Shown here: positions 1-32,121 of the stretch, piece after piece
How positions within the stretch are numbered: the first letter of the stretch is position 1
Layout: each line of letters begins with the position of its first letter
Assembly (NCBI GenBank): GCA_943329105.2
Contig: CALQCP020000003.1
Coordinates: 1-32,121, forward strand
Length of the DNA: 32,121 nucleotides
Direction of reading: 5' to 3'
Origin: Chitinophaga pinensis
GTDB lineage: Bacteria; Planctomycetota; Phycisphaerae; Phycisphaerales; SM1A02
The notes under the pieces: model-generated
The model's input: only the letters and a program-made list of their open reading frames with translations
The model's database searches: none
Told to the model about the DNA's origin: nothing
Translations under genes and position numbers: made by a program

Positions 1-400
1 AAAGAACTTCAAGCCCGAGTCACGAAGGTGTGACCGGATGTTCAGATACAACTTTGTGCGTGCGTTTGGGTTCGGCGTCATATGTCTCCTGAAAGAGGTT
101 AGGCGACCACGGCGGGCGCGTGAAATGTATTTCGATGCCCCCCGGAAGGGCTTCGAACGAGTGGAATCATCCACCATCAGGGTGAAACAACTGCTTCACC
201 CACGTGGACGATGATTCCGAACATGGAAATCGCACCCTCATTCGCCGTCGGCCCAAACCCTTGGACCCCATTTCAGCCCAGTAGCGCGCCTATCAGCCAG
301 CCCGGACCGCGGATAACCACGAACTAATTCTCTGCAAGATCAGGGACAATGCACCCGCTCGGAGCGCCACGCTTCGCCGCACGTCACCCGAAACACGCCC
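1..400. other. Non-coding stretch upstream of rmuC
   Basis: No open frame here looks like a gene; the short frames listed by the ORF track in 293-636 lie opposite or across the rmuC start and have shadow-like composition. The stretch contains one clear structural element (163-218, listed separately) and a GACAAT hexamer at 345-350 that could serve as a -10 box for rmuC. No tRNA, repeat array or transposon end was recognised. The window may begin inside a longer intergenic region or just after the end of an upstream gene. Confidence 0.6.
163..218. other. Nested inverted repeat, possible structured RNA or DNA hairpin
   Basis: Three nested stems can be read directly. The outer one is GGAATCATC (163-171) with GATGATTCC (210-218), 9 perfect pairs. 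The middle one is CAC (172-174) with GTG (204-206). The inner one is GGGTGAA (180-186) with TTCACCC (195-201), 7 perfect pairs, closing an 8-nt loop. A competing local hairpin, GTGGA (161-165) with TCCAC (170-174), would exclude the outer stem. No T-run follows on either side, so a standard intrinsic terminator is not supported. It could be a small RNA, a leader element, a protein-binding site or a terminator of an unseen gene. Function is unknown. Confidence 0.45.
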
Positions 401-1810
401 ATGGAAACCGCGCTCATTATTGTCAACATCGTGCTCACTCTGGCACTCGCTGCATTTGTCTTGCTGCGCCGCGCCGCCGGCAGCAACACCAGTGCCGACG
501 CCGACGTGGTTCTGAAAGCGCACGAATCATTTCTGACAGAGCTACACCGCTTCGGTGAGTCGATCGGTGTAATGGAAAAGCGCCTGCGCGAAGAGTTGCG
601 ACTCAGCGAGACAACAACGCGCGACGCGCTGACCAAACTGATCAGCTTGGCGCGCGATGATCAATTGACTGCAGCAACCACACTGCGCACGGAAGTCAGC
701 AAGAATCTTGCAGTGCAACTTGAAACGACGCTCCTTCGCCTTGATGCAACCCGCGCCTCGCTTGATAAGCAACTCACGGAATCTCGCGAAACCACGCGTG
801 TGCAGTTGGTGGAAGTGCGCGACACCACGCAAGCGCAACTCACCGCCCTGCGCGAAGAGAATCAGAAGAAGCTTGACGAAATGCGAAATGTCGTGGACGA
901 AAAACTCCAGGCAACCCTGACCGCTCGGCTCGATGGCGCCTTCAAGATTGTCAGTGAACGCTTGGAATTGGTGCACAAGGGGTTGGGTGAAATGCAAGCC
1001 ATGGCGGCGGACGTTGGCGGCCTCAAGCGCGCTCTCACCAACGTGAAGACGCGTGGCATTCTTGGTGAAGTGCAACTCGAATCAATCCTCGAGCAATTTC
1101 TCACGCTTGATCAACTGGCACGCAATGTGGAGACCGCGCCGGGCAGCAATAAACGCGTGGAATTTGCCGTGCGAATGCCTGGGCCGTCAGGGGATGCAGG
1201 TATGCCGCTCTGGCTACCAATCGATGCAAAGTTTCCAAAGGATGACTACGAACGCCTACTTGACGCGCAAGATTGCGCCGACAAAGAAGCAGTTGAGAAA
1301 TCACAGAAGGCGCTCGCTGACGCGGTGCGTGGTTTTGCAAAGGACATTCGCAGCAAGTACATCGATCCGCCGCACACCACGGACTTTGCGATTCTCTTTG
1401 TACCCACGGAGGGCCTGTACGCCGAATTGCTCCGCCGCCCCGGGCTTGCGGACGAACTGAACCACGTGCATCGCGTGGTGCTTGCTGGTCCAACCACGCT
1501 TTCCGCCATCTTGCAGAGTCTGCAAATGGGCTTCCGCACCCTGGCACTTGAGAAGCGTTCGAGCGAAGTGTGGAATCTGCTCGGCGCCGTGAAGACGGAA
1601 TTCGGTCGCTTTGGCGATGTCTTGGACAAGGTTCGCAAGCAACTTGCCAGTGCAACCAACACACTTGATGACACTGGAAAGCGGACGCGTGCGATCGAGA
1701 AAAAATTACGAGGCGTTCAGGAACTTCCATCGGAGCAAGCCGCGTTACTCTTACCGCCGCTCAGTGGCTCAGAAGGCGAGCCAGAGCTGATCGACACGGA
1801 AACCGCCTGA
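401..1810 (+). CDS. DNA recombination protein RmuC
   Basis: RmuC-family protein, 469 aa, a usual length for the family. Residues about 4-25 form one hydrophobic N-terminal segment (LIIVNIVLTLALAAFVLL). Residues about 40-200 are a long charged, coiled-coil region, and about 210-430 form the conserved RmuC core, with GILGEVQLESILEQ, LPIDAKFPKDDYERLLDA and FVPTEGLYAELL visible. The core resembles restriction-endonuclease-like nuclease folds. In E. coli, RmuC limits recombination at inverted repeats, and the family is thought to act on DNA from a membrane anchor. The ATG at 401 is favoured because it starts just before the hydrophobic segment; no Shine-Dalgarno is evident. It is followed by a 249-bp gap before gcvP and appears to be a single-gene unit. 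Family call is firm; the biochemical role is from family knowledge. Confidence 0.93.
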   Translation: METALIIVNIVLTLALAAFVLLRRAAGSNTSADADVVLKAHESFLTELHRFGESIGVMEKRLREELRLSETTTRDALTKLISLARDDQLTAATTLRTEVSKNLAVQLETTLLRLDATRASLDKQLTESRETTRVQLVEVRDTTQAQLTALREENQKKLDEMRNVVDEKLQATLTARLDGAFKIVSERLELVHKGLGEMQAMAADVGGLKRALTNVKTRGILGEVQLESILEQFLTLDQLARNVETAPGSNKRVEFAVRMPGPSGDAGMPLWLPIDAKFPKDDYERLLDAQDCADKEAVEKSQKALADAVRGFAKDIRSKYIDPPHTTDFAILFVPTEGLYAELLRRPGLADELNHVHRVVLAGPTTLSAILQSLQMGFRTLALEKRSSEVWNLLGAVKTEFGRFGDVLDKVRKQLASATNTLDDTGKRTRAIEKKLRGVQELPSEQAALLLPPLSGSEGEPELIDTETA

Positions 1811-1865
1811 CGCGCCGCACCGCCTGACCCCCGCTCCCACGCCTCCCGGCGCCCCGTGAGCAATA

Positions 1866-1897
1866 CGCCGACCATCCGCGCCCCCCAGCGGTCGGCG
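1866..1897. terminator. Inverted repeat after rmuC, weak terminator candidate
   Basis: CGCCGACC (1866-1873) and GGTCGGCG (1890-1897) are perfect 8-bp complements around a 16-nt C-rich loop, 56 nt after the rmuC stop. The position suits transcription termination, but no T-run follows, so the call as a terminator is weak; it could act with Rho or be only a structural element. Confidence 0.3.
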
Positions 1898-1959
1898 AAG
1901 ACCCACATTCCGTCAATTCCAGCCCGTTCGCGCTGATGAGTCGCGGCTGACCACCCTCC

Positions 1960-1965
1960 TATACT
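1960..1965 (+). promoter_or_regulatory. Candidate -10 box (TATACT) for gcvP
   Basis: TATACT is a near-consensus -10 hexamer in the rmuC-gcvP gap. No good -35 is visible at 16-18 nt. It ends 8 nt before a TTG in frame with gcvP (1973) and 95 nt before the preferred ATG (2060), so it would give an mRNA with a leader of about 87 nt containing the hairpin at 1980-2005. Confidence 0.35.
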
Positions 1966-1979
1966 TCAGGGCTTGGGCT

Positions 1980-2005
1980 GCGCCGCGCACTTACTTGCGC
2001 GGCGC
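1980..2005 (+). promoter_or_regulatory. GC-rich hairpin in the gcvP leader
   Basis: GCGCCGCGCA (1980-1989) and TGCGCGGCGC (1996-2005) form a perfect 10-bp stem with a 6-nt loop (CTTACT). It lies between the TATACT box and the preferred gcvP ATG. It does not resemble the glycine riboswitch, whose conserved bulge sequences are absent. It could be a leader regulatory hairpin, or simply coding sequence if translation starts at TTG 1973. Confidence 0.4.
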
Positions 2006-2059
2006 GTACCCCAATGTGTTTGGTCCCTGCGCTTTGGCGCCCCGCACAGCACCACTCCG

Positions 2060-5014
2060 ATGACATCGATGCAGACTTCCTCAAAGGCCGTCACCACCGC
2101 CGCCAACATTCCTGGGCCACTCGACCCGCTCGATACATTCGCGCGCCGTCATCTGGGAACCACCTCGGTTGAAGAGACCGAGATGCTTGCGCTGCTTGGC
2201 TGCGCTTCGATGGCAGAGTTGATTGATTCAGCAATTCCAGCGGGCATCCGTCTGCGCCGCGAGCTTGATATCACCGATCCAACCAACGGCCAAAAGTTCG
2301 CCATGCGCGGCGAGGCCGAGACCCTTGCCGCGTTGCAAACGCTCGCTGATCGCAATCAGGTGTGGCGCACGTACATGGGAATGGGCTATCACGACACCAT
2401 CACCCCGCCGGTGATTCTGCGCAACGTCCTTGAAAATCCAGGTTGGTACACGGCCTACACGCCGTACCAAGCAGAGATTGCCCAGGGTCGCTTGGAAGCA
2501 CTCTTGAACTGGCAGACCATGGTGTGCGAACTTACCGGCATGGAAGTGACCAATGCGTCGCTACTTGACGAAGGCACCGCCGCTGCTGAAGCCATGAGCC
2601 TCTGCTACTCCGCGAGCGGGCAGAAGAAGAAGCGATTCTTTGTTGCCGAAGATTGCCATCCGCAGACCATCGCGGTGGTGGAGACGCGCGCTTCCGGTCT
2701 CGGAATTGAACTGGTCATTGGTAAGCCATCGAACGCCACCGTGACCGATGGAACCTTCTGCGGCGGGCTGGTTCAGTACCCCTGCACCAGCGGAAAAATC
2801 CATGATTACAAGGACTTTGCAACCACTCTGCACACTGCCGGCGCGCTTTTGGTGGTGGCAGCAGATCCACTGGCGCTGTGCCTACTGACCCCGCCCGGCC
2901 AATGGGGCGCCGACGTAGTGGTTGGCAGCGCGCAGCGATTCGGCGTACCAATGGGCTTCGGTGGTCCACACGCCGCATACTTCGCCACCAAGTCCGAACA
3001 CGTGCGTCGTATGCCAGGTCGGTTGATCGGCATGAGCCGCGACACCACCGGCGCGCCCGCTCTGCGCATGGCGATCCAGACGCGCGAGCAACACATTAAG
3101 CGCGAGCGTGCCACCAGCAACATTTGCACCGCTCAGGTACTTCTTGCGGTCATCGCCGGTATGTACGGCGCTTGGCACGGACCCGAGGGACTGAAGGCGA
3201 TCGCCAATCGTGTTCACCTCGCCACCAATACACTCGCCGCTGCGCTGCGCACGCTTGGTCACGATTGTGGAACACACGCGTGGTTTGACACCGTGCGCGT
3301 CAAACTTGGCGGTGGCGCCACGCAACAAGGCGTACTGGCAGCAGCTGCCGCGAAGCAGATCAACTTCCGCATCTATGCCGATGGAACGCTTGGCGTGACT
3401 CTTGATGAAACCGTCACCCCCGCAGACATTCAAGATGTGATTGACATCTTCGCCACCGGCACCGGCAAGCCTGCTCCGAAAGTTGCCGATGTTGCGCGCA
3501 CCATCAAGACATCCAACCTCGGCACCTTTGCGCGCGTTGGCACGTTCATGCAGCAGCCGGTCTTCAGCCAGTACCACAGCGAGCACGAAATGCTTCGCTA
3601 CCTGTGGCGCCTGCAAAGTAAGGATTTGAGCCTGGTTCACAGCATGATTCCGCTTGGTTCATGCACCATGAAGTTGAACGCCACCAGCGAAATGATCCCG
3701 GTCACCTGGCCTGGCTTTGGCAAGATTCATCCGTTTGCACCTGCCGATCAGTGGAAGGGCTATGCGGATCTGTTCCGCACGCTCGAGACGTGGCTCTGCG
3801 AAGTCACCGGCTTCGCCGCCGTCAGTTTGCAGCCGAATGCTGGTTCGCAAGGCGAGTACGCCGGTCTCATGGTGATTCGCGCGTACCACCATCACCGCGG
3901 TGACAAGGCTCGAACGATCTGCTTGATTCCCGATAGTGCGCACGGCACCAATCCGGCGAGCGCGGTGATCGCAGGTATGACGGTTGTTCCGGTCGATAGC
4001 GACGCTGACGGCAACGTCGATATTGCGGACTTGAAGATGAAGGCAGAACTTCACTCCAAGGATCTTGCGGCCTGCATGATGACGTACCCAAGTACGCACG
4101 GCGTGTTCGAAGATCGCATTCGCGAATTGTGTGACATCGTTCACGCCAACGGCGGGCTCGTCTATATGGACGGCGCCAACATGAATGCGCAGGTTGGCAT
4201 TACGCGTCCGGGCGATATCGGCGCGGATGTTTGCCACTTGAATCTGCATAAGACGTTCTGCATTCCGCACGGCGGTGGCGGTCCGGGCATGGGTCCGATC
4301 GGCGTCGTGGCACGGTTGGCAGACTTCCTGCCAGGTCATCCGGTTCTGCGCCCACTCACCGCGGGCAAGCATGCGATCGGCCCAATCAGTGCGGCCCCGT
4401 ATGGCAGCTCCAGCATTCTGACCATCAGTTGGATGTACATCGCCATGATGGGCGCGGAAGGTATGCGGCGCGCAACGGAAGTAGCCATTCTCAACGCCAA
4501 TTACATGGCAAAGCGGCTGGAGAATCACTACCCAGTGGTTTACACCAACAACAATGGCCGATGCGCGCACGAGTTCATCATTGACTTGCGTCCGTTTGAC
4601 GTCAGCGTTGGCATCAAGCCCGACGATGTCGCAAAGCGGCTCATGGACTACGGATTCCACGCACCAACCATGAGTTGGCCGCTGGCTGGTTCGTTGATGA
4701 TTGAACCAACCGAGAGCGAAAGCAAGGAAGAATGCGATCGCCTGTGCGATGCGCTGATTGCCATTCGTGAAGAAATCCGGCAGATCGAGAGTGGCGCATG
4801 GTCGAAGGACAACAACCCGCTCAAGCACGCTCCGCATACTGCAGCAGTGGTGACGGCTACTGAGTGGACCCGCCCGTACACTCGTGAACAGGCTGCATAC
4901 CCAGCCACTTGGCTTCGCTCATGGAAGTACTGGCCACCAGTGGGTCGCGTTGACAATCCGTACGGCGATCGCAATTTGGTTTGCACATGTGAATCTGTTC
5001 GGTCATACGCCTGA
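2060..5014 (+). CDS. Glycine dehydrogenase (decarboxylating), glycine cleavage P-protein
   Basis: PLP-dependent P-protein of the glycine cleavage system. It decarboxylates glycine and passes the aminomethyl group to the lipoyl arm of H-protein. It is the single-chain form, with the N-terminal half ([30 protein letters not shown]) and C-terminal half ([31 protein letters not shown]) fused, 984 aa from ATG 2060. The PLP-binding lysine sits in [17 protein letters not shown], Lys731 by my count, followed by the glycine-rich loop. The ORF track begins at TTG 1973, adding 29 residues that do not look like P-protein; ATG 2060 or 2069 is more likely. No gcvT, gcvH or lpd gene is in the window, so the partners must lie elsewhere. 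The ricT-like gene follows after 29 nt, probably on the same transcript. Confidence 0.96.
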
Positions 5015-5043
5015 AAACCGTTCGAGTCACTGAGGCACCACTC

Positions 5044-6510
5044 ATGTCCATATTCCCACTGCCAATGTTCGAACGCGATGCCGATCCCGCTCACCGGGAC
5101 GCCATGACTGATGCAGAGGTGTATGCACGTCTCAAAGCGCCTTCGTCAATTGTGGTGAAGTTCGGGTCGATCAAACTGATTGGCGAATATCCTTACGACG
5201 GTTCGGCGAAGCCGGGCTGTGGCAGCCGGATGGTTGCGCGCACTCATCGTGGCACTGAGATCACGGAGATGCTCACCACTACCTGCCCCAACAGTGGTTG
5301 TTCCAAGAGCATCAGTCGGCACGAAATGCTTGAATATGTGGACAATTCGGGTGGCAAGGATTACCCGTTCCACACCAACGGGCGGATCTTGCGCGTGGCA
5401 ACGGTGGAAGACATGAATGCCTGGTCTGCCATGCGCGACCGCTTCATGGACACGGAACTGCAGGCTGTTCGTGCTGAGGCGAAGTCCATGGGATTCACGA
5501 TGAAGATCGTGGAAGTGGAGCCCGTCCTGGGCGGCGAACACGTCACGGTGCATTACCTGAGCGAAGAGCGCGTGGATTTCCGCGAGCTGGTGCCTGCATT
5601 GGCGCGTCGCTTTGGCGCGCGCGTGGAAATGCATCAGATCGGTGCTCGCGACGAAGCCCGTCTCACCGCTGATTACGAGAAGTGCGGACAGCACTGCTGC
5701 TGCAAGAATTTCTTGAAGGTGTTGATGCCGGTCAGTATGAAGAGCGCCAAGACGCAGAAGGCATCACTTGATCCGCTGAAGATCAGCGGTCGTTGCGGGC
5801 GCTTGATGTGCTGCCTCCGCTACGAAGATCAGACCTACGACGAACTCAAGAAGCGACTGCCCAAGAATAAGAGTCGCGTTGGAACCAGTGAAGGACCAGG
5901 CACGGTCATCGACTCCAAGATCTTGGTGCAATTGGTGCTCGTTCGCCTTGATCACAACGGCGTTGACATTGCTGTACCAGTGGAAGAACTTCTGCCGGAA
6001 GATGCATGCCCACAGCCAGCTGCGCAGCCCGACCCATTCCGTGGCATGCGCCGCGAAGATGTAGCGCGGCGCACAGGTGGCGCGGGGCGGACAGCGGACA
6101 ACCGTGCTCCAAAGGACGCGCAGCAGAGCACGTTTAAGGACGCAGCAAAGCGTGCGGAGTCTGCGCCGCGGATGCCGTCGTCGGCGTCATCGCCGTCGCC
6201 GTCGCTGTCGCCGTCATCGCCATCGACGCCTTCGGCGTCTTCGTCCTCGCCTGCCAATGCGACCAACCCAACGCCAGCGCTTGGAAATACACCCGCGCCA
6301 GCCAAGCCGTTGGATCCCTCAGCACCCCTCTCTGGAACCGGTTTGAACACTGGCTCGCCGGAACAACCATCGACGACCGGTCCAAAGAAGCGTCGACGGC
6401 GTCGCGGTCGTGGCAAGGGTGGTGCGCAGGGCGGCGGGCAAGGTGGCGCGCCAAGCAGCGGACCAAACAGCGGACCGAACGGCGGCCCGTCAGGCCAGTC
6501 ACCAAGCTGA
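5044..6510 (+). CDS. PSP1-domain protein, RicT/YaaT family, with RG-rich tail
   Basis: Residues about 30-310 match the RicT/YaaT (PSP1 C-terminal) family. The signature is the paired cysteine motifs CGQHCCCKNFL (about 213-223) and KISGRCGRLMCCLRYE (about 246-261). In Bacillus subtilis, RicT joins RicA and RicF in an iron-sulfur complex that affects RNase Y-dependent RNA maturation; the conserved cysteines are the likely cluster ligands. An added CPNSGC motif lies near residue 81. From about residue 315 the protein is disordered: a Ser/Pro tract, then KKRRRRRGRGKGG and Gly/Gln/Ser repeats, which look RNA-binding. It follows gcvP by 29 nt and lies 48 nt before the signal peptidase gene. The family is clear; the link to RNA processing here is inference, since no RicA, RicF or RNase Y gene is visible. 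Confidence 0.88.
   Translation: MSIFPLPMFERDADPAHRDAMTDAEVYARLKAPSSIVVKFGSIKLIGEYPYDGSAKPGCGSRMVARTHRGTEITEMLTTTCPNSGCSKSISRHEMLEYVDNSGGKDYPFHTNGRILRVATVEDMNAWSAMRDRFMDTELQAVRAEAKSMGFTMKIVEVEPVLGGEHVTVHYLSEERVDFRELVPALARRFGARVEMHQIGARDEARLTADYEKCGQHCCCKNFLKVLMPVSMKSAKTQKASLDPLKISGRCGRLMCCLRYEDQTYDELKKRLPKNKSRVGTSEGPGTVIDSKILVQLVLVRLDHNGVDIAVPVEELLPEDACPQPAAQPDPFRGMRREDVARRTGGAGRTADNRAPKDAQQSTFKDAAKRAESAPRMPSSASSPSPSLSPSSPSTPSASSSSPANATNPTPALGNTPAPAKPLDPSAPLSGTGLNTGSPEQPSTTGPKKRRRRRGRGKGGAQGGGQGGAPSSGPNSGPNGGPSGQSPS
6174..6250 (+). repeat. Imperfect GTCGCC/TCG microsatellite-like tract in the RicT-like gene
   Basis: A run of short imperfect repeats (gtcatcgccgtcgccgtcgc and similar) encodes the Ser/Pro-rich linker between the PSP1 domain and the RG-rich tail. 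Such tracts can change length by slippage. Units are multiples of three, so frame would often be kept. Confidence 0.6.
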
Positions 6511-6544
6511 CGCAGCACTCGACCGCCACGCGCGTGTTCCCCGA

Positions 6545-6550
6545 TACGAT
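6545..6550 (+). promoter_or_regulatory. Candidate -10 box (TACGAT) for lepB
   Basis: TACGAT ends 9 nt before the ATG at 6559, which would place the transcription start within a few bases of the start codon. The preceding gene ends at 6510, so lepB could also be read from upstream. Confidence 0.35.
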
Positions 6551-6558
6551 CCATTGCG

Positions 6559-8235
6559 ATGACCGTGCCGCAGAACAACACCAGCGAAGACAAGCCAGAA
6601 ACTGACATCGTTGGAACACTGATGTCATTGACCGTCGCCTTCACCATGGCGATGGCGTTCCGTGGATTCGTCTTGGAAGGGTTCGTCATTCCCACTGGAT
6701 CCATGGGCCCGACGCTCATGGGCGCACACGTGCGCAACTTCAGTCCGGTCACCGGGTTTGAATATCCCGCCGATGTACAGGTGGCGGTACTCAATCCAAG
6801 CACCAAGGAGCTCCCGGTCTACGACCCGATGATTTCCACGCGGGTGCCGATCGGTACTACTTCAGCGGTTGCGATGGTCTCGGAAGCGCGCTCGGGCGAT
6901 CGTGTCTTGGTGCTCAAGCCGCTCTTTGCGTTCACCGACCCGCAGCGCTGGGACGTGGTGGTCTTTAAGAATCCCGTTGACCCCGCCGGCGATACGCAGA
7001 ACTTCATCAAGCGCATGGTTGGCCTGCCCGGCGAGACGTTCTTGCTTTTTGACGGCGACGTCTTCACCGGCGCACCGGATGCCCGTACGCAAGACCTGAA
7101 GATTGCGCGCAAGCCAGAGTTTGTGCAACGCGCCGTGTGGCAGCCGATTTACGACAGCGACTTTGAGCCGGTTGTTCCAGTAGCGACGCTCGAAACAGCC
7201 ATGAAAACTGCGTGGCTAGGAGCTCCATGGAAGCCAACGGGACCGGAGACAAGCAAGTGGAAGTTGGCACCAAGTCGCGACTGGGCATTCGCTGGCACCG
7301 GCACTACCACGCTTAACTGGAGTGTGGATGCGTTTGCCATTGACGACTGGAGTTCCTACAACTCCATGCGCATGGCCTACGACGCTATGCGTCGCTTCCC
7401 GCGCGGCATGGCCGATCGCGATTGGCGCCAAGAAATGTGTTTCCCGGTGAGTGATCTGCGCCTGTGTGCCACCATTGAGTGCGCACAACTTGCCGCGTTT
7501 ACCTCGACGTTCACACTCACCGCGCGCAGTTCTACGCTGGCGTTTGCAATCAAGGGTTCCGGCGAAGTCACCGTGACTCGTAGCGTCATGGAGAGTGGCG
7601 AGTTGCTTGGAACGGCAGCGGCGAAATTCACGCCGCGCACCGATGGTCTGCTTTCCTTTGAATGCTGGCATGTCGATCAGCAACTCTGGGTATTCATCAA
7701 TGGCAGCCAAGTGCTGCAAATGCCCTATGAATTTAAAAGTCTTGACGACCGCGTCACGGCCAGCATGTTTGGGCGAACCGTTGAGGATTACGTGCGCCGT
7801 CACACCGATACACGCGGCCCGACGCCACCACGGTTGGCATGGACCTTTGAGACCGCGGCACCATTCACCCTGCGCGGTGTCAAGCTTGACCGCGATCTTT
7901 ACTACCGCCCGGTTCTGCATGACGCCAACAATCAGTTCGCGATCAACGGCGACTATCTCTCGGGTCCCGGCTTTGCAACCAACTACGAAGAGCCCGCGCG
8001 GCTCAGTGATCGTGACTATGTCATGCTCGGCGACAACTCATCTGCGAGCCGCGATGCTCGGCTGTGGGGTCGCGCGCATGCCTTAACGCTGCAGACATTT
8101 GGCGATGCGCAGCCTGGTGTGGTGCCCCGCGAAATGATCGTCGGCAAGGCGTGGGCGGTGTATTTCCCAGCGCCGGTAGCGGCACCGCCGCTCCCGTTTG
8201 TCCTGGACTTTGGGCGCATTCGCTTTATTCGCTAG
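6559..8235 (+). CDS. Signal peptidase I with a large internal insert
   Basis: Membrane-bound Ser/Lys signal peptidase that cleaves export signal peptides. An N-terminal hydrophobic segment (about 18-42) leads into VIPTGSMGPTL, with nucleophile Ser48. NFIKRMVGLPGE carries the general base Lys151, and GDNSSASRDARLWG (491-504) is the late conserved box. The protein is 558 aa, well above the 200-350 aa common in bacteria, because about 330 residues separate the lysine box from the GDN box. The insert contains a beta-rich stretch (about 310-450) with LSFECWHVDQQLWVFINGSQ, resembling a LamG/concanavalin-like sandwich. Both catalytic residues are present, so the enzyme should be active. The ATG is chosen because it gives a short cytoplasmic tail before the membrane segment. 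Confidence 0.93.
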   Translation: MTVPQNNTSEDKPETDIVGTLMSLTVAFTMAMAFRGFVLEGFVIPTGSMGPTLMGAHVRNFSPVTGFEYPADVQVAVLNPSTKELPVYDPMISTRVPIGTTSAVAMVSEARSGDRVLVLKPLFAFTDPQRWDVVVFKNPVDPAGDTQNFIKRMVGLPGETFLLFDGDVFTGAPDARTQDLKIARKPEFVQRAVWQPIYDSDFEPVVPVATLETAMKTAWLGAPWKPTGPETSKWKLAPSRDWAFAGTGTTTLNWSVDAFAIDDWSSYNSMRMAYDAMRRFPRGMADRDWRQEMCFPVSDLRLCATIECAQLAAFTSTFTLTARSSTLAFAIKGSGEVTVTRSVMESGELLGTAAAKFTPRTDGLLSFECWHVDQQLWVFINGSQVLQMPYEFKSLDDRVTASMFGRTVEDYVRRHTDTRGPTPPRLAWTFETAAPFTLRGVKLDRDLYYRPVLHDANNQFAINGDYLSGPGFATNYEEPARLSDRDYVMLGDNSSASRDARLWGRAHALTLQTFGDAQPGVVPREMIVGKAWAVYFPAPVAAPPLPFVLDFGRIRFIR

Positions 8236-8268
8236 TGTTGCAACGCTTGGTGCCGCCATACATGGGTG

Positions 8269-10326
8269 TTACGGCTGTTTTCCAGCCGCTTTCACAACAT
8301 CGAACGCGGCGGAGTAATCGCTTCCAGCGAGCGCGATCAGCGCATTCACGTCAATGAATTGCACACCGCGCACGGGGTCAGCGCGTTTGAAACGAGCCTT
8401 CTGTTCATCCAGCGGTAGGTCGAACGGCACCTCGTAATTCATATCCGTCAACGCGGTGCCGCCGCTATCGGCGTGCTGCGTCTTCACGGCGGTCACAGCG
8501 GCAGTGATCTTCTCAATGGCGCTTGCGGGATACAGGTCGGTCAGTCGAATCAGTGCGGCGTCGCGCTGGTCAGGCATTTGATCGCCGTTCAAGACGGACG
8601 CAAATGCAACACGCGCAAACACTGCGCCGGGTCCGCGCTGTTTGAGAATCTGTACGCGCGCAGCGATCGCCTCATTGGCAGATGCGTCTCGGCGCGGCAT
8701 CCCCGCGGTGACAATGTCCTTGGCGTCATCTTCCATACCCTTGCGGAAACCGAACGGATCGCCGGTTGGCATGAACACCAGTGCGCGTTCCATTTCATCA
8801 ATGCCCGTCTTGGAAATCGGCCCCATCTTCGCAGCCTCCTGAACGGCAGCGCTGGTTTCACGCCAAATACTGTGCGCAAGCGCCGAACGTGGCAAGGACG
8901 GATCCATGGCAAGTAGGGCACCAACGCGGTACGCGGTGACCGCAGCAGCAACGATGGCCTCGGGCCGCTTGTCCTCGCGCGCCCTGCGCAAGCCATCAGC
9001 GAGCGCCATCCGCGTAGCACCGCGAATTCCCCCAAGCAGCATCACGTCAAGCGTGGGCGCGCGATGACGCAGCGCAGTGAAATCACATCGCTTGCAAGTA
9101 ATCGCCTCGGACAGCGGCTTCATGACATTGCGATCGGCGCGCGTCAGAATGTCCATCGCGCGTTCGGTTCGGGCCGCGTCAAGCGCGTCGGGCGCCACGC
9201 GAAGCAGTTCTAACGATTCCTGCACTTCGTCCGGGACACTCCGCGCGCCAGCGCTTGCACGGGAAAGAAAGAGCGCAGCGTTCATGACGTCTTCGCGTTT
9301 CTCTTTGCCATCTGCAATTACTTGCAAGCGCGCAAACAGCAGCGCTAAGTCTTGGTCGGCTGTTAGTTTTCGCTGATAGATACTGGCAAACTCCGGCAGC
9401 ACCAACTTTGCAAGCGGACCAAATCGACCGCCTTCCGCATATTGTGAAAGACGCCGCAACGCGTCAATCGCTGCATTTGGATCCGGGCTTGAGAATGCCA
9501 ACGCGGCGCGGTCGTAGACGGTGCGCAATGACTCCGCGGAATTTCGCGCGTTTTCAAGGGTAATTTCCGACCCTTTCCCGCCACCGTCGACCATGGTGAT
9601 CATCTCCTGGATGTCTTTGTCGGACTTGGCACCGCGCACACTGTTGTTCAGCAGTTCCCACTCTCCCTTGATGGCATCGCCATATCGAAACGGATCCGAG
9701 CCCTTGAGTGGTCCAAGTGCCTCAAGCAATTGTTGCGCTGCCTTCTGATCAACCGCACCGGCATCAATGGCCTCATTGGTGGTGTCCGCCAGCATGGAGC
9801 CAAGCGATGAACCAACCATGGAACTAATGGCAATTCGATCCTGCCCGGACTGCGCGCCCATGATTCCAAGCGCAGCCAGACTCACCAGCGCGTCGGCAGA
9901 ATTACTGTCATCAAGCTCCGCAATCACTTGCACGCGCATCAGGCGCGCTGCGCTGCGGGTGTTGGGAAGGTGCTCAAGCGTGAGTGCAAAGCCTTTGGTG
10001 CGGTCAAGATCCCAGTCGGCACGCTTCACTCGCGCGGCAGCATCAAACTGTTGGCGCACGGCGGCGGTTCGTTGCAGCAATACATCAAGCTGCGCCCGCT
10101 CTTCTTGGGTGACTGGATAGTGGAGATTGCCAAGGAACGCTTCCTCATCGGTACTGATGATTGGAGCGGGTGTTCCATAGCCTGCGGCCTGAAACGCGGC
10201 GCGCCAGAGCGGTGCAGCGTTGTCTTGCGCAGCGGCCCGCGAGACCAGCGTTCCGGCGGCGCACATGCACAGCGCGATAAGCATGCGCTGCAGAATCACC
10301 GATGGCAGCAGGAATGGCGTGCGCAT
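8269..10326 (-). CDS. Secreted hypothetical protein, alpha-helical
   Basis: No family recognised. The 685-aa product starts with a signal peptide: LLPSVILQRMLIALCMCAAGTLVSRAAAQ, with probable cleavage after AAA near residue 33. The rest is mostly helical, alanine- and charge-rich, with no membrane segment, no clear enzyme motif and one CKRC pair near the middle that could bind metal or form a disulfide. It should be exported to the periplasm. The ATG at 10326 is preferred because it starts the signal peptide and is preceded by TACCCT 7 nt upstream. Its neighbour (10455-12134) is read in the same direction 128 bp upstream and is also an exported or anchored helical protein, so the two may work together. 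The 3' end converges on lepB with a 33-bp gap. Confidence 0.8.
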   Translation of the reverse strand: MRTPFLLPSVILQRMLIALCMCAAGTLVSRAAAQDNAAPLWRAAFQAAGYGTPAPIISTDEEAFLGNLHYPVTQEERAQLDVLLQRTAAVRQQFDAAARVKRADWDLDRTKGFALTLEHLPNTRSAARLMRVQVIAELDDSNSADALVSLAALGIMGAQSGQDRIAISSMVGSSLGSMLADTTNEAIDAGAVDQKAAQQLLEALGPLKGSDPFRYGDAIKGEWELLNNSVRGAKSDKDIQEMITMVDGGGKGSEITLENARNSAESLRTVYDRAALAFSSPDPNAAIDALRRLSQYAEGGRFGPLAKLVLPEFASIYQRKLTADQDLALLFARLQVIADGKEKREDVMNAALFLSRASAGARSVPDEVQESLELLRVAPDALDAARTERAMDILTRADRNVMKPLSEAITCKRCDFTALRHRAPTLDVMLLGGIRGATRMALADGLRRAREDKRPEAIVAAAVTAYRVGALLAMDPSLPRSALAHSIWRETSAAVQEAAKMGPISKTGIDEMERALVFMPTGDPFGFRKGMEDDAKDIVTAGMPRRDASANEAIAARVQILKQRGPGAVFARVAFASVLNGDQMPDQRDAALIRLTDLYPASAIEKITAAVTAVKTQHADSGGTALTDMNYEVPFDLPLDEQKARFKRADPVRGVQFIDVNALIALAGSDYSAAFDVVKAAGKQP

Positions 10327-10332
10327 GGATAC

Positions 10333-10338
10333 AGGGTA
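10333..10338 (-). promoter_or_regulatory. Candidate -10 box (TACCCT) for the 685-aa protein
   Basis: On the minus strand TACCCT ends 7 nt before the ATG at 10326, the spacing expected if transcription starts at the A of the start codon. It suggests this gene has its own promoter within the 128-bp gap after its neighbour. Confidence 0.35.
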
Positions 10339-10454
10339 TCGGGTTGTGCTTTAGGGTCGAACCAAGTGCAGGATGGCGTGCCGTTCGCGACCAGCCGTAT
10401 CCAGCCGCACCCATCACGACGTTGGCAAGCCGTTACAGCGTTCACGCCGGCAGA

Positions 10455-12134
10455 TTAGGGGCTCGACCAGCGCGTGAAGTCCCCACGCGGCGCGAACCAA
10501 ACCCAGTCAGTGGTTGGTCCATTCTGCGGAGCATTCCACGGCACCCGAATGTCAGGGTTAGTGGAAGCTGATTCCCCAGGATGTTCGCCAAGCACGGCGG
10601 GGATGCAGATCGTGAGGTCGCCGCGGTCATCAACACCATCGCGGCCGATGGACCAGATCCGAAATCCATCGGCGTCAGAAGACATCAGTACTGGCTTGCC
10701 CGACCACGGATCCTCGGGCACCGTTGCCATGAACGCAGGCACCAGATCGCTCGCAGCATTCGGCCACGCCCCATGCGCGCGACGATATCGCTCAGCTGCG
10801 TACCCGGTCGCCGTCGCAAGGCACACGGCGCGACCAACAGCGGACACGTGTGAAGCCTCCCCAAGCGCTGGCGTGAGAAAGCTCACCAAGCACCAGCGCC
10901 AGCGCTCTGCAGTGCCTGCCATCATCATTCCAAGTTCATTATCCGATTCTGCGCCGCGCGAGTGATCAAAGTCCCGAAGCGGGAGCGACGCGTCTTCCTC
11001 GTAGCGAGAGATAATCGTGTTATAGCGGTCAAGCATGTCGCGCCTGCCGACGACGTACATCGCAGCGAATGGCGCAAGGATTCCGCTGCTTGCTGCTGCC
11101 ATCCGTTGGGTCATGTCCCCTGGAGCATCCGGGTTCGTTTCACCAAGTGCCTTTGCAAGCCCAAGCGCATCCATCTGCGCGAGCGATGGTCGGAACCAAC
11201 CATCGCCGTTCCCGTTGTCGGTGTACATGCGCTGGACAACATCATTGAACGCCAGGCGTTCAGAGTCAAGGTTGAGGTGCTGAAGCTGGACAGGAACACT
11301 CATGGCGGCAGCCTGCATGCGCGCAAGTTGCGAATCGGTGAACAACTCTGGCTTCCACTCAAGCAATGCCATCATTCGCCCAAGCGTCATTCGGCGCATG
11401 GCAACTCCAACCAGGTCGTTCACAAGGAAACGACCTTCTTGCGCGTGTATCGAGAGAGCTATGCCTGCCTCAGCGTCGCGCGTGGCGCGCTCGCCGTCAC
11501 CAATCTCCGCTGCGGCGAACATATCGACTGCAAGAATGCGCGCCGCCGTACGCATTGGCGCCAGGTGTGGAAGCAAGAGGCTGAACATCGGAAATTCGTT
11601 CGCGCTCGCCGCGCCGCTTGAACTCGCACTCGGCAGAAGCCTCTTGCCAAGGAGTCGCGCATCCGCTTCGGACACCGGCACGCCAATGGGAAATCCAAAA
11701 ACCGGACGGCGCGTTGCATCGCGGAGCGTTGCAAGTGGCGCGGCATTGGCCATCAGCCATTCGCGCGCTCCAGCCCACTGCTCACTCCCTGGATACGGCA
11801 TGGCGTCCATTGCCTCAACGCCGGCCGATTCGTGTGCGGGATCATCAGCGCCAAGGCCCATGGCCACCATTTGGTCTCGAAAGTCCGGCCACACTGCTTG
11901 CTCTGGCGAGGCCGCTTCCGGCATCGTGGCGCGCAATGCTGCAACATGATCAATGCGAACGACCGGTTCGTGGAACCACAGCCACGCGCCGAACGCGATG
12001 TATAGAAAGGTGACAGCAAAGATGGCGCGCACGGACCACGTGAGGACGCGGCGGACCGCCCGGTGAAGCGGAGAGCGTTGATCGTTGGCCGAAGTGCCCG
12101 GCGTTCCAGCGGTGGATTTCGGATGGTCGACCAT
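10455..12134 (-). CDS. Membrane-anchored hypothetical protein with pseudopilin-like C-terminal region
   Basis: No family recognised for most of its length, about 559 aa from ATG 12134. The track's TTG start at 12161 adds nine residues and has no visible support. One membrane segment lies near residues 35-60 (FAVTFLYIAFGAWLWF), after a basic cytoplasmic stretch, so the bulk should be periplasmic. The C-terminal 130 residues contain YRRAHGAWPNAASDLVP, PEDPWSGKPVL and WSIGRDGVDDRGD. This pattern matches the ends of type II secretion major pseudopilins and of many planctomycete proteins sharing that end domain, where it often forms a calcium-stabilised beta-sheet. Here there is no prepilin peptidase site at the N-terminus, so it is not a true pseudopilin. 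It precedes the 685-aa secreted gene on the same strand. Confidence 0.78.
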   Translation of the reverse strand: MVDHPKSTAGTPGTSANDQRSPLHRAVRRVLTWSVRAIFAVTFLYIAFGAWLWFHEPVVRIDHVAALRATMPEAASPEQAVWPDFRDQMVAMGLGADDPAHESAGVEAMDAMPYPGSEQWAGAREWLMANAAPLATLRDATRRPVFGFPIGVPVSEADARLLGKRLLPSASSSGAASANEFPMFSLLLPHLAPMRTAARILAVDMFAAAEIGDGERATRDAEAGIALSIHAQEGRFLVNDLVGVAMRRMTLGRMMALLEWKPELFTDSQLARMQAAAMSVPVQLQHLNLDSERLAFNDVVQRMYTDNGNGDGWFRPSLAQMDALGLAKALGETNPDAPGDMTQRMAAASSGILAPFAAMYVVGRRDMLDRYNTIISRYEEDASLPLRDFDHSRGAESDNELGMMMAGTAERWRWCLVSFLTPALGEASHVSAVGRAVCLATATGYAAERYRRAHGAWPNAASDLVPAFMATVPEDPWSGKPVLMSSDADGFRIWSIGRDGVDDRGDLTICIPAVLGEHPGESASTNPDIRVPWNAPQNGPTTDWVWFAPRGDFTRWSSP

Positions 12135-12309
12135 AGTGATCGCTTGCTCAACCCCTGCCAAGAGCGCCCGTGGTTCGCACGGCGGAACGTCTCAGTAGCG
12201 GTCTATCGTAACGAGCGGGTTTCACTGGCGCGTGCGGAGTGAATCGGCGGTCGCGGTGTGAATTGTTCGTGGTTTACGGACTTTGCCTGCAATCCGAGGC
12301 TTGCGCGGC

Positions 12310-12337
12310 TTGGTAATCGGTGAATTGGAACTATGTT
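12310..12337 (+). promoter_or_regulatory. Candidate promoter for the FG-GAP repeat protein
   Basis: TTGGTA (12310-12315), a 16-nt spacer and TATGTT (12332-12337) form a plausible sigma-70-type promoter. The -10 box ends 10 nt before the ATG at 12347. This position supports ATG 12347 over the track's GTG at 12320, which would lie inside the promoter. Confidence 0.4.
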
Positions 12338-12346
12338 GGCAGGTAC

Positions 12347-14071
12347 ATGCAGCCCTTCCCAACCACTGCCGCCATGCGGAGTCGAATGTACGCAAGCCGG
12401 GTTGTTGCAGTGGCAGTGTTGGCCGCGGTGTCAGTCATCGCTCCTGCGCATGCTCAGCAGTTCGTTCAAGAGACCACCACTCGGTTTCCTGTGCAGGCCG
12501 AATACACCAACCAGTCCACGGTGGTGGACATCGACAACGATGGCGACCTCGACATCGTCTGGGCGAACGGCCAGGGTTATTCCACGCAAGGCACGGCGCT
12601 TGCAGTGCGCGTCTATGTGAACAATGGCGCGGGCGTGTTTGCCGACGAAACATCCACACGCGCAACAGGCATCACTGGTTGGTATCGCGGCGTTGAAGCT
12701 GGTGACATCGACCGTGACGGCGATTGGGATTTGATCTTGGCGAATGACTTCAACAAGCGCCCGCAGATTCTGGTCAACAACGGCGCGGGCGTGTTTGCGG
12801 ATCAGACCGCCACACGACTGCCCACCACCACCATGTCAAGTGCGCGCGCGCAGTTTGGCGATGTGGACAATGACGGCGATCTTGACCTGGTGTTCTGCAA
12901 CAACGGAACCACGCGCTTTGGATCGGGGCAACCGCAGCTGTATCTCAACAACGGTGCTGGTGTGTTCACTGCCACTACTGGCTACCTGCCCGTTGGAAAT
13001 GTCAGCGAGCAAATGGACATCTTGTTCTTTGATATGGACAATGATCTTGACCTGGACATTCTGCTGGCCACGCGGGCAAGTTCGCCAAATCAGAGTCGCC
13101 TGTGGAGAAACGACGGTACGGGTCGCTATGCGAATCTAGCTACTTTGCCCGCGGATTCCACGGCGTACAGCTACGACGCGGGTGACATTGATGGCGATGG
13201 TGACTTGGACCTGATCGGCATCAACGCTGGGGCATCAAGCACGGAATTGCTGTTACGCAACAACGGCACGGGCACCGCGTGGACCAACATTTCCACCAGC
13301 ATCACGCCCAATCCGGCCACGGATGACAACGACAGCCGCTTCTTTGACATTGACATGGACGGCGATCTTGACATGGTCATCGGAAGTCTTGGCGCACGTG
13401 ACCGCATCTACTTAAACAGCGGAGCGGGTGTATTTGCTGAGAGCACCACGCTCATGGCTGCAGTGAGTGATGCGACCATTGACGTCAAAGTTGCCGACTT
13501 CAACAACGACAAGCGCTTTGACATCATCACGGCGCAGGGCGAAAGCGGCGCGTTCCAAAATCGGATCTACATGAACAACACCGGTCCGATCGACAACCGC
13601 GCGCCGCGCGTCGTTGCGATGGATCAGATAGTGCCCGCGACACCAGCCACCGCGCAATCAGTGCGCGCAGACATCGCTGACGACATGACCAGCGACCGCG
13701 GCTTCCACGACAAGGGTGTGACGCTCAACTACACCGTGAACGGCGGAGCCACGCAGACCGCGCCGATGCCATGGAACGGCAACAATCAATGGCGCGGCAT
13801 CATTCCCGTCCAGGAGATTGGCGCAGTGGTGGTGTACTGGGTCATAGCCACCGATTGGGCTGGAAATCAGGGCACTGGCCCAAGCAAGACCTACACCGTT
13901 CCAACGCCATTTGACCCCGCAGATTTCGATCGAAACGGCGTTGTCAACGGCGCGGATCTTGGGTTCTTGCTTGGAGCGTGGGGCCCAGGAAACGGGCCCG
14001 CGGACCTTGATCGCAACGGCGACGTGAACGGCGCGGACCTTGGATGGTTGCTCGGCTCGTGGAGTGTGTGA
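12347..14071 (+). CDS. Secreted FG-GAP/VCBS repeat protein with dockerin-like C-terminus
   Basis: Exported beta-propeller-type protein. The signal peptide MYASRVVAVAVLAAVSVIAPAHA ends before QQF. About seven VCBS/FG-GAP units follow, each with a calcium-binding acidic loop: DIDNDGDLDIV, DIDRDGDWDLI, DVDNDGDLDLV, DMDNDLDLDIL, DIDGDGDLDLI, DIDMDGDLDMV and a degenerate seventh. The phrase NNGAGVFAD recurs between units. An Ig-like stretch comes next, then two EF-hand-like repeats (NGADLGFLLGAWG, NGADLGWLLGSWS), a dockerin-type tag seen on many Phycisphaerae secreted proteins. Likely role is calcium-dependent adhesion or surface display; no enzymatic motif is seen. ATG 12347 is preferred by promoter position; ATG 12374 or 12386 would also leave an intact signal peptide. 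Confidence 0.9.
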   Translation: MQPFPTTAAMRSRMYASRVVAVAVLAAVSVIAPAHAQQFVQETTTRFPVQAEYTNQSTVVDIDNDGDLDIVWANGQGYSTQGTALAVRVYVNNGAGVFADETSTRATGITGWYRGVEAGDIDRDGDWDLILANDFNKRPQILVNNGAGVFADQTATRLPTTTMSSARAQFGDVDNDGDLDLVFCNNGTTRFGSGQPQLYLNNGAGVFTATTGYLPVGNVSEQMDILFFDMDNDLDLDILLATRASSPNQSRLWRNDGTGRYANLATLPADSTAYSYDAGDIDGDGDLDLIGINAGASSTELLLRNNGTGTAWTNISTSITPNPATDDNDSRFFDIDMDGDLDMVIGSLGARDRIYLNSGAGVFAESTTLMAAVSDATIDVKVADFNNDKRFDIITAQGESGAFQNRIYMNNTGPIDNRAPRVVAMDQIVPATPATAQSVRADIADDMTSDRGFHDKGVTLNYTVNGGATQTAPMPWNGNNQWRGIIPVQEIGAVVVYWVIATDWAGNQGTGPSKTYTVPTPFDPADFDRNGVVNGADLGFLLGAWGPGNGPADLDRNGDVNGADLGWLLGSWSV

Positions 14072-14086
14072 GGTGCGGGCTGTCGC

Positions 14087-14092
14087 TACATT
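14087..14092 (+). promoter_or_regulatory. Candidate -10 box (TACATT) for the 94-aa protein
   Basis: TACATT ends 7 nt before the ATG at 14099, matching the spacing for a leaderless transcript. The preceding gene ends at 14071, so read-through is also possible. Confidence 0.3.
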
Positions 14093-14098
14093 TCCCGC

Positions 14099-14383
14099 AT
14101 GCGCCCGGAAGACCTTGCAGCAGTAAACGCCCGCGTCCGCGCGGTTGCCGATCGCGTCCAGCCATTGCTAGCGCCGCACGAGGGCCTCGCCAAGCGCAAC
14201 GCCCACGCCCACGTCTGGCTCGGCCTCAAAGTCATCTTCGGCGACGACTGGCGCGAACGCACAACACCGGAGAGTGCGCAAGCCTTCCTCCAGTGGATGG
14301 ACGCCAATCCAAACGCCGACTATGAGGAGTATGCCGGCCCGCGCGAGGAACTCACGGCAGAGGGGCGGGGGGAGTTGTTCTGA
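14099..14383 (+). CDS. Small conserved-looking hypothetical protein
   Basis: A 94-aa soluble, charged protein with no signal peptide or membrane segment. I do not recognise a family. The sequence has gene-like composition, with balanced acidic and basic residues and few rare amino acids. It reads as a helical domain, with LAKRNAHAHVWLGLKVIFGDDW in the centre and an acidic end. The ATG at 14099 is 27 nt after the FG-GAP gene stop and has a candidate -10 box just upstream. Its stop at 14383 is only 7 nt from the stop of the convergent fcl gene, leaving little room for a terminator. Confidence 0.65.
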   Translation: MRPEDLAAVNARVRAVADRVQPLLAPHEGLAKRNAHAHVWLGLKVIFGDDWRERTTPESAQAFLQWMDANPNADYEEYAGPREELTAEGRGELF

Positions 14384-14390
14384 GGGCTGT

Positions 14391-15365
14391 TCACCCCGCC
14401 CGCGACGGATCGTGCTCGGCGCGGTGTCCGCGGTTTGCGCGATACCACTCGATGGTCCGCTTCATCCCGTCTTCGAACCCCACCTGCGCGCGCCAGCCGA
14501 GCAGCTTGGCGGCACGTTCGGTGTCGAGGCAGCGGCGTGGCTGACCGTCTGGTTTGCTGGAATCCCAGCGAATTTCGCCAGTGAATCCGCTGAGGCGGGC
14601 CACCAGAGTCACAAGGTCGCGGATGGTGATTTCCATGCCAGTGCCGAGGTTGATCGGCACCGGGTCGTCCATGGTTTCGGCGGCGCGCACCAAGCCCTCG
14701 GCGGCGTCTTCCACATAGAGGAACTCACGGCTTGCGCTGCCTGTTCCCCAGCACGTCATGTGATCGGCGCCGGACTCTTGCGCCTCCACGCACTTGCGAA
14801 TGAGCGCCGGAATCACATGTGAAGTGGAAAGATCAAAGTTGTCCCACGGCCCATAGAGGTTCACGGGCAGCAGGTACGAAGACGCCAGGCCGTATTGACG
14901 GCGATAGCCATCCAGCATGACCATGGCGGCCTTCTTAGCCACACCGTACGGCGCGTTGGTTTCCTCGGGGTAACCGTTCCAGAGGTTGTCCTCATGAAAC
15001 GGAACGGGCGTGAACTTTGGATACGCGCAGATGGTGCCAGCCTGCACAAACTTCTTTATGCCAGCAATTCGACCGCGCTCAATGAGATGAAGAGCCATCG
15101 CCATGTTGGCAAAGAAGTAGCGACCAGGGTTCGCCTGATTGGCCCCGATGCCGCCCACTTCCGCGGCAAGGTGAATCACCACGTCGGGACGCGCGTCGCG
15201 GTACACGCGCTCAACATCGGCCTCGTGGGTCAGGTCATAGTCACGCCGGCGAGGGATAAAGATGTCGGTCACCCCGCGCGCCCGGAGGCGTTCAACCACA
15301 GCGCGACCAAGAAAGCCGGCCCCGCCGGTGAGGAGGATGCGGGAGGTGGGGAGGTTCATTCTCAT
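14391..15365 (-). CDS. GDP-L-fucose synthase
   Basis: SDR-family epimerase-reductase, 324 aa, the normal length. It converts GDP-4-keto-6-deoxy-D-mannose to GDP-L-fucose using NADPH. Visible motifs are the nucleotide-binding [14 protein letters not shown] at the N-terminus, [14 protein letters not shown], and the catalytic Tyr and Lys in [33 protein letters not shown] and [14 protein letters not shown] follow and are typical of this enzyme. The expected catalytic Ser position is replaced by Thr in GTICAYP. It is divergent from gmd, which makes its substrate, across a 63-bp gap. An ATG at 15359, six bases in, is an equally good start; GACAAT lies 10 nt before that one. Confidence 0.95.
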
Positions 15366-15413
15366 TTCATTGTCTCACGAATCGGGATTCCTGTGCGAGC
15401 ACATGTCTGCAAC

Positions 15414-15419
15414 TAGGAT
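15414..15419 (+). promoter_or_regulatory. Candidate -10 box (TAGGAT) for gmd
   Basis: TAGGAT ends 10 nt before the gmd ATG in the short divergent gap between fcl and gmd. The -35 region is weak. The resulting leader would be only about 3 nt. Confidence 0.35.
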
Positions 15420-15428
15420 GACACTCGC

Positions 15429-16478
15429 ATGAAAAAGGCACTCATTACAGGAATTACGGGTCAAGACGGCAGTTACCTTGCGGAACTGCTCTTAGGCAAG
15501 GGCTACGAAGTCCACGGCATCGTCCGACGTAGTTCCAGCTTCAACACCGCGCGCATCGACCACATCTATCAGGATCCGCACCAGGCCGGCAGTCGCCTCA
15601 AACTTCACTACGGTGATCTGAACGACGCAAACAACTTGTCGAACATCATTCGCATGGTCGAGCCAAACGAGGTCTACAACCTTGCCGCGCAAAGTCACGT
15701 GCGAGTGAGTTTCGACATGCCGATCTATACCGCCGACACTGACGGCGTTGGCGCACTGAAGTTGCTCGAAGCGGTCCGCGTGTACGAAGTGCAAAGCGGC
15801 CAGCGCGTTCGCTACTACCAGGCATCAAGCAGCGAAATGTACGGCAAGGTGCAAGAAGTCCCGCAGCGCGAAACCACCCCGTTCTACCCACGCTCACCGT
15901 ACGGATGCGCCAAGGTCTTTGCGCACTGGATCACCGTGAATTTCCGCGAGAGTTACGGCATGCACGCCTCGTGCGGCATCCTCTTCAACCATGAGAGCCC
16001 ACGCCGCGGCGAGACATTCGTCACCCGCAAGATCACGCGTGCGGTTGGTCGCATCAAGCTTGGTATGCAGAAGAAGTTGTACCTCGGCAACATCGACGCA
16101 CTGCGCGACTGGGGCTTTGCAGGCGATTACGTAGACGCCATGTGGCGCATGCTGCAGCAGGACCAAGCCGATGACTACGTGATCTCTACCGGCAAGATGA
16201 TCAGCGTCCGGGAGTTCTGCGAGTTGTCTTTCAGTCATCTCGGCCTGAACTACCAGGACTACGTAGAGATCGATCCGCGCTACTTCCGCCCGGCGGAAGT
16301 TGAGCAACTACTCGGCGACAACACCAAAGCGCAGAAAGCACTGGGCTGGAAGCCCACAGTTGACGTCAAGGCACTCGCGATCATGATGGTAGAAAACGAC
16401 CTCGAACTCGCGCGCCGCGAAAAGACGCTCCGCGACGCGGGGCATGATGTTCCGGACGCTTCCGGGCATGATCAGTAA
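15429..16478 (+). CDS. GDP-mannose 4,6-dehydratase
   Basis: SDR-family dehydratase, 349 aa, the normal length. It turns GDP-D-mannose into GDP-4-keto-6-deoxy-D-mannose, the first step towards GDP-L-fucose and related 6-deoxyhexoses. The start is [19 protein letters not shown] (NADP-binding), then [18 protein letters not shown], the family signature [24 protein letters not shown], and the catalytic Tyr and Lys in [35 protein letters not shown] completes the match. With the divergent fcl it gives a complete two-step route to GDP-L-fucose. Its stop codon overlaps a small perfect hairpin that separates it from the convergent lectin-like gene. Confidence 0.97.
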
Positions 16479-16491
16479 GGGGCGTCCCCTT
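16477..16491. terminator. Small hairpin between convergent genes, possible bidirectional terminator
   Basis: AAGGGG (16477-16482) and CCCCTT (16486-16491) are perfect complements with a CGT loop, filling the 16-bp gap between the gmd stop and the stop of the convergent lectin-like gene. There is no T-run, so intrinsic termination is uncertain, but the location fits a shared terminator. Confidence 0.35.
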
Positions 16492-16494
16492 GGT

Positions 16495-17271
16495 TCAACT
16501 TTGGGTCCACGCGCCGAGTAGAAGGGCAAGATCAGCACCAGTCACAATGCCATCGTGATTGATGTCGCCGATTCCGGGACCGTTGAAATTTCCAAGTAGC
16601 AATCCAAGATCGGCCCCGTCGACTCGGCCGTTACCGTCGAGATCGGCGATCAAAATCGGTAGGCAATTGTCAAGCAATCCGTTGTTGTCCGCATCAAGGC
16701 TCGGATTCACGGCAATCTGCAGTTGATCCGGAGCACCATTTGCATCGCAGTCGGTGATGATATTCCACACCATGATGGCACTGCGAGTTGCCAGACCAGC
16801 GTCTGGGCCCGCCAGTGAATCAATCCACGTTCCGTCCGGGGCATCGGTACCGCCAAGGCAAATGGCAGAATCAAGCATGATCGATTGCGCGGGCCGACTA
16901 GGCGCCCACGCAAACGGTACGAACGTGGCGTTGTTGGTCCAGTGCCAACCGCTTCCGCCAAAGTGATACCCACCAAGCCACGGGCCAGCGCAATCAAACG
17001 CACCGGATCCAGTAGCAATACTCATGGCAAACATGAGAGCGTTGCTATCTGGCGTCGCAGCAATGCTTCCGCCCACTTCCGTCGCAATCGCACGCGCGTC
17101 GCGCCACGACCATGGTTCAGCCGCAATCACAATGGCGTACGTGCGCCCATCAGCACCTGGCCCAGAAGTCCAGCGATGCACGCGGTAATCAACAATCACG
17201 GTTGCACTTGCACCACTGCACGAAAGCAGAATGCCCGCGGCAATCAAAGGATGGAACGCGCAACGCCTCAT
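16495..17271 (-). CDS. Secreted C-type-lectin-like protein with dockerin-like tag
   Basis: About 258 aa from ATG 17271. The track's start at TTG 17331 adds a cysteine-rich lead that does not look like a signal peptide. MRRCAFHPLIAAGILLSCSGASA is a good signal peptide. The body follows the C-type lectin-like pattern: YAIVIAAEPWSWRDARAIATEVGG, then PWLGGYHFGGSGWHWTNN, FAWAPSRPAQ, and GTWIDSL. The C-terminus carries two EF-hand-like repeats, DLDGNGRVDGADLGLLLGNF and DINHDGIVTGADLALLLGAW, the same tag as in the FG-GAP protein in this window. It is likely an exported carbohydrate- or protein-binding module; ligand unknown. It is divergent from the FAD oxidoreductase across 80 bp. Confidence 0.85.
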   Translation of the reverse strand: MRRCAFHPLIAAGILLSCSGASATVIVDYRVHRWTSGPGADGRTYAIVIAAEPWSWRDARAIATEVGGSIAATPDSNALMFAMSIATGSGAFDCAGPWLGGYHFGGSGWHWTNNATFVPFAWAPSRPAQSIMLDSAICLGGTDAPDGTWIDSLAGPDAGLATRSAIMVWNIITDCDANGAPDQLQIAVNPSLDADNNGLLDNCLPILIADLDGNGRVDGADLGLLLGNFNGPGIGDINHDGIVTGADLALLLGAWTQS

Positions 17272-17280
17272 TCGTGTCTC

Positions 17281-17286
17281 ACGGTA
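17281..17286 (-). promoter_or_regulatory. Candidate -10 box (TACCGT) for the lectin-like gene
   Basis: On the minus strand TACCGT ends 10 nt before the ATG at 17271. It supports the shorter start and lies in the divergent gap shared with the FAD oxidoreductase promoter. Confidence 0.3.
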
Positions 17287-17315
17287 ACAGAAACAACAGA
17301 ATTTGCACAGATTTC

Positions 17316-17344
17316 TTTGCGAAGTTTGCAAACAGGCTTAGACT
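17316..17344 (+). promoter_or_regulatory. Candidate promoter for the FAD oxidoreductase
   Basis: TTTGCG (17316-17321), a 17-nt spacer and TAGACT (17339-17344), ending 8 nt before the ATG at 17352. It supports the internal ATG rather than the track's start at 17112, which would run through the divergent lectin-like gene. Confidence 0.4.
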
Positions 17345-17351
17345 CACATCG

Positions 17352-18875
17352 ATGATCGGACGCAGGGCATTTCTCCGGAGGTCGGGTGGCACGCTTGCAG
17401 TGGGTGCTGCGGGCGCGGCGCTTGGCATGACGTGGACACGGACCGCCGCGGCCGACTGCGCTGGTGCGACCATTACCGATGGCGTGCTTGCGCGCTTTCG
17501 TTCACGCATCCACGGCACTGTCATAGTGCCCGTGGACAAGCAGTATGCCACCGCGCGCCTTGGTTTCAATCGCCGGTTCGACCCCTATCCAGTGGTCATT
17601 GTTCGTGCCGCCGACACCGCCGACGTGGCGCGCACCATTGAATTTGCGCGCACCAATGGCATCAAACTCGCGGTTCGATCCGGCGGTCACTCCTATATCG
17701 GAGCCTCTGGTGGAAGCGGCATCGTCCTCGACCTTTCAGTGATGAACGGTATTGCGGCGCTCGGCAACGGCCATTTCCAAATTGGCGCCGGTGCGCAGTT
17801 GCAGCAGGTGTACGGCGCCCTTCGTTGCCAAGAGAACATGACAATTCCCTGCGGATCATGTGACACCGTGGGATTTGGTGGCATTGCCCAGGGCGGTGGA
17901 TTTGGATACTTACAGCAAGAACATGGAATCACCCTTGACCGGGTGCGCTCGGCGCGAGTGGTACTTGCCGATGGAACGATGGTCGATGCATCACCGGATG
18001 GAGATGCGGATCTCTTCTGGGCAATCCGAGGCGCTGGTGGCGGCAGTCTTGGCGTCGTCACCGATTTCACTGTCGAGGCCGTTCCCTACAAGACAATTCA
18101 CGTCATTGGTTGGTACTGGCCGCTGACCCGCGCGGGCGAAGCACTTGATCGATTTGCATCGCTGCAGGCGTCAGGCGCCGTGCCACGTTCAGCCACTGTT
18201 GCTTTGGTATTCAACAACGGTGCCGCGTCGCTTGCACCTGCTCAGTGTGTGTGCGTGCTGTTCTCTACCGGAACTCCTGCAGAAGCGGAAGCGACGAAAC
18301 AGCTCTTTGTTGGCGCAGGCGGAATTCCTGCTACGCCAGGCCTTGGGTTTGAATACGACGCAGACTCTCCCGCGTGTGATCCACATGCCGTTGCACAGCG
18401 CGACTATTACCGAGCAAAGTCAGCCATTGTGTATGGCCAGCCCGCAGCAGACACCGGCGATTATCTCCGCTACTGGCTTGAGCGACGCGTCGCAGATCCA
18501 CTGTTTACGCCATCGGATTCGGCGACTGTCAACTTCTTGACGTTTGGCGGAGCGGTTTCCGATGTGGGTCCAAGTGACACCGCGTTCCCGCATCGCAACG
18601 CATTGCTTGAGGTTCAGTTTCTTGGGTACCTGCAGAATCCCACAACGCAGTCGATCCGTGGAAATCAAGCATGGATCCAAGGCGTGTATGCCGATGTGTT
18701 CCCGCGCCTATCTGTGCATGGTGAGGGTTGCTATGTGAATTACTGCGACGATGACCTCACCGAGGCACAGTGGACATCACGCTATTGGGGTGCCAACTAC
18801 CCCCGCCTGCAAGCGACGAAGCGTCGAGTCGATCCCAACGACTTCTTCCACGGCAAACAAACGATCCGACTATGA
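17352..18875 (+). CDS. Tat-exported FAD-binding oxidoreductase, BBE (berberine bridge enzyme-like) type
   Basis: About 507 aa from ATG 17352. The N-terminus is a twin-arginine signal (MIGRRAFLRRSGGTLAVGAAGAALG), so the flavoprotein is probably exported folded. The FAD_binding_4 domain follows: VIVRAADTADVARTIEFART, then VRSGGHSYIG with His113, the usual covalent FAD site. GSCDTVGFGGIAQGGGFGYL supplies Cys170, the second covalent site in bicovalent members. The C-terminal BBE element is intact (YWGANYPRLQATKRRVDPNDFFHGKQTI). Family members oxidise sugars, alkaloids or other alcohols with oxygen or another acceptor; the substrate here cannot be named. The gene is convergent with the PVC heme protein 49 bp away, a possible electron-transfer partner, though this is speculative. 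Confidence 0.93.
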   Translation: MIGRRAFLRRSGGTLAVGAAGAALGMTWTRTAAADCAGATITDGVLARFRSRIHGTVIVPVDKQYATARLGFNRRFDPYPVVIVRAADTADVARTIEFARTNGIKLAVRSGGHSYIGASGGSGIVLDLSVMNGIAALGNGHFQIGAGAQLQQVYGALRCQENMTIPCGSCDTVGFGGIAQGGGFGYLQQEHGITLDRVRSARVVLADGTMVDASPDGDADLFWAIRGAGGGSLGVVTDFTVEAVPYKTIHVIGWYWPLTRAGEALDRFASLQASGAVPRSATVALVFNNGAASLAPAQCVCVLFSTGTPAEAEATKQLFVGAGGIPATPGLGFEYDADSPACDPHAVAQRDYYRAKSAIVYGQPAADTGDYLRYWLERRVADPLFTPSDSATVNFLTFGGAVSDVGPSDTAFPHRNALLEVQFLGYLQNPTTQSIRGNQAWIQGVYADVFPRLSVHGEGCYVNYCDDDLTEAQWTSRYWGANYPRLQATKRRVDPNDFFHGKQTIRL

Positions 18876-18924
18876 ATCGTCGCGCGCGTGGATGAGTCCG
18901 TTGTGTCATCGACTCAATCGCCAC

Positions 18925-21900
18925 TCACTTCAAAGTCCTCAAATACTCCACCACATCCCGCACTTCCCGCGGCGTGAGAACAGTTCCCATCGCGGGCATG
19001 GCGCTGATCGGTCCGAAGCCCTGCGCTACCTGGGCATTCGGCTCAACGATGCTCAAAAGCATCCCTCTGCGGTCATAGCGATTCGCTACACCCGCAAGAC
19101 TCGGCGCGGCGTGTCCGCCAGTGCCTTCCACCATGTGGCAGCGAAGGCATGCGGCCGCACTGTTGAAGTTCACCACTTGTCGGCCGCGTTCCACATCGCC
19201 GCCTTCAAGCGTCAAGAGCCAGGTACCCAGTTTGTCACTGGCGGTCAGGTTGCTCGACCACGCAGCAGCTTGATCCTTCAACTTTGGTCGTGTTGCTACC
19301 GCATCAATCACATCGATCGATAGCGCGGGCGGCAGTGTCCCTGCAGTCATCGAGGCCACCAGGCCAGCAAGCGCCGCATCCGCAGCCACGCCCTCACTTG
19401 CGCCAATAGCCGCAATTGCAGCCTGTTTCTCCAGGGTGGTGCCACCAGAAAACGCAGCGTTCAACATCTCTTGACCGCGCGTAGGGTCATTGCGAACAAC
19501 AATGGTTCGCGCTTGCGCACGCAACCGCGGCTCGTCGGAAATCAACGCAGCGTTAACCGCTTGCGCAAGTTTCGCATCGCGGTCTTGCGCCAACTGCATC
19601 AAACAGGCCACGCGCTCTTGCGCGGACTTGGTGCGGTCAAGCACCGCCGCAAGCGCGGCGCCACTATCCATTGGTACCCCGTACTTTGCAGCCAGTTCAC
19701 GCGCAATAGTGCGCACCGCGCTCGGCCCATTGGTTGCCAAACTGGGAATGCGCTGCTTCAGTACAGCAACATAGGCATCCTTGGAACGCTCACTGGCATC
19801 CACGGGACGCCAGTGCCCATTGACGCGGTCGCGGGGGGCTGGCGCCAAGAACGTAGCGAGCGCATCCATCGCTTCGATGCGCGCTGCTGGCGCAAGGGCG
19901 GGATTTGCAGCCATCGCAGCAATCGCCGCAGCATTGGCGGGTGTGCCTTCGCGGACATTCTCATTGATTACGCGGCGCAAGAGTGGCATGGAACTGTTTT
20001 CGCCCATGAACGAACCAATCGGCTGCTCCTTCTTGCCATCGGGATGCACCACTCCAACGGCCAAGTGATTACCACCACCGCCCTGGAACGCGCGCGCCTC
20101 GATGTATGCCTCGTCACCCGCATCCAAGTGCACGGTGGCAAACTGACCAGGTTGTGCCTCCCAATCGCCGGGATTTACGTAGTTCTCTACCTTGGCCACT
20201 TGATTGGCAGCAGCGGGATCACCCTTTGCGGAAATCAGCAATACACTGTCATCGTCGCTGGCAACGCTGAAGACATAGTCGCCGGTCGCGGGCACTTTGA
20301 ATGTGCCACGCACACGCTGGACGTAGTCATTGCCGGCCTTTGCAAATCCACTGCATTCATCAAGGAACTCAGACCGATCGGCCTTGGTGGACCAAATTGG
20401 ATCAGACGCGAGTTGCACAGCGCTGAAACCCTTGCGGTCCGTCCACATCTGCCGTTCCCACGTTGACTTGTCCTTCGCTGCATCCGCGGCGGTTGCCAAC
20501 GCACGATCATCCGGTGCAAACTTTGCAGCAAGCGCCGCAAGTGCGGGCTCCGCTTCTAGAATCGGCAAATCATTGATAGCCCGCGCGGCTTCAGTCGCCA
20601 CACGCAGGTCAGGGTCATGAAGGAGACGCGCCAATTGTGGGTCGCGCGTCATGCGCATGGCGAGCACCGCAGTGAGCCGCGTCTGTGGAAACGGATCCGC
20701 AGCAAGTTCATGAATCTTGTCTGGCTGTTCCATGCCAACCAAGCCCATGACGGCCGCGTGGCGCAAGAACGGATCTTGATTCTCATTCTCCCACGCCATC
20801 GCAGCGATGTTCTGCATGGCTGAAATATGCTTGATTTTCCCAAGCGCAATCGCAGCTTGCGCACGGACGCGCAGGTCTTCATCAGTGAGGAGCGAAACCA
20901 GCGCATCACCAGCGGTGGCGATCCGCGCATCACCAGCGAGTCGCGCAGAAAGCCTACGAATTTCGGCATTTTCATCAGCCAGACGCGCAACAACCGCAGC
21001 GTCCGCCTTCGCCATGCGTTGGCCAGCATCAGCACCATGGCGCGCCTGCACGCCGAGCGCCCACAGCGCATGGAACCTCGGCGCAAACGCCTGGCCCGCG
21101 TCCGCTGCGACAGTGACCAGCGAGTCCGTGGCCTTTGCACCACGACGCGCAAGTTCCAAATGCGCGCGTTGACGAATGCGAATATCAGGGTGCGCCAGGC
21201 ATTGCAGCAGAAGTGATTCTGCTTGGTTGCCAAAGCCCTCACGCACCAGATTTTGCGCAGTGCGAATATTCACATCTTCAATGAGCGTTGGATCCCACAC
21301 GGTGAACATTTGACCAGTGTGATCGCTGTACCAACCGTTCGACCAATCACTGATGTACATCTTGCCGTCCCAGCCGAAATCAACATCGGTTGGCAGGACT
21401 TCCTTCACAAACTCATGTGAATCAGTCACCGTGTAGCCAGCACCTTGCGGCTCAACCGCAAAGGAGAGGATCTGGCTGTACTCATCACCGCCAAGAAAGT
21501 CGCAAAGGAAGAAGTGGTTTTGGTATCGCGCGGGAAGCCCAAGCCCTGGATAGAACGCAAGACCGGCGGGGCCATCCGAAAGATGTTCAATCGGAGGAAG
21601 CGTCCATGCTGGTCGCACTGGATCTGCCGCGTCCCACTTCCACCACGTGTGCTCTTGACTCCACGGTCCGCGTTGATTAGCACCCTCAAGCGTCTGGTAG
21701 TTCATATCCCAACCGGTTTCGCCACCTTCCATGATGTAAACGATGCGCGCTCGATCGCCGCCATCAGAGTTGTTGTCCCCAGTGAAGAGATCGCCCCATT
21801 GATTGAAGGCTAATTCCTGCGGATTTCGCAGCGAATGCGCGAACACCTCCAAGTGTGATCCATCGGGTTCGCAGCGAAACACCGCGCCGGTAAAGGTGCG

Positions 21901-22659
21901 GGCAAGCTCCTTGCCTTCCTTGCTGCGAACGCGGTAGCCGCGATCGCCGATCGACCAATACACGCGACCATCAGGACCTTGCACAAGACCGTGCATGTCA
22001 TGACCACGCAGGGCGGTGCGGATGCCGAAGCCGGTGAACATTTTCTCGCGCACATCGGCGACGCCGGTGCCCTTTGTGTCTTGAAAGCGCCACAGCGATG
22101 GAATGCACGTGTACCAAACCGAGCCATCGATAAACGCAACACCAGCACCGGTGCCATCGAGCGGATCATTCATCGGCCCGCTGAATGAAGTGACCTTGTC
22201 AGGAATACCATCGCCGTTTGTATCAACCAGGTGCGTGACCCGATCCTCTTCCTTGCGGTAGTAGTCCATACCACCTTCGCGCTTGGACGCCCACTTCTCA
22301 TACATCTTCAGACGGTCTTCGACGGACTGCAGTTGCAGGTCATCATCAAGCCAGAATTTGGAGGAGCGATTGTCTTCGACACCCTTCTCTTGGCGGAAGG
22401 ACTCGGCGATGAAGAGCGAGCCGTCATCAGCGACGCAGAAGGAGACGGGGTCCTGGACGAGCGGGTCTTGGGCGAAGAGGGACCAGGAGAGGGGGGCGAC
22501 GGGGGCGATGGAAGGGGCTGGGGTCGGCGGCGTGGCGGCGGAGCCGGCTGCGTTGGTGGTGCCGGCGCTCGTGCTGGTTCCTGATAGGGCAGCTGGCGGC
22601 GTGGGAGACTGGGCGATGAGCGCCACGGCGAGCAGCGGAAGGGCGGGGCATGGGGGCAT
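18925..22659 (-). CDS. PVC-type heme-binding protein: propeller, HEAT repeats, PA14-like domain and cytochrome c
   Basis: A 1244-aa exported protein. A short hydrophobic N-terminus (ALPLLAVALIAQ) precedes an Ala/Thr/Pro linker to about residue 56. Residues about 57-465 match the Pirellula/Verrucomicrobium membrane-bound dehydrogenase propeller (FCVADDGSLFIAESFR, HSLRNPQELAFNQWGDLFTGDN, GRVYWSIGDRGY). HEAT-like helical repeats follow to about 725, then a PA14-like beta domain (FKVPATGDYVFSVASDDDS), more HEAT repeats, and a C-terminal cytochrome c with CLRCH at 1171-1175 and candidate axial Met in SAMPAM. The family is abundant in planctomycetes and is presumed to be an extracytoplasmic sugar or alcohol dehydrogenase; no substrate is proven. 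ATG 22659 is the only usable ATG after an upstream in-frame stop. Confidence 0.92.
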   Translation of the reverse strand: MPPCPALPLLAVALIAQSPTPPAALSGTSTSAGTTNAAGSAATPPTPAPSIAPVAPLSWSLFAQDPLVQDPVSFCVADDGSLFIAESFRQEKGVEDNRSSKFWLDDDLQLQSVEDRLKMYEKWASKREGGMDYYRKEEDRVTHLVDTNGDGIPDKVTSFSGPMNDPLDGTGAGVAFIDGSVWYTCIPSLWRFQDTKGTGVADVREKMFTGFGIRTALRGHDMHGLVQGPDGRVYWSIGDRGYRVRSKEGKELARTFTGAVFRCEPDGSHLEVFAHSLRNPQELAFNQWGDLFTGDNNSDGGDRARIVYIMEGGETGWDMNYQTLEGANQRGPWSQEHTWWKWDAADPVRPAWTLPPIEHLSDGPAGLAFYPGLGLPARYQNHFFLCDFLGGDEYSQILSFAVEPQGAGYTVTDSHEFVKEVLPTDVDFGWDGKMYISDWSNGWYSDHTGQMFTVWDPTLIEDVNIRTAQNLVREGFGNQAESLLLQCLAHPDIRIRQRAHLELARRGAKATDSLVTVAADAGQAFAPRFHALWALGVQARHGADAGQRMAKADAAVVARLADENAEIRRLSARLAGDARIATAGDALVSLLTDEDLRVRAQAAIALGKIKHISAMQNIAAMAWENENQDPFLRHAAVMGLVGMEQPDKIHELAADPFPQTRLTAVLAMRMTRDPQLARLLHDPDLRVATEAARAINDLPILEAEPALAALAAKFAPDDRALATAADAAKDKSTWERQMWTDRKGFSAVQLASDPIWSTKADRSEFLDECSGFAKAGNDYVQRVRGTFKVPATGDYVFSVASDDDSVLLISAKGDPAAANQVAKVENYVNPGDWEAQPGQFATVHLDAGDEAYIEARAFQGGGGNHLAVGVVHPDGKKEQPIGSFMGENSSMPLLRRVINENVREGTPANAAAIAAMAANPALAPAARIEAMDALATFLAPAPRDRVNGHWRPVDASERSKDAYVAVLKQRIPSLATNGPSAVRTIARELAAKYGVPMDSGAALAAVLDRTKSAQERVACLMQLAQDRDAKLAQAVNAALISDEPRLRAQARTIVVRNDPTRGQEMLNAAFSGGTTLEKQAAIAAIGASEGVAADAALAGLVASMTAGTLPPALSIDVIDAVATRPKLKDQAAAWSSNLTASDKLGTWLLTLEGGDVERGRQVVNFNSAAACLRCHMVEGTGGHAAPSLAGVANRYDRRGMLLSIVEPNAQVAQGFGPISAMPAMGTVLTPREVRDVVEYLRTLK

Positions 22660-22670
22660 GGGGTCTGAAC

Positions 22671-22676
22671 AACTTA
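22671..22676 (-). promoter_or_regulatory. Candidate -10 box (TAAGTT) for the PVC heme gene
   Basis: On the minus strand TAAGTT ends 12 nt before the ATG at 22659, at the far end of the spacing range seen for other genes here. No strong Shine-Dalgarno lies between. Confidence 0.25.
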
Positions 22677-22735
22677 GTTAGGGGAAGGTTTAGCGATTGC
22701 GCACACCGCCTACATAGCCACAGAAAGTTGCCTAG

Positions 22736-22786
22736 ATAGGGGACTGTGGATCGTCTCTGGCGAACATTAGCACTCGCAGCCCCTAT
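22736..22786. other. Inverted repeat in the intergenic stretch
   Basis: ATAGGGG-a-CTG (22736-22746) pairs with CAG-CCCCTAT (22777-22786): ten pairs with one bulged A around a 30-nt loop. It is about 77 bases upstream of the PVC heme gene start. It could be an operator, a leader structure or chance. Confidence 0.3.
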
Positions 22787-22816
22787 GAATAACCGCAAAT
22801 TCTGGATGATTTATCT

Positions 22817-22969
22817 TTAGAAATTAGCAACAACAACATTGAGAATTCCGGGCTTCGGGCAGAGCATTTCCAGTAGGCGTTGCGGTCTGCAGATTCTAGC
22901 CGGAACGCTATCGAAGTCCGTGTCAAACAGGTTCGTTGCGCGATCCTCTCCATTCCAGTAGCAGTCCAT
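22817..22969 (-). CDS. Possible small protein or gene remnant, 50 aa
   Basis: Below the size cut-off of the ORF track. The frame reads MDCYWNGEDRATNLFDTDFD and ends in VVVANF. Its composition (acidic N-terminal half, hydrophobic end, four cysteines) is more protein-like than other frames here, and the frame stays open a few codons upstream of the ATG (IPTECAPN). No ribosome-binding site, promoter or known family was recognised. It may be a small gene, the tail of a decayed gene, or chance. Confidence 0.2.
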   Translation of the reverse strand: MDCYWNGEDRATNLFDTDFDSVPARICRPQRLLEMLCPKPGILNVVVANF

Positions 22970-23103
22970 GTTTGGTGCGCACTCGGTGGGGATTTACGCA
23001 GGTCCCGACGCGAGACCGCGGTGCAAAGCCTCGTAAAGTGGTGTTTGAGCTTTGCGATTGGCAGCACCCAATAGACCGATGGGGCGCGGTAATCAGGCGC
23101 TGT

Positions 23104-24051
23104 TTAATGGACTACATACTTGGAGCTACGAACCCTGCGGATCTGTGCATTTAGCAATCGAACAATGTCAATGATTCCCATCGCAATGAGAAGTCGGATA
23201 GCCCAAATCATGGCGCGTGCCAAGACGATCTCGAAGTGGAACCAGGCGTCGAATCGAGCGATCTCAGTACTCGACATATACACAGGTGGGTAGTAGCCCA
23301 GGACCATCGCTCCGACGATGTAAACACCCTTCTCTAAGCGGTAGTAGCCGAGGGGGGTATAAACTCGAGCAATGAAATCACTGTACTTGTTCATATCACC
23401 GCTAGTTGTCACGCCGATTGCTGCGTCCGTCAGATATGGCCCGTAGTAACTGGATAACGAGTCGTAAAGTGGACTAAACGTCTGCATTCGGAACTCGCTG
23501 ATTTCTGAATGGGATAGCAGATCCTCCACTTGGAGCGGCCTTAAATTACTGAGTGGTACCCCGCCCTCAAGCATGTCAATCAGACCTGCGCCTTGAAATT
23601 CGTTTACCTGGATTGGACACTCAACCAAAGTGTGTCCCTCTCCCCCTCGCGCCTTTGCAGCGTGCATCACCCAAACAATGTTATATGGAACCCCCATTCC
23701 TTGAAGTTTGCGCGCTAGGGCTTTGGATCTAAATGCGCAGTTACCTACACCTCCTTCAAACACACGCTTTAAGCGTAAGTCTGGATCAATGATCCAAGCT
23801 TCATCAAATTCAGTCTCCCCGCTCGGTAGAGGCGCAAGAATTTGCCGTGGGTCAACAAAGTATCGAAATTCATTACCCTGCAACAACGGTAAGTCATTTA
23901 CTTCGATTATAGAGGCACATTTGACAAACCCATTCGGGGAGCTAAATCCCCAAAAATTTGAAACGCCTACTAAAAGTAGTCCGATCAATAGTCGGTATGC
24001 AAAAGCCCACTTAGTTTCAATGGAGCGCTTAAATGTGGCGGAAATTGCCAT
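23104..24051 (-). CDS. Membrane protein with transglutaminase-like (papain-fold) domain
   Basis: 315 aa, with no family I can name outright. A hydrophobic segment at about 14-36 (WAFAYRLLIGLLLVGVSNFWGF) anchors the N-terminus, and a second at about 273-297 (IVLARAMIWAIRLLIAMGIIDIV) lies near the basic C-terminus. Between them, GGVGNCAFRSKALARKLQGMGVPYN followed by GEGHTLVECPI and GLIDML fits the transglutaminase-core arrangement: Cys105, His140 and Asp159, with His-Asp spacing normal for that fold. The catalytic domain would face the periplasm between two membrane anchors. Members act as peptidases, amidases or acyl-transferases; the substrate here is unknown. Base composition is visibly AT-richer than the core genes. 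It is divergent from the polysaccharide operon. Confidence 0.65.
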   Translation of the reverse strand: MAISATFKRSIETKWAFAYRLLIGLLLVGVSNFWGFSSPNGFVKCASIIEVNDLPLLQGNEFRYFVDPRQILAPLPSGETEFDEAWIIDPDLRLKRVFEGGVGNCAFRSKALARKLQGMGVPYNIVWVMHAAKARGGEGHTLVECPIQVNEFQGAGLIDMLEGGVPLSNLRPLQVEDLLSHSEISEFRMQTFSPLYDSLSSYYGPYLTDAAIGVTTSGDMNKYSDFIARVYTPLGYYRLEKGVYIVGAMVLGYYPPVYMSSTEIARFDAWFHFEIVLARAMIWAIRLLIAMGIIDIVRLLNAQIRRVRSSKYVVH

Positions 24052-24427
24052 GGGCAGTAGTTACTGTATCTCGCACAGGGCTGAACGGCGCAGCTTTGGC
24101 CATGCTCATGACGACGTGCACTAAAAATTCATTGATCGCCGCGATGTAAACGAGAAAAACGCGTGTTGCAGGCACTCCTAATCGGGACTGGTTCCATGAT
24201 TGGTCCGACACTGACAACAATGACCACGCGTGCGGCGTGGTTGATTTACTTGTGGATATCAACGGTAGTCGCGCGCAAGTTGCGGGGGCTCACACCGGCC
24301 TAGTCAGTCCGGATCCACAGGAGCGGATTTGGTTTCTTTAACTAGCAATTCAACATGTCGCAGCGTTTATGCCGATTAAATGTCTGTCGTGTGGCTTAAG
24401 CCGTAAAAATTAGCGACCCTACTACAC
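24052..24427. other. 376-bp intergenic stretch upstream of the polysaccharide operon
   Basis: A divergent control region between the transglutaminase-like gene and asnB. It contains a TACAGT box serving the leftward gene (listed), an AT-rich run and a perfect 10-bp palindrome GGCTTAAGCC at 24393-24402, 26 nt before the asnB ATG, which could be an operator. An open plus-strand frame (24150-24341) has no start codon and is not called. No clear sigma-70 promoter for asnB is visible. Confidence 0.45.
24063..24068 (-). promoter_or_regulatory. Candidate -10 box (TACAGT) for the transglutaminase-like gene
   Basis: On the minus strand TACAGT ends 12 nt before the ATG at 24051. The -35 region was not resolved. 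Confidence 0.25.
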
Positions 24428-26320
24428 ATGTGCGGCATAATCGGATTCAACGGTCAGTTTTCCCGAGTAGACTTGCTTGCTGGGCTAGAGATTATGCGCC
24501 ACCGGGGGCCAGATGACAGTGGACTGTGGATAGATCCTTCTAAAAACGTGGGGCTCGCCCATGCGCGACTCTCCATTATCGATCTCTCTCCGCTTGGCCA
24601 CCAGCCGATGGTTGACCCTACAACGGGCACACAACTTGTCTTCAACGGCGAGATTTACAACTATCGTGAACTTCGGGCTCAGTTGGAGGCTCGGGGCCAC
24701 ACTTTCCGGGGCCATTCGGACACAGAAGTTTTGCTGCACATGTATCTCGAGCATGGGTCGGAGATGCTCTCTCGGCTCAACGGCATTTTCACCGTTGGTA
24801 TTTGGGATCCGCGGACGGCATCCCTCACCATCGCCCGCGACGCTCTCGGTGTCAAGCCGCTTTACTTCGCCGAGTCGCCACGCGGCATTGCATTCTGCAG
24901 CGAGATCAAGGGACTGCTCCATCTAGTTCCTGAAGCTCGGGAACTAGACCCAGCCGCTCTCCACCGGTACCTCACATTTCTCTGGTGCCCCGGCGAAGGT
25001 ACACCTCTTAAAGCAGTTCGCAAAGTCCTCCCTGGTGAAGCGCTGCAGATCTCTGATGGCCGCATTCAGCGCCGTTGGTCGTGGTACCAACTGCCAATCT
25101 TCCGCGGCGTAATGCAGGACCTTGATGAAGGCGAAGCGATCGCCGGTACCGCTCAGGCGGTGCGCACGGCAGTACACCGTCAGATGGTTGCAGATGTTCC
25201 TGTCGGAGCGTTCCTGTCCGGCGGTCTTGATTCAAGCGCGATAGTCGCATTTGCCCGAGAAATCGACCCAAACCTTCGCTGCTTCACGATCGAGGCCACA
25301 GGCGGACAGGAAGCCGGCGAAACCGACGACCTGCCGTACGCCCGCCGCGTTGCGAAACACCTGGGTGTGCCACTTGAGTGCGTTCGCATCGATGCGGCGC
25401 GGATGGCATCTGACTTAGAGTCAATGGTTGCCCAGTTGGATGAACCGTTAGCCGATCCAGCGCCGCTCAATGTCCTCTACATCAGCCAACTTGCGCGTCA
25501 GAGCGGTATGAAGGTTCTGCTCTCCGGAGCTGGCGGCGATGACCTGTTCACTGGTTACCGCCGGCACCGTGCGATCCAAGCTGAGCGGCTGTGGAGTTGG
25601 TTACCCTCGTCAGCTCGCCACATGTTAGAACGCGCGACCGCATCGCTGGATCAGCGCCGAGCCTCGTCGCGACGCTTCGCGAAGTTGTTCCGCGGAGCAG
25701 GTCTGACCGGGGACCAGCGTATAGCGAACTACTTTTCATGGGCCAGCAATGCAGACATTCTCGCGTTGTACTCCCCTGCGATGCGTGAGGCGGTACGTGG
25801 TATTGATGCGCTCGCGCCCATGACAGACTTTATCGCCCCACTGCCGCGTTCGGTGTCCGCCGTCGATCGAATGCTTGCTTTGGAACAGCGCTTTTTCCTG
25901 CCTGACCACAATTTGACCTACACGGACAAGATGTCGATGGCAGTCGGTGTCGAGGTCCGAGTGCCGTTCCTCGACCTTGAGTTGGTGGACTTCGCGGCGC
26001 GCATCCCGGCTCGCTTCAAGCAGCGTGGAGCTGTTGGAAAGTGGGTGTTCAAGCGGTCAATGGAGCAGTATCTGCCGCGCGAGGTGATTTATCGTCCGAA
26101 AGCAGGATTCACAGCACCCCTTCGCCGTTGGATGCAAACAGAGTTGCGTCCAATCGTTGGCGACTACCTCTCGTCCGACAGTCTACGCCGCCGCGGGTTA
26201 TTTGACCCCACCGCGGTGTCTATGTTGGTCGAGGCGAACTTAGCTGGACGCGTCGATGCTAATCACACGATACTTTCACTTCTTTGCATCGAAATTTGGT
26301 GTCGACGCTTTATTGATTGA
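24428..26320 (+). CDS. Asparagine synthase (glutamine-hydrolysing) family amidotransferase
   Basis: 630 aa, typical of AsnB. Met is followed directly by the catalytic Cys2 of the class II glutaminase domain (MCGIIGFNGQ). RHRGPDDSG, HARLSIIDLS and FNGEIYNYRELR follow. The synthetase domain has the pyrophosphate loop FLSGGLDSS (from residue 263) and late motifs KMSMAVGVEVRVPFLD and PKAGFTAPLRRWM. The enzyme takes the amide nitrogen of glutamine and transfers it to an ATP-activated carboxylate. As first gene of a polysaccharide operon it may amidate a uronic-acid sugar or another cell-surface carboxylate rather than make free asparagine; both are possible. The next gene begins at or just after its stop, implying translational coupling. 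Confidence 0.92.
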   Translation: MCGIIGFNGQFSRVDLLAGLEIMRHRGPDDSGLWIDPSKNVGLAHARLSIIDLSPLGHQPMVDPTTGTQLVFNGEIYNYRELRAQLEARGHTFRGHSDTEVLLHMYLEHGSEMLSRLNGIFTVGIWDPRTASLTIARDALGVKPLYFAESPRGIAFCSEIKGLLHLVPEARELDPAALHRYLTFLWCPGEGTPLKAVRKVLPGEALQISDGRIQRRWSWYQLPIFRGVMQDLDEGEAIAGTAQAVRTAVHRQMVADVPVGAFLSGGLDSSAIVAFAREIDPNLRCFTIEATGGQEAGETDDLPYARRVAKHLGVPLECVRIDAARMASDLESMVAQLDEPLADPAPLNVLYISQLARQSGMKVLLSGAGGDDLFTGYRRHRAIQAERLWSWLPSSARHMLERATASLDQRRASSRRFAKLFRGAGLTGDQRIANYFSWASNADILALYSPAMREAVRGIDALAPMTDFIAPLPRSVSAVDRMLALEQRFFLPDHNLTYTDKMSMAVGVEVRVPFLDLELVDFAARIPARFKQRGAVGKWVFKRSMEQYLPREVIYRPKAGFTAPLRRWMQTELRPIVGDYLSSDSLRRRGLFDPTAVSMLVEANLAGRVDANHTILSLLCIEIWCRRFID

Positions 26321-26332
26321 CCGATCTCTATC

Positions 26333-26336
26333 AGGA
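26333..26336 (+). promoter_or_regulatory. Possible Shine-Dalgarno (AGGA) for the methyltransferase
   Basis: AGGA lies four bases before ATG 26341. The spacing is short, but the TTG alternative at 26317 has no comparable motif, so this tips the start choice. Confidence 0.3.
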
Positions 26337-26340
26337 ACTC

Positions 26341-27174
26341 ATGAAGAGCACCGCGGATCCAGCACCTGGGGCAGAAACCAAGCATGCTGTCCGTGATTTT
26401 TGGAATCAAGCATCGTGCGGAGAAGATCTCTATCTCAGCGCACTTGATGTCGCGGGATTCGATGCGCACATGCGAAAGCGATACGAGTTAGAACCATACA
26501 TTGCTGACTTTGCGAAATTCTCATCGTCGCGAGGAAAGCATGTGCTCGAGATCGGCGTTGGCATTGGTGCTGATCATCAGCAATTCGCTCAAGCCGGAGC
26601 GCATCTCACGGGGATCGACCTAACTGAACGGGCAGTGCTTCGGACAACCGAACGATTCCGACTCAACAACCTTAACTCGGACTTGCAAGTCGGCGATGCA
26701 GAGCATCTACCTTTCCTCAACAACACATTTGATTTGGTTTACTCTTGGGGGGTTATTCACCACAGCCCTAATACACTTGCAGCAGTGCGGGAGATTGAAC
26801 GCGTTTTGCGCGTAGGTGGCGTTGCTCGTGTAATGATCTACAACTATTGGAGCATGATTGGTTTGATGCTCTGGCTGCGCTATGCGTTGCTGCGCGGGCG
26901 GCCATGGCAGGGTCTCACACAGATGTACTGCGAGCACCTCGAGAGTCCGGGCACAAAGGCATACACGCCCTCGCAGGCTAGGGAGATGTTCTCGATATTC
27001 AAGTCATGTACCGTTAATACGGTGATGACACACGGGGACCTACTTGAGGGTCAAGCAGGTCAGCGCCACCAAGGAATTCTGCTTTTATTAGCACGAAAGG
27101 TTTGGCCGAGGTGGCTAATCCGCCGCCTAGCACCAAGGGCTGGTCTTTTCATGCTTATCGAAGCCTACAAATAG
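26341..27174 (+). CDS. SAM-dependent class I methyltransferase
   Basis: About 277 aa from ATG 26341. Motif I is VLEIGVGIGADHQQFA (near residue 68), with LTGIDLTERAV, then VGDAEHLPFLNNTFDLVYSWGVIHHSP and EIERVLRVGGVARVMIYNYW, the usual Methyltransf_11/25 order. A hydrophobic stretch after motif III (MIGLMLWLRYALL) may contact the membrane or a lipid-linked substrate. The track's TTG 26317 overlaps the asnB stop (TTGA) and is a real alternative. ATG 26341 is preferred for its codon and an AGGA four bases before it. Likely O- or N-methylation of a sugar or glycan end; the acceptor is not deducible. The codons are more AT-rich than those of the core genes. Confidence 0.88.
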   Translation: MKSTADPAPGAETKHAVRDFWNQASCGEDLYLSALDVAGFDAHMRKRYELEPYIADFAKFSSSRGKHVLEIGVGIGADHQQFAQAGAHLTGIDLTERAVLRTTERFRLNNLNSDLQVGDAEHLPFLNNTFDLVYSWGVIHHSPNTLAAVREIERVLRVGGVARVMIYNYWSMIGLMLWLRYALLRGRPWQGLTQMYCEHLESPGTKAYTPSQAREMFSIFKSCTVNTVMTHGDLLEGQAGQRHQGILLLLARKVWPRWLIRRLAPRAGLFMLIEAYK

Positions 27175-27178
27175 ACCA

Positions 27179-29350
27179 ATGAAACAAATCCTCCAATCCC
27201 TAAAAACCGGCATCACCGAAGTTGCCGAAGTCCCATGCCCCGCCGTTCGGTCTGGGCAGCTCCTCATCCGCTCGTCCCGAACACTCGTCTCTGTCGGCAC
27301 CGAGCGCATGCTTGTGGAATTTGGAAAGGCTGGTTGGATCGCAAAGGCCCGCCAGCAGCCAGACAAGGTTCGGATGGTGCTCGACAAGATCAAAACCGAT
27401 GGGCTTTTGCCGACGTTTGAGTCGGTCATGAACAAGCTGGATCAGCCGCTTCCCCTCGGTTACTGCAACGTCGGACGGGTCATGATCACGGGAGGTGGCG
27501 TCGCCAACTTTGAGATCGGGGATCGAGTGGTGTCTAATGGCAAGCACGCCGAGGTGGTCAGCGTGCCCGTGAACCTGTGCGCACGGGTCCCAGAAGGCGT
27601 CTCCGATGACGAGGCAGCATTCACAGTGCTCGGTGCGATCGCACTACAGGGCATCCGTCTTGTACAGCCGACGCTTGGCGAGGCAGTTGTGGTCACTGGT
27701 CTCGGCCTTATTGGTCTGGTGACGGTGCAACTTTTGCGTGCACATGGCTGTCGCGTGTTAGGACTCGACTTCGATCCAGCAAAACTAGAGTTAGCACGGT
27801 CGCTCGGAGCAGAAACCGTCGACTTATCCGCGGGCCAAGATCCAGTAGCCGCAGCGCAGGTCTTCTCGCGCGGCCGAGGTGTCGACGCCGTAATCATTAC
27901 CGCATCAACCAAGAGTAACGAGCCCGTGCATCAAGCGGCGCTCATGTGCAGGAAGCGCGGTCGCATCGTTCTCGTAGGCGTCACAGGTCTTGAACTTTCG
28001 CGCGCAGATTTCTTTGAGAAGGAACTCACCTTCCAAGTTTCGTGCTCTTACGGCCCGGGGCGCTATGACGCTAGTTATGAGGAGAAGGGCAACGATTACC
28101 CGGTTGGCTATGTCCGTTGGACGGAACAGCGCAACTTTGAAGCAGTGCTGGACATGATGGCTGATGGTCGCCTGAATGTGAAGCCGTTGGTGTCACATCG
28201 TTTCGCCATCACCGAGGCAGAACAGGCCTACGAGTTGGTCGGCGGCGGTGGTCCATCGTTGGGCATTTTGCTTCAGTACCCCGACCAAACTGCAAAGACA
28301 GATGCGCAGGTCCGTGAGCAAACGGTGTCACTCGCTAACAGTACTGACGGAAGCCAAACAATTGACAGATCAGTTGATTGGGAACCCTCAACGGCCACAG
28401 TCGCGTTCATTGGCTCAGGTAATTATTCCACTGCCGTGCTCATCCCAGCGTTCAAGGCAGGCGGTGCGCGCATGAAGACAGTCGCGTCTGCTGGTGGTGT
28501 GAGCGGCGTCCACGCTGGCCGAAAATTCGGCTTTGAGGCCACAACTACTGACACCGCAAGCGTATTCGCTGACCCCGCGATCAATGCTGTCGTCATCACG
28601 ACGCGCCACGACAGTCACGCATCGTTGGTTTGCAAGGCACTCCGAGCAGGCAAACACGTGTTTGTTGAAAAGCCATTGGCGCTACGCCTTGATGAGATTG
28701 CAGACATTCAACAAGCACATGCAGAGGCACGGGCAGCAGGTGGTAACCCGATCGTCATGGTTGGCTTTAACCGGCGGTTCGCCTCTCAGGTGCAGCGCAT
28801 TCATCAACTCCTTCGTGGCGTGACAGGTCCGAAGAGTTTTATTATGACAGTCAATGCCGGTGCCATTCCCGCTGAGCACTGGACACAGGATCGCCAATCA
28901 GGCGGTGGGCGCATTGTTGGTGAGGGTTGCCACTTCATCGACCTCATTCGTTTCTTGGCAGGTTCACCTATCTCGGCAATTGATGTGTGCACGATGGACT
29001 CCGGCACGGGCGACACTGTTTCGATTCAACTGGCCTTCCATGATGGGTCGATCGGCACCGTGCACTACTTTGCTAATGGCACCAAGGCGTTCCCCAAGGA
29101 GCGGCTTGAGGTGTTCGCTGCGGGCCGCGTGTTGCAGCTAGACAATTTCCGTAAATTGCGAGGCTTTGCTTGGCCGGGATTCCGAAAGATGAATCTATGG
29201 AGCCAAGACAAGGGCCAGAAGGCCTGCGCTAAAGCATTCATCGATGCAGTTCAAGAAGGACGTGGCTCCGCCCCCATCCCATTTGAAGAGATTATTGAGG
29301 TCGCCAAGGCGAGTATTGAGGCGGCCGACTTTCCGAGGAACCGACCGTGA
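27179..29350 (+). CDS. Bi-domain oxidoreductase: MDR (zinc-alcohol-dehydrogenase-like) fused to Gfo/Idh/MocA
   Basis: 723 aa with two complete NAD(P)-binding modules. Residues 1-360 are a medium-chain dehydrogenase, with a Rossmann motif VVVTGLGLIGLVTVQLL at about 170. The Cys/His set that binds catalytic zinc in classical alcohol dehydrogenases is not apparent near the N-terminus, and the structural-zinc Cys cluster is missing. After a linker, residues about 404-723 are Gfo/Idh/MocA-type: VAFIGSGNYSTAVLIPAF, VVITTRHDSHASL, VFVEKPLAL with the conserved Lys498, and GGGRIVGEGCHFIDLIRFL. Such fusions recur in surface-polysaccharide loci and probably modify a nucleotide sugar, but the reaction is not established. 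It begins 4 nt after the methyltransferase stop and overlaps the next gene by 4 nt (GTGA). Confidence 0.9.
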   Translation: MKQILQSLKTGITEVAEVPCPAVRSGQLLIRSSRTLVSVGTERMLVEFGKAGWIAKARQQPDKVRMVLDKIKTDGLLPTFESVMNKLDQPLPLGYCNVGRVMITGGGVANFEIGDRVVSNGKHAEVVSVPVNLCARVPEGVSDDEAAFTVLGAIALQGIRLVQPTLGEAVVVTGLGLIGLVTVQLLRAHGCRVLGLDFDPAKLELARSLGAETVDLSAGQDPVAAAQVFSRGRGVDAVIITASTKSNEPVHQAALMCRKRGRIVLVGVTGLELSRADFFEKELTFQVSCSYGPGRYDASYEEKGNDYPVGYVRWTEQRNFEAVLDMMADGRLNVKPLVSHRFAITEAEQAYELVGGGGPSLGILLQYPDQTAKTDAQVREQTVSLANSTDGSQTIDRSVDWEPSTATVAFIGSGNYSTAVLIPAFKAGGARMKTVASAGGVSGVHAGRKFGFEATTTDTASVFADPAINAVVITTRHDSHASLVCKALRAGKHVFVEKPLALRLDEIADIQQAHAEARAAGGNPIVMVGFNRRFASQVQRIHQLLRGVTGPKSFIMTVNAGAIPAEHWTQDRQSGGGRIVGEGCHFIDLIRFLAGSPISAIDVCTMDSGTGDTVSIQLAFHDGSIGTVHYFANGTKAFPKERLEVFAAGRVLQLDNFRKLRGFAWPGFRKMNLWSQDKGQKACAKAFIDAVQEGRGSAPIPFEEIIEVAKASIEAADFPRNRP
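29333..29337 (+). promoter_or_regulatory. Shine-Dalgarno (GAGGA) for the epimerase gene
   Basis: GAGGA lies inside the end of the preceding gene, nine bases before the GTG at 29347. It decides the GTG start and the 4-nt overlap with the upstream gene. Confidence 0.5.
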
Positions 29351-30450
29351 AGACAGTGCTTGTTGACATCATCGCCGGAGCGCGACCAAATTTCATGAAG
29401 ATCGCGCCCATCATTCATGCCATTGAAGCGCGGAAAGCGCAGGGCGGCCCGGTGCGATTTCGGCTTGTGCATACCGGACAGCATTACGACGAAAAGATGT
29501 CCGGCGACTTCTTCAAGCAGCTCGGCATCCCCGCACCAGATGTGAATCTTGAGGTCGGCTCAGGCACGGCCGCCGAGCAGACTGCTGGCATCATGATCGG
29601 GTATGAGAAGTTGCTTACCGAGCGCAAGCCGGACCTTTGCCTGGTCGTTGGTGACGTCACATCCACTATGGCATGCGCCATTGCAGCGCAAAAACTTTGG
29701 GTAAAGGTTGCCCACGTGGAGGCTGGTATCCGCTCAGGTGATTGGTCGATGCCAGAGGAGATCAATCGACTGGTCACCGATTCGATTACCAATATGTTCT
29801 TCACCACAAGCGAAGTGGCAAACGAAACATTGCGGCGTTCAGGTGTGCCAGAATCCGCGATTCACTTTGTGGGCAACACCATGATCGACACATTGCTATC
29901 GAACATGGATCGATTGCGGCCGCCGCCGTTCTGGGCCGAGCATGGCCTTGAGGCGGGAAAATATTTTGTGATGACGCTGCATCGACCAGCCAATGTTGAC
30001 TCGGGGAACACCTTCCAACGCATGCTTGACGCCATCTCGGCGGGCACTCGCGGCGAGAAGGTTGTGTTCCCGGTGCATCCGCGTACCGCGAAGACCATTC
30101 GCGATGGCGCCAAGGTCCCTGCGAATATTCTCTTGGTGGATCCGCAGCCTTATCTTGAATTTAACTACATGGTGAAGCACGCCAAGGCAGTCATCACAGA
30201 CTCGGGCGGAATTACTGAGGAAACCACCGTCATGGGCGTGCCGTGCATGACGCTTCGGAGCAGTACTGAGCGACCTGAGACCGTTACCCTTGGCACTAAT
30301 GAGTTGTTAGGAATCGATCCCGCTGCGCTTGGTCCGGCGCTGAACCGCCTATTTGCGGGCGAGTGGAAGCACGGGTCAGTACCGCCGCTGTGGGATGGCC
30401 ACACCAGCGAGCGAATCGTAGAAATCTTGGAGCGGGTATTAGCTGCCTGA
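29347..30450 (+). CDS. UDP-N-acetylglucosamine 2-epimerase (non-hydrolysing), WecB family
   Basis: 367 aa with a GTG start preceded by GAGGA. The family signatures are GARPNFMKIAPI, RLVHTGQHYDEKMSG, LVVGDVTSTMACA, HVEAGIRSGDWSMPEEINRL and DSGGITEETTVMGVPCMTLR. The enzyme interconverts UDP-GlcNAc and UDP-ManNAc through a 2-acetamidoglucal intermediate; the acidic and His active-site residues are in the quoted segments. Related FnlC/WbjD enzymes act on 6-deoxy sugars such as UDP-L-FucNAc precursors, and the operon partner at 32071 resembles WbuB (an L-FucNAc transferase), so the exact sugar is open. It overlaps the upstream gene by 4 nt and the downstream gene by 1 nt. Confidence 0.93.
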   Translation: MKTVLVDIIAGARPNFMKIAPIIHAIEARKAQGGPVRFRLVHTGQHYDEKMSGDFFKQLGIPAPDVNLEVGSGTAAEQTAGIMIGYEKLLTERKPDLCLVVGDVTSTMACAIAAQKLWVKVAHVEAGIRSGDWSMPEEINRLVTDSITNMFFTTSEVANETLRRSGVPESAIHFVGNTMIDTLLSNMDRLRPPPFWAEHGLEAGKYFVMTLHRPANVDSGNTFQRMLDAISAGTRGEKVVFPVHPRTAKTIRDGAKVPANILLVDPQPYLEFNYMVKHAKAVITDSGGITEETTVMGVPCMTLRSSTERPETVTLGTNELLGIDPAALGPALNRLFAGEWKHGSVPPLWDGHTSERIVEILERVLAA

Positions 30451-32069
30451 TGCACGGCCCCGCTGCGATGCTCCGGCTTTGGCACACCGTGCGTCACCTG
30501 AAGTTTGTACAGGTGTACGGGAGGGCGCGCTTTCGGTTGGCGCGGCCCCGACCGGACATGAGTCCCGCGCCAGCCGTGCGACTTCATGACGGATCTTGGG
30601 TGATGCCCGCTGCGCGCCGTGCGAGCATGGTTGGTCCATCGACACTGCGGTTGCTCTATGTAGAACGTTCGGTTGACAGTTGCGGCTGGGACGACCCCTC
30701 CATTGCAAAGTTGTGGAGGTACAACCTTCACTACTTCGACGACTTGCTCGCGGATGGCGCATCCACGCGCACCACTTGGCATCGGGCATTCATGTCGCGA
30801 TGGGTCCGGGAGAATCCGCCAGCTTCGGGCACCGGTTGGGAGCCTTATCCGACCTCGCTTCGTATTGTCAATTGGGTGAAGTGGACACTTGCTGGAAATG
30901 ACTTGCCGGTTGAGTGTGTTCAAAGCCTAGCCATTCAGGCGCGTTGGCTCCGTCAGCGTTTGGAATGGCACCTCCTTGGAAACCACCTGTTTGTAAATGC
31001 GAAAGCGCTGGTGTTTGCTGGGTGTTTCTTTGATGGCCCGGAGGCCGACGCATGGCTAGCCGAAGGGTTATCGATTCTCCGCGTTCAGATTCCAGAACAG
31101 ATCCTTGCTGATGGTGGGCAATTTGAGCGCAGTCCGATGTACCACGCGTTGGCGCTTGAGGACATGTTGGACCTTGAGAACCTTGCACGAATGTTCCCCA
31201 CTCGTTCCGTCAGTTGGCGTGGCATGGTTCAGGACCGCATCGCATCAATGCGTCATTGGCTTGGCGTGATGTGCCATCCGGATGGTGAGGTCTCGTTTTT
31301 CAATGACAGTGCAATTGGTGTTGCACCGGCTCCCGCAGAATTGGACGCCTACGCACAGCGCCTCGGTCTGGGAGTCATTCCACAGCTCGGTGATGGATGC
31401 ACCCTCCTCGCTGAAAGTGGTTTCGTGCGCATGCAGGCGGGCCCCGCGGTGGTGATCGCTGACGTTGGTCCGGTTGGCCCTGACTATTTGCCGGGGCACG
31501 CGCACGCGGACACGCTTTCTTTCGAACTCTCCTTGGATGGCAAACGCGTCTTGGTGAATTCCGGAACCTCGGAGTATGGCATCGGTGCTGAGCGCCTACG
31601 CCAGCGTGGGACAGAGGCGCACAACACTGTTACGGTCGGCGGCCACGATTCCTCCGAGGTGTGGGGCGGCTTCCGCGTCGCACGCCGTGCCCAGCCGGTT
31701 GACCGAGTAATCAACTCCGATGGGGACCCGATTTGCGTGTCTTGTTCGCACGATGGGTTTGCGCGGCTTGCTGGGCGTCCGATCCACCGCCGCGACTGGA
31801 CACTTACGCCAACGGGCCTGACGGTGACCGACACGATCGTTGGTCCCGGTGAGGGTCGCTCATTTTGGCACTGGATGCCAGGTATCCACGTGTTGCCGGG
31901 ATCCCCGATCGCGCTTGCCGACCGTTCCTTGCGCGTTTCAGTGAATGGCGCAGTGTGGTCGACCGCCTCCAGCACCTGGCATCCGGAATTTGGCGTCTTG
32001 ATGTCTAATGAACGTTCGTGCGCGGAATTTTCCGAACGCAGCTGCACCGTTTGCTTGGACTGGACCTGA
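30450..32069 (+). CDS. Heparinase II/III-family protein without signal peptide
   Basis: 539 aa from ATG 30450, which overlaps the epimerase stop (TGATG). The track's longer start at 30363 lies inside the epimerase gene. The N-terminal half is the helical toroid (LWRYNLHYFDDLL, WEPYPTSLRIVNWVKW, EWHLLGNHLFVNAKAL, GGQFERSPMYHALALEDMLDLENLA). The C-terminal half is the beta-sandwich (LPGHAHADTLSFEL, VNSGTSEYGIGAERLRQRGTEAHNTV). The Asn, Tyr and His residues used for catalysis in polysaccharide lyases are present in NHLFVN, SPMYH and GHAHAD. No signal peptide or membrane segment is seen, so it should be cytoplasmic and sits among biosynthetic genes. A role in modifying or proofreading the growing glycan is inference; it is not called a degradative lyase. 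Confidence 0.9.
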   Translation: MHGPAAMLRLWHTVRHLKFVQVYGRARFRLARPRPDMSPAPAVRLHDGSWVMPAARRASMVGPSTLRLLYVERSVDSCGWDDPSIAKLWRYNLHYFDDLLADGASTRTTWHRAFMSRWVRENPPASGTGWEPYPTSLRIVNWVKWTLAGNDLPVECVQSLAIQARWLRQRLEWHLLGNHLFVNAKALVFAGCFFDGPEADAWLAEGLSILRVQIPEQILADGGQFERSPMYHALALEDMLDLENLARMFPTRSVSWRGMVQDRIASMRHWLGVMCHPDGEVSFFNDSAIGVAPAPAELDAYAQRLGLGVIPQLGDGCTLLAESGFVRMQAGPAVVIADVGPVGPDYLPGHAHADTLSFELSLDGKRVLVNSGTSEYGIGAERLRQRGTEAHNTVTVGGHDSSEVWGGFRVARRAQPVDRVINSDGDPICVSCSHDGFARLAGRPIHRRDWTLTPTGLTVTDTIVGPGEGRSFWHWMPGIHVLPGSPIALADRSLRVSVNGAVWSTASSTWHPEFGVLMSNERSCAEFSERSCTVCLDWT

Positions 32070-32070
32070 C

Positions 32071-32121
32071 GTGCACATTCTCTTCCTCACTGACAATTTC
32101 CCGCCCGAGGTCAACGCGCCA
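32071..32121 (+). CDS. Glycosyltransferase family 4, WbuB-like (partial, truncated by window end)
   Basis: Seventeen codons are visible from a GTG one base after the heparinase-family stop. The translation, HILFLTDNFPPEVNAP after the start, is the typical N-terminus of WbuB-like GT4 glycosyltransferases: first beta strand, then the PPE loop. The enzyme transfers a sugar, in E. coli O26 L-FucNAc, from a nucleotide donor to a lipid-linked acceptor. The frame remains open at the window edge. It confirms that the operon continues, and it is too short to appear in the ORF track. Confidence 0.75.
   Translation, partial: MHILFLTDNFPPEVNAP

Follow-up and report, generated by a model that had tools for sequence, protein, structure and literature searches.

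The transglutaminase-type enzyme WbmE of Bordetella bronchiseptica is periplasmic and deamidates uronamide-rich O chains (King et al. 2009, cited in PMC3507681). As far as the account in PMC3507681 goes, WbmE has a catalytic triad, is encoded in the O-polysaccharide locus, and deamidates uronamides after assembly, which is the kind of linkage that the original prediction proposed for the gene studied here. In Caulobacter, HvyA is a transglutaminase-like capsule regulator whose residues C192, H226, and D241 are needed to block capsulation (PMC4241560). LapG, also transglutaminase-like, is a proven protease of the periplasm (PMC3032545), and in Pseudomonas aeruginosa the inner-membrane protein TgpA carries a periplasmic transglutaminase domain with activity in vitro (PMC3507681). 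The original prediction had found no described system that matches its gene. This does not agree with WbmE, as it is described, or with HvyA: the former deamidates uronamide O chains and the latter regulates a capsule. Thus, given the WbmE precedent, the idea of a periplasmic amide-acting enzyme working on an amidated polysaccharide is already described.

We analyzed a stretch of DNA of 32,121 nucleotides (the window), contig C3 of an assembly that is 67% complete and 2.5 Mb in size. The gene of interest, called TGL here, and the features discussed with it are as follows.

18925-22659: large protein combining DUF7133, HEAT-repeat, PA14, and cytochrome c domains, about 445 bp to the left of TGL
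23104..24051, minus strand: TGL, a transglutaminase-like protein with a hydrophobic helix at each end (ORF, seven relatives, alignments A2 and A3, AlphaFold2 models)
23170..23226, minus strand: C-terminal membrane segment, residues 276-294 (Kyte-Doolittle scan; helix 269-311 in the model)
23575..23577, minus strand: codon of Asp159 (invariant in eight sequences; ends strand 152-159 in the model)
23632..23634, minus strand: codon of His140 (invariant in eight sequences; in strand 139-149 in the model)
23737..23739, minus strand: codon of Cys105, the predicted nucleophile (invariant in eight sequences; starts helix 105-118 in the model)
23950..24006, minus strand: N-terminal membrane segment, residues 16-34 (Kyte-Doolittle scan; helix 5-36 in the model)
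24052..24427, no strand: gap of 376 bp between TGL and asnB (no consensus promoter; hairpin at 24221-24243)
24428..26320, plus strand: asnB, an asparagine-synthase-type glutamine amidotransferase and the first gene of the glycan module (Asn_synthase, 4.4e-91; GATase domains)
26317..27174, plus strand: class I methyltransferase
27179..29350, plus strand: bi-domain oxidoreductase (ADH plus GFO/IDH/MocA), the co-occurrence marker
29347..30450, plus strand: WecB-type UDP-GlcNAc 2-epimerase
30363..32069, plus strand: heparinase II/III-like protein; the contig ends soon after, and the locus appears to continue in contig C15

The TGL ORF lies where it had been placed (315 aa on the minus strand, with its ATG at 24051), and its seven relatives go beyond chance match, so TGL is a real gene. 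The three motifs named as catalytic were confirmed at their positions: GNCAFRSKALARKL around Cys105, GHTLVE around His140, and GLIDML around Asp159. We found that C105, H140, and D159 are kept in all eight aligned TGL proteins (alignment A3), so that the whole family shows the Cys-His-Asp order of the transglutaminase-like superfamily. The spacing of 35 residues from Cys to His and 19 from His to Asp is identical in the seven proteins of alignment A2 for which it was measured; the G765 protein was left out of this count, yet it aligns there without gaps. One member (L009) has a single Cys in the whole protein, at the Cys105 position. Since only 22 of the 228 domain columns are invariant in the eight-protein alignment, the conservation of the triad was a test that the prediction could have failed.

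Pfam Transglut_core (PF01841) matched TGL over residues 90-148 with 13.3 bits, below its gathering cutoff of 23 (E 0.1), and the best E value among seven members was 0.012, a weak match. None of the seven matched PF06035 (BTLCP) within HMMER's filters, even at E values of up to 10, DUF3488 was not found in the Pfam search of seven members, and the TGL sequence had no match in PDB, NCBIfam, PHROGs, plasmids, or phages. A PADLOC match to BrxB in one member (E 0.013) was judged to be chance. AlphaFold2 modeled the full-length protein from seven sequences with a pLDDT of 84.3 and the domain alone from eight sequences with a pLDDT of 86.8 and a pTM of 0.88. In the models Cys105 opens a helix, His140 lies close to the beginning of a strand, and Asp159 ends the next strand, and the predicted core topology is that of transglutaminase-like folds, with Cys at a helix start and His and Asp on the following strands. 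Foldseek returned no match under E 0.001 against PDB or against viral models; the top PDB matches had E values of 0.02 and above and TM scores of up to 0.44 by target length. They belong mostly to the transglutaminase superfamily and include GdmF (geldanamycin amide synthase), arylamine N-acyltransferases, LapG (4fgp, among the better matches, prob 0.84), tissue transglutaminase (TG2), PNGase, vasohibins, and the pseudomurein endoisopeptidases PeiW and PeiP, which are the top matches of the full-length model with E values that are not significant. Because these matches converge on one superfamily and the triad is kept, the assignment of TGL to a transglutaminase-like core is strong on the models, although each match is weak. 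Thus, the AlphaFold2 model and the conserved Cys-His-Asp support the papain/transglutaminase-like fold that had been proposed, with no single Foldseek match significant. TGL falls below the Transglut_core cutoff and, by the searches made, belongs neither to PF06035 nor to the DUF3488 architecture, so we prefer to describe it as a branch of the transglutaminase superfamily without a family assignment.

The two membrane segments that had been predicted to flank the domain were found at residues 16-34 and 276-294, and 7 of the 8 proteins score hydrophobic segments at both ends by Kyte-Doolittle; L009 scores at the N terminus only. Stretches rich in Lys and Arg, read from the sequence, lie on the outer side of both segments. 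Since these basic residues stand outside both helices, we infer that both termini are cytoplasmic and that the domain is outside the inner membrane.

Whole-genome searches found the seven relatives (identity about 23-48%), all within two genera of a single planctomycete family, and TGL carriers make up 8 of the 181 genomes of the family. One homologue, at 48% identity to TGL, belongs to the same genus as the window (G004); the other six are in a second genus, at about 23-28% identity to TGL (G057, G109, G198, G340, G348, and G765). A profile search of a phylum-wide sample gave no further credible member. Its match in G453, a short frame containing a stop, runs antisense to a multi-pass membrane ORF of 575 aa and was taken as noise; matches in G037, G230, and G198:C181 are short frames with stops and were discarded. 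Viral contigs scanned with the TGL alignment yielded none, and single-protein scans for close relatives in genome contigs and viral contigs yielded no relative. Beyond the phylum, genome contigs were covered by a degenerate-pattern scan, which gave just two matches, both known relatives; since this was the only search made there, more distant members may exist.

The order of genes around TGL agrees with the prediction in part. TGL is divergent from the asnB-led glycan genes, with 376 bp between them, and on the other side of this gap asnB is followed by the methyltransferase, oxidoreductase, wecB, and heparinase-like genes. It had been placed at the head of a glycan locus, which holds by position, but TGL is on the opposite strand from the glycan operon. 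A control region shared by the two was also claimed. As a conserved feature this was not borne out: a scan for sigma-70-like promoters, which does not cover all promoter types, found none in the gap, the gap contains terminator-like hairpins near 24221-24243, and TGL adjoins asnB in the window only. The asnB of the window scores above cutoff for asn_synth_AEB and below cutoff for the XrtA-type amidotransferase model. The last 148 bases of the window (31974-32121) recur unchanged at the end of another contig of this assembly, C15 (G000:C15, L117), which carries glycosyltransferases, a Wzx-type flippase, an acyltransferase-3, and then cysS/coaE at its end. If this join is right, TGL lies at one edge of a glycan island of ~25 kb. 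To the left, the DUF7133 protein was found in 17 of 21 genomes tested; it recurs in sister genomes together with GDP-fucose pathway genes, and the side that holds TGL and asnB in the window carries other genes there, with glycosyltransferases in G007 and G006. We found no RNA families or tRNA in the window.

The relatives of TGL have other neighbors. In G004, TGL is flanked by homologues of window genes 8269-10326 and 12320-14071, near gcvP-region genes; the region is broadly the same, but the place is some 12 kb away from the TGL site of the window. The window gene 12320-14071 encodes an FG-GAP-repeat protein with a weak C-terminal match to a GC-type dockerin (E 0.0023, below cutoff), and homologues of it are present in the sister genomes G004 and G013. 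In the second genus, TGL is directly upstream of an MFS gene in 5 of the 6 genomes, and in G057 a secreted M28 peptidase gene directly follows it. Where the contigs reach that far, a SMUG-like gene (named from its sequence; it has no NCBIfam match) is upstream of TGL, and an M28/PA/TFR-dimer peptidase gene follows the MFS gene. We set aside the idea of TGL, MFS, and M28 as one operon with one function: in G101, also of the second genus, the SMUG-like, MFS, and M28 genes adjoin without TGL. MFS homologues occur in all 12 genomes tested. Together, the empty site and the constant MFS gene indicate that TGL is an accessory gene beside core genes. Its base composition, with a G+C of 48% against about 58% for the window and its neighbors, and 58% against 71-72% for the two neighbors in G004, fits an accessory gene as G101 does. 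Identity among the TGL proteins of the second genus is about 42-50%, against about 60-87% for flanking genes. TGL is thus an accessory, fast-evolving gene found at different chromosomal sites.

The second genus has its asnB module at other sites than TGL. In all, six relatives are beside MFS/M28 core genes, one is near gcvP, and none of the seven adjoins asnB, so a conserved shared locus of TGL and the glycan module is not what we found. What is divergent from the asnB module in three second-genus genomes (L098:11556-13628; L100:196-1872; L102:1044-2891) is instead a secreted peptidase, S46 in G109 and, in G765 and G057, an M28 fused to a family-3 solute-binding domain.

We then asked about co-occurrence, with the bi-domain oxidoreductase of the asnB module as marker and the complete family set of 181 genomes as sample. 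A near-perfect co-occurrence in 21 hand-picked genomes had come from biased sampling and was replaced by these full counts. Both genes were present in 7 genomes, TGL only in 1 (G004, where the oxidoreductase was not detected), the oxidoreductase only in 19, and neither in 154. The oxidoreductase is therefore in 7/8 TGL-positive and 19/173 other family genomes (Fisher p=4e-6, uncorrected for kinship). Within the 16 genomes of the second genus, the better sampled of the two, the counts were 6 with both, 0 with TGL only, 4 with the oxidoreductase only, and 6 with neither, that is, 6/6 carriers against 4/10 others (p=0.026). Some absences may reflect assembly gaps; three of the four oxidoreductase-only genomes are 78-83% complete. 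Six of the eight carriers are of one genus, and the co-occurrence is partly driven by lineage. From these counts, and from the position of the module in the second genus, TGL and the oxidoreductase of the asnB module are moderately associated, without conserved adjacency; the glycan link that had been predicted holds as co-occurrence, with 19 oxidoreductase-positive genomes that do not have TGL. The module itself, asnB-(methyltransferase)-oxidoreductase-wecB-heparinase (window 24428-32069; G109:C24, G057:C45, G198:C26, G765:C12), is patchy, with the oxidoreductase in 26/181 genomes, and where present the oxidoreductase is highly conserved, at 70-80% identity.

What does TGL do? We tentatively read it as a thiol hydrolase or transferase of the envelope, encoded by an accessory gene and possibly editing glycan amides as WbmE does. 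Its substrate would most likely be an amide or acyl group carried by a polymer exported to the envelope, and an amidated surface glycan is the first candidate, put forward with some reserve. A protein or peptide is the second and is rather doubtful. That TGL might have no catalytic role, being instead an accessory membrane protein that evolves fast and keeps its triad for structural reasons, would suit its patchy distribution (8/181 family genomes) and its low identity among relatives next to the flanking genes. However, C, H, and D are strictly kept with constant spacing at only about 23-26% identity to the window protein, which is hard to explain without catalysis, and we consider this reading very improbable.

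A catalytic TGL could also be a cysteine protease tethered to the membrane, cutting proteins or peptides of the periplasm or surface by LapG-like chemistry, and its glycan link would then be lineage history. The rank of LapG among the fold matches, its proven activity as a periplasmic protease (PMC3032545), and the position of the second-genus TGL just upstream of the MFS gene, or of the secreted M28 gene in G057, all speak for such a protease. These neighbors are core genes, however, and TGL looks inserted beside them, as the G101 site and the MFS gene in all 12 genomes indicate; further, no member of the seven has a BTLCP/LapG Pfam match, and no anchored LapG was among the described precedents compared. 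We regard a protease as somewhat unlikely. Fold matches such as GdmF, the arylamine N-acyltransferases, and TG2, and the transglutaminase activity of the TgpA periplasmic domain in vitro (PMC3507681), would fit a role in transamidation or acyl transfer, in which TGL couples an amine or acyl group to an envelope polymer or forms crosslinks between proteins. The fold does not tell hydrolases from transferases, though, and no gene for making a donor or acceptor was seen to travel with TGL, so that we give this role a low probability.

If TGL is the envelope enzyme that we favor, it would sit in the inner membrane with its domain (about residues 45-270) in the periplasm between two anchoring helices. 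The Cys105-His140-Asp159 triad would form a thioacyl intermediate, by which TGL would most likely hydrolyze or transfer an amide (or similar acyl) bond in a polymer exported to the envelope. The asnB-type amidotransferase would add the amide to the glycan in the cytoplasm, uronamide synthesis by the window asnB being what knowledge of its family suggests, and after export the periplasmic TGL would trim or transfer this amide, on the pattern of Bordetella WbmE. Of the linked surface modification system first proposed, the triad, predicted fold, helices, and co-occurrence stood, while the shared locus and the absence of a described precedent did not. A bolder form of this reading, that TGL founds an unassigned family of twin-anchored periplasmic transglutaminase-fold enzymes that in planctomycetes edit amides, after export, on the glycan of the asnB-bi-domain oxidoreductase-wecB-heparinase module, WbmE-like but separate and with the editor gene usually unlinked, is unlikely as a whole. 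If the glycan reading is true, TGL would add a second example in which a transglutaminase-fold enzyme edits amides on a bacterial surface polysaccharide after export, this time in a phylum that has seen little work on its envelope glycans, and its unlinked gene would escape locus-based annotation. If it is false, TGL is still a small, unassigned, membrane-anchored branch of a well-known enzyme superfamily.

Set beside the described systems, TGL shares features with each. PeiW and PeiP have a fold like that predicted for TGL and act on an envelope polymer, but that polymer is archaeal pseudomurein, and they have no sequence match to TGL and fold E values that are not significant. HvyA and LapG (BTLCP, PF06035) are, like TGL, transglutaminase-like cysteine enzymes with Cys, His, and Asp, and they are enzymes of the periplasm. 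The triad spacing of HvyA is 34/15 where that of TGL is 35/19, and HvyA, which has a signal sequence, shows no discernible anchor, whereas TGL, with hydrophobic helices at both ends in 7/8 proteins, is not of the soluble exported type; PF06035 matched none of its seven members, and no LapD/LapA-type partner was noticed nearby. TgpA (DUF3488 plus Transglut_core) has a periplasmic transglutaminase domain anchored by membrane helices, as TGL is predicted to have. However, TgpA is a much larger protein that matters for viability, and five of its six predicted helices belong to DUF3488. TGL has a single helix at either end and no DUF3488 match, and its gene is accessory. WbmE, as described, carries out the kind of reaction proposed for TGL; TGL differs in carrying a hydrophobic helix at each end and in a glycan link that consists of co-occurrence, with adjacency in the window only.
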